NCBI GenBank assembly: GCA_007129495.1
Contig: SKVJ01000039.1
Coordinates: 1-64,000 of the forward strand
DNA: 64,000 nucleotides
Direction of reading: 5' to 3'
From: Dehalococcoidia bacterium
GTDB taxonomy: Bacteria; Chloroflexota; Dehalococcoidia; GIF9; AB-539-J10
In this document: positions 1 through 64,000 of the stretch, one piece after another
How positions within the stretch are numbered: the stretch's first letter is position 1
Layout of the letters: each line of letters opens with the position of its first letter
The notes under the pieces: model-generated
What the model was told of the DNA's origin: nothing
The model's database searches: none
The model's input: only the letters and a program-made list of their open reading frames with translations
Position numbers and translations under genes: made by a program

Positions 1-237
1 GATAAGTCCGCATATCCAGGTGGGTCTGTCACACGCTCAGCGGTACTCCCAAAGCCGATGGACAGTAGTTGGCAGTCAGCCCCATGTGTTCCCGCGAGGC
101 TCGCATTTCCTTTCTACCACCATGAATGATTGACACTTGCTGTTCAAAGGCGTACCTTCGCAGCCATCTGGTTCCCGACCGCCTATCTGTTCCCGGTGGT
201 GAGTCCCAGTCAGGTCAGTGTTAGTGCTGGGCATGAT

Positions 238-750
238 ATGAGCAACGGTTCGGCGGAGGGAAGCAGTAGCATCCGTTTCGACACCAGCATTCTTGTCGGA
301 GTGGTCGCGGCGGATTTCACTTCTGACACTTATCCTGGTGTGGGCGCGGCGGTGGCAATCGAACTTGTCCGGGGCACCCAGGTGTGCATCGCAGGAGACA
401 CCGGGCTCACTGGCGAGCGAGTGCGGGACTGGATCGTCAAGAGATTCCTCTCTCTCTGTGTGGATATCGTGCACTTCCGCATCGCCACTACTTCTGCACT
501 CGCTGCTGTACTTGAGGCACCGGGTGTACGCAGGTTCCTGGCATGCCGTCCCACTGTCCACCTGGTTAAGCGCAAGCTTTTGTGCGCCTGGCCTCTCGTG
601 CGGAAGAGAGGCACAGAGATGGTTGTTCGTATCATTTCCGAATCGGTCAGCCAGGACGATAGGGACTGTGCTACAGCCCGCGCTGAATCGGCAGTCTCAT
701 TCCTCATGGAGCAGAAGCCTCGCGGCGCACAGTCGGGAGCAGCGGCTTGA
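238..750 (+). CDS. Shrunken phosphohexomutase (PGM/PMM/GlmM) homologue, probably inactive
   Basis: This 170-residue ORF looks like the two ends of an alpha-D-phosphohexomutase joined in frame. Residues of about 10-90 follow the family's domain I pattern (SIRFDT, then a GRDTR-like AGDTGLTGER, then a VPTPAL-like IATTSAL). The last 60 residues follow domain IV, where the phosphate loop RPSGTEP appears as VRKRGTEM. The TASHNP catalytic serine segment, the metal-binding DGDxDR loop and domains II and III are all missing; the family usually has about 450 residues. I infer it cannot be an active mutase. The frame is open upstream to a TGA at 127-129, so the start could also be TTG 130 or GTG 199; I prefer ATG 238 because homology begins just after it. 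Its stop overlaps the next gene by 4 bases. It may be a decaying gene or a repurposed regulatory protein. Confidence 0.55.
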   Translation: MSNGSAEGSSSIRFDTSILVGVVAADFTSDTYPGVGAAVAIELVRGTQVCIAGDTGLTGERVRDWIVKRFLSLCVDIVHFRIATTSALAAVLEAPGVRRFLACRPTVHLVKRKLLCAWPLVRKRGTEMVVRIISESVSQDDRDCATARAESAVSFLMEQKPRGAQSGAAA

Positions 751-2069
751 AGGCACTGATACTTTGTGGCGGTGTCGGTCGCCGCATGCATCCCCTGCGG
801 GAGGACAAGTTCATGCTTGACCTTGTGGGCCGGCCGCTGCTGCTGCATATGGTGGATATGCTTCGGGATGCCGGTGTGGACGACTTCGTATTCATCGGGA
901 ATGAAGGCAATGCTGAATTGCTGCGAAAGGTAGCCAACGGGCTGGACGAGGTTCGGTGCCAGGTTGTCGTGCAGCGGGAACGGACCGGTATGGCCGGCGC
1001 CGTTGAGGCAGCCGCGAACATCGCCGATGGACCGGTGCTCATCGTCAGTTCGAACGATGTTGTAGACCCCGGAGCCTACAGAAAGATGGTTGAAGCGGCT
1101 GAACAGAGTGAGTGCGATGCAGCAGTACTTGCCTGTAAGGTGAATCACCACTTTCCTGGAGGCTACCTGGTGGTGGACCGAGCGATGCGCGTCAATCGTA
1201 TCGTAGAAAAGCCGGAGCCCGGCACTGAGCCGTCCGATCTCGTCAACGTTGTGGTGCACTTCCACCGCGATGGACGCAAGCTGGTGGAGGCGCTAACCCG
1301 CGCCCCGATGGGGGATAACGACCGCTATGAGGTTGCTCTGTCACACATGATTTCGGATGGCTATTACCTGCTTGCAGTGCCGCACGTGAGCTTCTGGGGC
1401 CCGCTGAAGTACCCGTGGCACATATTCCCGGTGATGGAGTACTTCGTGTGGGGGCTGCGGCGAAGGGTGGCGATGTCCGCACGAGTCGCACCCTGCGCAG
1501 TCATCGAAGGAGCCGTGGTGGTGGCTGAGGATGTCCGGATTCTGGAGAATGCGGTTATTCGTGGGCCGGCGTACATCGGGGAGCGCGCGATCATTGGCAA
1601 CAATGTACTCATCCGTGCGGGATCGCACATCGGCTCGGATACCGTGGTGGGCTTCTCCACTGAGATAAAGCACTCGTATATCGGCCGGAAATGCTGGTTT
1701 CATTCGAACTATATCGGGGATTCGATAGTCGACGACCACTGCTCCTTCGGGAGTAGTGCGGTGACGGCGAACCTTAGGTTCGACGAGGCTACAGTGGAGG
1801 TGACGGTCGATGGTGCCCCTGCGAAGACGAACATGGACAAGCTGGGTGTCATTGTTGGCAACGGAAGCCAGGTGGGCGTTAACGCCAGCCTGATGCCGGG
1901 TGTCGTGGTGGGACCTGGAGCGGTAGTAGGCCCGCATGTGTGTCTGCGGGAGAACCTTGGGCCCGGACGCAGGGCGCTGTCCAGGGCAACGCATATAGTC
2001 GAGGACTTGGGCGAGCGGGCGCCGGTATCGCAACGTGAAGTCATGTGGCACAAGTTAGAAGATGTGTAG
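747..2069 (+). CDS. GlmU-like sugar-1-phosphate nucleotidyltransferase with left-handed beta-helix domain
   Basis: The 440-residue protein has an N-terminal nucleotidyltransferase domain opening with LILCGGVGRRMHPL, an Asp in VSSNDVVD at the usual metal site, and Asn in LVNVVVHF. From about residue 245 it continues into hexapeptide repeats typical of a left-handed beta-helix. The segment HSNYIGD followed by GSSAVTANLRF resembles the acetyltransferase site of GlmU, including its catalytic His. It therefore probably makes an NDP-sugar such as UDP-GlcNAc in the cytoplasm, perhaps with acetylation. The exact sugar cannot be read from the sequence, and archaeal-type bifunctional homologues are equally close in layout. 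It starts with TTG inside the stop of the preceding ORF, which suggests translational coupling. glmS follows about 330 bases downstream, which supports a role in amino-sugar synthesis for the cell envelope. Confidence 0.8.
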   Translation: MKALILCGGVGRRMHPLREDKFMLDLVGRPLLLHMVDMLRDAGVDDFVFIGNEGNAELLRKVANGLDEVRCQVVVQRERTGMAGAVEAAANIADGPVLIVSSNDVVDPGAYRKMVEAAEQSECDAAVLACKVNHHFPGGYLVVDRAMRVNRIVEKPEPGTEPSDLVNVVVHFHRDGRKLVEALTRAPMGDNDRYEVALSHMISDGYYLLAVPHVSFWGPLKYPWHIFPVMEYFVWGLRRRVAMSARVAPCAVIEGAVVVAEDVRILENAVIRGPAYIGERAIIGNNVLIRAGSHIGSDTVVGFSTEIKHSYIGRKCWFHSNYIGDSIVDDHCSFGSSAVTANLRFDEATVEVTVDGAPAKTNMDKLGVIVGNGSQVGVNASLMPGVVVGPGAVVGPHVCLRENLGPGRRALSRATHIVEDLGERAPVSQREVMWHKLEDV

Positions 2070-2401
2070 GAACATACTCCCGTGTCCGTCGCGGGTGGAG
2101 AGCGTGTTGTCTCACTGGCGACGGGTTCTACGTGCGTTCCTGCATTCCACCGCCCTTCTGTCTTATCTGTGTACACTCGGCGTATCCATTCCTTCAATCA
2201 TTGTTTTGATGGGGGATGGTGTCCCAACGTGGCGATTTGCGCGCAATGTGTGTGTTACCGACGTACTTCGTAACCAAGGGCATCATCCTTTGATTGCAGT
2301 GAAAACATGATTGGCATGTCTCATGGCCTGTGCTGGTGGTTGTGTCGCAGCCGTGCAGGGTTTGGTGACTTCGCACGTTGGTTGCGTTCTCGAAGGACAG
2401 T
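2070..2401. other. Intergenic leader upstream of glmS
   Basis: This 332-base stretch separates the nucleotidyltransferase from glmS. The short ORFs in the track here (2062-2310, 2082-2273, 2194-2376) are not recognisable proteins. I looked for the conserved core of a glmS ribozyme and did not find one. The only clear signal is a ribosome binding site, GAAGGAC, just before the glmS ATG at 2402. A long transcribed leader is possible. Confidence 0.4.
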
Positions 2402-4288
2402 ATGTGCGGAATAATCGGATTCTGTCGTACCAGCGAGATGTGGGTAGCGCCTTCACTTGATTCCGCTGCACCTGTTGTCCCGCTCGTGGGTGCGATGCAT
2501 CAAACCCTGATAGCGAATCACGCTGCAGGAATCAGCGTGCCCATCGCATCGCCCCTCGTTCTCGAAGGATTACGACGTCTGGAGTATCGTGGTTACGACT
2601 CCGCGGGTATTGCGTCGGTGGACAATGGTTCACTGCTCGTACGGAAAGACATCGGCGCCATTGCGGAGGTGGATGCACTGCAGCAACTTGGTCTCATGCC
2701 CGGGACGATTGCTGTTGGACACACACGCTGGGCCACGCATGGCTCCGTGACACAGGCCAATGCGCACCCGCACACTGACATGGCTGGACGGGTGGTGGTG
2801 GTGCACAACGGGATCATTGAGAACTATGAGGAGCTGCGTGACGGATTGCACGCTGAAGGGATAGTCTTCAGGTCTGACACGGATAGCGAGGTTATCCCCC
2901 AGCTGTTTGCCAGGGAACTTGGCGATGGTTGCGCGACACTTGAGGAGGCGGTGCGCCTGGTCTGCCCTCGGCTCCAGGGACCGTACGCCTTTGTCGTACT
3001 CAGTGCTCATGATGGCGGGACGATGATCGGTGTGCGGAAGGGGAACCCCCTCGTGGTGGGATTCTCCGATCACGGTGTCTTCCTGTCCAGTGATGTCCTC
3101 GCCTTCTCTGAGCACGCGCGCTGGATGGTGTCGCTGACGGATGGAGAGATGGCGATAGTGACATCGTCAGGAGTACGTTTTCTAAATCCCGATGGAGTGG
3201 AGGTTGTGAAGATACCGTCCATGGTTGACTGTGTGTGGGCGGATGTTGGCCGGGATGGCTACGGGCACTATATGCTGAAGGAGATTCTTGAGCAGCCGAG
3301 CGTTGTCTCTCGGTGTGGCCATGGGGATAATGATCTTTTGGTAGATGCTGCACTGGCGATACTGGGTGCAAGGCAGGTGGTATTTACCGCATGTGGGACC
3401 TCGCGGCACGCATCACTCATTGGCCGGTACTTCTTCTCTAAGGTGGCCCGACAGTTCTCGGATGTTGTGATGGCGTCAGAATTCGGCTATTTCGCCGCTT
3501 CGCTCAACTCGCAGACCGTCGTAATCGCGGTCTCGCAGAGCGGTGAGACGGCTGACGTGATTGCGGGTGTGAAGCTGGCGAAGGAAGCCGGCGCACGGGT
3601 GGTGAGCGTGGTAAATCGGCCTTCGTGCGTCCTTGCAGAGATGGGAGATTACCTGGTGAAGCTGGGATGCGGCGCCGAGATCGGCGTCGCCGCCACCAAG
3701 ACGTTCACCGGGCAGATCAGTCTCTTCTACCTGTTGGCGCATGCGATGGTGAACAAGCTGCAACTCGGGAGATCGAATCTGGAACAGGCTGGGATACTGC
3801 TTCACGAGCTTCTGCAGGGTTTGGGCGATGGACTCGAGCCATTGGCCTTGAGACTTAGAGACAGGGAACATCTCTACTACATCGGTCGAGGCGTTAACTT
3901 CGCGGTGGCGATGGAGGGCGCGCTCAAGATGAAGGAGATAAGCTACATCCATGCTGAGGGTATGCCTGCGGGAGAGTTGAAGCACGGCACGCTGGCGCTG
4001 ATAGAGAAGGGTACTCCTGTAGTGGCCATTTGTCCGAACGACGAGACACACGCCGAGACAATCAGCAATGCCATGGAGGCCAAGGTACGTGGTGCGTATG
4101 TAATCGGAGTCTCTGATGTCGAGAGCAGAGTGTTTGATCACTGGATACGGATGCCTGCAGTCTCGTCGCTGCTGTATCCGATCATTGCAGTCGCACCGCT
4201 GCAGTTGTTTGCGTACCATATGGCACTGGCTCGAGGCTGCGACCCTGATAGACCTCGGAATCTGGCTAAGTCGGTAACCGTTAAGTGA
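2402..4288 (+). CDS. glmS: Glutamine-fructose-6-phosphate aminotransferase (isomerizing)
   Basis: GlmS makes glucosamine-6-phosphate from fructose-6-phosphate and glutamine, the committed step to UDP-GlcNAc. The N-terminal class II glutaminase starts at MCGIIGF with the catalytic Cys in position 2, so ATG 2402 is chosen over the longer ORF. Two SIS isomerase domains follow (CGTSRHASL; SQSGETADV), and the C-terminus is the canonical LAKSVTV. The protein has 628 residues, somewhat longer than usual. The excess is an extra segment of about 36 residues between MCGIIG and the conserved RLEYRGYDSAG motif, where E. coli GlmS has only about ten residues. This insert lies close to the glutaminase active site and is unexplained. 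A GAAGGAC ribosome binding site precedes the ATG. The gene closes the amino-sugar cluster. Confidence 0.95.
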   Translation: MCGIIGFCRTSEMWVAPSLDSAAPVVPLVGAMHQTLIANHAAGISVPIASPLVLEGLRRLEYRGYDSAGIASVDNGSLLVRKDIGAIAEVDALQQLGLMPGTIAVGHTRWATHGSVTQANAHPHTDMAGRVVVVHNGIIENYEELRDGLHAEGIVFRSDTDSEVIPQLFARELGDGCATLEEAVRLVCPRLQGPYAFVVLSAHDGGTMIGVRKGNPLVVGFSDHGVFLSSDVLAFSEHARWMVSLTDGEMAIVTSSGVRFLNPDGVEVVKIPSMVDCVWADVGRDGYGHYMLKEILEQPSVVSRCGHGDNDLLVDAALAILGARQVVFTACGTSRHASLIGRYFFSKVARQFSDVVMASEFGYFAASLNSQTVVIAVSQSGETADVIAGVKLAKEAGARVVSVVNRPSCVLAEMGDYLVKLGCGAEIGVAATKTFTGQISLFYLLAHAMVNKLQLGRSNLEQAGILLHELLQGLGDGLEPLALRLRDREHLYYIGRGVNFAVAMEGALKMKEISYIHAEGMPAGELKHGTLALIEKGTPVVAICPNDETHAETISNAMEAKVRGAYVIGVSDVESRVFDHWIRMPAVSSLLYPIIAVAPLQLFAYHMALARGCDPDRPRNLAKSVTVK

Positions 4289-4386
4289 CATAACAGACAT
4301 AAAGGAAGGTAGACGCGCAGGTCGATAACGGGTATGTCGAATTCCCACCTGTTGACCGGTTATCACCAGGATCGTCGAGATTTGTC

Positions 4387-4410
4387 TGTCTGGTCTACGT
4401 GTACCAGACA
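4387..4410. terminator. Hairpin downstream of glmS
   Basis: A perfect 8-bp inverted repeat (TGTCTGGT / ACCAGACA) with an 8-base loop lies about 100 bases after the glmS stop. It has no following T-run, so intrinsic termination is uncertain. It lies in a 353-base gap (4289-4641) in which I see no gene. Confidence 0.35.
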
Positions 4411-4641
4411 CCTTCAATTCGCCAATTGTTGACGACGTATTCAGGAGGCATGACATCCCCACGACATCGTGAGGCGACTTAGAACCATTGGTCATGCCCA
4501 GTGCCAAGCCAGTGCTGGTTTTTCGGGTGAAGTAACCTGGAGACGCCCCGCCCCTGTGGTCACCCCACAGTGGTCCACACATCGGAATCGGAATACTCTT
4601 TGGTTATCGCCACGATGGGGGGCAGGTGTGGGAACGTGTCC

Positions 4642-5796
4642 CTACGATTCCGGTTCATATTGGTCCTCCGGAACGTGTGTTGCCATCAAGCTGAGTGTCC
4701 TGACGATACGCGCCACGTTTTCGCCGTCCAGGTATGGATGCATCGGGAGGAAGACCAGTTCGGACGCCACACGATCGGTGTTCGGAAGATGCGCGGTGTC
4801 GTGACCGGCTATGGCCTGGTAGAACGGATGCTGGTGCAGAGGCAGCAGCGGACAACATGACGATTCAATTCCTTGAGAGAGAAGCTCACGGCAGACATCC
4901 TGCGGCGTGAATTGGAACTCGGGTGTCACCCGCAATGCATAGCGCTGGAACGCGTGCCGGGATCCTGGTAGCACCGCCGGTGTGACGAGGCCATCCCATT
5001 GCTTGAGTCCATGTGTGAGCTCCATGGCCCACAACATCTGAATCTCCGCGTGTGTGTCCGCCCGAATCAACCGCTCCAACGCCAATGACGCCGTAGTATC
5101 CGTCATGCGGTAGTCAAACCCTGGTCGGCATATCCGGCCACTACCGTCGCAGCCGTGGTTGGCCAAACTCCGGACCAGAGCCGCTACCTCGTCATTGTCT
5201 GTCGTCAACATTCCACCGCCATCCTCCCCTGCTGACAGCCCTTGCTGGAACGAGTAGCACGTTGTCCCGTATCGTCCGACGTGGCTGTCGTGGTACTTCG
5301 CCCCCAGGGCCTCCCATGCAACCTCGATAAGGCCGAGCCCATACCGCTCCGCAATATCAGCCATCGCATCCATGTCACATACCTGTCCGAATGCATGGAC
5401 AGCAAGCAGAACACCGGGGCGATTTGCGGATCGCATCTGTGTGATGGCCCGCTCGGCTTCCAGCGGAGCAATGGTCAGAGTATAAGGATTGATATCGGCG
5501 AAAACTGTTGTGGCGCCGACAGCCGTCACCGCGCAGCCAACGGCGGGAAGACATAACGGTGATGTGATTACTCCACAACCACCGCTCACGCCATGGGCGA
5601 GCAATGCCAAATGCAACGCGGCTGTTCCGGAATTCAGCGCCACCGCATGGCGCGCTCCGGTGTATTCGTTGAACTTCTGTTCGAGGCCCACCACCACTCC
5701 CTCGTTTTGGTTGAGATTGTCTGCCCGAATCCCGCACTTCACCGCGTCTATTCCAAGGCGACAAACGTATGGCCCGGTAACACTGATGAGATTCAT
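4642..5796 (-). CDS. DegT/DnrJ/EryC1/StrS-fold protein lacking the PLP lysine
   Basis: The 384-residue protein follows the DegT/StrS sugar aminotransferase family throughout: the N-terminal NSGTAALHLAL cofactor loop, the FADINPYTL segment, HAFGQVCDMDAM, and the RMTDTTASLALERL region. Two catalytic positions have changed. The EDAAQALG motif, whose Asp contacts the pyridine nitrogen, reads EVAWEALG. The SFxxTK motif that carries the Schiff-base lysine reads SFQQGLSAGEDGG, with no Lys and a two-residue shortening. I confirmed the codons on the minus strand. The family normally makes amino sugars on nucleotide carriers; this copy is probably not a transaminase and could be a pseudoenzyme or a dehydratase-like variant. 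The start at 5796 is chosen for the GGAGG upstream. It stands alone, convergent with glmS, in gene-poor DNA. Confidence 0.75.
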   Translation of the reverse strand: MNLISVTGPYVCRLGIDAVKCGIRADNLNQNEGVVVGLEQKFNEYTGARHAVALNSGTAALHLALLAHGVSGGCGVITSPLCLPAVGCAVTAVGATTVFADINPYTLTIAPLEAERAITQMRSANRPGVLLAVHAFGQVCDMDAMADIAERYGLGLIEVAWEALGAKYHDSHVGRYGTTCYSFQQGLSAGEDGGGMLTTDNDEVAALVRSLANHGCDGSGRICRPGFDYRMTDTTASLALERLIRADTHAEIQMLWAMELTHGLKQWDGLVTPAVLPGSRHAFQRYALRVTPEFQFTPQDVCRELLSQGIESSCCPLLPLHQHPFYQAIAGHDTAHLPNTDRVASELVFLPMHPYLDGENVARIVRTLSLMATHVPEDQYEPES

Positions 5797-6615
5797 CAGG
5801 TGTCCTTTCCTCCATTTCTTTATTGCATGCGGCGCGATTAACGCCGTTACGCTCAATTGTGCCTGCCAGGGCTTGGGTTATGAGTTCCCCGCAGGAGAAG
5901 AAGGGACCAGTCCGTTGATTCGGGCGCGTTTCAGACATGTCGGCCCGCAAAATCGCGTGCCGGCAAGAATATGATGATGGGTATGCACTCAGGTCACACC
6001 GAGCACATCGTCTGTCGGGAGGAGCCGCCTCGTGGGTTGATGACATCGTGTTATATGGCGGCAAGTTAGCTTAACCATACTCTGTTACTTGCGGTTGATA
6101 CAAATGCAAACATAGGAGTTTGGTCATGTTTGCCCCGCAAATTGGTACAGGGAAGGGTTTTGCTGCCCATACCAGTACCTCCGCTGTGGCTGGTACACGG
6201 ATCGGGTCTCTGCAATCTGAATTCCGACTCACTTGAACCTGATAACAGTACCACTTCGCCCTGTCCCTTGCTGTCTGGTGGGTTCAATTACAGTCGACTA
6301 ATCCGTTGCCTGGCAATCCCACAACAGGTTCGGCTACACCATGGACAACACTGCTGCAATGGTGCAGCCTCTGCGTTTGGATGGCTTTCCAGCGGACTTT
6401 CCATCTGGAATCACGCCTAGGGACTTGCCTTTGTGGATGGACAGGTTAATGGAGGGCGCATGGCTGGCAGCTGATTGGAATGCTGCACCGCTGCTTCCTT
6501 AGCTTCGTTCTGTGGCCTTTCCACCTGCCAGGGCAATGCTGCTCCAGGTCCTCGCACTGGTGTCGCGTCGCGGTGAGGTGACCGGCACATGCATAAAAGG
6601 ATAGACTAAGCGTGG
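5797..6615. other. Gene-poor stretch between the DegT-like gene and dxs
   Basis: These 819 bases contain no recognisable gene of normal length. The ORFs in the track (5489-5974, 5375-6064 minus, 6066-6287 minus, 6130-6420, 6446-6970 minus) have low-complexity, shadow-like translations. One short plus-strand ORF at 6341-6502 is listed separately. The stretch must hold the promoters of dxs (plus) and of the DegT-like gene (minus), but I see no strong -35/-10 pair. Confidence 0.5.
6341..6502 (+). CDS. Possible 53-residue protein, unknown
   Basis: This ATG-to-TAG ORF is below the length limit of the ORF track. Its translation has a natural-looking composition, with a central ITPRDLPLWMDRLMEG segment and several Trp residues, unlike the shadow ORFs around it. 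There is no good ribosome binding site (only AGG about 14 bases upstream) and I recognise no family. It may be a small protein, a gene remnant or chance. Confidence 0.2.
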   Translation: MDNTAAMVQPLRLDGFPADFPSGITPRDLPLWMDRLMEGAWLAADWNAAPLLP

Positions 6616-8460
6616 ATGAACGATATCGGGTCGCTGAATGATAGTGAGGTGAAGCATCTTTGCGATAAGCTGCGAAGCCGTATTGTGGACACTGTCGAGC
6701 AAACAGGCGGGCATCTGTCGTCGAGCCTGGGAGCGGTCGAATTGACTGTGGCGCTTCACCGTGTGTTTGACTCTGCGCAGGATCGGATCCTCTGGGATGT
6801 TGGACATCAGTCATACGCGCACAAGCTTCTGACCGGAAGGGATGACGTGTTCGACACCCTGCGGCAGTACGGGGGTCTTTCGGGATTTCCTGATCCGGAG
6901 GAAAGTGAACACGATGCATTTGTGGCCGGTCACGCCGGTAACGCGCTGTCTGCAGCATTGGGTCTTGCACTGGCCCGCGATAGGGCGAAGGAATCGCATG
7001 ACGTTATAGCGGTGGTTGGTGACGGTTCACTCACTGCAGGGATGTCCTATGAGGCGCTGAATCACGCTGGGCAGGCGGGTTCGCGCCTGATAATCGTTCT
7101 GAACGACAACGGGATGTCCATCTCGCCCACCGCCGGATCACTTGCCCGGCGATTGCATATGCTGCGTACCGATGCGCGCTATTCAGGGCTCAAACGTGGT
7201 GCCGACGATGCTTTGATCAGGTTCCCACAAGGAGAACGCTTCAGGTGGGTGGTGCAGCGGTTTAAGGTAGGCGTCAAGAGTATGGTGATACCGGTAATGC
7301 TCTTCGAGGAACTCGGAATCACATATCTCGGTCCGGCTGATGGCCACGATGTGGGTTCCGTTGAGAGTTTGTTGCAGCGTGCACGTACTCTTCATGGTCC
7401 TGTCGTGGTCCACGTGGTCACTCACAAGGGCAAGGGTTACGAGCCCGCGGAACGTGACCCGGTGCGGTACCATGGCGTATCTCCGTGTATCGAACGGGAG
7501 ATTAACGGCGAGACATACAGCTCTGTATTCGCATCGTCGCTTCGGAACTTGTTACAGCGTGACCCTCGTATCGTGGTGGTTACTGCGGCGATGCTGGATG
7601 GAACGGGACTCGCTGATCTGGGTCGTGAATATCCGGGGCGGATCATTGATGTCGGTATATCTGAGCAACATGCCGTGACACTGGCGGGAGGACTCGCTGC
7701 GGGTGGTTTGCGACCCGTAGTGGCCATCTACTCCACGTTCCTGCAGAGGGCGTTCGACCAGATAGTGCACGATGTATGTCTACCGAACCTGCCGGTGGTC
7801 TTCGCTATCGACCGCGCAGGCATTGTAGGCGAAGACGGGAAGACGCACCAGGGCATCTTCGATCTCGGCTATCTTGGGCTGATGCCTGATATGACGGTTC
7901 TGGCACCAAGGGATGGATGGCACTTGTCCGCGATGCTGGAGTGGGCGCTGCGATGCGACGGACCGGTGGCGTTGAGATATCCCCGTGCGCGCGTCCCCGA
8001 ACCGGTTGAGTGTCTGTGGGACGCCACTGATTATCGTCCGTCGATGGAACTGCTTCGGCAGGGGGATGACGCGCTCGTAGTTGCTCTGGGTTCCATGGTG
8101 TCCCCCGCACTGGAAGCGGCGCACGCATTGAGTCATCTGGGAATTAAGGTTGCGGTGATAGACGCGTGCATAGCTCATCCACTGGATGCCGCCGCGATCT
8201 GTGCGGAAGCGGCACGGTACAGCCTCGTGATCACAGTTGAGGAACACGTACGAACCGGCGGCTTCGGTTCCCGGATTGTGACATCGTTGCAGGATGCCGG
8301 GCTGCATGGTATACGCGTGCATCGGTTAGGAGTGCCGGACTGCTTTGTGACGCATGGTTCACGCGAGGCGGTGCTTGCGCACTTGTGCCTTGATGCAGAA
8401 GGCATTCGCCGCGCCTGTATGCAGGCGCTTGACCAGGTGCATCCGAAATCGACACGTTAG
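6616..8460 (+). CDS. dxs: 1-deoxy-D-xylulose-5-phosphate synthase
   Basis: DXS condenses pyruvate with glyceraldehyde-3-phosphate using thiamine diphosphate, the first step of the MEP route to isoprenoids. The 614-residue protein has the transketolase-like start TGGHLSSSLGAVELTVALH, the WDVGHQSYAHKLLTGR motif, and the cofactor-binding GDGSLTAGMSYEALNHAG ending in LNDNGMSISP. The C-terminal half contains the pyrimidine domain with DVGISEQHAVTLAGG and the transketolase C-terminal domain. Length is close to the family norm. The start is ATG 6616, with AAAAGGA upstream. The gene converges on argS with only 6 bases between the stop codons, so there is no room for a terminator and the two transcripts must overlap or end inside each other. 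Confidence 0.95.
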   Translation: MNDIGSLNDSEVKHLCDKLRSRIVDTVEQTGGHLSSSLGAVELTVALHRVFDSAQDRILWDVGHQSYAHKLLTGRDDVFDTLRQYGGLSGFPDPEESEHDAFVAGHAGNALSAALGLALARDRAKESHDVIAVVGDGSLTAGMSYEALNHAGQAGSRLIIVLNDNGMSISPTAGSLARRLHMLRTDARYSGLKRGADDALIRFPQGERFRWVVQRFKVGVKSMVIPVMLFEELGITYLGPADGHDVGSVESLLQRARTLHGPVVVHVVTHKGKGYEPAERDPVRYHGVSPCIEREINGETYSSVFASSLRNLLQRDPRIVVVTAAMLDGTGLADLGREYPGRIIDVGISEQHAVTLAGGLAAGGLRPVVAIYSTFLQRAFDQIVHDVCLPNLPVVFAIDRAGIVGEDGKTHQGIFDLGYLGLMPDMTVLAPRDGWHLSAMLEWALRCDGPVALRYPRARVPEPVECLWDATDYRPSMELLRQGDDALVVALGSMVSPALEAAHALSHLGIKVAVIDACIAHPLDAAAICAEAARYSLVITVEEHVRTGGFGSRIVTSLQDAGLHGIRVHRLGVPDCFVTHGSREAVLAHLCLDAEGIRRACMQALDQVHPKSTR

Positions 8461-8466
8461 ATGGGA

Positions 8467-10125
8467 CTACATGTGATCGGGCGCGGCGACGCCCATGAGT
8501 CCGAGCGTACGGGCAAGGACGGCCTTGGCGGCTAGAACAAGCGCCAATCTCGCTTTCGTCAGGTCCTCATCATCGGTCAGCACCCGGCACTGTTTGTAGA
8601 ATGCGTGGAACGCAGTTGCCAGTACTTGTGCGTAGTGGGGTAGGTGGTGCGGCTCCAGTGTGCGCGAGACCTCCTCAACTACTTCCGGCAGCCGCGACAA
8701 CACTCTGATCAGCGATAGTTCGGCCTCGTCCTTGAGCAGTAAGGTATCGGCTGCTTCCGCGGTGACGCCGCGCTCGACGGCACCCTTGAGTATGCTCGCG
8801 ATTCGAGCGTGGGCGTACTGGACGTAATAGACCGGATTCTCAGCCGACTGCTTCTTGGCAAGCTCTATGTCGAAATCCATCTGGCTGTCGGCGGAGCGCG
8901 AGAGGAAATTGTATCGACACGGGTCGGGGCCGACCTCATCCACGAGTTCCTGGAGTGACACCACATCGCCGCTGCGCTTCGATGCACGCACGATCTCCTG
9001 GCCGCGGCGAAGTGTGACCAGTTGGCAAGTGATGATGATCAGCTGGTCGGGGTCTACACCGAAGGTCTTCACTACACCTTTCATACGGGGAATGTGCCCC
9101 TGGTGGTCAGCACCCCATATATCGATGACTTTGTCGTAGCTACGCCCGACGAACTTGTTGTAGTGGTAGGCAACGTCCGAGGCGAAGTACGTAGTGCTTC
9201 CATCGCCCCTCACCAGCACATTGTCCTTATCCTCCCCGAGAAGGCTGGACTCGAACCAGATAGCATTGTCACGCTCGGTGATGTAACCGCCCTCTCTCAA
9301 CAGAGTCAGGACGCGGTTGTATTCTCCGCTTGTGTACAACGACTTCTCGCTGAACCACTCATCGAACTCGACGTTCAATCGCGCGAGGTCTCGCTGTATC
9401 CCCTTCGCAAGAACTGAGGTTCCCAAGTCACCAATGGCTGCAACGGCCTCGTCCTGAGGCATATCACGAAAACGGGGGCCGTGACTCTCGACGATTGAGT
9501 GGGCAAGATCCAGTACGTAATCCCCCATATAGCCGTCGGGTGGCATTTCTACCTGGTCCCCCAGAGACTGAAGGTATCGGGCATACAGCGACTTCGCAAA
9601 CGTGCGGATCTGGTTACCCATGTCATTGAGATAGTACTCGCGATGAACCCGGTAACCAGCTGCTGCAAGGACATTCGCGAGGGTACTGCCCAGAACAGCA
9701 CCCCTTCCATGTCCGACATGCAGCGGGCCAGTAGGGTTCGCGCTGACGAACTCTATCTGAAGGCGAGAGCCGTTTCCGATAGAGACATTACCGTAAGTGT
9801 CGGAAGCGGACAGTATGGTATCGACCAGTCCGGCCAGCCATTCGCGTTTCAGTATGAAGTTGATAAACCCGGGGGCTGCCACGCTGATAGATTCTATCTG
9901 CGGGATGGGTTCCAAGTGGCGCACGATGATGTGGGCAAGCTGCAGCGGATTCATATCCACTGACCGTGCGAGTCTCAAAGCAATTCCCGAGGCGAAATCC
10001 CCGTGTGCGGAATCCTGGGGGCGCTCTATCTGGATGTTCGGAAGGGTGGTGAACCTGAGTTCACCTGTCTCTTGCGCCTTCAGTATCGCCTTCTTAAGAC
10101 TATCGGCCAGTATGTGCCTTACCAT
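8467..10125 (-). CDS. argS: Arginyl-tRNA synthetase
   Basis: The 552-residue class I synthetase charges tRNA-Arg. It has the N-terminal additional domain (residues of about 1-90), the HIGH-type signature in NPTGPLHVGHGRGA, and a KMSKS-like loop in the RASKRSGDVV region. The C-terminal DALR anticodon-binding domain ends ARTLGLMGVAAPDHM. Length is normal. It lies 6 bases downstream of recG and is surely cotranscribed with it on the minus strand. It is separated by several genes from the arginine biosynthesis operon in the same window, so the shared amino acid is probably coincidental. Confidence 0.95.
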   Translation of the reverse strand: MVRHILADSLKKAILKAQETGELRFTTLPNIQIERPQDSAHGDFASGIALRLARSVDMNPLQLAHIIVRHLEPIPQIESISVAAPGFINFILKREWLAGLVDTILSASDTYGNVSIGNGSRLQIEFVSANPTGPLHVGHGRGAVLGSTLANVLAAAGYRVHREYYLNDMGNQIRTFAKSLYARYLQSLGDQVEMPPDGYMGDYVLDLAHSIVESHGPRFRDMPQDEAVAAIGDLGTSVLAKGIQRDLARLNVEFDEWFSEKSLYTSGEYNRVLTLLREGGYITERDNAIWFESSLLGEDKDNVLVRGDGSTTYFASDVAYHYNKFVGRSYDKVIDIWGADHQGHIPRMKGVVKTFGVDPDQLIIITCQLVTLRRGQEIVRASKRSGDVVSLQELVDEVGPDPCRYNFLSRSADSQMDFDIELAKKQSAENPVYYVQYAHARIASILKGAVERGVTAEAADTLLLKDEAELSLIRVLSRLPEVVEEVSRTLEPHHLPHYAQVLATAFHAFYKQCRVLTDDEDLTKARLALVLAAKAVLARTLGLMGVAAPDHM

Positions 10126-10131
10126 GTCATA

Positions 10132-12531
10132 TCAACTCCACTCTACATTCGTGTTCCATAGTGTGGTCACGCGCTCCTGTATCTGCGCATAGTGGGGATC
10201 TCGCAGAACTCCGGCATTTCGCACCAGCCGTTGAGCTTCGGCTCGCGCAGCCTCCATCGTTGAAAGGTCCGTTAGTTTAGCAACTCTAAGTGGGGGGAGG
10301 CCACTTTGCTGTGTGCCGAGAAAGTCGCCAGCCCCTCGCATCTCCAGGTCTCGTGTGGCCAGCTCAAATCCATCGTGTGTGGTCTCCATCACCGCAAGTC
10401 TTCGCTGAGCTTCAGCATTGGCGTAGTCTCCCACAAGGAGGCAGTAGCTCTTTTTCGAACCGCGGCCTACTCGTCCGCGCAACTGGTGAAGCTGCGAAAG
10501 ACCGAATCGTTCCGCAGCCAGAACGACCATTACAGTGGCATTCGGCACATCGATCCCAACTTCGATGACAGTCGTACTTACAAGAATGTCGATATTCCCG
10601 TCCCGGAAGCTCCGCATCACCATATCCTTCTCGGAGGAGCGCAGGCTGCCATGCAGCAGTCCGAGTCGGAGGTCCGGAAATATGGTGTGACGCAGATGCT
10701 CATATTCTTCAGTTGCCGCACGTACTGTCAGCTTGTCTGACTCATTAATGAGAGGGCAGACGACGTAGACCTGGCGTCCCGCATCGACCTCGCTACGGAC
10801 CTTGTGATACACGGTTGAGACCTTCTGTGGAGAATACACAGCAGTGTCAATCTGCTGACGGCCTGGAGGCAATTCGGATATGGTCGAGAGATCGAGATCT
10901 CCGTAGATAGTGAGTGCAAGGCTGCGAGGTATCGGAGTTGCGGTCATGACCAGCACGTGGGGATTATAGCCTTTCTGTCGCAGGCCGCCACGTTGCATCA
11001 CGCCGAAGCGGTGTTGTTCATCTACAACGGCGAAACCGAGCGCACGGAATTCAACGCCTTCCTGCAGCAGTGCCTGCGTACCGACTATGATGTCGATCTC
11101 ACCGGTATTGAGCAGTTGTCTGACACGGCGGCGACGTGTGGCTGTAAGTGATCCAGTGAGGAGCGCGACAGTGAGAGGCCGGTTGAGGAATCCAGTAATG
11201 GTCTTAACTGGCTCATCCCTCAGCGAATCGTCGCCAGTCATGCGACTCAATGCGGTTGGATCCTCCGACGAATCCGCATCCAGCAGCTTCAGTAGGGTGC
11301 CGTAGTGTTGTTCTGCGAGCACTTCGGTGGGAGCCATCAGCGCCGCCTGGAAGTTGTGCGCGGTGGTGATAAGCATAGCTGCGAGCGCTACAACAGTCTT
11401 GCCACTTCCGACGTCGCCCTGTAGCATACGCGACATTGCTGTAGGCCTGGCGAGGTCGCGGAGTATTTCCTCCAATGCGTGCTGCTGTGCGCGGGTCAAC
11501 GTGAACGGAAGGCGGCGTACGAGTGCGTCCACAAGATCTGGGTCAGCTTCGAGCGGGTGGCCAGGTTGGCTGTGTTGCCATTGCCTGCGGGTCAGGAGCA
11601 GCCCGAGTTGTAGCGCCAGCAGTTCGTCAAAAGCCAGTCGCTGTCTCCCGGCAGCAGCTAGTTCCATGGAATCGGGGAAGTGAGCCTGGCGTATGGCAGT
11701 TGCAAGCTGTGGTAGTCTGTTCCTGCGTAAAACTTCCTCCGGCAGATACTCTGTGGGACCCGGAGCGCAGAGTTGCAGCGCTTCGGCCATCCACTTTCGC
11801 ATGGAACGTGCAGTGAGCCCGCGAGTAAGTGGATATACGGGCACCAGCCTACCTGTATGAATCCCGCTGGCCTCGACATCTTCCCATTCCGGCGATACGA
11901 ATTGCGCACGATTGCCGTACAGGCTGACCGTACCACTAATCACGATTTCCTTATCACGGGGTAACTGGCGGGCGACCCAAGGCTGATTGAACCAGAGAAC
12001 CCTGACACTGCCGGTGCGGTCGGCTACGATCGCTTCGGTTGAGCGACGTCCCCCGGGCAGGACTATCGACGCTTTCATGACCCGGCCAATTACCGTCTGC
12101 TCACTGTACGGTTGAAGGCTGCTGATGGGACGCATCTGCGTGTAGTCAAGGTAGCGGTGAGGGAGGTGGTGCATCAGGTCGTTCAAAGTGCCGACTTCCA
12201 ACCGGGAGAATAGCGCGGATGTCCTGGCAGATATCCGACGGAGCACCGTCACCGGCTGGTTCTCGGGAGGTGGCCCGGTACGTTGTGGTTTGTGCAGAAG
12301 GTTCAATGTGCAAGTTACCCAACTTTGTCGCTGCTCTTGATTCCAGGCGCGGTAGCCTCCAGGGTTACTACAGACCTTCTCAATTGAAGGAGCAAGCGAG
12401 TCAGGAAGCGTGGATGCAGATTTCTCCAGGTAAGCATCGATGCCGCCGATCACCGCTGCATCCTTGTAATGCTTTCGTGCCTCTAGCTCCAGGATCTTCT
12501 GAAATGCCTCGGTTGGCGTTGCACTGTTCAC
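10132..12531 (-). CDS. recG: ATP-dependent DNA helicase RecG
   Basis: RecG remodels stalled replication forks and Holliday junctions. The 799-residue protein carries an N-terminal region of about 110 residues before the wedge/OB domain (the VIGRVMKASIVLPGGR area), then the helicase motifs: Walker A MLQGDVGSGKTVVA, the DExH box VVDEQHRFGV, motif III TATPIPRSLALT, and the LRGRVGRG motif. The C-terminal end carries the accessory domain typical of RecG. It is somewhat longer than the common size of about 690 residues because of the N-terminal extension, which is usual in Firmicutes-like and Chloroflexi-like lineages. It sits in the order fakA-like, recG, argS on the minus strand, a neighbourhood (rpmB, DAK, recG) seen in many bacteria. 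Confidence 0.95.
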   Translation of the reverse strand: MNSATPTEAFQKILELEARKHYKDAAVIGGIDAYLEKSASTLPDSLAPSIEKVCSNPGGYRAWNQEQRQSWVTCTLNLLHKPQRTGPPPENQPVTVLRRISARTSALFSRLEVGTLNDLMHHLPHRYLDYTQMRPISSLQPYSEQTVIGRVMKASIVLPGGRRSTEAIVADRTGSVRVLWFNQPWVARQLPRDKEIVISGTVSLYGNRAQFVSPEWEDVEASGIHTGRLVPVYPLTRGLTARSMRKWMAEALQLCAPGPTEYLPEEVLRRNRLPQLATAIRQAHFPDSMELAAAGRQRLAFDELLALQLGLLLTRRQWQHSQPGHPLEADPDLVDALVRRLPFTLTRAQQHALEEILRDLARPTAMSRMLQGDVGSGKTVVALAAMLITTAHNFQAALMAPTEVLAEQHYGTLLKLLDADSSEDPTALSRMTGDDSLRDEPVKTITGFLNRPLTVALLTGSLTATRRRRVRQLLNTGEIDIIVGTQALLQEGVEFRALGFAVVDEQHRFGVMQRGGLRQKGYNPHVLVMTATPIPRSLALTIYGDLDLSTISELPPGRQQIDTAVYSPQKVSTVYHKVRSEVDAGRQVYVVCPLINESDKLTVRAATEEYEHLRHTIFPDLRLGLLHGSLRSSEKDMVMRSFRDGNIDILVSTTVIEVGIDVPNATVMVVLAAERFGLSQLHQLRGRVGRGSKKSYCLLVGDYANAEAQRRLAVMETTHDGFELATRDLEMRGAGDFLGTQQSGLPPLRVAKLTDLSTMEAARAEAQRLVRNAGVLRDPHYAQIQERVTTLWNTNVEWS

Positions 12532-12648
12532 ATATCCCCCACGATGGCATGTAGTGATCGTCGGGCATATTCATGCAACGGGAGGTGTCGGTGGGCACCT
12601 GCGGAGCGTTGCTGTTGGTTGACGAGCGCCGTATTCGGCACAGCACCG

Positions 12649-14307
12649 CTACTCGACCGAAATGATGAAATCGTAGTGCGGCTGGCCGCCGTTGACCAAC
12701 TCCACTTCGATGCCATAGCGTTCGTGTACCTGGTCCCTCACCGATTGTGCCGTGAGAGTGTCGACCTCTGCGCCCCAGTACAGCGTCACCAATTCCGCCT
12801 CTGCAGATCCGACGCGATCCAGCGCTTCCAGCACCACTCCGGCGAGTTCGTCTCCTGCACCGATGAGCTCCTTGTCATTCTGTATGGCGATGAACTGTCC
12901 CTTGCGAATCTTCGTGCCGTTCATCTCCGATTTGCGCACTGCGCGGGCAATTTCGATCGTCGTGACGCATTGAACAGCTTCGGTCATGGCCTTCGCGTTA
13001 TCTTCGGCGCTAAGGTCGTAGTTGAATGCCAGCAGTGCGGCGATTCCCTGAGGAATCGTACGGGAGGGAACCAGATGCACGTTCTTTTCGGCGAGGCTTT
13101 CGACTTGTCCAGCGGTAAGAATGATGTTCTTGTTGTTGGGCAGAAGAATGACCTGGTCGGAGGGTGCGAGGTCGACTGCCTGCAATATCTGACGGACACT
13201 TGGATTCATCGACTGGCCTCCCGGGACCACAATAGTGGCGCCCAGGCTGTTGAACACATCGAACAGGCCATCACCCGAAGCGATGGTGATTATGGCTGTG
13301 TCTACCTGAGGCGTACGCGACCGCTGCAGCCTGATGAACTCCTCATACTGGTCGTCCATATTGTGAATCTCGATCTGGTGAAGCGTGCCCATCCTGCCCG
13401 CGAAAGCAATCACCTCGCCGGGCTTGAAGGTGTGGAGATGAACGCGAACGACCGTCGCTTCGGAGGAGCCATTGGCGCTCACAACAAGCGATTGACCCTT
13501 GTTCCTCAGCTTCCTGGATATCCGCTCAACGTCGAGGCTCTTGCTCTGGAGAACGAAATTAGTGCAGTACCCATAGGGGACCTCGACTTGTGTGGTGGTC
13601 GGAGTGCTGTGGTGAAGCGGTTCGATCTGGACTGCCACCAAATCAGGGCCGATGCTCTTCGGCCCTTCGTCACGTCCATTCAGTGATGACAGAGCGCCGT
13701 CGAGCAGGACGTAGAGACCCTGGGCCCCCGCGTCCACCACCCCGGCCTCTTTGAGTACGGGTAGAAGTTCAGGAGTAGAGGCGACCGTCTCCCTTGCTGC
13801 CTGGACTGCACACTCGAGTACATCGGTAAGGTTGGAGTCCTCATGCTGCGCCGCACTGGTTGCAGCCTCTGCAGCAGTGCGCAAGACTGTGAGAATCGTC
13901 CCTTCCACTGGATGGACGAGGCCACCGTAAGCCGTGGCTGTAGCGTTGCTCAGGGCCAAGGCGAGGGATGCACCGTCAAGGGTGTCTTTTCCCTCAAGTC
14001 CATCGGCGAAACCACGCCAGAATTGGGAAAGGATAACACCCGAATTGCCTCGGGCGCCCATGAGTGCACCGTAGGCCATGGACCGCGCAATAACGCCGAC
14101 TGATTCGTTGGGATTAGCGAGTGTGTCGGCTTCCTCGACGGCAGAACGCATCGTGAGCAACATGTTCGTTCCGGTGTCCCCGTCAGGAACCGGGAAGACA
14201 TTGATCGCGTTGATTTCTGGCACAGCCCGCTCCAGCCAGCGGGTACCTGCCGAGAACATCTTATTGAATGCTTTGCCGTCGGCGAACTTCACCGTAGTTT
14301 CACTCAT
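12649..14307 (-). CDS. DAK2-domain protein, FakA-like (fatty acid or dihydroxyacetone kinase family)
   Basis: The 552-residue protein has the DhaL/DAK2 kinase domain at the N-terminus, with the nucleotide/metal motif VFPVPDGDTGTNML and the MGARGNSGVILSQFWRG segment. A middle domain and a C-terminal DegV-like region follow (the DGLFDVFNSLGATIVVPGGQ area). This is the arrangement of the YloV/FakA family, in which FakA phosphorylates fatty acids bound to FakB; activity here is inferred. The ORF extends to 14349, but a TTGACA-N18-TATCAC promoter overlaps those codons, so MSETTVKF at 14307 is the better start. No clear ribosome binding site is visible there. It lies divergent to rpmB and upstream of recG. 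Confidence 0.85.
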   Translation of the reverse strand: MSETTVKFADGKAFNKMFSAGTRWLERAVPEINAINVFPVPDGDTGTNMLLTMRSAVEEADTLANPNESVGVIARSMAYGALMGARGNSGVILSQFWRGFADGLEGKDTLDGASLALALSNATATAYGGLVHPVEGTILTVLRTAAEAATSAAQHEDSNLTDVLECAVQAARETVASTPELLPVLKEAGVVDAGAQGLYVLLDGALSSLNGRDEGPKSIGPDLVAVQIEPLHHSTPTTTQVEVPYGYCTNFVLQSKSLDVERISRKLRNKGQSLVVSANGSSEATVVRVHLHTFKPGEVIAFAGRMGTLHQIEIHNMDDQYEEFIRLQRSRTPQVDTAIITIASGDGLFDVFNSLGATIVVPGGQSMNPSVRQILQAVDLAPSDQVILLPNNKNIILTAGQVESLAEKNVHLVPSRTIPQGIAALLAFNYDLSAEDNAKAMTEAVQCVTTIEIARAVRKSEMNGTKIRKGQFIAIQNDKELIGAGDELAGVVLEALDRVGSAEAELVTLYWGAEVDTLTAQSVRDQVHERYGIEVELVNGGQPHYDFIISVE

Positions 14308-14339
14308 AAGGAGTGTCGTGTTGCTGTGCGAGGTCATTC

Positions 14340-14369
14340 GTGATACCATCCCATTGTAGCGGTTGTCAA
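14340..14369 (-). promoter_or_regulatory. Candidate promoter of the fakA-like gene
   Basis: On the minus strand TTGACA (14369-14364) is followed after 18 bases by TATCAC (14345-14340). The predicted transcription start falls between the two possible start codons of the fakA-like gene, which supports the downstream start at 14307. Confidence 0.4.
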
Positions 14370-14396
14370 TAGAAAGGTAAAGCAGGGATAGATTAC

Positions 14397-14579
14397 ATGA
14401 AGTGCGACATCTGTAACAAGCGACCGATGTATGGCAATAAGGTCAGTCACTCCAAGCGGCATACCCGCAGGCGCTGGCTTCCTAATGTACACAGGACTAA
14501 TCTTCTGGTGCAGGGAGCAGAGTATTCGGTGAAGATCTGCACGCGGTGTCTCAGAACCTACTACAAGAACAATTCATGA
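14397..14579 (+). CDS. rpmB: Large ribosomal subunit protein bL28
   Basis: The 60-residue protein matches bL28: MKCDICNKRPMYGNKVSHSK, a basic RHTRRRWLPNVHRTN core and a C-terminal CTRCLRTYY. The two CxxC pairs show it is the zinc-binding form. AGGGA precedes the ATG. It is monocistronic and divergent from the fakA-like gene, the arrangement common in Gram-positive bacteria and Chloroflexota. Confidence 0.95.
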   Translation: MKCDICNKRPMYGNKVSHSKRHTRRRWLPNVHRTNLLVQGAEYSVKICTRCLRTYYKNNS

Positions 14580-14587
14580 ATTGCACG

Positions 14588-14607
14588 GCGACACATGGGC
14601 CTGTCGC
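14588..14607. terminator. Hairpin between rpmB and argH
   Basis: A 6-bp inverted repeat (GCGACA / TGTCGC) with an 8-base loop lies just after the rpmB stop and before the convergent argH stop. There is no T-run, so it is only a weak terminator candidate. Confidence 0.3.
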
Positions 14608-14645
14608 TCCTCTCGCAGATGGGAACTCATTTACTCAGTTAGTCT

Positions 14646-16004
14646 TTAGCCTTGCCCTTCGCTGATCAGGAGTTCTTGAGCGGCCTTTGTTGCGGCAGCG
14701 ACACGGTTTAGAGCAGTTCCTCCAGGCACATCGCGTGCTGCAATGGATCTTTCCATAGAAAGTTGGAGGATATCGTCGTCAAAGTGTGGGGAGAATCGCC
14801 GATAATCGTCCATGGATAGTTCGGAGAGTGACTTACCTGTGTCCGATGCATGATGACTCACCGCCGCCGAGATCCCATGTGCCGTCCTGAACGGTAATCC
14901 TTTGTGCACAAGGTAATCAGCTATGTCGGTCGCAAGTAGATAGTCACGAACGACATCGCGCATGCGCGTGGCGTCAACCTCGAGGGTGCGCAGCATTTCT
15001 GCACAGACACCCAATGTAGCCTTCACGGTATCCGCTGTGTCGAACAATGGCTCTTTGTCTTCCTGTAGATCCCTGTTGTAAGACAGGGGCAATGCCTTCA
15101 GTACCGTCAGAATGGTCATCAGGTTGCCATAAGTACGACCGCTCTTGGCACGCGCCAACTCGGCGAGGTCAGGGTTGCGCTTCTGAGGCATGATGCTGGA
15201 TCCGGTGGTGAAGCCGTCACCGATGCGGATAAAACCGAACTCGGTGCTGGACCAGAACACCAACTCCTCGGCAAGGCGCGAGATATGCATCATGAGAATG
15301 GCGCCGCAGAAGTTGAACTCGGCAACGAAATCACGATCTGATACTGCATCCATACTGTTGGCGCTTAATTCGTCGAAGCCCAGTTCACGGGCAACGTATT
15401 CACGGTCGATGGGGTATGGAACACCAGCTAACGCTCCGCTCCCAAGCGGTAGCACGTTCACGCGCCTGGCGCAGTCCGCCAGGCGTGCATCATCGCGAGT
15501 GAACATCTCAAAATACGCGAGCATGTGGTGCGCGAATAACACTGGTTGCGCCTGTTGCAGATGGGTATAGCCTGCCATCATGACGGCCGGATAGCGTTCC
15601 GCAAGCTCAACCGTAGCGCTGCGCAGGTCGCGAAGCAGGCGCCTGATATCGGTGATCTCGTCCCGCAGGTACATGCGGAGGTCGAGGGCTATCTGGTCAT
15701 TTCTCGAGCGTCCAGTGTGGAGTTTTCCGGCTGCCTGGCCGATTAATTTGAACAGGCGTGCCTCGACCGCCATATGGATGTCTTCGTCTGAAGGGTCGAA
15801 GACGAAGTCGCCACTCTCTATTTCCCTGCGAACCGATTCAAGCCCTTTGGCTATGCGTACAGCATCATCCTCAGAGATGATGCCTTGACGACCGAGCATG
15901 CGGGCATGGGCGATGCTACCGGCGATGTCGTGCCGGTAGAGACGCCGGTCGAATTGCAGGGACCCAACGTAATCCTGTACTCCACGACTCTTTGACTCGA
16001 GCAT
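14646..16004 (-). CDS. argH: Argininosuccinate lyase
   Basis: ArgH splits argininosuccinate into arginine and fumarate, the last step of the pathway. The 452-residue protein has FDRRLYRHDIAGSIAHA near the start, HTGRSRNDQIA, and the fumarase/lyase signature GSSIMPQKRNPD. ATG 16004 overlaps the argG stop by one base (TGATG), a typical coupled start; the ORF itself runs back to 16064 inside argG. With either start the protein lacks the LWGGRF motif that normally opens this family, so its N-terminus is about ten residues short or diverged. The rest of the active site looks intact. It is the last gene of argJ-B-D-G-H. Confidence 0.93.
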   Translation of the reverse strand: MLESKSRGVQDYVGSLQFDRRLYRHDIAGSIAHARMLGRQGIISEDDAVRIAKGLESVRREIESGDFVFDPSDEDIHMAVEARLFKLIGQAAGKLHTGRSRNDQIALDLRMYLRDEITDIRRLLRDLRSATVELAERYPAVMMAGYTHLQQAQPVLFAHHMLAYFEMFTRDDARLADCARRVNVLPLGSGALAGVPYPIDREYVARELGFDELSANSMDAVSDRDFVAEFNFCGAILMMHISRLAEELVFWSSTEFGFIRIGDGFTTGSSIMPQKRNPDLAELARAKSGRTYGNLMTILTVLKALPLSYNRDLQEDKEPLFDTADTVKATLGVCAEMLRTLEVDATRMRDVVRDYLLATDIADYLVHKGLPFRTAHGISAAVSHHASDTGKSLSELSMDDYRRFSPHFDDDILQLSMERSIAARDVPGGTALNRVAAATKAAQELLISEGQG

Positions 16005-17212
16005 CAGCCTGAACCAATTGTACCGCGTTGTTGGCGCGCCTGGAGCCGGGAAGGAAGGCCCCATAAGCGGATGAATCCCGGCGAATCCGACTGATCAAAC
16101 GCATCTCCCTTGTCGTAGGTTGCAAGACTGAGGTCGTACAGAGAGTAGGGCGACTTCCGGCCGACTACTGAGCAGGTGCCTTTATGGAGCTTCAATCGAA
16201 CAGTTCCAGTGACGTATTTCTGGGTGTCGTCCACATATGCAGCGAGGTTGTGCCGCAGGCCACCGAACCACAGTCCGTTGTAGATAAGGTCGGCGTAGTG
16301 CGTTGCCACCAGGGCTTTGAAGCGTAACTGGTCCTTCGTGAGTACGAGGTTCTGCAGGGCAATGTGAGCCTTCAGCAGGACCGTAGCAGCCGGAGCTTCG
16401 TAGATCTCGCGCGACTTGATTCCCACGAGCCGGTTTTCGATGTGATCCACTCTGCCGACGCCGTGCCGACCGGCGGCAGCATGGAGCATCTCGATGAGCT
16501 GCACAGTTCCGAGACTCACACCGTCGAGCGCTACAGGGATTCCCTCTTCGAATTCTACCTCGATGTACTGTGGCTCTTCCGGTGCTGCTGCAGGATCACA
16601 CGTCCATACATAGACGTCTGAGGGCGGCTCAACCCAGGGGTCTTCCAGCACTCCCGTTTCGATACTGCGGCCCCACAGGTTCTCATCAATCGAGTAAGGG
16701 CTTTTCCGAGTGATGGATATCGGGATAGAATGCTGCTCGGCATATTGGATCAACTCCTCACGGGTCATGCCCCATTCACGTGCAGGAGCGATGATCTTAA
16801 GGTCCGGACCCAGCGTGCCGATTCCCACATCCAGCCGTACCTGGTCGTTTCCTTTGCCTGTACATCCATGAGAAACCGCCACTGCACCCTTCTCGCGCGC
16901 TACCTTAACCAGGAGTTGGGCGATCAGAGGGCGACCAATGGCGGTCGCCAGCGAGTACTCCCCCTCGTATATGGCATCAGCCTTGAGTGACGGGTAGACG
17001 AAGTCAGTGATGAACTGCTCTCTCGCGTCGGCCACCACAGCATCGACCGCGCCTGCATCAAGGGCCTTCTGCCTGATGGCCTCGAGGTTGGGAACGTTAC
17101 CGATATCCACGGTGAACGTAACGACATCGTAGCCGTACTTCTCCTTTATCCACTTCACAGCTACGGACGTATCCAGTCCGCCGGAATATGCCAATACTGC
17201 CCGTTCTGCCAC
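16004..17212 (-). CDS. argG: Argininosuccinate synthase
   Basis: ArgG joins citrulline and aspartate at the expense of ATP. The 402-residue protein begins with the pyrophosphatase-type P-loop AYSGGLDTSVAVKWI and contains SHGCTGKGNDQVR and ITRKSPYSIDENLWGRSIE, all hallmark motifs. It ends GFIRLWGLPSRLQA as usual. Length is normal. It lies 15 bases downstream of argD and overlaps argH by one base, firmly inside the arginine operon. Confidence 0.96.
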   Translation of the reverse strand: MAERAVLAYSGGLDTSVAVKWIKEKYGYDVVTFTVDIGNVPNLEAIRQKALDAGAVDAVVADAREQFITDFVYPSLKADAIYEGEYSLATAIGRPLIAQLLVKVAREKGAVAVSHGCTGKGNDQVRLDVGIGTLGPDLKIIAPAREWGMTREELIQYAEQHSIPISITRKSPYSIDENLWGRSIETGVLEDPWVEPPSDVYVWTCDPAAAPEEPQYIEVEFEEGIPVALDGVSLGTVQLIEMLHAAAGRHGVGRVDHIENRLVGIKSREIYEAPAATVLLKAHIALQNLVLTKDQLRFKALVATHYADLIYNGLWFGGLRHNLAAYVDDTQKYVTGTVRLKLHKGTCSVVGRKSPYSLYDLSLATYDKGDAFDQSDSPGFIRLWGLPSRLQARQQRGTIGSG

Positions 17213-17227
17213 GTGTTCCTCCTTAAA

Positions 17228-18406
17228 CTATACCGAGGCCAGTACGGTCCTCAGAATGCTCATTGCTTCGTCGATGTCGTCGTCGGTGGTAATGAGAGGC
17301 GGCATGAAACGTATGGCGTTCGGCCGCACCCTGTTGATGAGAAGACCGTGGTGCAGGCACGAGAGCGTGATTTCGTCTGCTATGTCCCTTTCAAGAACTA
17401 GAGCGAGCAGAAGTCCACGGCCACGGGCCTCTTTTGCAACCGGGAACTCTCGTGTGAGTTCGTTGAGTAGGTCAAGAAACCGCGTGCCAATTCGTTGTAC
17501 GTGCCCGGGGATGTTGTTTTCGATGATGTGGTTAACGACCGCGAACGCAGCAGCACAGGCGAGCGGATTACCGCCGAAAGTGGAGCCGTGATCGCCGGGC
17601 TGAAACACTGATACATGCTCTTTAGCAAGAAATGCACCGATAGGCACGCCGGAGGCCAGACCCTTGGCCAGGATAAGGATGTCCGGTTCCACGCCGGCCT
17701 GTTCGTAACCGAACAGGGTGCCGGTGCGACCGATACCTGTCTGGACTTCATCAAGGATAAGAAGAATGCCCTTCTGGTCACACCATTCCTGTACCTGCCT
17801 GAGGTAATCACTATCCGGTATGCGGACTCCTGCCTCTCCCTGGAGCGGTTCGAGCATAACGGCGCACGTATGTGGCACGGTTGCATCACGAATCGCCTGG
17901 GCATTGTTCCATTCCACATTGACGAATCCTGGAGGTAGTGGAGTGTAGAGTTGCTGGTACTTCTCCTGGGCGGTTGCGGCCGTCATCGCGAGGGTACGGC
18001 CGTGAAACGAATCGCCGGCGGTGATGACCTCGTAAGCGCCATTGAGGTGTAACTTGCCGAAGCGGCGGGCCAGTTTCACTGCGCCTTCCGCCGCCTCAAC
18101 GCCGCTGTTGCAGAAGAACACTCTGTCAAGGCAACTGTGCTGGACAAGAAGGGCGGCGAGCTCAAGTTGAGGTATGGTGTAGAACTGGTTGGATGTGTGG
18201 ATCAGCGTCCTTGCCTGACGCTCTATCGCTTCAACCAGCACCGGGTGGCAATGCCCCAGAGCATTTACGGCCCAACCTGCCACGAAGTCCAGGTACTCTC
18301 GGCCCTCATCGTCCCACACTCGCGTCCCTTCACCTCTTGTGATGGTCAGCGGAATGCGGCGGAACGTCCGCAGATAGAGTTGAGCTTCGATGTCAGGCCA
18401 GTTCAT
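17228..18406 (-). CDS. argD: Acetylornithine aminotransferase
   Basis: ArgD makes N-acetylornithine from N-acetylglutamate semialdehyde with glutamate as amino donor. The 392-residue class III PLP aminotransferase has FVAGWAVNALGHCHP, FFCNSGVEAAEGAVKLARR, the LILDEVQTGIGRTG Asp motif and the PLP lysine in ILAKGLASGVPIGAF. The ORF is longer, but homology begins near MNWPDIEAQLY. ATG 18406 overlaps the argB end by 14 bases; TTG 18415 is also possible because GGAGG lies 8 bases before it. It could also act in lysine synthesis as succinyldiaminopimelate aminotransferase, as some homologues do. Confidence 0.93.
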   Translation of the reverse strand: MNWPDIEAQLYLRTFRRIPLTITRGEGTRVWDDEGREYLDFVAGWAVNALGHCHPVLVEAIERQARTLIHTSNQFYTIPQLELAALLVQHSCLDRVFFCNSGVEAAEGAVKLARRFGKLHLNGAYEVITAGDSFHGRTLAMTAATAQEKYQQLYTPLPPGFVNVEWNNAQAIRDATVPHTCAVMLEPLQGEAGVRIPDSDYLRQVQEWCDQKGILLILDEVQTGIGRTGTLFGYEQAGVEPDILILAKGLASGVPIGAFLAKEHVSVFQPGDHGSTFGGNPLACAAAFAVVNHIIENNIPGHVQRIGTRFLDLLNELTREFPVAKEARGRGLLLALVLERDIADEITLSCLHHGLLINRVRPNAIRFMPPLITTDDDIDEAMSILRTVLASV

Positions 18407-19181
18407 CTGTGACAATTGTGGTGCCTCCCGGATTCGGTTCTGATTCGCGCAATAGCGCGTGCGCCACTGTCCCGTCGATGATACGTGATTGTGGTATATA
18501 GCGCGAGGCCCGTCCGCATGCACGGGCTTTCGGAATCATCCCACCTCTTATGGTGCCATCATCAATAAGGTCACTGACCTTGTCGGCCGCGATGGGAGAT
18601 AGCACCTGTCCATGGTGGTTCATGACACCGGGAACATCTGTGAGAAAGACGAGACTGGATGCCTTGAGAGCGATGGCTATCTCGGCCGCCACATCATCCG
18701 CATTCACATTCAGAAGGCCAGTTGTGCCCGGAGACTGGCCCCAGCAGACGGGAGAAACTACCGGAATAAACCGCGCAGCAAGCAGCAAAGTAAGTAACTG
18801 CGGATTCACGGCTTCGATGTCGCCGACGTGACCGAGTGCAGGATCGGAGGTGACGGCACGCACAAGTCCGCCATCGATCCCGGAAAGGCCGACTGCCATT
18901 CCGCCGGATGAGAGCAATTCAGCTACCAGCAGCTTGTTGACAAGGCCTGCGAGCACCGCAGTGACGACTCGCAACTCCTCATTTCCGGTGACACGCAGTC
19001 CATCGACGAACTTCGATTCGAGCTGCAGCCGGCCAAGCCAGCGGTTGATTTCTGCTCCACCACCGTGGACCAGAACCACATTTATGCCCCGCTCATTCAA
19101 GGCGACGGTGTCTACGAGCGAGGTGTCGCTGTGCCCGAGGGTGCTTCCTCCGATCTTGACGACTACAGTTTGTGCGGTCAA
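18393..19181 (-). CDS. argB: N-acetylglutamate kinase
   Basis: ArgB phosphorylates N-acetylglutamate, usually the feedback-controlled step of arginine synthesis. The 262-residue amino-acid kinase shows VVKIGGSTLG, VLVHGGGAEINRWLG and the nucleotide-site segment NVNADDVAAEIAIAL. I do not see a long N-terminal helix of the kind linked to hexameric arginine-sensitive forms. It follows argJ by 12 bases and overlaps argD. Confidence 0.95.
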   Translation of the reverse strand: MTAQTVVVKIGGSTLGHSDTSLVDTVALNERGINVVLVHGGGAEINRWLGRLQLESKFVDGLRVTGNEELRVVTAVLAGLVNKLLVAELLSSGGMAVGLSGIDGGLVRAVTSDPALGHVGDIEAVNPQLLTLLLAARFIPVVSPVCWGQSPGTTGLLNVNADDVAAEIAIALKASSLVFLTDVPGVMNHHGQVLSPIAADKVSDLIDDGTIRGGMIPKARACGRASRYIPQSRIIDGTVAHALLRESEPNPGGTTIVTDELA

Positions 19182-19193
19182 CAGCGTTCCAGA

Positions 19194-20381
19194 CTAGGTA
19201 GTATAGGAAGCATTAATGGTAACATAGTCATGTGACAGGTCACATCCCCATGCAGTCGCGCATCCGTCGCCAAGTGCAAGATGAACTCCTATGCTGACGT
19301 GTGCTTCCGCGAGCAATGAGCGAAGTGATACGTGATCGAATAATACGGGCATACCTTCCGACATCACGGGCACTCCGCACAAGGTCATACTGATCACATG
19401 CGGCTCAATCAGTGCGCCGCTTCTTCCTGCGGCACATATTACGCGCCCCCAGTTTGGGTCTGCACCGTGGATGGCGCATTTTACCAGCATAGAACTGGCT
19501 ACTGTTCGTGCAGCGATGCGGGCATCTTCCTCAGTACGAGCCCCTGTGACTAAGACTTCAAGGAGTTTCGTAGCTCCCTCGCCGTCGGCAGCAACCGCTT
19601 TGGCCAGGTATTCACACACATGTTGTAGCGCCTCCTCAAAAGGTGCACCGTTGGTGTCGTCGAATGGCTGATTCCCGGCGAGTCCATTGGCGAATACCAG
19701 TACCGTGTCACTTGGGCTTGTATCACCGTCAACGGACACCATATTGAAAGTGCGGTCGACGCAGCGGCTTAGTGCCGTTCTTAAGAAAGCTGGTTCGACA
19801 ACGGCGTCGGTACTCACGAAGCACAACAGAGTTCCCATGTTGGGGTGAATCATTCCGGACCCCTTGGCCGCTGCGCCAATCGTGAACTGCCCCTCAGGAG
19901 ATGCAATGTGGATGGCTGCTTCCTTGCAGGTGGTGTCCGTAGTCATGATCGCTTGTGCAAAATCGTGGCCCCGCGAGGTGTCGGGTTGTATCGATTCAAT
20001 CCCAGTCGAAATCCGGTCGAGAGGCATATACGTGCCGATAACGCCCGTACTGGCGACGAGCACATCCTCAGGAGACAGGCCGAATCGTTTGGCAACCAGC
20101 GACGTCATTGTCTCGGCATCCTTTAGGCCACGGGCACCCGTGCAGGCATTCGCGCAACCGGCATTTGCCACGACGGCCATGGCGGTACCGCGCTGAATGC
20201 GTCGAGCACTGAGTAACACCGGTGCGGAGCGCACAGGGTTACGAGTGAATACCCCGGCTGCAGTGGCTGGCTGTTCCGAACAGAGTACGGCGAGATCGAG
20301 TCTGTCTGTGTATTTGATGCCAGCAGCCGCTGCTCCTGCGGTGAATCCGCGTGGTGAAGCAATTGTTCCGTTCTGAATCAT
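19194..20381 (-). CDS. argJ: Glutamate N-acetyltransferase / amino-acid acetyltransferase (ArgJ)
   Basis: ArgJ recycles the acetyl group from N-acetylornithine to glutamate and in bifunctional forms also makes N-acetylglutamate from acetyl-CoA. The 395-residue precursor has the self-cleavage region KGSGMIHPNMGTLL, where the Thr becomes the N-terminal nucleophile of the beta chain. GFTAGAAAAGIK is near the start, and AIHGADPNWGR near the end. The start at ATG 20381 fits the homology; GTG 20390, with GGGAG before it, is also possible. It is first in the operon. argC and argF are not in this window, so the pathway needs genes elsewhere. Confidence 0.94.
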   Translation of the reverse strand: MIQNGTIASPRGFTAGAAAAGIKYTDRLDLAVLCSEQPATAAGVFTRNPVRSAPVLLSARRIQRGTAMAVVANAGCANACTGARGLKDAETMTSLVAKRFGLSPEDVLVASTGVIGTYMPLDRISTGIESIQPDTSRGHDFAQAIMTTDTTCKEAAIHIASPEGQFTIGAAAKGSGMIHPNMGTLLCFVSTDAVVEPAFLRTALSRCVDRTFNMVSVDGDTSPSDTVLVFANGLAGNQPFDDTNGAPFEEALQHVCEYLAKAVAADGEGATKLLEVLVTGARTEEDARIAARTVASSMLVKCAIHGADPNWGRVICAAGRSGALIEPHVISMTLCGVPVMSEGMPVLFDHVSLRSLLAEAHVSIGVHLALGDGCATAWGCDLSHDYVTINASYTT

Positions 20382-20472
20382 GTTGTACACCAGCAATCTC
20401 CCTTTCGAAAGCGCATTGTATCGCATGTGCCTGTGTCAAGGGCAACGAAGAGTGAAGAAGTGGTTGGGTTTC

Positions 20473-20501
20473 TTCGCGTACCAACGACATTGGTCTATAA
20501 T
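20473..20501 (+). promoter_or_regulatory. Candidate promoter of korABC
   Basis: A perfect TATAAT (20496-20501) lies 17 bases after TTCGCG, a poor -35. It is in the divergent gap between argJ and korA, about 70 bases before the korA start. Confidence 0.45.
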
Positions 20502-20572
20502 GAGACGCGCGGTCGCACGCATTCTGTCTTTCGGCGAACCTGCGACCTCAAGTGCACTGCTGGTAATGTCTT

Positions 20573-21715
20573 ATGGCGTGGAGAAGAGTTGAGAGCGTGC
20601 TCAGTTCCGGGCGGCACTACCTGTCCGGGGCTGAAGCGATTGTCGAAGGTGCGGTTGTGGCCAGGAGCGGTTACTTCGCGGGTTATCCCATTACACCAAC
20701 GACCGAAGTACTGGAACGTATCGCGGTGCGGTTTCCCGAGGTTGGCTCCACATTCTGTCAGATGGAAGATGAAATCGCATCTGTCTGTTCCTGCATAGGC
20801 GCGTCGTGGGCGGGCGTGAAGGCCATTACGGTCACCTCCGGCCCCGGCTTCAGCCTGATGCAGGAAGGAATCAGCCACGCTATCATGACTGAGGCACCGC
20901 TCGTAGTCGTCGATGGTCAACGTGCTGGGCCGAGCACCGGGCAGGTGCTGGTCGGTGCAGGGGATGTAATGCAGGCCCGCTGGGGTACACATGGTGGGAT
21001 TCCGGTGATCGCACTTGCCCCCTGGTCTGTACAGGAGATGTACGACCTTACTGTCCGCGCATTTAACCTGGCAGAGAGATTTCGGACACCTGTCCTCGTT
21101 ATGGCTGAGGCGGCGACGATGCACCTGCGCGAAATCGTCGTGGTGGCGCCCGAAATCGATCTCTACGACCGTGACAGGGCTCCTGGGCTGCCGCCATTCG
21201 GGTGTGATTCTCCTGATGGGGTACCGCCTATGCCAGCCTTTGGCGAGGGCCAGAAGCTGCTGGTAACTGCATCGACGCATGATGCTCGCGGGTTCCGACG
21301 AACGGAGGATGCGAGCGCGCATCGTGTTCTCACCTCGCGTCTGCACAACAAGATAATGATGCATGTGCCCGAAATCGCGGAGGTGGAGAAGTATCACCTT
21401 GAGGACACGGAAGTTGCCTTCATCGCCTATGGCTTCACTGCCCGCAGTGCCTTGTCGGCTCTTGAGGAATTGAGACGTGAAGGGCTCAAGGTAGGATTAT
21501 TGAGACTGCAGACACTGTGGCCCTTTCCCGAGGATGAGGTGAGGTGCCTATCCAGGCGCGTGAAGAGAATTATTGTTCCTGAGATGAATCTGGGCCAGAT
21601 GGTTCACGTTGTTCTGGCGGGGGCCGACTGCCCAGTGGTACCGTACAATCAAATGGACGGCACGGTAATCTACCCGTCGTCGCTCATCAGCGCGGTACGG
21701 AGCATTGTCGCATGA
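20573..21715 (+). CDS. korA: 2-oxoacid:ferredoxin oxidoreductase, alpha subunit
   Basis: This is the pyrimidine-binding half of a ThDP-dependent ferredoxin oxidoreductase, probably acting on 2-oxoglutarate. The 380-residue protein has GYPITPTTEVLERIA, MEDEIASVCSCIGASWAGVK, TSGPGFSLMQEG and a C-terminal domain ending near MNLGQMVHVV, as in KorA/VorB. Substrate choice (2-oxoglutarate, branched-chain oxoacids) cannot be settled by reading. ATG 20573 is used, with GTG 20594 as an alternative. It overlaps korB by 4 bases. Its position divergent from the arginine operon, in a region concerned with glutamate, makes 2-oxoglutarate plausible. Confidence 0.88.
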   Translation: MAWRRVESVLSSGRHYLSGAEAIVEGAVVARSGYFAGYPITPTTEVLERIAVRFPEVGSTFCQMEDEIASVCSCIGASWAGVKAITVTSGPGFSLMQEGISHAIMTEAPLVVVDGQRAGPSTGQVLVGAGDVMQARWGTHGGIPVIALAPWSVQEMYDLTVRAFNLAERFRTPVLVMAEAATMHLREIVVVAPEIDLYDRDRAPGLPPFGCDSPDGVPPMPAFGEGQKLLVTASTHDARGFRRTEDASAHRVLTSRLHNKIMMHVPEIAEVEKYHLEDTEVAFIAYGFTARSALSALEELRREGLKVGLLRLQTLWPFPEDEVRCLSRRVKRIIVPEMNLGQMVHVVLAGADCPVVPYNQMDGTVIYPSSLISAVRSIVA

Positions 21716-22470
21716 CAGGAGACTGGAGGAGGTTTCTTCGGCCTGGCGTAACTCTGCCTTTCTGCCCGGGTTGTGGCCACCGCATCCTGTTGCGCCACCT
21801 CCTCTCCGCCATCAATGAGATGGAGTTAGATATAGACCGTATGCTCTTCGTATCCGGCATTGGGTGTGCTGGATGGATTCCCAGTCCGTGCATCAATGCG
21901 GATACGTTGCATTGTCTTCATGGCCGGGCGATACCGTTTGCCATTGGTGCTCAGGCGGCAAATCCATCGCTGACAACACTGGTTGTCAGCGGCGACGGCG
22001 ACCTCGCAGACATCGGTGGTAATCACTTGATTCATGCGGCGCGTCGCAATCATGACATAACAGTTATATGTGCGAACAACATGAACTATGGGATGACGGG
22101 TGGGCAAGTGTGCTCAACTACGCCGTATGGGGCGACTACACACACCACACCAGGCGGCAATCTGCATCGGCCGTTCGACCTCTGTTCGCTGGTTCGTGTT
22201 GCTGGCGCCACGTACGCCGCCCGCTATCTTGTGACACAAGGCCCGGAGCTGGCAGCTGCCATCAGAAGAGCGATCGCCGTCAGGGGATTCAGTTTCGTGG
22301 AGGCCATCTCTCCGTGTCCAACGCAGTTTGGACGACAGAACCGGCTTGACAGTGTAAAGGAGGCGTACGCGTACGTCGAGTCCCTTACAATCACACGCGA
22401 CGCGGCGATGACCGGACTCGGGGACTGCGAAAGTTGGCGACTGGTGACTGGCGAGTTCTGTGATGAGTGA
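21712..22470 (+). CDS. korB: 2-oxoacid:ferredoxin oxidoreductase, beta subunit
   Basis: The 252-residue beta subunit binds the diphosphate of ThDP. It shows PFCPGCGHRILLRHLL, the GDGDLADIGGNHLIHAARR metal motif and CANNMNYGMTGGQVCSTTP. There is no separate ferredoxin-type delta subunit in the cluster, which matches the KorABC type rather than the four-subunit pyruvate type. ATG overlaps the korA stop (ATGA), and korC starts inside its end. Confidence 0.9.
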   Translation: MTGDWRRFLRPGVTLPFCPGCGHRILLRHLLSAINEMELDIDRMLFVSGIGCAGWIPSPCINADTLHCLHGRAIPFAIGAQAANPSLTTLVVSGDGDLADIGGNHLIHAARRNHDITVICANNMNYGMTGGQVCSTTPYGATTHTTPGGNLHRPFDLCSLVRVAGATYAARYLVTQGPELAAAIRRAIAVRGFSFVEAISPCPTQFGRQNRLDSVKEAYAYVESLTITRDAAMTGLGDCESWRLVTGEFCDE

Positions 22471-23011
22471 TACAAGACAGATCTTACTGTGCGGACTGGG
22501 TGGCCAGGGAGTTGTGCTCGCCGGTACCCTCCTGGGCTCCGCTGGATTTGCACAGGGATTGCAGGTATGCGGCACGAGTTCTTACGGCTCTGCTGCCCGT
22601 GGAGGAGAATGCCGTTCCGAAGTGCTGTTGTCCGAGGGCGTCATCGCATTTCCGTATGTCACTCGTGCCGACGTCCTCGTGGCACTGTCTCAATCGGCAT
22701 ACAGACGTTACCTGGACTGGACGGCCAGTCCGGATGGTCTTGTTTTCTATGATCCCGCCTCCGTACAACCGGACGACAGTGTGCTGCAACGCCACATCAG
22801 GGTGCCCGCAACCGAGTCTGCTGAATGCCGGTTAGGGACCCGCCTGGGCACGAATATCGTGATGCTCGGAGCTATGGTGGCTGCTACTGGACTCTTACAG
22901 GTGGACGTACTGACGAGGGCTGTTGCAGACGGTTCGCCGAGCCGATTCCGGGACTTGAATGCGAAGGCGCTCGACCTCGGTGTTAGCCTCGCAGCAGGTT
23001 TATCTGACTGA
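22463..23011 (+). CDS. korC: 2-oxoacid:ferredoxin oxidoreductase, gamma subunit
   Basis: The 182-residue gamma subunit has the family opening ILLCGLGGQGVVLAGTLLG, then SSYGSAARGGECRSEV and a C-terminal half with GTNIVMLGAMVAATGLL. It completes the three-gene complex. The start codon is ATG 22463, embedded in ATGAGTGA at the korB stop, so translation is coupled; the track's start at GTG 22460 is one codon longer. Confidence 0.9.
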   Translation: MSDTRQILLCGLGGQGVVLAGTLLGSAGFAQGLQVCGTSSYGSAARGGECRSEVLLSEGVIAFPYVTRADVLVALSQSAYRRYLDWTASPDGLVFYDPASVQPDDSVLQRHIRVPATESAECRLGTRLGTNIVMLGAMVAATGLLQVDVLTRAVADGSPSRFRDLNAKALDLGVSLAAGLSD

Positions 23012-23071
23012 CTGATTTGCAATCGCGCTCGATGACGTAACGGTGATAGAATCCTGCCAGGAGTTGCAACA

Positions 23072-23821
23072 ATGTCCGGACATTCGAAATGGGCACAGAT
23101 TAAGCGCCAGAAGGGCGTTGCTGATGCACGTCGCGGCCAGGTGTTCACCAAGCTGACCCGCGAGATAATGCTGGCAGTCCGCACCGGAGGGCCGAATCCC
23201 GATAGCAATTATCAGTTACGACTTGCGCTGCAGAAAGCCAAGGATGGCAATATGCCTTCAGAAAATGTCGAGAGGGCTATCAAGCGTGCTGTTGGTGGCG
23301 GCGAGGACTCCAATCTGGCCGAGTTCATGCTTGAGGGGTATGGTTCCAATGGTGTGGCCATTTTGATCGAGGCGCTCTCGGATAACCGCAACCGGACAGT
23401 GCAGGAAGTTCGCAGTCTGCTCACGCGTCACGGCGGCAGTCTCGGTGAGGCCGGATGTGTGTCGTGGTTGTTCGATACGCGTGGTGTCATCACTGTCGAT
23501 GCGAGCCATGGAGAAGCGGATGACGTCGCATTGCGTGCCATCGACGCGGGGGCAGAGGACGTCAGAAGTGATGCCGATTACGTCGAAGTACATACGGAAC
23601 CGGCTCGCATGGAAGATGTGCGAGAGGCGATTGAGCAGGAGTTCACAGTGACGTCTGCCGAGATATCCCGCATACCCAGGACCACTGTGCCTCTCGACGA
23701 CGCCAAATCCAGTCAGATCATGGCGTTTCTTGAACAGCTTGATCAGCTCGATGACGTGCAGCGAGTCTATTCGAATGCGGATTTCGCCGAGTCGGTCCTT
23801 CGAGGTATGGAACAGGCGTAA
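23072..23821 (+). CDS. yebC: YebC/PmpR family translational or transcriptional regulator
   Basis: The 249-residue protein begins with the invariant MSGHSKWAQIKRQKG and continues with FTKLTREIMLAVRTGGPNPDSNYQLR and NMPSENVERAIKRAVGG, defining the YebC (TACO1) family. Members have been described as DNA-binding regulators and, more recently, as factors that help ribosomes through difficult sequences. It is followed closely by ruvC, a widespread neighbourhood. GGAGTTGC precedes the ATG. Confidence 0.95.
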   Translation: MSGHSKWAQIKRQKGVADARRGQVFTKLTREIMLAVRTGGPNPDSNYQLRLALQKAKDGNMPSENVERAIKRAVGGGEDSNLAEFMLEGYGSNGVAILIEALSDNRNRTVQEVRSLLTRHGGSLGEAGCVSWLFDTRGVITVDASHGEADDVALRAIDAGAEDVRSDADYVEVHTEPARMEDVREAIEQEFTVTSAEISRIPRTTVPLDDAKSSQIMAFLEQLDQLDDVQRVYSNADFAESVLRGMEQA

Positions 23822-23825
23822 CGTT

Positions 23826-24320
23826 ATGCGCGTACTCGGCATTGATCCTGGAACTGTCCTGCTTGGATACGGAGTTGTCCAGGGGCCCTCCAACACGACT
23901 CTCGTTGCGTGTGGAGTCCTGAAAGTGTCGGCCAAGCTTACTGTGGAGCGGAGGTTGTGCACACTGTTTGATGGCGTGTGTGATGTTATTGAGTCTTTGC
24001 AACCTGACGAAGTTGCCATCGAGGAGCCTTTCATTGGAGTCAATGTAAAATCCGCATTCATGGTTGGTCGCGCCCAAGCTCTTGCGATACTGGCCGCCGC
24101 AAGATCAGGTCTGCCAGTCTCGTACTATTCGCCTGCTGAGGTCAAACGTCAGGTGAGTGGCCACGGACGGGGTGACAAGATTCAGGTGCGCACTATGGTA
24201 ATGTTGCAGTTGGGGCTTCAGGAGCTCGACGAGAGGTTTGATGCGACTGACGCGGTTGCGGTAGCGTTGTGTCATCTGCACGCGCGCGATGCGGCTCGTC
24301 GCCTGTCAGTTCAACCGTGA
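23826..24320 (+). CDS. ruvC: Crossover junction endodeoxyribonuclease RuvC
   Basis: RuvC cuts Holliday junctions. In the 164-residue protein the four acidic catalytic positions are visible: D7 in LGIDPG, E66/E67 in AIEEPF, and D139 and D142 in DATDAVAVALCH. ATG 23826 follows the yebC stop by 4 bases; the longer ORF in the track begins inside yebC. It overlaps ruvA by one base. Confidence 0.94.
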   Translation: MRVLGIDPGTVLLGYGVVQGPSNTTLVACGVLKVSAKLTVERRLCTLFDGVCDVIESLQPDEVAIEEPFIGVNVKSAFMVGRAQALAILAAARSGLPVSYYSPAEVKRQVSGHGRGDKIQVRTMVMLQLGLQELDERFDATDAVAVALCHLHARDAARRLSVQP

Positions 24321-24901
24321 TGATCTCATTTCTAGAGGGTGTGATCGATTCCAAAGGTCCAGACCATGTGGTCCTCAACGTGGGCGGAATCGGATTTCTC
24401 GTAAGAACTTCAACCAGAACCGCGGAGGAGATCGGCACGCCTGGAACAAGTGCTGTATTGCATACCTGTTTCATGATCAGAGATGAAAGCCCCCTTCTTT
24501 ATGGCTTTGAGTCGGATGAAGCTCGTGGGGTGTTCGTTGAGCTTGTTTCGGTGAGCGGAGTTGGGCCGCGCGTCGCGATTGCGCTGTTAGGAGCGCTGCG
24601 CCCATCGGAGCTGGCTGGGGCGATTGTAAGTGGGAATACAGCCCTGCTGGCTGCTGTTCCCGGAGTGGGAAAGAAGACTGCCGCACGCGTCTGCGTGGAG
24701 CTTGCATCGAAAATGGAGCGTTACGCTCTCGCTGATTCGGTACAAGGATCTGTTGGTGATGCAGAACTCGTGCAAGCTCTGACGGCGCTCGGGTATTCTG
24801 TGAGAGAGGCAATCGGCGCTGCGAGGAATATCGAGGCAGTAGATACCATGCCGCTTGAGGATCGCCTGCGGAGAGCGCTCAGGGTTCTTGCGATTCCTTG
24901 A
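24320..24901 (+). CDS. ruvA: Holliday junction branch migration protein RuvA
   Basis: RuvA binds junctions and guides the RuvB motor. The 193-residue protein has the OB-fold start MISFLEGVIDSKG, two helix-hairpin-helix motifs (VSVSGVGPRVAIALL; AVPGVGKKTAARVCVEL) and a C-terminal domain III (DAELVQALTALGYS), which would contact RuvB. The start overlaps the ruvC stop (TGATG). ruvB does not follow; uvrB takes its place, so ruvB must lie elsewhere. Confidence 0.94.
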   Translation: MISFLEGVIDSKGPDHVVLNVGGIGFLVRTSTRTAEEIGTPGTSAVLHTCFMIRDESPLLYGFESDEARGVFVELVSVSGVGPRVAIALLGALRPSELAGAIVSGNTALLAAVPGVGKKTAARVCVELASKMERYALADSVQGSVGDAELVQALTALGYSVREAIGAARNIEAVDTMPLEDRLRRALRVLAIP

Positions 24902-24946
24902 TTCTGTCGCGATTTTCGGCACCTCCCGTTTGATGATTCAGATACG

Positions 24947-26938
24947 ATGACACAGAAAATGTTTCGTATTACGTCTGATTTGCAGCCTATGGGTGACCAG
25001 CCGGCTGCAATTGACGGTTTAGTGACGGGACTGGAACGAGGATATCGTGAACAGACATTGGTCGGGGTGACAGGAAGCGGCAAGACCTTCACGATGGCAA
25101 ACGTTATTGCGCGGGCGCAGCGCCCCACTCTCGTCATCAGTCACAACAAGACCCTGGCTGCACAGCTTGCAGCGGAGTTTCAGGATTACTTCAAGGAGAA
25201 TGCCGTTGGTTACTTCGTGAGCTATTACGACTATTATCAGCCTGAGGCCTATATTCCGAGCACTGATACCTACATTGAGAAGGAGACCGACATTAATGAG
25301 GAGATCGACCGCCTGCGGCACGCTGCGACCAAGTCGTTGTTCGAGCGTCGTGATGTTGTAATCGTTGCCTCGGTATCATGCATCTACTCCCTCGGGTCGC
25401 CAGAGGAGTATCAAAGCTTCGCGTTCCCGGTGGTGCGTGATAACCCTGTGGGACTTCAGCGGCTGGTCCGGACCCTGGTGGGAATGCAGTATGAACGAAA
25501 CGACATCGATCTCACACGGGGCAGGTTTCGAGTGAGGGGAGACACACTGGAGTTATGTCCCTCCTATGAAGAGACCGCGGTGCGGGTCGAGTTCTGGGGA
25601 GACATAGTCGAACGTATCACTGAACTTGATCCGTTGACCGGAGAACTGCTCTCTGAACTCGATCGCGTGGACATCTATCCTGCGAAGCACTTCGTGACTC
25701 CTGACGAGAAACTCCATGCCGCAATGGCGGACATTCGTGTGGAACTTGATGAGAGGCTCACAGAGTTACGCGAAAGAGGGAAACTGATCGAGGCACAACG
25801 GCTCGAATCCCGGACGAACTACGATCTCGAGATGATGGCAGAGATCGGCTATTGCTCCGGTGTAGAGAACTACTCTCGTCACCTGCAACGGAGAAGGGCC
25901 GGCAGTACTCCGTGGACACTGCTTGACTATTTTCCAGCTGACTGTCTGCTGCTCATCGATGAATCGCATATGACTCTTCCACAAATAAAGGGAATGTACC
26001 ACGGCGATCTCGCGAGGAAGCAGGTACTGGTGGACCATGGATTCAGATTGCCTTCGGCCCTTGATAACCGCCCGCTGCGTTTTGAGGAATTCACCGAGCG
26101 TATCAATCAGGTTGTTTATGTCTCCGCTACTCCGCGGGACTATGAAATTACCAGGAGTCAGCAAATATGTGAGCAACTCGTTCGTCCGACCGGCCTTCTT
26201 GAACCAATGGTGGAGGTAAGGCCTACAGCCGGACAGATAGACGACCTGATCGGCGAGATCAGGAAACGCGTCGGTAGTGGAGAGCGGTGCCTCGTCACAA
26301 CTCTTACAAAGAGGATGGCGGAAGACCTCAGTGAATACCTTGCGGAAATGGGGGTCAAGACACACTACATTCACTCAGAGGTGGATACTCTCGAGCGTAT
26401 CCAGATATTGCGAGAACTCCGTCTGGGAACGTATGACGTGGTTGTTGGCATCAACCTGTTGCGGGAAGGGCTGGACCTCCCCGAAGTTAGTCTGGTGGCT
26501 ATACTTGATGCTGACAAAGAGGGATACCTGAGGTCCAAAGAGGCACTAATACAGACCATGGGGCGGGCCGCCCGTCATGTGAATGCCCGGGCAATCCTCT
26601 ATGCAGACTCCATTACGAAGTCGATGCGCACCGCCATCGACGAGACGGCAAGACGCCGCCGCATCCAGGAAGAGTACAACGTGGCTCATGGCATCACACC
26701 TCAAAGCGTGTCCAAGGCGATACGAGACATTGCGCAACAGGTACAGAAGATCTCCGAACCTTTGCGTGAGTACGGAGACCGGCCGGCTACGGCACGGGAA
26801 CTCAACCAGTTGCTGAAGCAACTCGAACGCGATATGAAGCAGGCGTCTGGTGCCCTCGAATTTGAGAAAGCCGCCTTGATTCGTGACCGGATCGTCGAAC
26901 TCCGAAAGGAGTCGCACGATCTTCGAGTCACTTCATAG
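24947..26938 (+). CDS. uvrB: Excinuclease ABC subunit B
   Basis: UvrB is the damage-verifying helicase-like subunit of nucleotide excision repair. The 663-residue protein has Walker [16 protein letters not shown], the DNA-wedging beta-hairpin around [19 protein letters not shown], the [17 protein letters not shown] box, the [16 protein letters not shown] motif and a C-terminal UVR domain ([15 protein letters not shown]) that binds UvrC. Length is normal. It follows ruvA by 45 bases and is probably cotranscribed in a repair group. Confidence 0.97.
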
Positions 26939-27028
26939 TCGCCGGTTTCTTCGTTACTCTCATTCTTTTGCACCCTGTCTCTTTCTGCCTGCTGGAGCAC
27001 ATCTGCCGGAAATATCGCATGCGACCTC

Positions 27029-27057
27029 TTCTAATCATCATGCAAAGAGGATACAAT
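27029..27057 (+). promoter_or_regulatory. Candidate promoter of the aminopeptidase gene
   Basis: TTCTAA and TACAAT are separated by 17 bases and lie 35 bases before the GTG start of the aminopeptidase gene. They fall in the 153-base gap after uvrB. Confidence 0.45.
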
Positions 27058-27091
27058 TACAGGTTCGAAACCGAGGCAAGGAGTCAGATTA

Positions 27092-28609
27092 GTGAGAATC
27101 GAAGTCTCTGTCGGAGATATCACAACAACGTCGGTCGACGGAATCGTGGTCAGCCTGTGTGAGGACTCTGAGCGCTTTGGCGATTCCAATGCAGCCGTAG
27201 TTGCGGTTGATCGCTTGCTGAATGGCGCCATTAGTGGGATGTTGGATTCAAAGGGTATCAAGGGCAAACCCAATGAAGTCACCGTCCTGCATTCCCTTGG
27301 TCGCCTGTCGGCGAATCTGGTGGCTGTGTGTGGGCTCGGAAGGCAATCCGAGGTCACGCCCGACCGTGTGCGTGATGCGGCTGCTGAAGGCTGTAGGGCC
27401 TTGCGCAAGGTGGGATGTCGGAGCGTCGGAACAACACTTCTGGGAGCGGGGACTGTTGGCCTGAATGCGGAGGATTGCGCTCAGGCCATAGCTGAAGGTG
27501 CGGTCATGGGCCTTTATACTTTTCTCAAGTACAAAGCACCCGAGGGGCCTGACGTCGAGCGCGTGAGCATCGTAGTTACTAACCCGGCTGAAGTTGGCGC
27601 TTTGAGCAAAGCTGTCAATACGGGTGTAGTACTCGCGGAGTCAACCAATCTTTCGCGGGACATGGTGAATGAGCCAGCCAACTATATGACCCCGTCACGC
27701 ATGGGTCAGATAGCACAGGATCTGGCAGGCACCTATGGGCTCAGTGCGACGGTTTGGGATAAGGACGACATGGTTTCTATGGGAATGGGCGCGTTGCTTG
27801 CCGTTGCCCAGGGAAGCGCCGAGCCTCCTCGATTCATACGCATGGACTATGCTGGCGACGGTACCGGCTCGTCTCGAATTGCGCTTATCGGCAAAGCAAT
27901 TACCTTCGACTCAGGAGGCATTTCCATCAAGCCGTCTGACAGCCTGGCCGAGATGAAGGACGACATGGCTGGTGGTGCGGCCGTCATGGCCTCGATGTGC
28001 GCAATTGCGCGCCTGCAGTTGGGGGCATCCGTGACTGCCCTTATTCCGGCGACTGAGAATCTGCCTGGAGGTCGCGCATTCCGACCCGGCGATGTACTGA
28101 AGTCCATGAGCGGTAAGACTATTGAGATCATGAGCACCGATGCCGAGGGCAGGCTTCTTCTGGCCGATGCCATCACCTACGCTATCAGCGAGGGAATGTC
28201 TCCGTTGATTGATGTGGCAACGCTGACGGGTGCCTGCCGCGTTGCTCTTGGAACGATCTACAGTGGAGTATTCAGCAACAACGAGGACGTGGCGGACCGT
28301 TTTATGGAGGCAGCGGTTCGCGCAGGAGAGCGGATGTGGCGAATGCCTCTTGCCGATGAGTATCGGGAATTAAATATGAGTCACTTTGCCGACATCAAGA
28401 ATACGGGCAATCGCTACGGGGGAGCAATTACAGCTGCACTCTTTGTTTCCGAATTTGCCGGGGATACACCATGGGTGCATGTCGACATTGCTGGAACATC
28501 CAACAGCACGAAGGACAGCGGCGTAACGGTTAAAGGGGCGACCGGTGTGCCTGTGAAGACGCTGTGCGAGTTCGCACGACAAGGAATTGCCACTTCGCGT
28601 GCCGAATGA
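27092..28609 (+). CDS. pepA: Leucyl aminopeptidase (M17 family)
   Basis: This metallopeptidase releases N-terminal residues from peptides in the cytoplasm. The 505-residue protein shows the M17 metal-binding region KAITFDSGGISIKPSD, DDMAGGAAVMASM, and the signature MSTDAEGRLLLADAITYA, then DVATLTGAC and HVDIAGTSN near the end. It begins with GTG, 8 bases after a clear GGAG. The N-terminal macro-like domain (about 1-170) is present. Some PepA homologues also bind DNA at carAB or resolve plasmid dimers; nothing here shows that role, although carA is in the same window. Confidence 0.94.
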   Translation: MRIEVSVGDITTTSVDGIVVSLCEDSERFGDSNAAVVAVDRLLNGAISGMLDSKGIKGKPNEVTVLHSLGRLSANLVAVCGLGRQSEVTPDRVRDAAAEGCRALRKVGCRSVGTTLLGAGTVGLNAEDCAQAIAEGAVMGLYTFLKYKAPEGPDVERVSIVVTNPAEVGALSKAVNTGVVLAESTNLSRDMVNEPANYMTPSRMGQIAQDLAGTYGLSATVWDKDDMVSMGMGALLAVAQGSAEPPRFIRMDYAGDGTGSSRIALIGKAITFDSGGISIKPSDSLAEMKDDMAGGAAVMASMCAIARLQLGASVTALIPATENLPGGRAFRPGDVLKSMSGKTIEIMSTDAEGRLLLADAITYAISEGMSPLIDVATLTGACRVALGTIYSGVFSNNEDVADRFMEAAVRAGERMWRMPLADEYRELNMSHFADIKNTGNRYGGAITAALFVSEFAGDTPWVHVDIAGTSNSTKDSGVTVKGATGVPVKTLCEFARQGIATSRAE

Positions 28610-28643
28610 ATGAAAGATCGGCTCACTGAGCCAGTTGAGTCCT

Positions 28644-29396
28644 ATGGCGAGTGTATTTGAAGCTAGAAGCTTTCGGTTCAATCCGCCACCCCAGCTTGCA
28701 TGGGCACGCAGGGTACTGATTAAGCCGTACGCCTCTATCGCAGCGCCTTACCCCGTTACCAATAGCCGGGATCTGATTGAGAACATAGTGTTGGGTATCA
28801 GGCGTGTCACCGACGCCGAGATTTTGATCGCGGATGGCACGCGAGACGGAAGTCCTATATACCCGGTATACGAGGCGCTGAAGTACACGTTCAATCGAGT
28901 ATTACTTCTTGACGTCAAGGACTCGATATTTCTCGAACTAGAGAACCCGTTGCAGGAGTTTAACGCAACACCAACCTTCTGGGTGCCGAACCTCGTGCTG
29001 CGAAGCGACTTCCTGATCAGCGTCGCCCCTTTCCACGTAGTTGGCGGAAAAGGAAGGTTTACGATTGCCAACTTGCTGGGATTGTTACCATTGAGCCCCC
29101 GGAAAGGTCAAGACTTGCCAGAATATCAGGGATTGAAGGGCCTGGATGTCGAGAAGGCGCTCGCCGATCTATACTTCACTCTCCCTTTCGATATGGCTGT
29201 GCTTGAGGCTGAACAGCGACTAGACTATGATGACGATCCGCTTTCCGGTGCTGCGACTCACTATGGCAAGATCGTTGTGGGAGAGCCTTATGCGGTGGAT
29301 GTGATAGCAGCCCGCCTCATCGGTCAGCAGCCGGAGCACCTGGCGCTGATTGAACAGGGGCGGCAGGCCATGACTGACACTGGCCCCGCTCAATAG
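28644..29396 (+). CDS. DUF362-like protein
   Basis: The 250-residue protein has the pattern ARRVLIKPYASIAAPYPVT near residue 20, followed by ILIADGTRDGSPIYPVYEAL. These resemble the VLIKPN and later segments of DUF362 proteins; no ferredoxin motif or Cys cluster is present. The biochemical role is unknown. Start ATG 28644 is chosen over the TTG 9 bases earlier. It lies 34 bases after pepA and its end overlaps the convergent acylphosphatase gene by 7 bases. Confidence 0.65.
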   Translation: MASVFEARSFRFNPPPQLAWARRVLIKPYASIAAPYPVTNSRDLIENIVLGIRRVTDAEILIADGTRDGSPIYPVYEALKYTFNRVLLLDVKDSIFLELENPLQEFNATPTFWVPNLVLRSDFLISVAPFHVVGGKGRFTIANLLGLLPLSPRKGQDLPEYQGLKGLDVEKALADLYFTLPFDMAVLEAEQRLDYDDDPLSGAATHYGKIVVGEPYAVDVIAARLIGQQPEHLALIEQGRQAMTDTGPAQ

Positions 29397-29671
29397 CGAA
29401 TGCTGAAGCCTTGATAGGTGGTGTCGGGTTCTACAGGCTGTATCGAAACATCGGTTACCTCAGCACCTGCTGGTCCCAGTCGCAATCGGTCGATGAATCG
29501 ACTCACCTCGGCTTCGCGGCCGGAAGCATGCACTTCCACCTCGTCTGCCCGTTCCAAATTGCGCACGAAGCCTGTGATGCCCAGTTTTCTTGCTTCACTT
29601 ACCGCAAAGAAGCGATAACCCACACCCTGAACACGACCTCGAATGCGTAGTCTGAGTGTATTCAACGACAA
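29390..29671 (-). CDS. acyP: Acylphosphatase
   Basis: The 93-residue protein matches acylphosphatase end to end: RIRGRVQGVGYRFFAVSEA supplies the phosphate-binding loop and catalytic Arg, GFVRNLERADEVEVHASG supplies the Asn, and the end is YQGFSIRY. It hydrolyses carboxyl phosphates. It is the last gene of a minus-strand group with rnc and a 48-residue protein. Confidence 0.94.
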   Translation of the reverse strand: MSLNTLRLRIRGRVQGVGYRFFAVSEARKLGITGFVRNLERADEVEVHASGREAEVSRFIDRLRLGPAGAEVTDVSIQPVEPDTTYQGFSIRY

Positions 29672-29737
29672 AGCCGCCCCAAAGGAATAGTGTCGACGCG
29701 CACTCTGTTGCTGTCACCCACGGCCGGAATGCAGTAG

Positions 29738-29884
29738 CTAATCTTCATCCTCTTCCTCTTCTTTGCGCTTCTTGCGTACTACCTCAACTGGAGGAGGCGG
29801 GGCGAATTCCGAGATTGGTGGTGGCTTCTTCGACCCCTTTTTAGGCTTCTTGGCCTCTCTTCGCTCGAAATCTCGTTTGCCCAT
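29738..29884 (-). CDS. 48-residue charged, proline-rich protein downstream of rnc
   Basis: This gene is too short for the ORF track. On the minus strand an ATG at 29884 lies 7 bases after AAGGAGGAG, one of the best ribosome binding sites in the window, which sits within the last codons and stop of rnc. The translation begins MGKRDFERREAKKPKKGSKK, has a PPPISEFAPPPP centre and ends in a KKRKEEEEDED tail. It has no fold I recognise and should be disordered, with a basic head and an acidic end. The spacing shows it is translated in the same message as rnc and acyP. The function is unknown; an RNA- or ribosome-associated role is only a guess from its charge. Confidence 0.7.
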   Translation of the reverse strand: MGKRDFERREAKKPKKGSKKPPPISEFAPPPPVEVVRKKRKEEEEDED

Positions 29885-29887
29885 TGT

Positions 29888-30577
29888 CTACTCCTCCTTC
29901 TGGTGCAATAGTGCAAGCGCATGGCGAGCGGCAGCCATTTCCGCTGCTTTTCGGCTGCCGCCCGTACCCTGGGCAAGCGCTGTGTCGTGTAGCAGCACTT
30001 GGACCGTGAAGCGTTTGGCGTGATCCGGCCCAGTAGCGCTGATAATCCGGTAGTGTGGCAGAGGGCGGTCGGTTGCCTGGAGGTATTCCTGCAGGAGTGC
30101 CTTGTGGTTGGGGGCTACTCCATCGGCCTCGGCTGTCTGGATGTGGGGATGTAGATAGCGAAGTAGAACCTCGCGCGTCGTGTTGTATCCTTGATCGAGA
30201 TAGATAGCACCGATCATCGCCTCCAGGGCATCGGCCAGATTCCGGTCCTTGTTCCGGCCCCCGCTTGCTGCTTCACCCCTGCCAAGTCGCAGGTATGACC
30301 CCAAACGTAGTCGGCGAGCCACCGATGCGAGTGTCTCTCGGCGGACCAATGTCGAGCGTAACGCCGTAAGTGTTCCCTCTCCCGCTTCAGGGAGGTGAAG
30401 GTATAACGCCTCTGTGACTACCATGCCAAGTACGGCATCGCCGAGAAACTCCAGTCGCTCGTTGCTGGCGGTCTGCACGTCCTGTGATTCATTGACGTGA
30501 CTCCCGTGTACCAGCGCATGTTCGAGAAGTGCCGGATTGCGAAACTCTATGCCAAGACTTGCCTCGATGTCCGTCAT
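29888..30577 (-). CDS. rnc: Ribonuclease III
   Basis: RNase III cuts double-stranded RNA, including rRNA precursors. The 229-residue protein has the signature NERLEFLGDAVLGMVV, the second acidic site DALEAMIGAIYLDQG, and a C-terminal dsRNA-binding domain (HKALLQEYLQ to GGSRKAAEMAAARHAL). The ORF extends upstream without homology, so the start is placed at ATG 30577; TTG 30589, which follows GGGGAG, is also possible. It follows the J-domain gene by 46 bases. Confidence 0.94.
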   Translation of the reverse strand: MTDIEASLGIEFRNPALLEHALVHGSHVNESQDVQTASNERLEFLGDAVLGMVVTEALYLHLPEAGEGTLTALRSTLVRRETLASVARRLRLGSYLRLGRGEAASGGRNKDRNLADALEAMIGAIYLDQGYNTTREVLLRYLHPHIQTAEADGVAPNHKALLQEYLQATDRPLPHYRIISATGPDHAKRFTVQVLLHDTALAQGTGGSRKAAEMAAARHALALLHQKEE

Positions 30578-30623
30578 GTGCTCACTCAATTCGTCTCCCC
30601 ATAGCCTGTTCCTATCGGCACAA

Positions 30624-31466
30624 TCAGCGTCGCTGCCCTGGCATGATACTTCTGGTGGCCGTGTCGAGGAGTTGCTCCGCTGTTCGTAGAGGAACTCCAT
30701 CGCGTGTCAACTCGTCCAGCACCAGTTGTCTGGCGGTCCTGAGCTTATTTGCCACCACCCGAACCCCACTGTCAAGCGACGCATTAAGATCAACATGTTC
30801 CTGTGTGAGTCGCAGATCTGTTCTAGCCGAGTTGCCTGTCTTCTGGCGTATGCGCTCGAAGGCCTGATCCGACAGCTCGACTGCCGCGTTGCGGTTGAGT
30901 CCATCTTTGACCAGCTCGTCTGCAAGTCGATTTCTGGCGGCCTTAGCCTTCTCTGTCACCAATGCCAGAGCGTCATCGTACGACGAATCAGGACTTAGAT
31001 GCACATCGCGTGTCCTGCTTTGCCCGTTAGCGGAAGTCTTGGCGCCGGCCAACTCAGTCCTGAGCGCAGAATTGACGAGGTTGACGGCGAGGTCACGCTC
31101 CAAACCATCACGGGTGATCTCGTCAATTACGTGCTGTCGTGCAGCAGCTATCTTGCCGCTGATAGCCGCAAGTATATCTTCCAGCGATGCGTTAGGATCG
31201 ATCTGCGTGGGCGTAAGGGGAGTAGTCGATCTGCTGGGTGAGTCCTGGGCTGAGAAGCCGCCGCCCGATGGTCGCCCTATTCGTGCGTGTAATGCCTGGA
31301 AGGCGACATTGATCTGCGCCATACGGACCATAGCATCCGGCGCCTCGGAGCGGTCCGGGTGATACTTCCTGGCAAGTGCACGATATGCTGCGGCGATCAC
31401 CTCTGGCTCGGCCGCCGGGCTTATCTGCAACGTTTCGAAGTGATTCTTGTTATTGGTTTCACTCAA
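30624..31466 (-). CDS. J-domain protein with three C-terminal repeats
   Basis: The 280-residue protein opens with a J domain (HFETLQISPAAEPEVIAAAYRALARKYHPDRS) including the HPD triad at about 36-38, which should stimulate an Hsp70 ATPase. After a Ser/Thr/Pro linker there are three copies of a helical unit of about 52 residues (roughly 89-140, 158-209, 225-276) with the pattern NASLxD, AARxxxxDELxxDG, then AxxLxxxA. There is no zinc-finger or DnaJ C-terminal domain, so it is not DnaJ itself. The repeats resemble no domain I can name. A TTG at 31466 with AGAGGA before it is preferred to the GTG at 31496, which has no ribosome binding site. It precedes rnc, 46 bases upstream. Confidence 0.75.
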   Translation of the reverse strand: MSETNNKNHFETLQISPAAEPEVIAAAYRALARKYHPDRSEAPDAMVRMAQINVAFQALHARIGRPSGGGFSAQDSPSRSTTPLTPTQIDPNASLEDILAAISGKIAAARQHVIDEITRDGLERDLAVNLVNSALRTELAGAKTSANGQSRTRDVHLSPDSSYDDALALVTEKAKAARNRLADELVKDGLNRNAAVELSDQAFERIRQKTGNSARTDLRLTQEHVDLNASLDSGVRVVANKLRTARQLVLDELTRDGVPLRTAEQLLDTATRSIMPGQRR

Positions 31467-31597
31467 TGTACTGGTCCTCTCGGTTCCGGAGGTCACGGTA
31501 TTTCCGCAGATTGCTTATGATACCTGCACCATCGTCATGTGGCCAACCATCGGGAATGCACGGAGATGATTGAGCGCTGCGAAAGCGCCGAGACACT

Positions 31598-31627
31598 TTG
31601 TTCGCTCGCGTGAGTGTATGGTATGCT
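31598..31627 (+). promoter_or_regulatory. Candidate promoter of tRNA-Gln
   Basis: TTGTTC and TATGCT are separated by 18 bases and end 27 bases before the tRNA 5' end. Confidence 0.35.
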
Positions 31628-31654
31628 ATTTCACGATTCAAGGTGGATTAGCTC

Positions 31655-31728
31655 TGGGGATTAGTCTAGCGGTAGGACGACTGACTCTGGATCAGTTAGG
31701 CCAGGTTCGAATCCTGGATCCCCAGCCA
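31655..31728 (+). tRNA. tRNA-Gln (anticodon CTG)
   Basis: The 74 bases fold into a full cloverleaf: acceptor stem TGGGGAT/ATCCCCA, a 4-bp D stem, anticodon stem ACTGA/TCAGT around the loop CTCTGGA, and T stem CCAGG/CCTGG with the loop TTCGAAT. The anticodon CTG reads CAG (glutamine). The CCA end is encoded. gatB of the Glu-tRNA(Gln)/Asp-tRNA(Asn) amidotransferase is in the same window, so this tRNA may be charged by the indirect route. Confidence 0.96.
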
Positions 31729-31850
31729 TCTGCCGACAGCTTTTCTGTTGTGACCGTAGCACTTCTCGTCTGCCGGTGCGTTTTCTTGTATGTAAGCATT
31801 TTGGCCGCATTTCCTTTCGCACGTATAATCGCTTGACACGCGAGAAGTAA

Positions 31851-32294
31851 ATGGATCTTTCGTCAATTCTGTACCGAGTCTGGACCGCGTATTCCACCGG
31901 ATGGGGATTGTGGGTCTCCTTCGGTATGTACTTCTGGCTATCCATCTGCCTGATGGTAATCGCTCGAAAAGTGCATGTCGCTGGTTGGTGGGCTGGTTGG
32001 ATTCCCATTGTGAACTTCAAGGTGATGTGCGGAGCAGGGAAATCGTCCGGTGCGTGTTTCTGGCGACTATTTATCGTATTGTTGGCGCTGGTAGCAGGCA
32101 TCGCACTGTGGATTCCAATATGGATAGTAGTCTGGCTCGTTCTTGGGGCGATTGTATGGGTTGTTACATGGAGTCGTATCTGTCGTGAACGTCACTATCC
32201 CGCTGCTCTCGGGTTGCTGTCTCTTGTTCCTGTGCTCAACCTTGTGCTGTTTGGGATACTGGCATTCGGAGATCAACCATACATGCTGGGCTAA
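31851..32294 (+). CDS. Small multi-pass membrane protein, DUF5684-like
   Basis: The 147-residue protein has four likely membrane segments. The motif GWWAGWIPIVNFKVMCGAGK followed by long hydrophobic stretches and ending SLVPVLNLVLFGILAFGD resembles DUF5684 proteins, which have no settled function. ATG 31851 follows GAGAAG. It lies alone between the tRNA and a strong hairpin. Confidence 0.7.
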   Translation: MDLSSILYRVWTAYSTGWGLWVSFGMYFWLSICLMVIARKVHVAGWWAGWIPIVNFKVMCGAGKSSGACFWRLFIVLLALVAGIALWIPIWIVVWLVLGAIVWVVTWSRICRERHYPAALGLLSLVPVLNLVLFGILAFGDQPYMLG

Positions 32295-32309
32295 TGCCCG
32301 TCGACACTA

Positions 32310-32338
32310 CCCAGGAACCTCCGCATCCGGTTCCTGGG
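32310..32338 (+). terminator. Strong hairpin after the membrane-protein gene
   Basis: A perfect 10-bp inverted repeat (CCCAGGAACC / GGTTCCTGGG) with a 9-base loop starts 16 bases after the stop codon. It lacks a T-run, but its position and stability make it the likely transcript end. Confidence 0.55.
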
Positions 32339-32742
32339 CGAGTTTCCAGGTCAGCCAGCCAGATCTTTTTGGATGAATGATGTCTTCATTTGAGGCTCAC
32401 ACGGTGGACCTGCGGTCAGAACTGAGTACCGGTTTCGCCCTGTGCTTTGATCGTCATTGAGCACATCGAGGAAAATCTGCCGGACCGGTGTGGCTTTGTT
32501 CGCGGTACAGGCTCGAAACAGATTCCGAATAGCGTGAGTCTGTGTCCATCGACACCGCATTCCTTTCCATCTGAGACCCCGACTTAGGATAAGGTTCTCG
32601 CCGCCATAGCCAATCACTCGCTAATGTAATGCGTGCTCTGTTATATCGACGTATTTCCTGGCGATATGAGACCTTCCGTCGGCGACAAGAAACCCTGCAC
32701 CGGATGGCGAAGAGCGCACCAATTGGGGCTTAAGGACGGATT
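32339..32742. other. Non-coding stretch before the unknown minus-strand gene
   Basis: About 400 bases hold no gene I can support. The 88-residue minus-strand ORF at 32351-32617 shows no family pattern and no ribosome binding site. I looked for transposase motifs and inverted-repeat ends and found none that convince. Confidence 0.45.
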
Positions 32743-33579
32743 TCACCTGGCAGCACGCATGGCGCGCGCGGCACCGAAACCCAAGAAGGAGTAGACCCCT
32801 GGAGAGACGCGCTGAAGACAGGCAAACGGCCTCATCTGGTCACCGGGACGACCGAGTTCAGCGTCCCTCATCACCAGATCGCTATCGAGAGCTCCCGGGG
32901 TGTCATATACAGTTGGCATCAGTTCTTCCCGCAGTGTGACTCTCATATCGTCAAGAGTGAATACACGCCGTCCCTTGGTAGTAAGAGCGAGGGCCGCAAT
33001 GTAGGGACCCCACTGGCGAAACGAGTACGTCTCGTTGAAAGTTGCGCGTTCGTCCGGATCATGAATGAACAGATCCGCCAATTGGTTCTTCACATCTGCA
33101 GCGCTTGGAGCAGGTTGTGCTTGTGTTGCAGATGGAAGGACAGGAGGCATTATTGGCGACGAATCTACATGTTGGGAATTGCCGTTGGACTTGTTGTCCT
33201 GAGAACGAGAACTGCCTAGCTCCCGCAAGCGCTCCATGATCCAGAGACGTGCGAGTGTTTGAGGGGACTCATCAAGGTCGCGGGCAAGCGCCCTGAGTTG
33301 CTCCGCTCGAGAAATGGGCAGTTCGATGCGGAGCATAATGGAATCGGGTCCAGCGTTCTCGAGACCCGCCTCCTCGCTTCTGGCAAATCCTCTTACACCG
33401 CTCGGCATCCCCATGATGCTCCGCATCATATACTCGTCAACGTCTGCTGCATTGGAGCCGGAACGAGGTGACTGTCCGGCATTACCTGGCTGGCCGGACG
33501 ACAGTCCATCATTCAAGTCAGGCATGTCGCCGTACGGCGACTGGCGTGGTGACCGCCGTTTCTTTCCTTTATCGAACAT
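32743..33579 (-). CDS. Unknown protein with a possible ribbon-helix-helix-like segment
   Basis: I do not recognise this 278-residue protein. The first 80 residues are polar and probably disordered (Gly, Ser, Pro, Gln-rich). Residues of about 80-117 (MLRIELPISRAEQLRALARD then SPQTLARLWIMERLRE) have the strand-helix-helix pattern of Arc/CopG-type DNA-binding proteins. A second disordered linker leads to a folded C-terminal part of about 110 residues, with TTKGRRVFTLDDMRVTLREE suggesting a winged-helix-like element. GAGGG precedes the ATG. A DNA-binding or nucleoid role is only an inference. It is followed by non-coding DNA and preceded by the MFS gene on the same strand. Confidence 0.6.
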   Translation of the reverse strand: MFDKGKKRRSPRQSPYGDMPDLNDGLSSGQPGNAGQSPRSGSNAADVDEYMMRSIMGMPSGVRGFARSEEAGLENAGPDSIMLRIELPISRAEQLRALARDLDESPQTLARLWIMERLRELGSSRSQDNKSNGNSQHVDSSPIMPPVLPSATQAQPAPSAADVKNQLADLFIHDPDERATFNETYSFRQWGPYIAALALTTKGRRVFTLDDMRVTLREELMPTVYDTPGALDSDLVMRDAELGRPGDQMRPFACLQRVSPGVYSFLGFGAARAMRAAR

Positions 33580-33683
33580 CGGGACCCTCAGTGTGAATAA
33601 TCAACTCTCTGAAGAAATATAGCAGACCCGACCGTACCAGCGCATCTGGCAATCGGCGATTTCGTCTTCTGACAGATGACTTT

Positions 33684-35117
33684 TCAGCCCTCTTCCGATT
33701 CTGATCCTGATACCTTGTAGACGCGGCCGCGCGCTAGTGATGCGGCGATGCCCGCAAGACACGCCACAGTGCACAGCGCGAAGGTGGCCTGCATGGCATC
33801 TATGAAGAGGTGCATGGGCATTGAGTGCACATCGGCAGCCCCAACTCGCGCCGCTATGAAGAGTGTGGCTATACCCATACTGAGCACCATTCCAACCTGG
33901 CGCGTCGTGGACAGAGTGGCAGATGCAATACCGTAGCGAGTCCCACTAACAGAGGTCATCACGGCATTGGTGTTTGGTGTGGCAAACAGACCTACGCCGA
34001 GCCCGAGCAGAGCAAGGGCTGATATCACGTACCATAGCGGAGACACAACGTCGAGCCGAGACATCAGGAACAGTGCACAGGCTGTGAGCGCCATACCGCT
34101 TGACGCGAGTAGACGAGGCTCGTGGCGATCGGAGAATCGTCCGGCAATCGGAGATACGAAAGCCTGGATGATTGGCATCGAAACGAGTATGAGTCCGGTG
34201 GATCGAGGTGTGAAGCCTGAGACCACCTGCAGGTAGAGACTTAAGAGAAATGTAGCAGCGAAGAACGCGCTGTAGTTCAGAAACGCTGCAAGGTTTGACA
34301 TGGCAAATGAGGTATTGGAATGAAACAGGGAGAGATCGATAAGCGGGTGATCGACTGCACGTTCGATGCGTACCAGTGCGACGAAGCCCACGAGTCCGAT
34401 TGCAAGACTTGCGAAACCATGCACAGAAGGCAATTGCGTCAGGCCATAGATGCCCCCGATGAGAAACACCGCGTATGCAGCAAAACCGGGCCAGTCGAAT
34501 GGGCGTGCCTGCGAAGCCGGAATCTGTGCGGGCAGCTTGTAATGAGCTGCCAGGAGGAGAAGCAGTCCCAAGGGGATGTTCACGAAGAAGACTGCCCTCC
34601 AGCCGAAGGTTTGTGTCAGGAAACCACCGACAGCGGGTCCGATCGACAGGCCAGCGTACAAGGCTGCTGCATTTATGCCGAGAGCTTTGCCTCGCTCTCC
34701 AGGACCAAATGCTGCCGCCAGTATTGCGACAGCGGTACTGGCCAGCATGGCGCCACCGCTTCCTTGAATCGCTCTGGCAATTATGAGCGTCGTTCCATGC
34801 CATGAAAGGCTGGCCAGGATCGAGCCGATAGTGTATACAGCAACGCCTGTCGTGAGGACACGTTTCCTGCCTCGTGAGTCGGCGATTCTACCGAACGGGA
34901 TCAGGAGGAGCGAACTTGTCAGCAGGAACGATGTGGCTACCCATGCGAGTTCGACAGCGGTCATCTGCAGGCCGACCCCTATCGTCGGTAACGCGACATT
35001 CACGGACGACCCCATGAACGGGAAGATGAAGGCGGCTGCACAGGTGACAAGGAGCACAGCACGCTTATCTGTGACGGGCACAACGGGTTGAGTCACTGGT
35101 GCGGAATTATAGCCCAC
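33684..35117 (-). CDS. MFS drug exporter, DHA2 (14-segment) family
   Basis: The protein of up to 477 residues has about 14 hydrophobic segments and the family motifs LPTIGVGLQMTAVELAWV (TM1-TM2), GRIADSRGRKRVLTTGV (motif A), and GGAMLASTAVAILAAAF (motif C). It resembles EmrB/QacA-type proton-coupled exporters, with unknown substrate. The first codon at 35117 is GTG, but a TATAAT sits at 35111-35106 within the first few codons; if that is a promoter, translation would start at the downstream GTG 35096. It diverges from the YyaL-type gene. Confidence 0.88.
   Translation of the reverse strand: MGYNSAPVTQPVVPVTDKRAVLLVTCAAAFIFPFMGSSVNVALPTIGVGLQMTAVELAWVATSFLLTSSLLLIPFGRIADSRGRKRVLTTGVAVYTIGSILASLSWHGTTLIIARAIQGSGGAMLASTAVAILAAAFGPGERGKALGINAAALYAGLSIGPAVGGFLTQTFGWRAVFFVNIPLGLLLLLAAHYKLPAQIPASQARPFDWPGFAAYAVFLIGGIYGLTQLPSVHGFASLAIGLVGFVALVRIERAVDHPLIDLSLFHSNTSFAMSNLAAFLNYSAFFAATFLLSLYLQVVSGFTPRSTGLILVSMPIIQAFVSPIAGRFSDRHEPRLLASSGMALTACALFLMSRLDVVSPLWYVISALALLGLGVGLFATPNTNAVMTSVSGTRYGIASATLSTTRQVGMVLSMGIATLFIAARVGAADVHSMPMHLFIDAMQATFALCTVACLAGIAASLARGRVYKVSGSESEEG
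35106..35111 (-). promoter_or_regulatory. Possible -10 element inside the start of the MFS ORF
   Basis: The minus strand reads TATAAT ten bases before an in-frame GTG at 35096. No good -35 element is seen 17 bases upstream. If real, it would give a nearly leaderless message and move the start of the exporter downstream. Confidence 0.3.
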
Positions 35118-35325
35118 TCTGAAGTTCAGGCCATTGTCCGATTACCACCTTGTGGAGCAAAGTCTGATTACCCTCTTCTTCCGGCAGCGCAACCTGCTCG
35201 CCATTTAGTTTTGCGGCGGTCCATCGCTACAATGGGAACGTGGTCACTGCGGCACAGTTCTTAGCTTCCGGCAATAGAAGTGTGTCGGCGGCGGCAGTCG
35301 CTGCGTGAAGGATGTAGGAGGTGAA

Positions 35326-37467
35326 ATGAGTAGAGAGTCAGTCGATGACCGACAGCGAGACGTCAGACGCAATCGCCTGCAGTTCGAGACGAGTCCATAT
35401 CTGCTGCAGCACGCGGATAATCCCGTTGACTGGTTTCCATGGTGTGATGAGGCCTTTCAGAAGGCAGAGCGTGAAGACAAACCCGTATTCCTCTCTATCG
35501 GCTATTCCTCCTGCCATTGGTGTCATGTAATGGAGGAAGAATCATTCGAGGATCCTGAAATAGCCTCGGTGTTGAATGCCTCGTTCATCGGTATAAAGGT
35601 CGATCGTGAGGAGCGACCAGACATCGATCAGGTATACATGACTATGGCACAACTGGTCACCGGGCAGGGAGGATGGCCACTTACTGTGATCATGGCGCCC
35701 GATGGCAAACCATTCTTTCTCGGGACGTATCTGCCCCGGCAGTCCAGTCGCGGACAGCTGGGGTTGCTGCAATTGCTGACCACTGTGACTGAGCACTGGA
35801 TGTCGCACGATAAGCGTGAGGAGTTGCTTGGTTCCAGCAGCCGCATTGTAGACGTAGCACGGAGCCTCGTTGGATCATGGTCCGGGGCGGAATTTCCGGC
35901 TGATGCGTGGCCCATGGCAGTATCCGATTTGATGAGTACTTTTGACTCGAAACATGGCGGTTTCGGTGGGGCTCCGAAGTTTCCAATGCCAACGAGGCTG
36001 GCGTTCCTCCTCGTGCACTGGCATGACAGCGGGGATCCGCGTGCATTGGCGATGGTGACGAAGAGCCTCGACGAGATGCGGCGGGGAGGCATGTACGACC
36101 ATCTTGCCTCCGGTTTTCACCGATATTCGGTTGACGAACGCTGGGAAGTGCCTCATTTCGAAAAAATGTTGTATGACCAGGCGTTGCTCGTAGAGGTATA
36201 TCTCGATGCATACCTGGCGACCGGAAAGAGGCGATACGCTGAAACAGCCAGGGATGTTATTGGCTATGTGCTCGGACGGCTGACCGGACCTGAGGGCGGA
36301 TTCTATTGTTCCGAGGATGCTGACACCGAGGGGGAAGAGGGAGCCTACTACTTGTGGAGCCTGCGACAATTGCGCGAGGTGCTTTCCGCTGATGAGTTGC
36401 GGGTCCTGCTTGCGTCGGCCGGCCATTCGGTGACCGATAAACCGGGAGAGATTGAGGTCAACCTTCGAGAGGACCAGCCGTTCGTGCTCGCGCTCAGGCA
36501 CCCATCGACAGAGGTGGCCGAGAGTCTTCACATGTCGCCTTCTGAAGTAGACGGGAATCTGTCGGCTGCGAAGCAGGCGCTTCTTGTTGTACGAAACAGG
36601 AGAGAGCCGGTCCCGGTTGATGATAAGGTCTCGGCTGATTGGAACGGACTGGCTATTGCTGCACTGGCGCGAGCAGGCAGGGTGCTTGACGAGCCCGAAT
36701 TCATAGTTGCGGCTGAAAGGGCCGCGGATTTCGTAATGTATCAGATGCGCCGTGATGACGGGGTGCTTATGCACACGTACAAAGACGGAAGATGCACAAC
36801 CCCCGGATTTCTAGAGGATTATGCGTTTCTGGGCTATGGTCTCCTGGAATTGTTTCAGGCCGCTCAGCATTCTCGCCATCTCCAATTGTCAGTACGCTTG
36901 ACCGAACAGATGCTGGAGCTGTTTTGGGACGAGGCAGACGGGGGGCTCTTTCAAACCGGTACTCTGAATGAGCAACTCCTATTTCGGATCAAACCGATCT
37001 TCGATGGTGCACTTCCGTCCGGCAACTCGATGGCTGGTATCCTGCTGGCCAAACTCGCCCGACTCACCGAGCGGCCCGGCCTTGTAGAGAACGCCGATCG
37101 GCTGTTCGCAACCCTTGGAAAGGCTGCAGCTTCGCACCCGAGTCAATTTCCCGGCTTGCTGATCGGACATCGGTTACACAACAGGAGAACGCGCGTGACA
37201 GTAATTGTTGAGGCATCCGACGCGGCTTACAATCGTGCACTCATTAAGACCGCCAATTCTGTATATGCCCCCGACCATCTACTCGTGGTAGTGCCGGGGA
37301 ATGGTTTGAAGAGCGAAGCGGCGGCCCTTCTACCCGTCGCCAGAGATCACAAACGCATTGAGGGGCGGGCGGCAGCGTATGTGTGTGACAGGAGCAAGTG
37401 TTCGGAGCCGGTTGCGCATCCGGAGGCGCTGCGGACACTGTTACTGGGTGACAGAAAGGCACAGTGA
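35326..37467 (+). CDS. YyaL/SSP411-type thioredoxin-domain protein (DUF255)
   Basis: The 713-residue protein has an N-terminal DUF255 thioredoxin-like domain ([37 protein letters not shown] with a CxxC redox pair, and [16 protein letters not shown]). A long alpha/alpha-toroid region like that of glycosidase-type or cellobiose-epimerase-type folds follows. The family is widespread but its biochemical role is unsettled. ATG 35326 is fixed by a near-perfect AGGAGGTGAA; the track start at 35305 is too long. It diverges from the MFS exporter, and a TACAAT at 35228-35233 may be its -10. Confidence 0.88.
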
Positions 37468-37508
37468 CGGGTGCTTCGGCAATTGAACGCCCGAATGATT
37501 CCCCAGTG

Positions 37509-38147
37509 TCAGGAAGGTTGAGCGGCTGCGCGATAATTGTCCCAAGTGTCCATAATGGCCGGAGTCGGGACTACGCCCTCGCGGAGCACTTCGACATTGC
37601 CCTTCACAACCCGAACGATAGTTGAGGGAGTCTTCCGTTGTGCATCGCCGGCATCGAGAATATAGTCGACCATTTCACCCAGCTGTTGCTTCACTTGTTT
37701 TACATTAACTGCAGGCGGATGGCCGCTGCGATTCGCGCTGGTTCCGGTAACAGGGCCGCCAAATCGCTCAATGAGACGCAGGCAGATCGGGTCGTCAGGC
37801 ACTCTTACCCCCACACAGCCATCCTGAATGAGTGAGGGGTGAAGAGGAACCGTGGTTGGCAAAACGAGCGTCAGTCCACCTGGCCAGCACAGTTCGGCAA
37901 GGTGGAGCGCGAACGGGTCGGGGTCGTCAACCACATCGGTGATGTGCGAGATGTCGCTTATCAGTACCGGCAGGGGACTATCCTTTGGCCTACCCTTGAC
38001 CTCGTATACCCGGTCCACAGCCCGTTGATTGCCAATGTCCGCGCCAAGACCATATACAGTGTCCGTGGGGAATGCTACGACTCCGCCGTCCGCAAGTACA
38101 CGAACCGCTTCACCTATTTGGCGGTCATAGCTGCTGGTTACGAACAT
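37509..38147 (-). CDS. L-threonylcarbamoyladenylate synthase (Sua5/YrdC family)
   Basis: The enzyme makes the threonylcarbamoyl-AMP used for the t6A base in ANN-decoding tRNAs. The 212-residue protein has AFPTDTVYGLGADIGN, the KGRPKDSPLPVLIS motif and TGTSANRSGHPPAV. There is no C-terminal Sua5 extension, so it is the short TsaC/YrdC-like form. The ORF extends upstream, but homology begins after MFVTSSYDRQI at 38147. It converges with the YyaL-type gene and diverges from the acetamidase gene. Confidence 0.9.
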   Translation of the reverse strand: MFVTSSYDRQIGEAVRVLADGGVVAFPTDTVYGLGADIGNQRAVDRVYEVKGRPKDSPLPVLISDISHITDVVDDPDPFALHLAELCWPGGLTLVLPTTVPLHPSLIQDGCVGVRVPDDPICLRLIERFGGPVTGTSANRSGHPPAVNVKQVKQQLGEMVDYILDAGDAQRKTPSTIVRVVKGNVEVLREGVVPTPAIMDTWDNYRAAAQPS

Positions 38148-38357
38148 TCGCTGCCATATACAACAGAACATCCTGCTGACGAGTGTAGCAGATACCACCC
38201 GTAAGCCGAAACCCACAACAACTCAGGATCTCCGCCTGTGCTTTCTGGGTTGGAATGATTGGGCTTTCATGATTTCCCGACCCTCTCAAGAAGGCCGAGT
38301 TACTTGTCAAAGGGGTACGGCACATGCACAATTCTGCCTTGGGTCAGGAGGGAAGCT

Positions 38358-39335
38358 ATGAAGCATGTGCCACTTTCACGGAACTTCGGTAGTCCTGAGA
38401 ACTACGTGTTTGATGCGCGAACCCCGCCTGTTCTAACTGTCTCCGCTGGCGAGGAGTTCACGGCCGAGGTGCAGGATGCCTACAACGGCATGCTGAGGGA
38501 GGACCCATGCAGACTCCAGCCTGCGGATCTCACTTTTTATGCTGAGAGACAGCCGTTCTGGTACAACCCCGTGTGTGGCCCTATCTATGTAGAGGGAGCA
38601 TCTAAGGGCGACGTGCTGGCGGTGACCATACTTGCCGTTGATGAATTGTCTGCCGGCTCTATTGCCACTGTACCCCGTGTACATCATTTTGCCGGACTGA
38701 GAGGATGGGAAGAGACAGATCAGCCGTTCACCGGAATTGTGACCAACGATAAGGAAGTGTCGGAATGGCAGTACGGTGAGCAGGTGCATCGATGGCCAAT
38801 GCGTCCGTTCGTGGGCACCATCGCTACAGCTCCTGAATATGAGGTGCTGTCCACACTGCCCACCAACTTCGGCAGTGTAATGGGTGCAGGTGGTAATCTT
38901 GATTGCTCTGCGATAGGCCCTGGGGCTACCGTGTACTTGCAGTCGATGAATCTCGGCGGTCTGCTCTTCTTCGGTGACTTACACGGATCTCAGGGGGACG
39001 GAGAACTGTGCGGGGTCGCGAACGAAGTGAGCGGGCGTGTTCGTCTCGTATGCAATGTGTTGAAGCGCAAGTGGCTCCGTAACGTTCGGGTTGAGAACAG
39101 CGATTCGCTTATCTCGCTATACTGTTATCGGCCCATGGAGGAAGCGTTTCGACAGGCTACCCGCGACCTGATTCTATGGCTTGAAGAGGATTATGGACTG
39201 ACGAGGAGGGAGGTTTATCTGCTCATTAGCATGTGTCCTGATTTCCATCTGCGTACCTATCAGATGTGCGCTGGGCTTGGACGGCTCATGACCACGGTAG
39301 GTGCCGAGTTTCCCAAATACTTGCTGGGAATGTGA
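38358..39335 (+). CDS. Acetamidase/formamidase family protein
   Basis: Members hydrolyse short amides to ammonia and the acid. The 325-residue protein has FWYNPVCGPIYVEGASKGDVLAV, the metal-site region VMGAGGNLDCSAIGPGATV and the strongly conserved LLFFGDLHGSQGDGE. AGGAGGG 6 bases before ATG 38358 sets the start, well inside the longer ORF. Substrate is unproven. Its position at the edge of the nitrogen region and the release of ammonia by the family suggest nitrogen scavenging. Confidence 0.85.
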   Translation: MKHVPLSRNFGSPENYVFDARTPPVLTVSAGEEFTAEVQDAYNGMLREDPCRLQPADLTFYAERQPFWYNPVCGPIYVEGASKGDVLAVTILAVDELSAGSIATVPRVHHFAGLRGWEETDQPFTGIVTNDKEVSEWQYGEQVHRWPMRPFVGTIATAPEYEVLSTLPTNFGSVMGAGGNLDCSAIGPGATVYLQSMNLGGLLFFGDLHGSQGDGELCGVANEVSGRVRLVCNVLKRKWLRNVRVENSDSLISLYCYRPMEEAFRQATRDLILWLEEDYGLTRREVYLLISMCPDFHLRTYQMCAGLGRLMTTVGAEFPKYLLGM

Positions 39336-39486
39336 ACTGGCATCACGGTTCCGCAGATTTCGGGATATGCCGATGAGTTCGCGTGTGGTAATATGAATGC
39401 TACATACTGATGCGGTCTATGGCTGACACTTGTGTTTGCTTATTGCATGGCAGTATTGCTGGTGGTGTCTCTTCCTTTGCCGGGCT

Positions 39487-40284
39487 ATGAATGACTCGAT
39501 CGAACGCGTAGCCGACATTCTAATCCGACAGCACTACGTTGTGTGTCTGTCTGGCGCCGGTATGTCAGTTGAGAGTGGCATCCGGCCATTCAGAGGCCCT
39601 GGAGGTCTCTGGACCGAATTTGGTGAGCCGCCTCTCGATGATTACCGCCGATTCGTATCCGATCCGGTCGGGTACTGGAGAAACCTACTCCAACCGCAGG
39701 GTCACTATCTCGAGTTGTATAAGACGCTTGCGGAGGCCGTACCCCATCAGGGTTACTTCGCGCTTGCCGAACTGGAAAGACAGGGTGTAGTCAAGCATGT
39801 GATTACGCAGAACATCGATGGCCTGCACCACAGGGCTGGAAGCAAACATGTCACCGAGATTCATGGTAACTACACGTTGTGCAGATGTGTAGAGTGCGGA
39901 ACCAGGTGCGAGCGAAGTCAAGTTGATGTGTCTACACTCCCACCTCGCTGTCCTGTATGTGCAGGCATAATGAAGAGTGATGTCGTTGTCTTCGGCGAAC
40001 CTATTCCTGAGGATGTGGGACGTGCCTGCAGCGAGCAGGTCGACCTCGCGGATTGTATGCTGCTTGTTGGCACTTCCGCCTACGTGTATCCAGCGGCTGG
40101 CTTCCCGCGTCACGTGAGCGCCCAAGGCGGGATTCTGATCGAGATGGGCCCTCAGCCCACTGAGATTACGGAGTTGTGTGATATCTCGGTCCAGGGCACC
40201 GCGGCCGAAGTGCTTCCACAACTCTATGACGCTATCGTCGAGCGTGTGAAAGAGCCAATCCAGCCAGATGGGACCGCTGAATAA
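39487..40284 (+). CDS. Sirtuin (Sir2-family NAD-dependent protein deacylase)
   Basis: The 265-residue protein shows GAGMSVESGIRPFRGPGGLW, TQNIDGLHHRAGS with the catalytic His region EIHGNYTLCRCVECG, and a four-cysteine zinc site (CxxC plus CPVC). VVFGEPIP and LLVGTSAYVYPAAGF complete the NAD site. The start at 39487 matches the homology. It ends 2 bases before purL, so the two are cotranscribed. A sirtuin in a purine operon is unusual, and it could tune enzymes by deacylation. Confidence 0.9.
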   Translation: MNDSIERVADILIRQHYVVCLSGAGMSVESGIRPFRGPGGLWTEFGEPPLDDYRRFVSDPVGYWRNLLQPQGHYLELYKTLAEAVPHQGYFALAELERQGVVKHVITQNIDGLHHRAGSKHVTEIHGNYTLCRCVECGTRCERSQVDVSTLPPRCPVCAGIMKSDVVVFGEPIPEDVGRACSEQVDLADCMLLVGTSAYVYPAAGFPRHVSAQGGILIEMGPQPTEITELCDISVQGTAAEVLPQLYDAIVERVKEPIQPDGTAE

Positions 40285-40286
40285 TT

Positions 40287-43145
40287 ATGGCACACAGGAT
40301 AGAGGTTGCGTTCAGAGCAGGTCTGGTTGATCCACGAGAGGATGGAGTTCTTGCCGGGATACGCGACTTGGGAATCACCGGGATCCAGCACGTGTCTGTA
40401 GCCGACGTGTATTGGGTTGATGCGTCCCTTCTCGAGACACAACTACGAGCTGCAGGTGCGATGCTGTTGTCGGATCCGGTTGCACAGGTATGTGGCTATG
40501 ATGGCGAACATGTGCGCGATAACTCACCATCGCTGTGGGCGCTGGAAGTTGCGTACAATCGTGGTGTCAGCGATCCACTCGAGGCTACTATTCTCAAAGG
40601 ACTGAAGGATATCGGCATCGACGATGTGCCACGAGCGCGTAGCGCGGTACGGTATGTCTTTCACGGATGGTGCAGCCAGGATGATATCGATGTCATCACG
40701 CATCGCCTACTTCTTAATCCACTCGTACAACACGTGGTACAACCAGGAGAGGATGTATTTCCGGACGAGCCGACATATCAATTCGAATTACGTCAGGTAC
40801 CTTTACTACATCTGGACGATGCCGCGCGGTCCGGAATCGCTTCGGCATATGGCTTCTCTCCGTCCGAACTCGATGCAATACATCACTACTTCGCTTCCAT
40901 TGGTCGTGAACCGACAGATATCGAACTCGAAACGCTTGCGCAGTCCTGGTCGGAGCACTGTGTGCACAAAACTTTCAAGGCGAGGATCACTTTGGGTCGT
41001 GAGCGCATCGACAACCTGTTGCGCAGCACGATAATGCAGGCGACACGGGCCCTTGACAAGGAATGGTGTCTGTCCGTCTTTGAGGACAATGCCGGCGTGA
41101 TTGATTTCGATGGCGAACACGCCATCTGCTTCAAGGTCGAAACCCACAATCACCCATCGGCTGTAGAACCCTATGGCGGAGCCGCAACTGGTCTCGGAGG
41201 CGTTGTTCGCGACGTTCTCGGGACCGGCCTCGGTGCCCGTCCTATTGCTAATACGGATGTGTTTTGCTTCGCTCCGCCTGATATGGCATACGATGCTCTT
41301 CCTGCTGGAGTGCTGCATCCAAGGAGAGTCTTCAAAGGCGTGAGGGCAGGTGTCGCCGACTATGGCAACAGGCTGGGCATCCCCACATTGAATGGGACTC
41401 TTCGGTTCGATCCGCGTTATATCGGAAATCCACTAGTGTTTTGCGGAACTGTCGGAATCATGCCTCGCTGGGCAGCCTATATGGGGAAACAGCAGCCGGG
41501 TGATCTTGTAGTACTAATGGGAGGTCGCACAGGACGCGATGGTATTCACGGAGTCACGTTCGCTTCTGAGAAGCTGGATGACACCTCAGTTACCAGGTCC
41601 AGAAGCGCGGTACAGATCGGAAACGCGATTGTTGAGAAGCGCGTGATCGATGCTCTCATTCAGGCCCGTGACAAGAAGCTTTATCGGCGGATAACCGATT
41701 GTGGAGGTGGTGGCTTGTCTTCTGCGGTCGGTGAGATGGGAGCCGTGACCGGGGTGCGCGTGTATTTGGACAGGGTGCCTTTGAAGTACGCGGGTCTCTC
41801 GTATGACGAGATATGGATATCTGAATCACAGGAACGCATGATCGTCGCCGTGCCCCCGGAGAACATCGACGAGTTAATGAAAGTCTGCAGTATCGAGAGG
41901 GTTGAAACCACCGTGATTGGTGAGTTCACGAATGACCGGCGCCTGGAGCTCGTCTATGATGGTGTACTTGTCGGCAATCTCGATATGGAGTTCTTGCACA
42001 ATGGACGCCCGCAACTGGACCTTGTTGCCACACGGCCGCATCAGGAGTGGACCGGCAAGGATCCCGCGTCCCCCGAGTCCTGCACGGCGGCGCTCTTTGC
42101 TGTTTTGTCCTCGCTCAATGTATGTAGCAAAGAGTGGGTTATTCGGCAATATGACCATGAGGTGCAGGGAGGTAGTGTCCTCAGGGCTCTTGTAGGGCCG
42201 GAGGCCGATGGTCCCGGAGATGCAGCCATCATCAAGCCGCTGCTTGAATCTGATCGCGGACTGGCGATAGCTAATGGGATCAACACTCGTTTTGGCGATA
42301 TTGACGCTTACTGGATGGCGGCTTCCGCTATTGACGAAGCACTTCGCCAGGTAGTTGCTGTTGGGGCCGGCCTCGACAGGGTCGCGTTACTTGATAATTT
42401 CTGCTGGGGTCGTGCATCCGAACCGGAAAGCCTGTGGGCGCTTGTACAATCCTGTAAGGCCTGTCAGGACATGTCGTTGGCGTTTGACGTGCCCTTCATT
42501 TCCGGAAAGGACAGTCTCAACAATTTCACCGAGAGTGAGGGGAATATCATTACGATACCTCACACATTGCTGATCTCAGCCATTGCAGTGATGCCGGATG
42601 TCAATCGGGCCATCACGATGGATCTGAAGTCGGCCGGCAACTTGCTGTACGCTGTCGGCAGTACATTCGCAGAACTCGCTGGCTCGGAATACTGCAGCAA
42701 TCTTCCTGACTGTGGTCGCAGAGTTCCTGAGGTTCGTTTCGAGACAGCACGTGCAACAATGCTGGCATTGGTTAATGCGATTAACGATGGACTGGTAGTT
42801 TCCTGTCACGATATGAGTGAAGGAGGGCTTGCCGTAGCCGTAGCCGAAATGGCATTTGCTGGAGCGCTCGGCGCGAACATCAGCATCTCTCGTGTGCCAC
42901 TGGGTGAGAGCATTGACAGAAACGACATAATCCTTTTCTCGGAATCCAACAGTCGGTTTGTAGTCGAGGTTCCGGTAAGGCAGTCGGCCGAGTTCGAGCG
43001 GCGTATGAGTGGGGTATCCTGTGCGCAGATAGGAACCGTCATGGACGATGACAATCTTCACATATTGGGACTGGATGGTACGCCGGTAGTTTCTGCGACG
43101 TTGCGTGAATTGAAAGCCGCCTGGAAGCAGCCACTGGCCTGGTAG
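40287..43145 (+). CDS. purL: Phosphoribosylformylglycinamidine synthase with two N-terminal PurS-like domains
   Basis: PurL converts FGAR to FGAM in purine synthesis using ATP and ammonia from PurQ. Residues of about 180-950 form the PurL core (QSWSEHCVHKTFKARI, KVETHNHPSAVEPYGGAATG, DCGGGGLSSAVGEMG, SCHDMSEGGLAVAVAEMA). The first 170 residues contain two successive PurS-like units, one starting HRIEVAFRAGLVDPREDGVL and the other ALEVAYNRGVSDPLEATIL, each with the same GL.DPxExxILxGLxDLGI pattern. PurS is usually a separate protein that acts as a dimer, so the fusion carries its own covalent PurS pair. The 952-residue length fits this. It is coupled to purQ. Confidence 0.94.
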   Translation: MAHRIEVAFRAGLVDPREDGVLAGIRDLGITGIQHVSVADVYWVDASLLETQLRAAGAMLLSDPVAQVCGYDGEHVRDNSPSLWALEVAYNRGVSDPLEATILKGLKDIGIDDVPRARSAVRYVFHGWCSQDDIDVITHRLLLNPLVQHVVQPGEDVFPDEPTYQFELRQVPLLHLDDAARSGIASAYGFSPSELDAIHHYFASIGREPTDIELETLAQSWSEHCVHKTFKARITLGRERIDNLLRSTIMQATRALDKEWCLSVFEDNAGVIDFDGEHAICFKVETHNHPSAVEPYGGAATGLGGVVRDVLGTGLGARPIANTDVFCFAPPDMAYDALPAGVLHPRRVFKGVRAGVADYGNRLGIPTLNGTLRFDPRYIGNPLVFCGTVGIMPRWAAYMGKQQPGDLVVLMGGRTGRDGIHGVTFASEKLDDTSVTRSRSAVQIGNAIVEKRVIDALIQARDKKLYRRITDCGGGGLSSAVGEMGAVTGVRVYLDRVPLKYAGLSYDEIWISESQERMIVAVPPENIDELMKVCSIERVETTVIGEFTNDRRLELVYDGVLVGNLDMEFLHNGRPQLDLVATRPHQEWTGKDPASPESCTAALFAVLSSLNVCSKEWVIRQYDHEVQGGSVLRALVGPEADGPGDAAIIKPLLESDRGLAIANGINTRFGDIDAYWMAASAIDEALRQVVAVGAGLDRVALLDNFCWGRASEPESLWALVQSCKACQDMSLAFDVPFISGKDSLNNFTESEGNIITIPHTLLISAIAVMPDVNRAITMDLKSAGNLLYAVGSTFAELAGSEYCSNLPDCGRRVPEVRFETARATMLALVNAINDGLVVSCHDMSEGGLAVAVAEMAFAGALGANISISRVPLGESIDRNDIILFSESNSRFVVEVPVRQSAEFERRMSGVSCAQIGTVMDDDNLHILGLDGTPVVSATLRELKAAWKQPLAW

Positions 43146-43150
43146 ACAGA

Positions 43151-43915
43151 ATGGGCAAACCAAGAGTACTGGTTCTCAGAGCGCCGGGAACCAACTGTGA
43201 TCTCGAAACGGCCTACGCGTTTGAACTTGCGGGGGCCGAATCATCGCTCGTCCACATCACTCGCATGATCTCCCATGAGGTAACTTTGGCGGAGTGTTCT
43301 ATCTTCGTTATTCCCGGCGGATTCAGTTACGGTGATGATCTTGGTGCCGGAAAGGTGATGGCAAACGAATTGGATCAACGCCTTCATGACCAGGTGGCCG
43401 AGTTTGTGGCTCGAGGTGGCCTGGTGCTTGGGATCTGCAATGGCTTTCAGGTTCTGGTAAGGGCTGGGCTGCTACCTGTCCCGTTTGGCGGACAGCGGTC
43501 AAGTCTTCTGGTCAACAGATCCGGTCGATTTGAATGCCGCTGGATTCATCTGCGCATTGCTCCGGGAAATCCGTGCGTATTCACACCTGGCGTTGTCGCT
43601 CTTGATCTTGCAGTTGCGCACGGCGAAGGCAGATTGTATGTGCCTGAATCGAGCGAATCTGATTTGACTCCTGTGCTCTACTATGCCCGACCAGATGGGC
43701 GTGAGCCTGAGTACCCCGCGGATCCGAACGGATCGTTCAAACATATTGCCGGGCTTTGTGATGAATCGGGCAGGATTTTCGGGCTGATGCCGCATCCCGA
43801 GCGGTTTGTGCGTTTGTCCCAGCACCCACGGTGGAGCACCAGGGCTGAAAGGGATGGTCCTGGTGATGGGCTGGCATTCTTCGTGAACGCAGTGAATTAT
43901 GCCCGGAGTTTGTAG
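43151..43915 (+). CDS. purQ: Phosphoribosylformylglycinamidine synthase, glutaminase subunit
   Basis: PurQ releases ammonia from glutamine for PurL. The 254-residue class I amidotransferase has VLRAPGTNCDLETAYAFELAG, FVIPGGFSYGDDLGAGKV, the nucleophile elbow GICNGFQVLVRAGLLP and the His/Glu pair in PHPERFVRLSQ. It starts 5 bases after purL. It converges on nrpR with 16 bases between the stops. Confidence 0.95.
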   Translation: MGKPRVLVLRAPGTNCDLETAYAFELAGAESSLVHITRMISHEVTLAECSIFVIPGGFSYGDDLGAGKVMANELDQRLHDQVAEFVARGGLVLGICNGFQVLVRAGLLPVPFGGQRSSLLVNRSGRFECRWIHLRIAPGNPCVFTPGVVALDLAVAHGEGRLYVPESSESDLTPVLYYARPDGREPEYPADPNGSFKHIAGLCDESGRIFGLMPHPERFVRLSQHPRWSTRAERDGPGDGLAFFVNAVNYARSL

Positions 43916-43931
43916 CAGATAGTGCGGTTCG

Positions 43932-44924
43932 TCAAATGTGGCTGATATCCACCAATCGCTCGTAGTCAATCAGGCCGCTCTCAGCCGAGTTTTCTACTTC
44001 AATCCCTGCTTCTGCTGCTGCTGCGACCGGATTGAGGCCACCGAGCAAGATCATGCCTACCTTGTTCATACCAACTTCTATCTGACATATCGGCTCACTG
44101 GTGTTGCCGAGAAGGTAGACACCATGAATGCCCGCAGCTCGAAGTTCCTCGATGCGCCTTTCGACTACGACACGCGACGGAGCGAGAATTTCGCGGAAAT
44201 TGGCGAGGATGCGTCCTGTGCCGGATTCAGCAGCATTTCTGACATCTGTCATTCCGGCGCGTATGTACTGTTCCGAAGGATCAAGGGAAGTGCCATCATA
44301 CTTGATAATGGCAACGAACCGCCGTGGCCTCCCGCTCTTGAGTTCCAGTACGCCCCCGAAGCGTGACTCAATGGGGACCGAGGACTTCAGCAGGACACCA
44401 TTCACAACCACTCCGCACACGGTTGCCAGACCTACCATCCCTGCCGGCACCACACGCGTGCCTAATTTCTCCCCCTCGTGAGCCACTGACACCAGCCGGC
44501 TCGCACAGAGATTGCGGTCGAAGGCCGGTTGCATCTCTTGTAGCGCGTTGCGAAAGTCATCGGCGCGGAAGAGCGAAGTGTTTACGGGAACAAGTCCTGT
44601 CCTGCGGTTCGGGTCGAACGTGGTCTGGAACGCGAGGAGTTGCAGTTTCTCGATGATGAACCCCACCTGTTCCGGTGCGAGTGCATTGCGCAACTCATCG
44701 AGCCCCTCCCAGGTAATGATTCTGCCATCCCGTCCTTTGGGCTCGGTATAGCCTCGTTCGTCGGTCATCCGCAGGTGATACCGTACTGCTCTCTCGCTCA
44801 GAAAGACACCGTGTCTCTCCAGGTCACGAGAAATCGTGATGGATCCGAGGGGTTCGGCTGATTCCGACAGAACCTTCAGAATGGCGATGGTCTTTCGTTC
44901 GGTGTCTCTATCAAGGGTCTGCAT
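43932..44924 (-). CDS. nrpR: NrpR-type transcriptional repressor of nitrogen genes
   Basis: The 330-residue protein has an N-terminal winged-helix domain (TERKTIAILKVLSESAEPLG to AVRYHLRMTDERGYTEPKGRDG) and one NrpR regulatory domain (DUF128), which includes VPAGMVGLATVCGVVVNGVL and MILLGGLNPVAAAAEAGIEV. In methanogens NrpR represses nitrogen-assimilation genes and is released by 2-oxoglutarate; those proteins often carry two regulatory domains or a partner, whereas here there is one. It ends the minus-strand set nadE-carA-purF-pdxT-nrpR and lies near glnA and gdh. Control of those genes is inferred: by eye I found no archaeal-type GGAA-N6-TTCC operator in the leaders of gdh or glnA. Confidence 0.88.
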   Translation of the reverse strand: MQTLDRDTERKTIAILKVLSESAEPLGSITISRDLERHGVFLSERAVRYHLRMTDERGYTEPKGRDGRIITWEGLDELRNALAPEQVGFIIEKLQLLAFQTTFDPNRRTGLVPVNTSLFRADDFRNALQEMQPAFDRNLCASRLVSVAHEGEKLGTRVVPAGMVGLATVCGVVVNGVLLKSSVPIESRFGGVLELKSGRPRRFVAIIKYDGTSLDPSEQYIRAGMTDVRNAAESGTGRILANFREILAPSRVVVERRIEELRAAGIHGVYLLGNTSEPICQIEVGMNKVGMILLGGLNPVAAAAEAGIEVENSAESGLIDYERLVDISHI

Positions 44925-44991
44925 CAGTGAATTCTCGGTGCCGGCTCACCTTTATTCGTGGCCGGGTGCTCTGCAGGGACAGTATACAGTG

Positions 44992-45609
44992 TCAGGCACT
45001 GGAATCCGACGGGTGTTGACCTTGAATCCCCGCAATATGCAGGAAGTACTGGTGTACACGCAGGTCTGGCACGAACTCGGGATGAAAGCTGGTGGCGAAA
45101 ATACGGGATTGTTGACAGGCCACAATGGTTCCGCTGTGCAGCCGGGAAATGACGCGGACCTTCGGTCCGCATGACTCGATAATCGGAGCTCGAATGAAGA
45201 CTCCACGAAAGACGGAACCCGCGAGACCATCTATCATCAAGTCTTCCTCGAAGCTTTGCACCTGTCTGCCAAAGGCATTGCGAGCTACGGAGACGTCGAG
45301 AAGTCCGAGAGGAGTCATACTGTGGCTGGTGACCGTCTTGGCTAGCACGATGATGCCAGCACAGGTGCCGAATGTAGGGAGACCGTTAATGATAGCGTTC
45401 AGCAATGGCTCGCGGAGGGCAAACTCATCGATTAGCTTGAGAAGCGTCGTCGATTCTCCTCCCGGCAGAATGATTCCGTCGATGCCTTCCAGGTGTTCTG
45501 GCAGGCGCACTTCTCGTACGCTCGCCCCAAGCTGTTTCAGAGCCGCGCTGTGCTCCATGAATGACCCTTGCAGGCACAGGACACCAATCGTCGGGCGACC
45601 GGATATCAT
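44992..45609 (-). CDS. pdxT: Pyridoxal 5'-phosphate synthase glutaminase subunit
   Basis: PdxT supplies ammonia to PdxS, which makes PLP from pentose and triose phosphates. The 205-residue protein shows IGVLCLQGSFMEHSAAL, the GGESTT motif, the nucleophile elbow GTCAGIIVLA and the SFHPE triad end. ATG 45609 overlaps the purF stop (ATGA), so the long track ORF is trimmed. pdxS is not in this window, an unusual separation because the two genes are commonly adjacent. Confidence 0.92.
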   Translation of the reverse strand: MISGRPTIGVLCLQGSFMEHSAALKQLGASVREVRLPEHLEGIDGIILPGGESTTLLKLIDEFALREPLLNAIINGLPTFGTCAGIIVLAKTVTSHSMTPLGLLDVSVARNAFGRQVQSFEEDLMIDGLAGSVFRGVFIRAPIIESCGPKVRVISRLHSGTIVACQQSRIFATSFHPEFVPDLRVHQYFLHIAGIQGQHPSDSSA

Positions 45610-46997
45610 GGTGCGGTCTCCAGCGCCAGCTTGCCCAGTCCCATCTGGACAGGCACCGGGTACTGGCCGGTGAAGCAGGCCGTACAAAGGCTGCTACACG
45701 GGCGTTGCAGTGCTTTCTGTAGTCCTTCAAGGCTGATGTAACCGAGAGAATCGGCCTGAACATGCTTCTGTATTTCGGCAACTGAGTAGCGGGCTGCGAT
45801 AAGCTCAGATTCGGTCGGAATGTCCACGCCAAGAAAGCAGGGGTGGATCAGCGGCGGGGCACAAATTCTGAGGTGAACCTCTCGTGCACCAGCGGCTCGC
45901 AGAAGAGCGACTACGTGTGGTGTGGTCGTGCCGCGAACGATGCTGTCATCCAGCACGACAAGTCGTTTACCCGCTATCGTGCCGGAAAGTGGATTGAACT
46001 TCAATTGTACGCCGAGGTCTCTCAGGCGCTGGTCGGGAGCAATGAACGTGCGGCCAATATAACGATTCTTGAGCAGCCCTTCACAGTACGGGATGCCGGA
46101 TGCATCAGCGAAACCGATAGCGGCGGGAATTGCGGAATCCGGAATGCCAAGTACGAGATCTGCGTCGACCGGGTATTCACGCCAGAGTTGCGCACCCATA
46201 TCCTGTCTACTGTCATAGACGAGCCTGTTCTCAAGCGTACTGTCGGGTCGTGCGAGATAGATGTATTCGAAGGCACAGAATGCATGGCGCTGCCCCTCTC
46301 CTATGTGCAGTCGCGTAACACCATCCGCGCCAAATGCGAGCAGCTCGCCAGGCTCAAGTTCACGTTCGAATCGTGCGCCGATATGGTCGAGGGCACATGA
46401 TTCGGAAGCCACAACCGGACTCAAACCGATGTATCCCAGGCACAGAGGGCGAACCCCGTTGGGATCACGCACGGCGATAAGCCTGTCTGTCGTGAGCAGG
46501 GTGAGGGAGTAGGCGCCTATGAGACGACGGGTTGCGGAAGCGACTCGCTCCACCCAATTATGACCGGGTGTCGAAAGGATGAGGTTTGCGATCACTTCGG
46601 AATCTGTCGTTGCACTGAACTTGAATCCCTTCTCAAGCAGTTCCTGACGAAGCTGGACGGCGTTCACAATGTTGCCGTTATGCGCCAGTGCGATCTTGCC
46701 TTCAGGACCTGATACCACTATCGGCTGAGCATTGACGCTGCTGTTCGTTCCAGTAGTTGAATAGCGGTTGTGACCAATTCCAGAGAAGCCACTCAGACGG
46801 GAGAGCGACTCTTCATCGAATACCTGTGAGACAAGCCCGATTGCTGCATGGCGCTTGAGGTCGCGTCCATTAGAGACCACAATACCGCTGCTCTCCTGGC
46901 CGCGGTGCTGTAGCGCGAATAACGCGAAGAATATCAGGCGGGCCACGTCTTCGGGTGGGGAAAAAGTGCCGAAGACAGCGCACTTGTCATGGATCAT
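45606..46997 (-). CDS. purF: Amidophosphoribosyltransferase
   Basis: PurF makes phosphoribosylamine from PRPP and glutamine, the first purine step. The 463-residue protein has a class II glutaminase with the nucleophile Cys in IHDKCAVFGTFS, HNGNIVNAVQLR, a PRPP-binding loop VVLDDSIVRGTTT and C-terminal cysteines (SLCTACFTG), in line with the iron-sulphur form known from Bacillus. Start ATG 46997 leaves a short propeptide (MIHDK) before the Cys. It follows carA by 13 bases and is coupled to pdxT. Confidence 0.95.
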   Translation of the reverse strand: MIHDKCAVFGTFSPPEDVARLIFFALFALQHRGQESSGIVVSNGRDLKRHAAIGLVSQVFDEESLSRLSGFSGIGHNRYSTTGTNSSVNAQPIVVSGPEGKIALAHNGNIVNAVQLRQELLEKGFKFSATTDSEVIANLILSTPGHNWVERVASATRRLIGAYSLTLLTTDRLIAVRDPNGVRPLCLGYIGLSPVVASESCALDHIGARFERELEPGELLAFGADGVTRLHIGEGQRHAFCAFEYIYLARPDSTLENRLVYDSRQDMGAQLWREYPVDADLVLGIPDSAIPAAIGFADASGIPYCEGLLKNRYIGRTFIAPDQRLRDLGVQLKFNPLSGTIAGKRLVVLDDSIVRGTTTPHVVALLRAAGAREVHLRICAPPLIHPCFLGVDIPTESELIAARYSVAEIQKHVQADSLGYISLEGLQKALQRPCSSLCTACFTGQYPVPVQMGLGKLALETAP

Positions 46998-47010
46998 GCT
47001 TGATACAACC

Positions 47011-48138
47011 TCAGTAGTCCCTGAGAGTGCTGTCAACTCGGTTGCGTCTAGTTGAGTTCTCGTTCATCAAGTCCACGAACTGATGAAAGAGGTATGTGCT
47101 GTCCAGGGGCCCCGGCGTACCTTCAGCATGATACTGGATGGAGATCAGGGGATACTCCTCATGAGTGATACCCTCGACAGTGCCATCGTTCAGGTTCACA
47201 TGGCTTATGGCGATGCCTTGAGGAAGGGTTTCACCAGCCACAGCGTAACCATGATTTTGAGTCGTGATATATACGCGTCCTGTGTGGACGTCACGCACTG
47301 GATGATTCCCGCCATGGTGGCCGAACTTCAGTTTGAAGGTCTGACCGCCCAGCGCGCGTGCGATAACCTGGTGGCCGAGGCAGACACCCATCAGAGGCAC
47401 ACGGCCCAGCAACTGGCGCATCACCTCCTCGAGGTCGGTCAAGTGGGCCGGATCTCCAGGTCCGGGTGACAGCAGGACACCATCGGGAGACAACTCGCGT
47501 ATGCGATCAAGGCCGGCAGAGACAGGCACAACCGTAACCCTGCAGCCAGCGGCTGTGAGGTGTCTGATGATACTTTGCTTCACACCGCAGTCAACCAGAA
47601 CTACGTGATACGCCTCGTCGGGCGTAGTGGCAGTGGCCACTCGCTCGCTGTCCGTACTCACTTCATGGGCCAGTGGCATCTGTCCGTATGCCAGCGTAGA
47701 GCGAAGTTCACGCAGGGCGTCTTCCGGCAGGAGATCAGATGTGAGGACACCCATCATGACGCCGGCGGCCCGGAGCTTACGTGTCAGAGCGCGTGTATCC
47801 AGACCTGCGATACCGGGGATGCCGTGTGTCGACAGATAGCTATCGAGTGTTTGGACGGACTGGAAATGGCTTGGTGTTGCACAGTGCTCGCGCACCACAA
47901 GGCCACGCGCCTGGACATGAGGCGACTCGTCATCGATCGGATTGATTCCGTAGTTGCCGACAAGTGGATATGTAAGCACCAGCAACTGGCCCCTGAACGA
48001 AGGGTCCGTCAGCATCTCCTGGTAGCCTGTCATGCTTGTGTCAAAAACTACCTCGCCGTACGTGGTAGTGTCAGCTCCAAATGACTCCCCCTCGTACGTA
48101 GTACCATCTTCGAGTATCAGGTAGGCTTTCTTAGTCAT
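47011..48138 (-). CDS. carA: Carbamoyl-phosphate synthase small (glutaminase) subunit
   Basis: CarA hydrolyses glutamine to feed CarB in making carbamoyl phosphate for arginine and pyrimidines. The 375-residue protein has LEDGTTYEGESFGA, DTSMTGYQEMLTDPSF, GIAGLDTRALTRKLR, the nucleophile elbow MGVCLGHQVIARALGG and SIQYHAEGTPGP at the His/Glu end, where the usual Pro is Ala. GGAGTGG precedes ATG 48138. carB is not in the window. The arginine operon 27 kb away is a consumer of its product. Confidence 0.95.
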   Translation of the reverse strand: MTKKAYLILEDGTTYEGESFGADTTTYGEVVFDTSMTGYQEMLTDPSFRGQLLVLTYPLVGNYGINPIDDESPHVQARGLVVREHCATPSHFQSVQTLDSYLSTHGIPGIAGLDTRALTRKLRAAGVMMGVLTSDLLPEDALRELRSTLAYGQMPLAHEVSTDSERVATATTPDEAYHVVLVDCGVKQSIIRHLTAAGCRVTVVPVSAGLDRIRELSPDGVLLSPGPGDPAHLTDLEEVMRQLLGRVPLMGVCLGHQVIARALGGQTFKLKFGHHGGNHPVRDVHTGRVYITTQNHGYAVAGETLPQGIAISHVNLNDGTVEGITHEEYPLISIQYHAEGTPGPLDSTYLFHQFVDLMNENSTRRNRVDSTLRDY

Positions 48139-48182
48139 ATCGTCCACTCCTGACGGGCGGTACGTATTCAACGGTCACCGGA

Positions 48183-49949
48183 TCAACCATGGAATCTGTT
48201 GGTGATCGGAAGGCGACGGTCGCGACCGAATGCCCGAGTCGTTATTTTGATTCCCGGCGGTGCCTGGCGTCTCTTGTACTCACTGTGATCGACGAGCTGT
48301 GCGGTGCGCTCAACGATGTCCGCGTCATGGCCAAGTGCGACTATCTGTGCCACGCTTCTATCGTCTTCCACGTACAGCTTGAGGATAGGATCCAGTACTT
48401 CATAGGGTGGAAGACTATCGCTGTCTTTTTGATTCGGTCGCAGCTCTGCCGACGGTGGCCGGCACATGACCCTAGGTGGGATGACACAATCCGGGCCCAG
48501 TGAGTTGCGATGGTGCGACAATTCGTATACAAGAGACTTGGGAACGTCCTTGAGTACGGCGAAACCTCCAGCCATGTCGCCATACAGTGTAGTGTACCCG
48601 GTGGCCATCTCACTCTTGTTACCAGTAGTTAAGACAAGCCAGCGGAACTTGTTTGAGAGAGACATCAGTATTGTTCCGCGTATACGCGCCTGAAGATTTT
48701 CCTCTGTCGAGTCTTCTTCCAGTCCTTCGAAAACCGGGCCGAGCATTTCTAGGAACGCAGTGTATGCAGGCTCCACGGGAATTGTGATTAGACGGATGTT
48801 GAGGTTATCAGCGACTGCTTGAGCGTTGTCGCTACTCTCGGAAGCTGTGAATCTGGATGGCAGGCAGACTGCGACAACATTCTCCGGTCCGAGCGCATCG
48901 CATGCGATGCAGGCCACAAGAGACGAATCGATACCACCAGACAGCCCTATGACGACCTGGTCGAATCCGTTCTTGCGCACGTAATCTGCAGTCCCGAGCA
49001 CCAGGGCGCGATATACCTCGTCGCACTTGTCGACAGGCTGAAACGTGCAGGGTTGCAGCGCAGGCTTCGCGTGGTCACCCACAGTGGCGGCGATGTCTAT
49101 CTCGGTGTTATCCGTCGTGCGGCCGCGCACCAACGTCTCAGTCTTGCGCCATCTCGGGTCGTGAAGGCGGGCACGAAACACGGATTCGATCTGCACGTCG
49201 GCAACGACCAGATCTTCCTTGAACGCTTCTCCCGCAGCCAGCACTGCTCCCTGTTCATCGACGATCATACTCTCGCCGTCAAATACCAATTCGTCCTGTC
49301 CGCCAACCAGATTACACATAGCGAACACGCAGACGTTATCTCTCGCCCTGGTTGCCAGCATCTGACGACGGCTGTCGCATTTTCCGCGATGATAGGGAGA
49401 TGCGCTCAGATTCACGATGATCTCCGCGCCATTCGCAGCCTGTACGCTGGCGGGTCCACCCTCGTACCAGATGTCTTCGCAGATAGTGACGCCGATGCCG
49501 ACTCCGCCAAGACGGAATACCGGACTGGCACGGCCTGCGCGGAAGTATCGGTTCTCATCAAAGACGCCGTAGTTGGGGAGGAAGACCTTATGGTAGATAC
49601 CACGGACGCCGCCATCGTAGAGAATCGCTGCCGCGTTGTATACATCGGAATCGCTGTCCACGAATCCTACTATCACGAGAGAATGGCGCGTGTGTTCAGC
49701 GATAAGGCGAAGGGAACACTGATTCTCGTTGATGAAGCGAGGGCGTAACAACAGGTCTTCAGGCGGATACCCGCTTATGGCCAACTCGGGGAACACAATT
49801 ACATCAGCACCTCTCGCCACCGCCTCATCAACAGATGAAATGATGCGCTCGGTGTTGCCAGCCAGGTCACCGACGGTACTGTTGATCTGCGCGAGTGCGA
49901 TACGAACAGACAGCGCTTGCTGTCGGTCGGGGTAGCTCATTCTCTGCAT
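48183..49949 (-). CDS. nadE: Glutamine-dependent NAD+ synthetase
   Basis: NadE amidates deamido-NAD. The 588-residue protein joins a nitrilase-type glutaminase (Glu in VFPELAISGYPPEDLL, Lys in YHKVFLPNYGVF, Cys in TICEDIWYEGG) to the synthetase domain with the P-loop VIGLSGGIDSSLVACIA and TTGNKSEMATGY. It is complete. ATG 49949 is chosen by homology; the ORF extends a little further. It heads the nadE-carA-purF-pdxT-nrpR group and diverges from glutamate dehydrogenase. Confidence 0.95.
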   Translation of the reverse strand: MQRMSYPDRQQALSVRIALAQINSTVGDLAGNTERIISSVDEAVARGADVIVFPELAISGYPPEDLLLRPRFINENQCSLRLIAEHTRHSLVIVGFVDSDSDVYNAAAILYDGGVRGIYHKVFLPNYGVFDENRYFRAGRASPVFRLGGVGIGVTICEDIWYEGGPASVQAANGAEIIVNLSASPYHRGKCDSRRQMLATRARDNVCVFAMCNLVGGQDELVFDGESMIVDEQGAVLAAGEAFKEDLVVADVQIESVFRARLHDPRWRKTETLVRGRTTDNTEIDIAATVGDHAKPALQPCTFQPVDKCDEVYRALVLGTADYVRKNGFDQVVIGLSGGIDSSLVACIACDALGPENVVAVCLPSRFTASESSDNAQAVADNLNIRLITIPVEPAYTAFLEMLGPVFEGLEEDSTEENLQARIRGTILMSLSNKFRWLVLTTGNKSEMATGYTTLYGDMAGGFAVLKDVPKSLVYELSHHRNSLGPDCVIPPRVMCRPPSAELRPNQKDSDSLPPYEVLDPILKLYVEDDRSVAQIVALGHDADIVERTAQLVDHSEYKRRQAPPGIKITTRAFGRDRRLPITNRFHG

Positions 49950-50439
49950 CAAGCTATTCTCGCTGTTAGCTCGTGGGTGTATCCTCACCGTATATTGTAG
50001 CAGGTTGTCGTCATTACGTGTGCTATGGCGTCAGCTGGCCATCGGTGATGCCGGAAAACCACGGATCTCGACGTCCGCTTGGGTACGTATTGCTGCGAAT
50101 TGTGGTCATTGCTATAGTGTGTGCTGGTTACTACAATTGTTCAACGACCCTTGGGTTTCTAATAAGAATGACACGGGTGGTTCCAGTTAAAGAACTTCGT
50201 TGTCACTCGATCTCGATAGTTGCCAGGATCCGGGCAACAGTCTTCGAAACGAGGTGTGAGTTATCCGCGCGCTGCGCTGGTCTGTTGAAGAATTGAGATC
50301 GGTTACGATACGAACTTAGAAATACTACTATGTTGATTCAGTCTTCATCTGTCGTGGTGTACTCCCCGCACCTAGTTTGAAGTGGGTGGGGATATGCCGA
50401 AGCGGCTATGTGCAGCACCAGTGAAAAGGAGCAGAGTAA
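49950..50439. other. Divergent leader between nadE and the dehydrogenase gene
   Basis: These 490 bases contain the two promoters. The plus-strand ORF at 49973-50296 is not protein-like. Inside are a 6-bp hairpin (GTTGCC/GGCAAC, 50219-50238) and an imperfect one around 50370-50394 (TCCCCGCACC with GGGTGGGGA). If the promoter at 50109-50137 is used, gdh has a leader of roughly 300 bases. I recognise no known riboswitch. Confidence 0.45.
50109..50137 (+). promoter_or_regulatory. Candidate promoter of glutamate dehydrogenase
   Basis: TTGCTA (50109-50114) and TACAAT (50132-50137) are separated by 17 bases. The expected start is near 50144, about 295 bases before the TTG start codon, implying a long leader. 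Confidence 0.45.
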
Positions 50440-51687
50440 TTGGAGAGTTCTAATCCGTTCGACATTGTGAAGCGGCAGATCGATAGGTGTGCTGAGATAA
50501 TGCAGCTTGAGCCAAGCGTGACTGCAATACTCAAGTCACCCGTGCGAGAATTGCACGTCTCGATGCCTGTCCGAATGGATGATGGCACTGTCAGAGTCTT
50601 CCAGGGATTCCGTGTCCAGTACAACGACGCAAGGGGAATAACAAAGGGCGGAATACGGTTTCATCCTGACGAAACTATCGATACCGTGCGTGCTCTTGCA
50701 GCATGGATGGTGTGGAAATGCGCTCTGGTGGATCTACCACTTGGTGGCGCCAAAGGTGGCGTGATATGCAATCCTAAGGAGATGTCCACAGGTGAACTGG
50801 AGAGGTTGAGTCGAGCCTATGTCAGAAGCGTATTCCAGTTCATCGGTCCGGAACGGGATGTTCCCGCTCCCGATGTCTACACAACGCCGCAGATCATGGC
50901 ATGGATGATGGATGAGTATTCCGTCATCGCGCAGAAGCCGCAATTTGGGGTAATTACCGGGAAGCCGTTGTCCATCGGAGGATCTCTTGGACGAGGCGAC
51001 GCTACTGCCCGTGGCGGGATGTACTGTATTCGGGAGGCTGCCAAAGTATTGGGTATCGATTTGAGCAAGGCTACCGTCGCGGTACACGGCTACGGAAATG
51101 CTGGCTACCACGCCGCACGCCTGTGCCGAGATCTGTTTGGCTCCAGGATCGTGGCGGTTTGTGACAGTAAGGGCGGCGCCTGTTGCGAGGTTGGAATCGA
51201 TCCCGAAGCTGCGCAGCACTGCAAGGCGTCTACCAGCACGGTATGCGACCTGCCCGAAACCGAGCCGATCTCAGCAGATGAGCTTCTCGAGATGGATGTT
51301 GACGTACTGATTCCTGCTGCCATCGAAGGTGTTATCACTGCCAGGAATGCCGGAAGAATAAAGGCCCGAATCGTTGCTGAACTGGCGAATGGCCCGACGA
51401 CGCCTGAGGCAGATGACATTCTGTTCCAGAATGGCGTGCATCTCATTCCGGACTTTCTTTGTAATGCCGGCGGCGTCACAGTGTCCTATTTCGAGATGGT
51501 GCAGAATTTCTACCAGTATCCATGGTCCGAAGCCGATGTGCATGAGCGTCTGGACAGGAAAATGACTGCTGCATACCACTCTGTGCTTAACACGAGTAGA
51601 GAATACGAGATCGATATGCGGCAAGCTGCATACATCAGGGCTGTGGAGCGTGTTGTGGAAGTGATGAAGCTTCGCGGATGGGCGTAA
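50440..51687 (+). CDS. gdhA: Glutamate dehydrogenase (Glu/Leu/Phe/Val family)
   Basis: The enzyme interconverts 2-oxoglutarate plus ammonia with glutamate. The 415-residue protein has ITKGGIRFHPDETIDTVRALA, the catalytic WKCALVDLPLGGAKGGV, APDVYTTPQIMAWMMDEYS and the Rossmann motif VAVHGYGNAGYHAARL. Length and motifs fit the hexameric type; specificity for glutamate over leucine is likely but not proved. It starts with TTG, 9 bases after AAGGAG. It is divergent from nadE and convergent with glnA, so both routes of ammonia assimilation are neighbours. Confidence 0.9.
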   Translation: MESSNPFDIVKRQIDRCAEIMQLEPSVTAILKSPVRELHVSMPVRMDDGTVRVFQGFRVQYNDARGITKGGIRFHPDETIDTVRALAAWMVWKCALVDLPLGGAKGGVICNPKEMSTGELERLSRAYVRSVFQFIGPERDVPAPDVYTTPQIMAWMMDEYSVIAQKPQFGVITGKPLSIGGSLGRGDATARGGMYCIREAAKVLGIDLSKATVAVHGYGNAGYHAARLCRDLFGSRIVAVCDSKGGACCEVGIDPEAAQHCKASTSTVCDLPETEPISADELLEMDVDVLIPAAIEGVITARNAGRIKARIVAELANGPTTPEADDILFQNGVHLIPDFLCNAGGVTVSYFEMVQNFYQYPWSEADVHERLDRKMTAAYHSVLNTSREYEIDMRQAAYIRAVERVVEVMKLRGWA

Positions 51688-51732
51688 GGCGCGGAGTCGC
51701 TTATTCACATATGTGCACGAGCCGGAAATGAG

Positions 51733-51752
51733 AGCTCGCATCGGTGCGGGCT
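51733..51752 (+). terminator. Terminator-like hairpin after gdhA
   Basis: AGCTCGCA and TGCGGGCT pair over 8 bp (one G-T) around the tight loop TCGG, 46 bases after the gdhA stop. Confidence 0.5.
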
Positions 51753-51766
51753 TGATCTTGATGATG

Positions 51767-51792
51767 AACAGGGGGCTAAGTGGCCCCCTGTT
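51767..51792. terminator. Bidirectional terminator between gdhA and glnA
   Basis: A perfect GC-rich 10-bp stem (AACAGGGGGC / GCCCCCTGTT) with a 6-base loop lies between the convergent stops of gdhA and glnA, 24 bases from the glnA stop. The sides are A/T-ended, so it can serve both strands. Confidence 0.75.
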
Positions 51793-51815
51793 TCCGGATT
51801 ACGTGTGGTTGGTGT

Positions 51816-53159
51816 CTAGAACACCGGCAAGTAGCGCTTGAGCTCGTACTCTGTGACCTGAGTGCGGTAGGCATCCCACTCGATTAGCTTGTTCTGAATG
51901 AATGCGTTGAATACGTGATCCCCAAGGGCTTTGCGGACTACTTCGCTTCCGGCGGTAAGTTGGGTCGCCTCGTAGAGAGTTGCCGGCAGGGAGCCGATGC
52001 CCCGTCGTTCTCTCTCCTCCGGGCCCATTACATAGACATTTTCCTCAACGGGCTCCGGGCACTCATAGCCCTTCTCTATACCTTCCAGCCCTGCGGCAAG
52101 CATGACAGAAAATGCGAGATATGGATTGCACGCAGGATCGGGAGAGCGGAGCTCGACTCGCGTCGCGTTCTCCTGCCCTGGCTTGTAACCTGGTACTCTG
52201 ATGAGGTCTGCCCTGTTTCGTCTCGCCCACGAGAGATAAACGGGCGCCTCATAACCGGGCACCAGGCGCTTGTATGAATTGACCAACTGGTTGGTGACCG
52301 CGGTGAATTCCGGGGCATGTTGGAGGAGGCCAGCAATGTACGAAAGGGCGGTTCCGGACAGGCTATACCGGCCTTCCGGATCAAAGAATGCGTTGTGACC
52401 ATCTTTGAATAGCGACTGGTGGGTATGCATCCCACTGCCGTTGATGCCGAACACCGGTTTGGGCATGAATGTCGCGTGTACACCATGGTCAAGTGCTATC
52501 TGTTTGACGACCAGCCGATATGTCATGACACTGTCAGCCATTGTGAGAGCGTCGGTGTAACGCATGTCGATCTCGTGCTGGCTAGGCGCAACTTCGTGGT
52601 GGGAATACTCGACACCTATGCCCATTTCCTCAAGTGTGAGAACAGTCTCTCTTCGCAAGTCGGTCGCCAGATCCAGTGGGGTCATATCGAAGTAGCCACC
52701 TTCGTCGAGCGGCTCGGTGCCATACTTGTCCTTGAAGTAGAAATACTCCAGTTCAGGTCCAACGTAGAATGTGAAGCCCAGGTCTGCCGCCCTTTGTAGG
52801 TTCCTCTTGAGCACATAACGTGGGTCGCCCTCGAAGGGCGTTCCCTCGGGTCGAATAACATCACAGAACATCCTCGCTACTGCGTGGTGACCTTTCGGTC
52901 TCCACGGCAATAACTGAAAAGTCTCCGGATCCGGCAGGGCCATCATGTCGCTCTCATCGATGCGGCAGAATCCCTCGATCGATGATCCGTCAAAACCCAT
53001 GCCCTCTTCAAGGGCTCCCTCAAGTTCTTCGACAGTGATAGCGAAACTCTTGAGGTATCCCAGGATATCAGTGAACCATAACCGGATGAACTTGACGTCG
53101 TGCTCTTTTGCCGTCTTCAGCACGTATTCCTTGGCTTCGTCCCTTGTTCTCTTGGCCAT
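51816..53159 (-). CDS. glnA: Glutamine synthetase, type I
   Basis: GlnA makes glutamine from glutamate, ammonia and ATP. The 447-residue protein has KFIRLWFTDILGYLKSFAI, GMGFDGSSIEGF, the metal/ATP site FMPKPVFGINGSGMHTHQSL and a C-terminus ending YELKRYLPVF. I see no NLYDLPPEE adenylylation site, which points to the GSI-alpha type regulated by feedback or protein partners. GGAGGAGAA sets ATG 53159. It is the hub of the surrounding glutamine-using genes and lies downstream of gatB. Confidence 0.96.
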   Translation of the reverse strand: MAKRTRDEAKEYVLKTAKEHDVKFIRLWFTDILGYLKSFAITVEELEGALEEGMGFDGSSIEGFCRIDESDMMALPDPETFQLLPWRPKGHHAVARMFCDVIRPEGTPFEGDPRYVLKRNLQRAADLGFTFYVGPELEYFYFKDKYGTEPLDEGGYFDMTPLDLATDLRRETVLTLEEMGIGVEYSHHEVAPSQHEIDMRYTDALTMADSVMTYRLVVKQIALDHGVHATFMPKPVFGINGSGMHTHQSLFKDGHNAFFDPEGRYSLSGTALSYIAGLLQHAPEFTAVTNQLVNSYKRLVPGYEAPVYLSWARRNRADLIRVPGYKPGQENATRVELRSPDPACNPYLAFSVMLAAGLEGIEKGYECPEPVEENVYVMGPEERERRGIGSLPATLYEATQLTAGSEVVRKALGDHVFNAFIQNKLIEWDAYRTQVTEYELKRYLPVF

Positions 53160-53287
53160 TTCTCCTCCTTTATCTGCTGCGCCGCTGTGACGGCTCAACG
53201 TTCGATAAGGAGAATTATCAGTGCAGAATGTTTCGGGTGTGTTTCGCTGGTGTTACCGGGCCGTGAATTGTGCGACGGGCTCAGAAA

Positions 53288-54733
53288 CTAGCCCCTGAGT
53301 TCTTCTATTAACATATTGCGCGTCATGGAGGGGTTCGCCCTGCCACGTGTGAGGCGCATTACCTGGCCTGTGAGGAATGTGAGCGACTGTGCTCTTCCAG
53401 CGCGGTAGTCCGCGACTGCTTTTGGGTTCTCGACAACTACCTGGCGAACTGCGTCCAGAATTGCATCCGAGCTGCTGATCTGTCCGAGATCCAATTCCTC
53501 GATAATGCCTGCCGGTGGTTTGCCGGTACGATACATCTCCTCAAGAACAACTTTGGCTGCAGGGCCTCCCAAATCTCCACTTTCAATGAGTCCAACCAAA
53601 GCAGCAAGTCCTTCCGGCTGGAGGGGGCAATCGCACACCTCCACCCCGTCAGCGTTGATGAGGCGACTGACGTCGCCAAGAAGCCAATTAGCAATTGTGC
53701 GCGCCTGACCGCCGGAAGTGCGTACAACACACTGTTCAAAGAAATCGGCCATGGCACGAGAGGACACCAGAGTCAGCGCATCATGTGGAGCGATATCGTA
53801 CGCTGACACGAAACGAGAACGGCGGACATCGGGAAGTTCGGGCATTCGATCCTCGACTTCAGTTATCCAGGACTGATCGAGCACCAGTGGAGGCAGGTCT
53901 GGCTCGGGGAAGTAGCGGTAGTCCTCGGCGAACTCCTTGGTCCGTTGCAGTACCGTGACGCCCTCCGCTTCCAGCCAGCCTCGAGTCTCCTGCCGCAGGC
54001 TTCCGCCGGTGCTCAGGAGATCCGCCTGGCGCTGCTGCTCGTACTTGAGGGCACGATACACGCTCCGGAAGCTATTCATATTCTTCACCTCGATCTTGGT
54101 GCCGAAGTCAGTCGACCCGATCGGGCGCAGGCTGATATTCGCATCGCAGCGAAAGCTGCCCTCCTCCATGTTGCCGGTGGAAACTCCAAGGTATCTCAAG
54201 AGGCCTCTCAGTCGCACCAGATACTCTCGGGCTTCCTCAGGCGACTGCAAATTGGGGTCACTGACGGTTTCCATGAGAGGGACACTGGACCGGTTGATAT
54301 CAACGAGGCTGTGGTCTTCCATATGAAACACTTTCGCAACATCTTCCTCAAGGTGCACGCGTGTAATTCCGACTCGCTTGGACTTGCCACCTACCTCGAT
54401 ATCGAGCCATCCGTTGCGTCCGATCGGGGCATCGTACTGTGAGATCTGATATCCCTTCATGAGGTCCGGGTAGAAATAGTTCTTGCGGTCGAAACGGGTG
54501 TGTAGTGGCAAATCGCAGTGCAATGCGAGCGCGGTGGTGATGACAAACTCGATGGCTTGCCGATTTGCGACAGGCAAAGTGCCCGGCATTCCCATGCAGA
54601 TCGGACATACCCGCGTATTAGGGGTGGAATCCTGGTAGTCCGCGCCACACCCGCAGAACATCTTCGTACGTGTGAGTAACTGCGCGTGGACTTCAAGTCC
54701 GATGACTGTTTCGTAAGAATCAAGATTAGCCAT
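53288..54733 (-). CDS. gatB: Aspartyl/glutamyl-tRNA amidotransferase subunit B
   Basis: GatB is the kinase/tRNA-binding subunit of GatCAB, which converts Glu-tRNA(Gln) or Asp-tRNA(Asn) using glutamine. The 481-residue protein has ETVIGLEVHAQLLTRTKMFCGC, CPICMGMPGTLP, the signature DLMKGYQISQYDAP, RVHLEEDVAKVFH and a YqeY-like tail domain. gatA and gatC are not in the window, so the complex is assembled from dispersed genes. It is next to glnA, on the same strand. Confidence 0.96.
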   Translation of the reverse strand: MANLDSYETVIGLEVHAQLLTRTKMFCGCGADYQDSTPNTRVCPICMGMPGTLPVANRQAIEFVITTALALHCDLPLHTRFDRKNYFYPDLMKGYQISQYDAPIGRNGWLDIEVGGKSKRVGITRVHLEEDVAKVFHMEDHSLVDINRSSVPLMETVSDPNLQSPEEAREYLVRLRGLLRYLGVSTGNMEEGSFRCDANISLRPIGSTDFGTKIEVKNMNSFRSVYRALKYEQQRQADLLSTGGSLRQETRGWLEAEGVTVLQRTKEFAEDYRYFPEPDLPPLVLDQSWITEVEDRMPELPDVRRSRFVSAYDIAPHDALTLVSSRAMADFFEQCVVRTSGGQARTIANWLLGDVSRLINADGVEVCDCPLQPEGLAALVGLIESGDLGGPAAKVVLEEMYRTGKPPAGIIEELDLGQISSSDAILDAVRQVVVENPKAVADYRAGRAQSLTFLTGQVMRLTRGRANPSMTRNMLIEELRG

Positions 54734-55026
54734 TCACTCCTCCGGAGACAAGGCGTGGAAAGCCTGCCACGGTGCACTCATAGTCTGTGTGAAAGCTATT
54801 CACCAGCGCCAACTGAATGTAGTATCGTCTCAAACCGTCGACCACAGATGATCTGCAGGCAACCTCATGCATTGAGCGGTTCCCAGCATCAGCGCTGACA
54901 CGGGTCTTAGGTCAAGAAACAATAATAACACACGTGCCACAACCTGTCGGCTGAGCCCTGATGGTGCGTAGAGGAATCGATTACAATGCTCCGCCAGCGC
55001 GGTTGATTCATCGGCAGTTGCCGATC

Positions 55027-55698
55027 CTACACGTGCTTGCGAAAGCGGTAACCGATGTTGCGCACTGTGTCGATGAATGTATGCCCCGGATCCTCAAGTT
55101 TGCTCCGTAGCCGCCTTATGTGCACGTCCACTGTTCGATCGCCACCATAGTAGTCGTAGCCCCACACTTTGTTGAGAAGCGACTGACGAGTGTGTACACG
55201 ACCAGGCTCGCGTGCCAGAAACTTGAGAAGTTCATACTCTTTGAAGGTCAACTCGACTAGTCGTCCTGCGATACTAACCTCGCACGTCGCGGCATTGATG
55301 GCGAGGTCTCCATGCCGCATGAGGTCGGCGCTTTCGGGGTGAAGAGTGAGAAGGTGCCTGACTCTGGCACGCAATTCGGTATCCGAAGAACTGCCAACGA
55401 AGAAGTCCTCGATGCCGATGGCAGGCCAGGCGACGTCAAGGAGGTCGAACGTGATAACGGTGAGCAGCGGGCTGTCCGTGATTGCCTTTATCCTCGGCGG
55501 CATTGCGGTAAGATCGTCGGGCGAGTCAGCAACGAGAATCACCGCCGATGTCGCTGCGAGCAGAAAACTCTCGATCGAAGTGGTATTCGAGGCTTTCCTG
55601 ACCTTGGCGGGAAGCAGGGCAAGCGCCTGTGGCAGTTCAGGAAAAGGAGAGGGTTCGGGATGCACGATTGCGAGATGCGGGATCGGTAGGTTGTTCAC
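55027..55698 (-). CDS. OmpR/PhoB-type response regulator with degenerate receiver (GlnR-like arrangement)
   Basis: The 223-residue protein has a typical C-terminal winged helix (ELTFKEYELLKFLAREPGRV, SLLNKVWGYDYYGGDRTVDV, IDTVRNIGYRF). The N-terminal 120 residues have the size and hydrophobic pattern of a receiver, but the acidic pair of the first strand is replaced (LAIVHPEPS) and the conserved Lys near the end is missing (FFVGSSSDTELRARV). Only VAD in the third strand may match the phosphorylated Asp. Such a domain should not respond to normal phosphorylation. No histidine kinase is nearby. Orphan OmpR-type GlnR proteins of Actinobacteria share this design and control nitrogen genes; the position at the end of the glutamate synthase operon suggests a similar role, by inference only. 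Confidence 0.8.
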   Translation of the reverse strand: MNNLPIPHLAIVHPEPSPFPELPQALALLPAKVRKASNTTSIESFLLAATSAVILVADSPDDLTAMPPRIKAITDSPLLTVITFDLLDVAWPAIGIEDFFVGSSSDTELRARVRHLLTLHPESADLMRHGDLAINAATCEVSIAGRLVELTFKEYELLKFLAREPGRVHTRQSLLNKVWGYDYYGGDRTVDVHIRRLRSKLEDPGHTFIDTVRNIGYRFRKHV

Positions 55699-55710
55699 TT
55701 GCGTCCTGCG

Positions 55711-56478
55711 TTAGTAAGCGTATAGTCTGCCGTATGGCCGCAGGTATAGTGGGAACAGCTTCACGAAATCAGCATCCAATATTTGATCCGCATTCGTTCC
55801 AAATTGAGCCGAGTACCTGCCGATAGCCTCCCTGATGATACAGAAATCCCTATCATCAGGAGCAGCGACTCCAACTTCCTTCCCAAGCTGGTGACTTTCT
55901 ATTGGGCCACGAAGGAAGATGGCTCCGCCGTGCATTCCTGTACCCACGAACCTCGCTCGCGACCATGCAGATCCACGTGTCATCAATCCTAACACGATAA
56001 GTGTGCCACCTGCCATGTACTCGCCCAAAAAGTCCTGCGCTCCACCTCCTACAACCACTGTTGGACCTTTTCCCTCATACTCCTTCATGTGGATGCCGGC
56101 TCTGTAGCCTGCACTGTCACGGACCAGAATGGTTCCGCCACGAGCGGCCAGTCCAAGCGCATCACCTGTATGCCCGTGAATCACTATCTCGCCACCATTC
56201 ATGGTATTGCCCACGCCATCCTGGCCGTTGCCATGGATGATGAGAGATGGTCCACTCATGAACGCACCGAGATCGTTGCCAGGCGTTCCATGCAGGTCAA
56301 TCGTCACTTGCGCGTTCAGGTTTGTTCCGATATAGCGCTGGCCATTCACATTGCGGACCGTGATGTGTTTGGCACCTTGGCCGACCGCCTGGTTGAGGAG
56401 GGTATTCAGATCGCGAAATGCCATTCTGCGTGCGTCGATTTCCATCGCCATACTCTCCAATGGTGTGGCTGTTGCCAT
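55711..56478 (-). CDS. Glutamate synthase GXGXG domain as a separate subunit (GltB3-type)
   Basis: The 255-residue protein corresponds to the C-terminal beta-helix domain of glutamate synthase large subunits. It has VRNVNGQRYIGTNLNAQVTI followed by glycine-rich turns (GPSLIIHGNGQDGVGNTMNGG, GHTGDALGLAARGG, VGTGMHGGAIFLRG). In the one-chain enzyme this domain is structural and helps form the ammonia path. Here it is its own gene, 3 bases after the FMN/ferredoxin subunit gene and 12 bases before the regulator gene, as in archaeal-type split enzymes. Confidence 0.9.
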   Translation of the reverse strand: MATATPLESMAMEIDARRMAFRDLNTLLNQAVGQGAKHITVRNVNGQRYIGTNLNAQVTIDLHGTPGNDLGAFMSGPSLIIHGNGQDGVGNTMNGGEIVIHGHTGDALGLAARGGTILVRDSAGYRAGIHMKEYEGKGPTVVVGGGAQDFLGEYMAGGTLIVLGLMTRGSAWSRARFVGTGMHGGAIFLRGPIESHQLGKEVGVAAPDDRDFCIIREAIGRYSAQFGTNADQILDADFVKLFPLYLRPYGRLYAY

Positions 56479-56481
56479 ATT

Positions 56482-57984
56482 TCACCTGCCAGCCATTCTG
56501 ACCCCGAGGATTTCAAGCTCTGTGTCGCTAAGGCCAACTCCCCTGAGGTGGAGCCGATTGCCCCGAAGGCTCTCGATTGCATTTACTCCCATTCCGCCAA
56601 GCATATCCATTATTTCAAGGCTCCATCCCCTGACGAGATTGATCACTCTTTGCGCACCAATCTCCGGGTTAATGCGTTTAGTAAGAACCGGGTCGCTCGT
56701 GCATATGCCCCAGTTGCACTTGCCTGTGTAGCACTGCTGGCACACGTGGCAGCCAAGGGCGATCAAGGCTGCGGTGCCGATATATACGGCATCTGCCCCC
56801 AACGCGATAGCTTTTGCCACGTCGCCACTGCACCGAAGACCACCGGAGGCGACGACCGAAGCCTGGTTGCGGATACCCTCTTCACGCAACCTGGTATCAA
56901 CCGATGCCAGCGCCAGCTCTAAGGGGATTCCGACGCTATCCCGAATCGCCTTGGGTGCAGCGCCGGTTGCGCCGCGCAATCCATCAACTACGATGATGTC
57001 CGCTCCCGCACGTACCATTCCGCTTGCAATGGCTGCCACATTATGCACTGCTGCTATCTTCACCGAGACCGGCTTCTCATAGTTGGTCACTTCCTTGATC
57101 GCATAGATGAGTTGACGGAGATCCTCTATTGAATAGATGTCGTGATGCGGAGCGGGTGATAGTGCATCGGTACCGATGGGGATCATTCTGGTCTTGGAAA
57201 CCTCGTCAGTCACCTTCTCTCCGGGTAGATGGCCGCCGATTCCAGGCTTGGCTCCCTGGCCAATCTTGATCTCGATGATGCGGGCAGAGCGAAGATACTC
57301 CGGGTTCACGCCATAGCGGCCTGATGCAACTTGAACCGTGGTGTTCGGTCCATACCGGGCGAGAGACGGGTGCAGTCCGCCTTCACCAGTGTTCCATAGA
57401 GTACCCAATTCGGTGGCGGCCCTCGCCAGGGAGAGTTGAACGTTCAGGCTGACCGCGCCGTACGACATCGCGGCGAACATGATAGGTGTCTCCAGCTTCA
57501 CCTGTGGGGCCAAGGTTGTCGTTAGGATTCCGGCTTCATCGAAGGTGAGCCGGTCGGGTTTCCTTCCGAGGTACGTACTGAGTTCCATCGGCTCCCGCAG
57601 TGGGTCAATTGAAGGATTAGTTACCTGGCTCGCGTTAAGCAGCAGATGATCCCAGTAGATAGTATGGTTCTTATCGTCGCCCATTCCCGTAAGGAGCATG
57701 CCTCCGCTCTCTGCCTGCTTGAGAATATCTTCAATAACCTCGGGCCGCCAGTTAGCATTCGTGCGGTATTCGAGGGGATTGCGGCGAATTGTGAGTGCGT
57801 TGGTAGGACAGAAGACCACACACCTGTGGCATCCCACACAGTTGTCTTCATGAGCTTTTACAGTGTGGTCATCCTCGTCGAAATAGTGGACCTTGAAGCT
57901 GCACTGGGTCACGCAGACGTTGCACTGGATGCATCTTGTCGGATCGCGTTCCACAATGAATCTGGTAGGCAAGAAACTCTTCAT
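56482..57984 (-). CDS. Glutamate synthase FMN domain with N-terminal ferredoxin module (GltB2-type)
   Basis: The 500-residue protein starts with two [4Fe-4S] motifs (CIQCNVCVTQCS; CVGCHRCVVFCP), followed by the FMN-binding TIM barrel of glutamate synthase (MFAAMSYGAVSLNVQLSLARAA, GQGAKPGIGGHLPGEKV, IVVDGLRGATGAAP). A cysteine cluster (CHVCQQCYTGKCNWGIC) probably holds the 3Fe-4S centre. It turns 2-oxoglutarate plus ammonia into glutamate using electrons from ferredoxin or a partner flavoprotein. AGGA precedes ATG 57984; the longer track ORF runs back into hisF. It follows hisF by 10 bases. Confidence 0.92.
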   Translation of the reverse strand: MKSFLPTRFIVERDPTRCIQCNVCVTQCSFKVHYFDEDDHTVKAHEDNCVGCHRCVVFCPTNALTIRRNPLEYRTNANWRPEVIEDILKQAESGGMLLTGMGDDKNHTIYWDHLLLNASQVTNPSIDPLREPMELSTYLGRKPDRLTFDEAGILTTTLAPQVKLETPIMFAAMSYGAVSLNVQLSLARAATELGTLWNTGEGGLHPSLARYGPNTTVQVASGRYGVNPEYLRSARIIEIKIGQGAKPGIGGHLPGEKVTDEVSKTRMIPIGTDALSPAPHHDIYSIEDLRQLIYAIKEVTNYEKPVSVKIAAVHNVAAIASGMVRAGADIIVVDGLRGATGAAPKAIRDSVGIPLELALASVDTRLREEGIRNQASVVASGGLRCSGDVAKAIALGADAVYIGTAALIALGCHVCQQCYTGKCNWGICTSDPVLTKRINPEIGAQRVINLVRGWSLEIMDMLGGMGVNAIESLRGNRLHLRGVGLSDTELEILGVRMAGR

Positions 57985-57994
57985 GATGTTATTC

Positions 57995-58762
57995 CTAGTT
58001 TCGGATTGCGATGCCTTTCGCTGCAAGGTACTGCTTTGTCGCAAGAATGTCGGTTTCATTGTAGTGGAATATGCTTGCCGCCAGTACGGCATCAGCTTCG
58101 CCTTCCTCAAGCGCACGATAGAGATCCTGAGGTGATCCTGCTCCCCCACTTGCAATTACGGGGATCGACACCTGCGTCGAGATCGCTCGAGTGAGTTCAA
58201 TGTCGTAACCCGTGCGGTGGCCGTCGGCATCCATGCTGGTGAGAAGTATTTCTCCCGCTCCCAGTGCGGCAGCCTGCGCAGCCCACTGCACGGCATCGAT
58301 GTCTACAGCCACGCTTCCACCGTACGCGTGTACCTGCCATCGGAGAGGATTGCTGCCGGGAATACGTTTCGCATCTATTGCGACGACGACACACTGGCTG
58401 CCGAAGCGGTCGGCGGCCTGGCTGATTAGATCCGGGTGGCGTACCGCCGAGGTATTGACCGAAATTTTGTCCGCGCCGCTCAACAGCAGGCGCCGCATGT
58501 CCTCAACAGTGCGAAGTCCACCGCCCACTGTAAGTGGAATGAAGACGACCTCAGCTATGCGCTCCACGAGTGTAGCCATAGTTTCCCTGTGCTCTTTGCT
58601 TGCAGTGATGTCGAGGAAGACCAGTTCGTCAGCCCCTCCGCGGTAGTAGCGGCGGGCGAGTTCGACCGGATCCCCGGAGTCGCGAAGGGACTGGAAGCTC
58701 TTTCCCTTCACGACGCGACCATCCTTCACGTCGAGACAGGGAATGATGCGCTTAGTCAGCAC
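57995..58762 (-). CDS. hisF: Imidazole glycerol phosphate synthase cyclase subunit
   Basis: HisF forms imidazole glycerol phosphate and AICAR from PRFAR with ammonia from HisH. The 255-residue barrel keeps both catalytic Asp residues ([17 protein letters not shown] and VVVAIDAKR) and the phosphate loops ([20 protein letters not shown]), so it looks like a working enzyme. GTG 58762 follows GAGGT and lies inside the end of the amidotransferase gene (11-base overlap), giving tight coupling. The placement between two glutamate synthase subunits, away from other his genes, is unusual. Confidence 0.94.
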
Positions 58763-59900
58763 GAGCAGGTACCTCAATTGCAGGCCGTTGCTCGTCGGAT
58801 GACGGCATGTTCCCCAAGCGTGAGATGACAGGCTGGCCGCCGATCGGTATCCAGGTGTCGTCCAGTTCGGGGCTTACAAGTCTGATAGCCGATTCTTCCG
58901 AGGAGAGAAAGACCCTGGTACCCTGCGTAGCCACTACCAGCGGGCGGAGGCGGATCCTGTCGGTGAGTCCTACCATTTCACCTTCACGTGCGATGATGAC
59001 AGTGAATGGCCCGTTCAGCAACAAACCGCCGTATGTGATGCGCAACGCCTCCATCACTTGAGCCTCAACTGCCTCCATCCGCGGAGCATCAGACCAGAAG
59101 GGTGCGGCGAGAACCTTCGCGGCTATCCGCATCGGCAGCTGATGTCGTCGAACCAGCAGATCGACTGCATAAGCAACAACTTCGGTGTCCGTTTGCAGCG
59201 AACATATGTAGCCATACTGTTCGAGTGTGCGCTTGTTAATGCCATACGAAGATATTTCGCCATTGTGAACGACGGTCCAATCCAGAAGGCTGAATGGGTG
59301 AGCGCCGCCCCACCATCCGGGAGTGTTGGTGGGAAATCTGCCATGGGCTGTCCATATATAGCCGCTATAGTGTTCGAGTCTGAAGAACCGGGCGATATCG
59401 TATGGATGGCCAACGCCCTTGAAGACACCCATGTTCTTCCCGGCCGAAAACACGAAGCTATCGGAGATATGTGAATTGATATGCATGGTCTTGTCGGCAA
59501 CGTACTGAGCTTCATCGCTGACACCGAGTTTCTCGGGCCGGACGGACGCGAAGTACCTTTGCATCAAGGGTGGATTGGCGATGAGGTCCGGATCAACCTC
59601 CATCGCCTCGGATTGCGCGATGACGAAGGACTCCGCAAGGTAGGCTTCAGTGTCACGTTGCCCTTGCCTGCTTGTGTACATAACGTGAAACGCAAACTCC
59701 TCCGGACGCTCCGGGTATAAGCCGTATGCGGCGAATCCACCACCGAGACCGTTATCCCTGTCCCTCATCAGGTCGATTGCCTGAATGGCTACATCCGCCG
59801 GAATGGAGGCGCCGGATGTATCCATCACTCCAAAAATCGAGCACCCGTCGGATACCTTGTCGTCCCTGTATCTGTTATTGAGCTGGGTTAGATTCTTCAT
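58752..59900 (-). CDS. Glutamate synthase glutaminase domain as a separate subunit (GltB1-type, class II GATase)
   Basis: The 382-residue protein is a class II amidotransferase like the N-terminal domain of glutamate synthase. The presumed nucleophile is Cys20 in [14 protein letters not shown], which implies removal of a 19-residue propeptide. [17 protein letters not shown], the oxyanion Asn in [15 protein letters not shown], and [16 protein letters not shown] complete the site. It would feed ammonia to the FMN subunit encoded two genes downstream. It lies 39 bases after the flavoprotein gene and overlaps hisF. Confidence 0.9.
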
Positions 59901-59939
59901 TTCGTCACCGCTTCCTGCTGATAATGCGCCGACATCTCT

Positions 59940-61211
59940 TCATGTCACCGCAGTCAGTTCGTCATGCCATAGATGCGCTGGAATGGACAGTAGTCCGAAG
60001 TCTTCGCGGACGAGGATCTCCTGCCAGCCTTCAACCCTGACCTTCTCCTTCATGAGTAGATGCAGTAGGCCGCACTTGCTCGTGTCCCCGATGGCAACCA
60101 TACCAATCACTATGCCACCCTTCAGGATTACTTGTCTATAATAGCCTGGTCCCTCTGATACTACCTTCTCATGGAGTGCGGGATTGTATTCAACCACACC
60201 CGCCGATCCCACAGACAAGCCGAAATAGGGAATAGAATTAAGTGTGGTGCTCCCATCATATAAACGCTGTTGGCCGGTCATACTAGCACCCGCTACTGCA
60301 CCTCCTGCCACTGCATTAGGCCAAGTGGCAAGCACGGACTCCTGCTCCCGTACGAAGTCGTATGTCCTGCAGGCATCACCACATGCGAAGATGTCCTGCG
60401 CCGTAGTTCTCATGGAAGTATCCACTAGGATGCCCTGGTCGATGAAGGCGATGCTTTCAGCCAGTTCAGTACGAGGTCTCACTCCTACTGCAAGTATTAC
60501 GAGTTCACACTGGATCCTTGTACCATCGTCGAGAGTCACGCTGGAGACTGACAGTGATTCCGGATGATCGCCATTTATGGATGTCACCTGTTTCCCGGTT
60601 GCGACATGCACTCCGGCTGCAATCGCGGCGCCCTGCACAAGTGAGGAGCCTGTGGCATCAAGCATCGTGCTGAGTAGGCGAGGCTGCATCTCAATGACAG
60701 TTACGTCCACCCCGTACTTGCGCAATGCGTCGGCTGCACTGAGTCCGATGAGACCACCTCCCACGACTACTGCACGCCGGGATGCCGGTAGATGTCGCGC
60801 AATCTGCCGGGCATCATCATATGTGGTGAAGGTGAACACTCCCCGCCTGTTGGTTCCGGTGATCTGTGGCACAATCGGCGAGCTTCCTGTTGCAATCAAT
60901 AGGCGACGCCAAGATGGGTTAGTGCCGTCCCTCAATGAAACCGTTCTCGCAGCGGTGTCAATATGTAACGCAGGGGTGTCCAATCTCAGGTCTATGGAAT
61001 GGTTCTTGTAGAATTCCCGTGGAACAAGATACATCGCATCGATGGTCTTGCCCTCGGATAGGTGTTTGGCTATGAGCGGTCGTGAGTACGCAGCATAGGG
61101 TTCATCCGAAACCATCAATATACGGTTCGACGTATCCGCCTTGCGAATTTCACGGGCGGCAGCGACTGCTCCTGCTGAGTTTCCTATTATCACGTATTCG
61201 TAATCGGCCAT
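59940..61211 (-). CDS. FAD-dependent NAD(P)H oxidoreductase, possible electron donor to the glutamate synthase
   Basis: The 423-residue protein has the FAD motif YVIIGNSAGAVAAAREIRKAD, a second Rossmann motif RRAVVVGGGLIGLSAADALRKYG for NAD(P)H, and the GDACRTYDF segment near the C-terminus. It resembles rubredoxin reductase and nitrite reductase-type pyridine nucleotide oxidoreductases and lacks the redox-active CxxxxC of disulphide reductases. Located between hisH and the glutaminase gene, it may replace the small GltD subunit as the NAD(P)H-oxidising partner; this is inferred from position only. Confidence 0.85.
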   Translation of the reverse strand: MADYEYVIIGNSAGAVAAAREIRKADTSNRILMVSDEPYAAYSRPLIAKHLSEGKTIDAMYLVPREFYKNHSIDLRLDTPALHIDTAARTVSLRDGTNPSWRRLLIATGSSPIVPQITGTNRRGVFTFTTYDDARQIARHLPASRRAVVVGGGLIGLSAADALRKYGVDVTVIEMQPRLLSTMLDATGSSLVQGAAIAAGVHVATGKQVTSINGDHPESLSVSSVTLDDGTRIQCELVILAVGVRPRTELAESIAFIDQGILVDTSMRTTAQDIFACGDACRTYDFVREQESVLATWPNAVAGGAVAGASMTGQQRLYDGSTTLNSIPYFGLSVGSAGVVEYNPALHEKVVSEGPGYYRQVILKGGIVIGMVAIGDTSKCGLLHLLMKEKVRVEGWQEILVREDFGLLSIPAHLWHDELTAVT

Positions 61212-61235
61212 GTAGATGTTCTCCCCCGGTATATA

Positions 61236-61847
61236 CTATGAAGCGGCCAAGTGGAGGAAGTTCTTGTATAGGCGAAGGCCATCAGCACCACTCTTCTCAG
61301 GATGAAACTGCGTGGCAACGGTAAGTCCGTGCTTCACTACACTACAAAAAGGCACGCCGTACTCCGTGGTTGCATTGACAAGCGATGGGTCCACTGGCTC
61401 GACCACGTAGCTGTGCACGAAGTAGAAACTGGCGTCGTTTGGAATGCCGTCGAATAGCGCCGGAACACCTTCGTAGTGGACCTGGTTCCAGCCCATGTGA
61501 GGCACTTTTTGAGAGGCAGGCAAGCGAACAACCCGGCCCCGGAATATGCCGAGACAGTCTTGGCCGATGCCTTCCTCCGAGTGCTCGAACAGAACCTGCA
61601 TCCCCATGCAGATCCCAAGGAAAGGGCGCTCAGCCGCAATCCACTGCGTCACCATCTGAGACGAACCACGAAGTTGCATGTTGGCCATTGTATCGGTGGC
61701 TGCGCCTACCCCAGGCAGTATCATCGCGTGAGCTTTTCGCGCGTCCAAAGCCGATTCGACCACAAGCGGGTCGCTGCCTAGAAACCGCAACGCCGAAATA
61801 ACACTTCTGAGGTTTCCTGCTCCGTAGTCCACGACTGCTACATGCAT
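61236..61847 (-). CDS. hisH: Imidazole glycerol phosphate synthase glutaminase subunit
   Basis: HisH supplies ammonia to HisF. The 203-residue class I amidotransferase has VVDYGAGNLRSVISAL, ILPGVGAATDTM, the nucleophile elbow FLGICMGMQVLFEHSEEG, HMGWNQVHYEG and the triad end ATQFHPEKSG. It looks fully active. It lies 22 bases after the unknown 123-residue gene and 24 bases before the flavoprotein gene, separated from hisF by two glutamate synthase-related genes. Confidence 0.95.
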   Translation of the reverse strand: MHVAVVDYGAGNLRSVISALRFLGSDPLVVESALDARKAHAMILPGVGAATDTMANMQLRGSSQMVTQWIAAERPFLGICMGMQVLFEHSEEGIGQDCLGIFRGRVVRLPASQKVPHMGWNQVHYEGVPALFDGIPNDASFYFVHSYVVEPVDPSLVNATTEYGVPFCSVVKHGLTVATQFHPEKSGADGLRLYKNFLHLAAS

Positions 61848-61869
61848 GATGCTGATACCGCTCCTCTTG

Positions 61870-62241
61870 TCAGTTCTGGATCGCTACTTTCACGGTGTTC
61901 ATTCGGGCTACTACCTGCTGGTTGCTTCCATGTTTCACCACCACGTTCATCTGCTCCAAGACCTCATAGTCGCCATTTGCCACTGAAGCCGAGTCCCACA
62001 ATACCGGGAAGCTGGCGTCTCTTCTGTCGGATGTGCCGACCTGCAACCACGTGTTCTGTCCAACGCTGCGGATATACCAGTTATTCATAATCCGCACGAC
62101 TGGGCCGGACAACCCCATAGAGTCCAAATCCCGGCGGAGAAGTCCTTCGTCAACATTCTCCTTCAGGAGAATGCGACCGGACAGGATCCTGGATGCTTCT
62201 GATGTCGCGACGAAATGGGGGCCCCAATTATCCTGTTGCAT
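61870..62241 (-). CDS. Unknown 123-residue protein of the glutamate synthase-hisHF operon
   Basis: I do not recognise this protein. It is soluble, has no signal peptide and no cysteine-rich or nucleotide-binding motif. Notable segments are ASRILSGRILLKENVDEGLL, VRIMNNWYIRSVGQNTWLQV and a C-terminal VARMNTVKVAIQN. The alternation of charged and hydrophobic residues suggests a small alpha/beta domain. It sits 90 bases after one glutamate synthase-like gene and 22 bases before hisH, so it is transcribed with them. A partner, chaperone or regulatory role for the complex is a guess. Confidence 0.7.
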   Translation of the reverse strand: MQQDNWGPHFVATSEASRILSGRILLKENVDEGLLRRDLDSMGLSGPVVRIMNNWYIRSVGQNTWLQVGTSDRRDASFPVLWDSASVANGDYEVLEQMNVVVKHGSNQQVVARMNTVKVAIQN

Positions 62242-62331
62242 TACTCTTCCTCCTTGGTCGCAAGAATCTCCGGCAGAATGAGTTCATCGTGCGAATCGGG
62301 TGAACATCACGCGATTCCACGTCGCTCCTTC

Positions 62332-63924
62332 CTAGCTGTCAAGTACCGCTAGTGCCTCCTCTCTATATGCATCCATTACGTAGGGGATGCCTGTGACCAG
62401 AGCGCATTCCTGAGTCAGTGACATAAGGTCCCTCCGGCTGATTGCGGACACACTGAAGTTGCGGCTGCCAGCCATAATCTGCTGCAGGCCGACCTTAAGT
62501 TTCTGCGCATAGCTGTAAATGCCTATGGCACCGAGTGGTATTCTCGCCATCTCTTCGTGGCCGACTATCTGCTTCACATCTTCGTAAGAGACGAAGATCT
62601 CCTCCGGTGTAGAGCCGAACTGCCCGACTGTGTTTGGCAGTTTGCCATCGGCTATCCACTTGGCAATATTTTTGCCGACCATACCAGGAATCATGAGGGC
62701 GCGGCCCATGCAGACAGCCTTGACAAATGGCGCACCCAGCGCTAGGGCTTTGAAGACACCATCCTCGCTGCTGAACCCGCCGGCAAATGCGATATCGGGA
62801 ACACGTTCGCCCCTGATCTCAAGTCGCTCGCAGAATTCGTAGGCGGCTGAGTGCAGATAGATGCTGGGGATTCCCCATTCCTCCATCATGCGCCAGGGGC
62901 TCATCCCGGTTCCACCGGGAGCGCCATCTATAGTGATCAGGTCAAGCCGGGCTTTCGAGCCCCATTTGAGGGACATTGCAAGTTCGCGCAGACTGTAGGC
63001 TCCGGTCTTGAGAGTGATGCGCTTGAAGCCGATGTCACGCAACTCCTGTACCGCCTGAAGGAAACCCTCCTCGTCGATGAATCCCAGACGGCTATGACGC
63101 TCGACTTCCTTGAGCGCGCCGCTGGTGAATGCCGATTTGCTCGCCGTAAGCGAGGGGTCAGGTGTCACGATGTACCCCCGCTGCTGCAATTGAAGGGCTC
63201 GCTCCAGCGAGCCGACTTTAATTTCCCCGCCGATGCACTTGGCACCCTGCCCCCATTTGAGTTCGATTGTCTCGAGACCATGCCTGTCATGTACGTATTC
63301 TGCGGCACCGAGGCGTGTATCTTCCACGTTCAGTTGCACGAGGATCTCGCCATAACCATCATGATACCGCCGATAGGTTTCGATGCGACGGTCCATGTCG
63401 GGCGCCCGTCGTACTTTGCCACTGCTATCGAGTTCCAGTTCGGGATCAATGCCGCAGACGTTTTCACCGCAGACGAGTGTGATGCCGCTCAGCGCGGCAC
63501 CTACCGCGAAATGGTCCCAGTTCTTGCGTGCAATCTCTGTTGATCCGAGTGCGCCTGTGAACACAGGCACGCGCAAAGGTACCTTGGAATCCCATCCATA
63601 GCCGGTTTCCGTGTTCACCACGGGAAATGTCGCGGTATCGGGATTGCCTGCTACGCCTTCGGGTAATCCCTTGGCTCCCAGCGCATAACCCTGAATGTTA
63701 AGGTGGGAGTAGTCGACCGGATAGTCTTTGTCTGCTCCGGCAGTAACGTCGCCAAAAGGTCCCGGATAGATCAGTTCGCGGCCACGGAAAGTAGCCTTGA
63801 AGACCTCGCAGTTACCGGTGCATCCGTCGATGCAACGTGAGCACAGGCCACTCATGGGCACGACATCGCGTGAACGGTTGGTGGTACGAGTGGCGTCATT
63901 GCCATTGGGGCGTTTCAAATTCAT
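62332..63924 (-). CDS. FMN-binding glutamate synthase-family protein (second barrel subunit)
   Basis: The 530-residue protein has an N-terminal cysteine group (LCSRCIDGCTGNC) and the FMN barrel of the glutamate synthase family: VPVFTGALGSTEIARKNWDH, KWGQGAKCIGGEIKVG, TIDGAPGGTGMSPWRMM and DIAFAGGFSSEDGVFKALAL. It differs in layout from the ferredoxin-fused barrel downstream: no 2x[4Fe-4S] module and a different C-terminus. It may be a second synthase subunit or a related enzyme such as an alternative FMN aminotransferase. It is the first gene of the operon in the window, 76 bases from the window edge. Confidence 0.85.
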   Translation of the reverse strand: MNLKRPNGNDATRTTNRSRDVVPMSGLCSRCIDGCTGNCEVFKATFRGRELIYPGPFGDVTAGADKDYPVDYSHLNIQGYALGAKGLPEGVAGNPDTATFPVVNTETGYGWDSKVPLRVPVFTGALGSTEIARKNWDHFAVGAALSGITLVCGENVCGIDPELELDSSGKVRRAPDMDRRIETYRRYHDGYGEILVQLNVEDTRLGAAEYVHDRHGLETIELKWGQGAKCIGGEIKVGSLERALQLQQRGYIVTPDPSLTASKSAFTSGALKEVERHSRLGFIDEEGFLQAVQELRDIGFKRITLKTGAYSLRELAMSLKWGSKARLDLITIDGAPGGTGMSPWRMMEEWGIPSIYLHSAAYEFCERLEIRGERVPDIAFAGGFSSEDGVFKALALGAPFVKAVCMGRALMIPGMVGKNIAKWIADGKLPNTVGQFGSTPEEIFVSYEDVKQIVGHEEMARIPLGAIGIYSYAQKLKVGLQQIMAGSRNFSVSAISRRDLMSLTQECALVTGIPYVMDAYREEALAVLDS

Positions 63925-64000
63925 GGCCTATCCTCCTCAGATGTTCAAGAGAGTTTCTATCTGCTGGCTCACATGTGCTCTAGTTGCAGTGCAGTCAGAT

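Follow-up and report, generated by a model that had tools for sequence, protein, structure and literature searches.

A probable pseudo-aminotransferase of the DegT family conserved within a genus of Dehalococcoidia

Introduction

The contacts made with PLP by a DegT-family enzyme have been described for Spr1654, in which Lys199 binds the cofactor covalently, Asp170 contacts N1 and His173 contacts O3', with Tyr84 at the ring (Trp in ArnB, Phe in PseC) and Ser194 and Thr59 at the phosphate (PMC5936713). Fold-type-I proteins that lack the Lys are already known, among them ColD and SPT1. The nucleotide-sugar 3-dehydratases ColD and E1 have the DegT fold with a His at the Lys position, retain the Asp and use PMP (PMC8987622). 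SPT1/LCB1, the non-catalytic subunit of serine palmitoyltransferase, is a fold-type-I protein that has been retained without the PLP Lys (PMC6148460). The MocR regulators of the GntR family use a fold-type-I domain within a regulatory protein (PMC6677901).

Here we describe a gene in the first 64,000 nucleotides of contig SKVJ01000039.1 from a Dehalococcoidia bacterium (the window) whose product shares some features with each of these systems and differs in others. It has in common with ArnB, GDP-perosamine synthase, WbpE and PseC the SGT helix, Ser182, the GG and PLH motifs and the whole fold, but is without their Schiff-base Lys, N1 Asp, ring aromatic and O3' His or Gln. Like ColD and E1 it combines the DegT fold with the absence of the Lys, but the Asp is also absent and residue 187 is not a His. 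It differs from SPT1/LCB1 in that those proteins are heterodimer subunits of the eukaryotic alpha-oxoamine synthase family (PMC6148460), and from MocR in being a single DegT domain rather than carrying an N-terminal winged-helix DNA-binding domain (PMC6677901). In the open-licence papers searched we found no report of a DegT pseudoenzyme, nor of a DegT protein retained across species despite the combined loss of the Lys, the Asp and the aromatic at the ring.

The gene and its product

The open reading frame occupies positions 4642-5796 on the minus strand, with an ATG at 5796 and a stop at 4644-4642, and encodes a protein of 384 residues. A ribosome-binding site, ggaggaaagg, lies upstream of the ATG at 5804-5813 (minus strand), and a GGAGG is similarly placed in three orthologues and thus precedes the start of all four genes. 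In a Pfam profile search the protein matched PF01041 over residues 35-368 with 248 bits (E 2e-73), the gathering cut-off being 19.8 bits, and it falls far under every NCBIfam equivalog cut-off. Among proteins of solved structure, the best sequence matches were GDP-perosamine synthase and further sugar aminotransferases of the DegT family. An AlphaFold2 model (pLDDT 85, pTM 0.85, residues 187-191 below 50) gave ArnB and GDP-perosamine synthase as top Foldseek matches, with TM of about 0.86 and 26-32% identity, and together with the profile match this places the protein within the DegT/DnrJ/EryC1/StrS fold. A model of the orthologue from genome G002 was similar, with low confidence in the same Lys-loop region. 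These models point to an intact fold, in agreement with the original prediction.

Loss of the cofactor site

The same prediction held that the Asp of the EDAAQALG motif is Val and that the Schiff-base region contains neither Lys nor a ColD-type His, and both statements were borne out. The motif reads EVAWEALG, with Val159 encoded by GTT at 5320-5322 (minus strand; position computed from the ATG at 5796). The one-time Schiff-base loop, residues 182-193 (SFQQGLSAGEDG; 5218-5253, minus strand), is modelled with low confidence, and within SFQQGLSAGEDGGG the Lys column is occupied by Leu187.

The Spr1654 contacts Lys199, Asp170, His173, Tyr84, Ser194 and Thr59 were mapped by motif to residues 187, 159, 162, 83, 182 and 58 of the window protein. 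Across the four species column 187 holds L, M, G and M, and Val159 is present in every one; Phe83 has become Leu and Gln162 has become Glu or Asp. The two phosphate anchors, Thr58 and Ser182, are present in all four, as is Gly194, and His321 is also kept. When the four genes were compared with 35 Lys-containing relatives, 101 columns were conserved (at least 90%) in the relatives, with 51 kept in all four genes and 25 altered in all four. The same new residue is shared by the four species in 17 of these 25: F81L, F83L, D159V, H164L, F181Y, T186G, R212A, Y220G, G239A, R253Q, V282A, H284Q, Q285R, T287A, R298P, Y316P and E341D. All four ring and Schiff-base contacts of the relatives (F83, D159, Q162 and K187) fall in the altered set in every species, an enrichment with a hypergeometric P of 0.003 that was calculated post hoc. 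The suggestion that this is a pseudoenzyme is supported, but the change is not confined to the two residues first noted, since the whole pyridine-ring pocket has been rebuilt around phosphate anchors that stay.

A relocated Lys was considered and tentatively rejected; the sole Lys invariant in the clade, Lys265, lies just past a modelled helix (246-264) in a column that is variable in relatives. The four genes share the cysteines C82, C216, C302 and C314 without exception, and C82, C302 and C314 are absent from the aligned relatives.

Orthologues, selection and origin

Genome searches recovered three orthologues from congeneric species, at 53-60% identity, in G002 (PWUU01000115.1), G004 (PUON01000052.1) and G001 (PWUO01000292.1), all recorded as Dehalococcoidia MAGs with the isolate prefixes CSSed11 and B1Sed10, which are dataset names from a study of soda-lake sediment (PMC6146748). 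The conservation sample is thus four orthologues including the window copy, all from metagenome-assembled genomes. The pseudoenzyme reading would have failed had close homologues all possessed the Lys; on the contrary, all three read EV.W at the Asp site and are without Lys (SFQQGMSIVTGQGG, SFQDGMSIITGEGG and SFPQGGHIAGSDGG). The Val159 codon differs, being GTT in the window and GTG, GTC and GTG in the orthologues, and the four genes contain no stops. In G003, of the same genus, an orthologue was not found, and glmS and dxs lie on separate contigs; that genome may have lost the gene or never had it, or the MAG may simply not include it.

Identity among the four genes is 0.66-0.78 at first, 0.73-0.86 at second and 0.34-0.43 at third codon positions. 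Omega is about 0.06, close to the 0.08 obtained with four Lys-containing members of the family and to the 0.046 of glmS, and dxs gives 0.04; these values are approximate, with synonymous sites and third codon positions near saturation. Such values do not fit neutral decay and indicate that the gene is under purifying selection.

The four genes cluster together in the tree with support of 100/100. A homologue in G005, of the same genus (L035:6960-8078, minus strand), is their sister with support of 97/99 in one tree and 97/96 in another, the latter flagging long branches and leaving the join uncertain. In this homologue the Lys is Ala and Phe83 is Leu, Asp159 and Gln162 are kept, and there is a gap around 213-224 and a divergent C-terminal part. 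It may represent an intermediate or a separate decay, and its loss of Lys and aromatic with retention of the Asp suggests a stepwise loss of the cofactor site. Outside the genus all DegT homologues examined keep the Asp and nearly all keep the Lys, the Lys-less ones having His at that place (VAH..TGVGG) in the ColD/E1 pattern. The series from Asp and Lys, through Asp without Lys (G005), to neither (four species) could trace the steps by which an enzyme became a pseudoenzyme inside a single bacterial genus. A viral origin was rejected, a scan of viral contigs having yielded just 26-30% homologues.

Genomic neighbourhood

The gene stands as a separate transcription unit, convergent with glmS (glutamine--fructose-6-phosphate transaminase; 2402-4288, plus strand) and divergent from dxs (6616-8460, plus strand), and a GlmU-like sugar-1-phosphate nucleotidylyltransferase/acetyltransferase (747-2069, plus strand) lies in the same cluster here and in relatives. 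The flanking by glmS and dxs is repeated in G002. The dxs side is also the same in G001, where the contig stops before any glmS, and in G004 the contig starts near the gene and glmS is about 5 kb distant. In G019 and G008 a Lys-containing homologue directly adjoins glmS and the nucleotidylyltransferase gene, and in G012 it is found near them. In G012 and G004 glmS and the DegT gene are separated by an NAD-dependent epimerase/dehydratase gene, which in G005 is some 5 kb away from the DegT gene; its best homologues elsewhere are 31% identical in the window's genome and 32-38% in G002. From the position of the Lys-containing members beside glmS and the nucleotidylyltransferase gene, the tree placement and this epimerase context, we infer that the ancestor was an amino-sugar aminotransferase whose catalytic site was dismantled within this genus.

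Probable function and alternatives

It is likely that 4642-5796 encodes a conserved DegT pseudo-aminotransferase that can neither form an internal aldimine nor transaminate. PLP aminotransferase activity is very unlikely from the residues present, because the known mechanism of transamination needs those that are missing. The protein probably descends from a PLP-dependent nucleotide-amino-sugar aminotransferase whose gene, in the same Dehalococcoidia family, adjoins glmS and the glmU-like gene. It keeps the fold-type-I fold of the sugar aminotransferases and presumably the dimer, and has lost the aromatic stacking residue, the N1 Asp, the O3' residue and the Schiff-base Lys. The remodelled pocket may bind a metabolite that carries a phosphate (a nucleotide sugar, perhaps, or a hexosamine phosphate), and such binding could regulate or scaffold the metabolism of amino sugars, for instance at the GlmS/GlmU step encoded next to it. 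A sensor function, as first proposed, is plausible; the regulatory role taken alone is put forward only tentatively. Conserved synteny could be plain genome conservatism, and the anchor residues may have been kept for structural reasons.

A non-catalytic subunit that joins a Lys-containing DegT aminotransferase, completing its interface site and stabilising or regulating the active partner as SPT1/LCB1 does with SPT2/LCB2, is a rather unlikely alternative, even though the active sites of fold-type-I enzymes are located where the two subunits of the dimer meet and the Lys-less SPT1 partners SPT2 (PMC6148460). The window's genome does contain one other DegT protein, with Lys (C4:12441), but this candidate partner belongs to a different DegT clade at an unlinked locus and has a close homologue in a genus-mate without a detected pseudo-aminotransferase gene (G006, L016). 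That the rebuilt site in the old aminotransferase fold carries out new PLP-independent chemistry, or binds metal, on a nucleotide or amino sugar is quite unlikely, and slightly less likely again is a PLP-independent enzyme whose substrate is a nucleotide sugar or a phosphorylated sugar and in which C82, C216, C314, E/D162, H321 and R285 form a new site that might bind metal. The 17 columns switched to a single new residue and the clade-invariant cysteines speak for such an activity, but the one-time Lys loop varies between the species and is disordered in the models, and no new pathway gene adjoins the gene. A ligand-binding regulator is favoured over both because the phosphate anchors and His321 are kept and the neighbourhood is one of amino-sugar genes.

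Lys-less DegT members with His do exist, yet a PMP-dependent dehydratase of the ColD/E1 kind, tolerating loss of both the His or Lys and the Asp, is highly improbable, as the known examples keep the Asp and the catalytic His and here the ring aromatic is gone as well. A recently dead gene, or an error of assembly or sequencing, is hardly credible. The window copy has indeed diverged further than its orthologues, with five residues inserted near residue 122, but this explanation was rejected on the same losses in three other assemblies, the differing Val codons, the lack of stops, the low omega and the conserved GGAGG. Because no fewer than four species have retained the altered form, a new role is most likely, rather than a broken gene. 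For this clade the automatic label 'DegT/DnrJ/EryC1/StrS aminotransferase' is misleading.

Other features of the window

The start of GlmS is probably the MCGI at 2402 rather than at 2378, and the window GlmS is longer than its orthologues in G002 and G004 by about 32 residues, which fall between MCGIIGFC and LVLEGLRRLEYRGYDSAG. A tRNA at 31655-31725 (plus strand) is the sole match at Rfam gathering level in the window.

Follow-up and report, generated by a model that had tools for sequence, protein, structure and literature searches.

Results

Organization of the locus

The window, which is the whole stretch of DNA that was analysed, consists of bases 1-64000 of contig C2 in a 2.1-Mb genome of 75 contigs, the closest named relatives of which are Dehalococcoidia MAGs with 72-82% GltB1 identity. 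Toward the end of the window, hisH and hisF are found at two separate places in a run of split glutamate synthase (GOGAT) genes. The features are given below by window position or, where C2 is written, by contig position.

43935..44924, minus strand: NrpR-family nitrogen repressor (HTH_12 and NRD1_2 domains), outside the predicted transcript; candidate regulator of the operon
55027..55698, minus strand: GltR, an orphan OmpR-type regulator with a degenerate receiver and a weak GlnR-like N-terminus (PF00486, 97 bits)
55711..56478, minus strand: GltB3, GXGXG subunit of the split glutamate synthase (PF01493, 107 bits)
56482..57984, minus strand: GltB2, FMN/4Fe-4S synthase subunit of the split glutamate synthase (PF01645, 460 bits)
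57995..58762, minus strand: HisF, cyclase subunit of IGP synthase, between gltB1 and gltB2 (TIGR00735, 374 bits)
58752..59900, minus strand: GltB1, class II glutaminase subunit of the split glutamate synthase (GATase_2 match)
59940..61211, minus strand: FAD/NAD(P)H oxidoreductase, PadH/NirB-like, probable electron-input subunit (PF07992, 199 bits)
61236..61847, minus strand: HisH, glutaminase subunit of IGP synthase, upstream of the FAD subunit gene (TIGR01855, 219 bits)
61870..62241, minus strand: U123, a 123-residue protein with no family match, recurring in nitrogen-assimilation islands of the class
62332..63924, minus strand: FMN530, a glutamate-synthase-like FMN barrel protein (partial PF01645, 54 bits)
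C2:64022-64453, minus strand: 144-aa 4Fe-4S ferredoxin, just outside the window; first gene of the predicted operon
C2:64496-64515: putative operator palindrome TACGGCAACCGGTTACCGTA, upstream of the ferredoxin gene and just after the promoter

The nine genes named in the original prediction, with their order, minus-strand orientation and coordinates, were all confirmed, and Pfam and NCBIfam matches support their names. The operon had been counted as nine genes, and the ferredoxin gene, upstream of FMN530 by 97 bases and past the window edge, adds a tenth; the predicted transcription unit is probably these ten genes with the ferredoxin gene first. In the order of transcription, the spacings are 90 bases from FMN530 to U123, 22 to hisH, 24 to the FAD subunit gene, 39 to gltB1, -11 to hisF, 10 to gltB2, 3 to gltB3 and 12 to gltR. 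The spacings of hisF, which overlaps gltB1 by 11 bases and lies 10 bases from gltB2, were as originally described; several overlaps had been mentioned, of which the one between gltB1 and hisF is the only one present. After gltR, a gap of 293 bases separates gatB and glnA from the operon.

FMN530 also precedes the glt genes in two relatives outside the class and is an ancestral neighbour of the glt operon; a sequence search of solved structures found no relative of it. Homologues of U123 were found at about 16 loci, and its AlphaFold model (pLDDT 85) gave no fold match below E 0.001 in the PDB. The match of GltR to the GlnR_1st domain (PF21695) was 21.1 bits, below the cut-off of 27, which does not place it among the GlnR-type regulators, and there was no match to this domain in the GltR of a relative (locus L107). 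GltR could add to or replace control of the operon.

Identity and active sites of the enzymes

HisF and HisH scored well above the cut-offs of their families (374 bits against 295 for TIGR00735, and 219 bits against 105 for TIGR01855), and the closest solved structures to HisF are themselves HisF. The HisH catalytic residues C80, H182 and E184 are invariant among the 38-43 relatives compared, as are HisF D11 and D130 and the gate residues R5, E46, K99 and E167 in 42 relatives, in the numbering of the T. maritima sequence, which agrees with PDB alignments. Judged by their sequences, hisH and hisF are intact imidazole glycerol phosphate (IGP) synthase genes inside a split GOGAT operon.

On the glutamate synthase side, C20 of GltB1 is invariant behind a short leader, as are H212, N213, G214 and D238. 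GltB2, with its Glu_synthase match of 460 bits, has two 4Fe-4S clusters and eight invariant ferredoxin-type cysteines, and its C412, C418 and C423 are spaced as in the 3Fe-4S ligand set. The glutaminase, FMN/Fe-S synthase and GXGXG parts are thus all found with their active-site residues, and the genes of the locus are predicted to form a split glutamate synthase of the archaeal type, which the known operons of this type resemble in subunits, order and active-site residues. Because GltB1 and HisH each keep their catalytic residues, the idea that one glutaminase stands in for the other was rejected.

All of hisZ, hisG, hisD, hisC, hisI and hisA were located by sequence in the same genome, and the operon hisH is the only hisH above the cut-off, which rules out the operon hisHF as a specialised second copy. 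The genes hisZ-hisG-hisD-hisC and hisI-hisA are on other contigs, and therefore only the glutamine-using pair went to the nitrogen island. The canonical his operon core hisH-hisA-hisF-hisI encodes the same HisH and HisF families, and other families of the class retain its order, as do genomes outside the class, whereas here just the glutamine-dependent pair has moved away.

Conservation of the interleaved order

A comparison of gene order in relatives, which had been proposed along with the original prediction, found the interleaving in many of them. In a survey of 148 genomes of the class, GltB1 was found in 42, HisF in 134 and HisH in 131, and hisF adjoins gltB1, by contig coordinates, in 19 of the 42 genomes with GltB1. 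Named genomes provided 79 loci that could be resolved; the gene after gltB1 is hisF at 57 of these and gltB2 at the other 22. When both sets were merged and duplicates removed, 97 non-redundant loci had both junctions visible (17 more, the upstream side of which could not be scored, are outside this count); hisH and hisF were both present at 62, both absent from 35, and one was present alone at none. Dozens of diverged genomes, belonging to many families of the class, have the interleaved order, and gltB1-hisF overlaps of 7-11 bases are found in many of them.

The surroundings of the operon are much less conserved. Among 16 diverged loci, nitrogen-island genes (GlnA, AmtB, NrpR, GltR and others) were shared in 56% of comparisons and all other neighbours in 4.5%, compared to 95% for the operon genes, a value that follows from how the loci were selected. 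Therefore, the order is not a case of general gene-order conservation. The suggestion that the alternation is more than chance is borne out by the all-or-none count, the broad retention of the order and the low sharing of other flanking genes. No description of the interleaving was found in the literature searched, a body of work outside which most subscription papers fall.

Origin and loss of hisHF in the operon

The plain operon ferredoxin-FAD-gltB1-gltB2-gltB3, without hisHF, is found in other Chloroflexota classes and at three Bathyarchaeota loci. The interleaved form differs from it by the addition of hisH and hisF at two fixed junctions, hisH after the ferredoxin gene and upstream of the FAD gene and hisF between gltB1 and gltB2; the lineage of the window also has FMN530 and U123 after the ferredoxin gene. 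On a GltB tree of 114 operons there were 13 changes of state, at least 8 of them forced by supported branches, and a single gain followed by repeated joint losses best fits this tree. Horizontal exchange may account for single cases. A single clade of all interleaved operons was weakly rejected (AU p 0.036), a result that nested losses explain.

Several genomes illustrate these changes. One locus (G337) reads hisH-hisF-[last 36 residues of gltB2]-gltB3-nrpR-gltR-amtB-glnA and is, from this arrangement, a loss caught under way. In five others (G066, G082, G416, G178 and G114) the split gltB1 is absent and hisH-hisF lies beside gltR, amtB, glnA or nrpR, and six genomes, the glt operon of which is free of hisHF, carry a divergent hisHF pair at another place. 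The G430 chromosome, which is complete, has the operon split in two, with ferredoxin-hisH-FAD and gltB1-hisF-gltB2-gltB3 about 475 kb apart. Histidine auxotrophy as the reason for the loss of hisHF from the glt operon was mostly ruled out, since the nested genomes with a glt-only operon still carry hisD as well as one hisH at another position; three genomes (G327, G329 and G429) have no hisH above the cut-off.

These observations bear on the joint assembly that had been proposed. On such a reading, HisH/HisF and GltB1/GltB2 would form a mixed complex or share ammonia, or would have interchangeable glutaminases, and interleaving would fix their stoichiometry. Both systems are indeed pairs of a glutaminase and a barrel protein, and the tight spacing with its recurrent gltB1-hisF overlap is what such a complex might favour. 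However, the glt genes lack hisHF at 35 of the 97 loci, hisHF is kept as an adjacent pair where glt has been lost, the six divergent pairs are separate from their glt operon, and the G430 operon is in two parts. Joint assembly is unsupported because hisHF-free GOGAT operons are common and both enzymes keep complete active sites of their own, and we regard it as most improbable.

The putative operator palindrome and promoter

In an unbiased count of 4+4 palindromes in 89 regions ahead of the first operon gene, ACGG-N10-CCGT was found in 23 (0.4 expected) and GGCA-N6-TGCC in 19 (1 expected). With a weight matrix, refined from a motif that was seeded from sequences of these same regions, a site was found in 77 of 90 upstream regions compared to 0.3% in shuffles, mostly 30-70 bases ahead of the ferredoxin start. 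Sigma-70-like hexamers are present just upstream of the site in 72 of 75 cases (34 expected). The site of the window's own genome, at C2:64496-64515, has the top matrix score, and no second site above the scan threshold was found in the window and a further 20 kb of the contig. A pattern search of the whole genome gave three matches, compared to two for the reversed control, and therefore only the operon site stands out.

The operator of methanogen NrpR is GGAA-N6-TTCC (PMC2723118). The site at the promoter is a close variant, GG(C/T/A)A-N6-T(G/A/T)CC; the exact methanogen form is found in some relatives (such as L107) and not in the window genome's own site. At the operon head there was no Rfam match to a riboswitch leader, and internal promoters or terminators showed no excess over shuffles; such promoters could still lie in the gaps (90-97 bases) between the first genes.

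The putative operator is also found before hisH-hisF in two relatives without a split GltB1 (loci L103 and L104; G082 and G416), ahead of a hisHF pair lying away from glt (locus L130 of G409), and ahead of nrpR itself in several genomes; it is absent from several relocated hisHF pairs. These sites are relevant to a neutral account of the operon, in which the arrival of two his genes in an ancestral operon was accidental and they have stayed only because breakage of the operon is harmful. The tree, with its single origin and frequent losses, fits such an account. It explains less well that the partner genes of one enzyme were inserted at two separate places, that only the glutamine-using his genes moved, that every loss was joint, and that the operator remains with hisHF after glt loss, and we consider a neutral relic unlikely.

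NrpR as the candidate regulator

The NrpR protein of the window, the only one in its genome, matches PF01995 at 242 bits (cut-off 25) and PF08461 at 64 bits, both above cut-off. Among 42 genomes, NrpR is found in all 27 with a site and in 2-3 of the 15 without. The Fisher p value of this association, about 4e-9 to 4e-8, overstates the support because related genomes are not independent. The exceptions are G445, which has NrpR and no site, G444, which has only an NrpR fragment, and G414, which has NrpR and a weak site.

It might instead be GltR, as a GlnR-like protein, that controls the operon and binds the palindrome, given that the operon ends with gltR, the product of which has a weak GlnR N-terminal match. 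Two observations speak against binding by GltR. The genomes G130 and G431 lack NrpR but carry gltR at the locus, and the site they have is weak or is missing; at two Bathyarchaeota loci without gltR, the site is present, as is NrpR. Control by GltR is quite improbable, and NrpR is the favoured candidate.

Methanogen NrpR responds to 2-oxoglutarate, repressing when nitrogen is rich and releasing at high 2-oxoglutarate. Therefore, although the shared regulation that had been proposed is borne out by a conserved putative operator at the operon head that tracks NrpR, the signal is probably nitrogen status and not glutamine supply directly. The regulon of methanogen NrpR includes nif, glnK-amtB and glnA (PMC2723118), and NrpR homologues in Dehalococcoides were noted earlier as likely lateral transfer (PMC1852104). 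Both systems have an NrpR-family protein, and the palindrome at the nitrogen-assimilation promoter studied here closely resembles the methanogen operator; here, however, the host is a bacterium and the candidate targets are GOGAT and IGP synthase, joined by nrpR in some genomes.

A second HisF

The genome and many of its relatives have in addition a solitary HisF2 that scores above the HisF cut-off and keeps the catalytic aspartates. It adjoins nrpR at about 13 of 22 loci and glutamate dehydrogenase at two. Two positions expected from the T. maritima enzyme to face HisH distinguish the two forms: Q123 is found in 42/42 HisF1 and 0/22 HisF2 sequences, and R249 in 42/42 and 7/22. This loss of HisH-facing conservation and the frequent proximity to nrpR suggest an ammonia-dependent alternative. 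We tentatively raise the possibility, which is rather doubtful at this point, of a nitrogen switch between two enzyme forms: HisH-HisF1, which depends on glutamine and would be produced along with GOGAT under nitrogen scarcity, and HisF2, which would work without HisH and use free ammonia when nitrogen is plentiful.

Discussion

We consider it likely, on the evidence of gene order and of the operator, that a 2-oxoglutarate-sensing NrpR controls GOGAT and the one glutamine-dependent enzyme of histidine synthesis as one unit. The gene content and order, their conservation, the palindrome and its correlation with NrpR are all seen in the sequences; we infer a single transcript, NrpR binding, a 2-oxoglutarate response and a benefit to histidine flux. 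The operon ferredoxin-FMN530-U123-hisH-FAD subunit-gltB1-hisF-gltB2-gltB3-gltR would be read from a single promoter, with the putative NrpR operator in the start region of that promoter. When nitrogen is plentiful, NrpR would occupy the palindrome and repress the operon; under nitrogen limitation, 2-oxoglutarate would rise and NrpR would be released. The derepressed transcript would then yield the HisH+HisF IGP synthase together with a split glutamate synthase fed by ferredoxin/NAD(P)H, as separate complexes with their own glutaminases that would have expression alone in common, and histidine flux would be maintained at low glutamine.

As to history, a canonical his operon probably broke up and its glutamine-using hisHF pair was relocated to the nitrogen island, where the two genes came to occupy separate junctions of a pre-existing glt operon. 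Partner genes inserted at two places and repeatedly lost only jointly make the locus a natural test of operon theory.

With the operon apparently under one nitrogen repressor, the GOGAT and histidine steps would probably be switched together, and in many Dehalococcoidia, a class that includes the cultured organohalide-respiring Dehalococcoides, a nitrogen-assimilation enzyme and the only glutamine-using step of histidine synthesis are probably co-switched. If this is true, a step of an amino-acid pathway would be tied by operon structure directly to the central nitrogen switch, and there would be a defined set of NrpR targets in bacteria.

Proteins encoded with the operon

FMN530: window 62332-63924, glutamate-synthase-like FMN barrel protein
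U123: window 61873-62241, conserved protein of 122-123 aa

The N-terminal Cys motif of FMN530 is conserved, and its recurrent neighbours are nrpR (the gene of the candidate nitrogen repressor), HisF2 (a second HisF) or glt; comparison by sequence with solved structures found no relative. U123 is carried by nitrogen-assimilation islands, with homologues at loci L107, L147, L149, L150, L162, L173, L183, L191 and others. Its predicted structure is for the most part beta-strand (pLDDT 85); no family assignment was found, and comparison of the predicted fold gave no confident match.

Other histidine genes

HisF2 gene: own genome C30:66253-67014 (L144:14254-15021), second HisF, no partner HisH
hisG: own genome contig C20, L142:9173-10606, within a hisZ-hisG-hisD-hisC cluster

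HisF2 occurs without a partner HisH in this genome and about 21 relatives, where the active-site aspartates are retained and constraint on the putative HisH-facing residues, assigned from general knowledge of the T. maritima enzyme, is relaxed. Of the 22 loci with HisF2, about 13 have nrpR as the adjacent gene, and two have a glutamate dehydrogenase gene there. In hisG, a tandem of two short HisG domains is fused in a single 477-aa frame.

Loss of the split GOGAT

gltB2 remnant: L117:4898-5005 (genome G337), C-terminal 36 residues, flanked by hisF and gltB3

The G337 locus is a glt operon partway through loss, with hisHF retained. At L064, L112, L113 and L117, in genomes that have lost the split GOGAT, hisH-hisF has beside it or nearby a glutamate-synthase-like cluster that is divergent (26-36% identity) and in part fused. 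This cluster may have replaced the split GOGAT in place.
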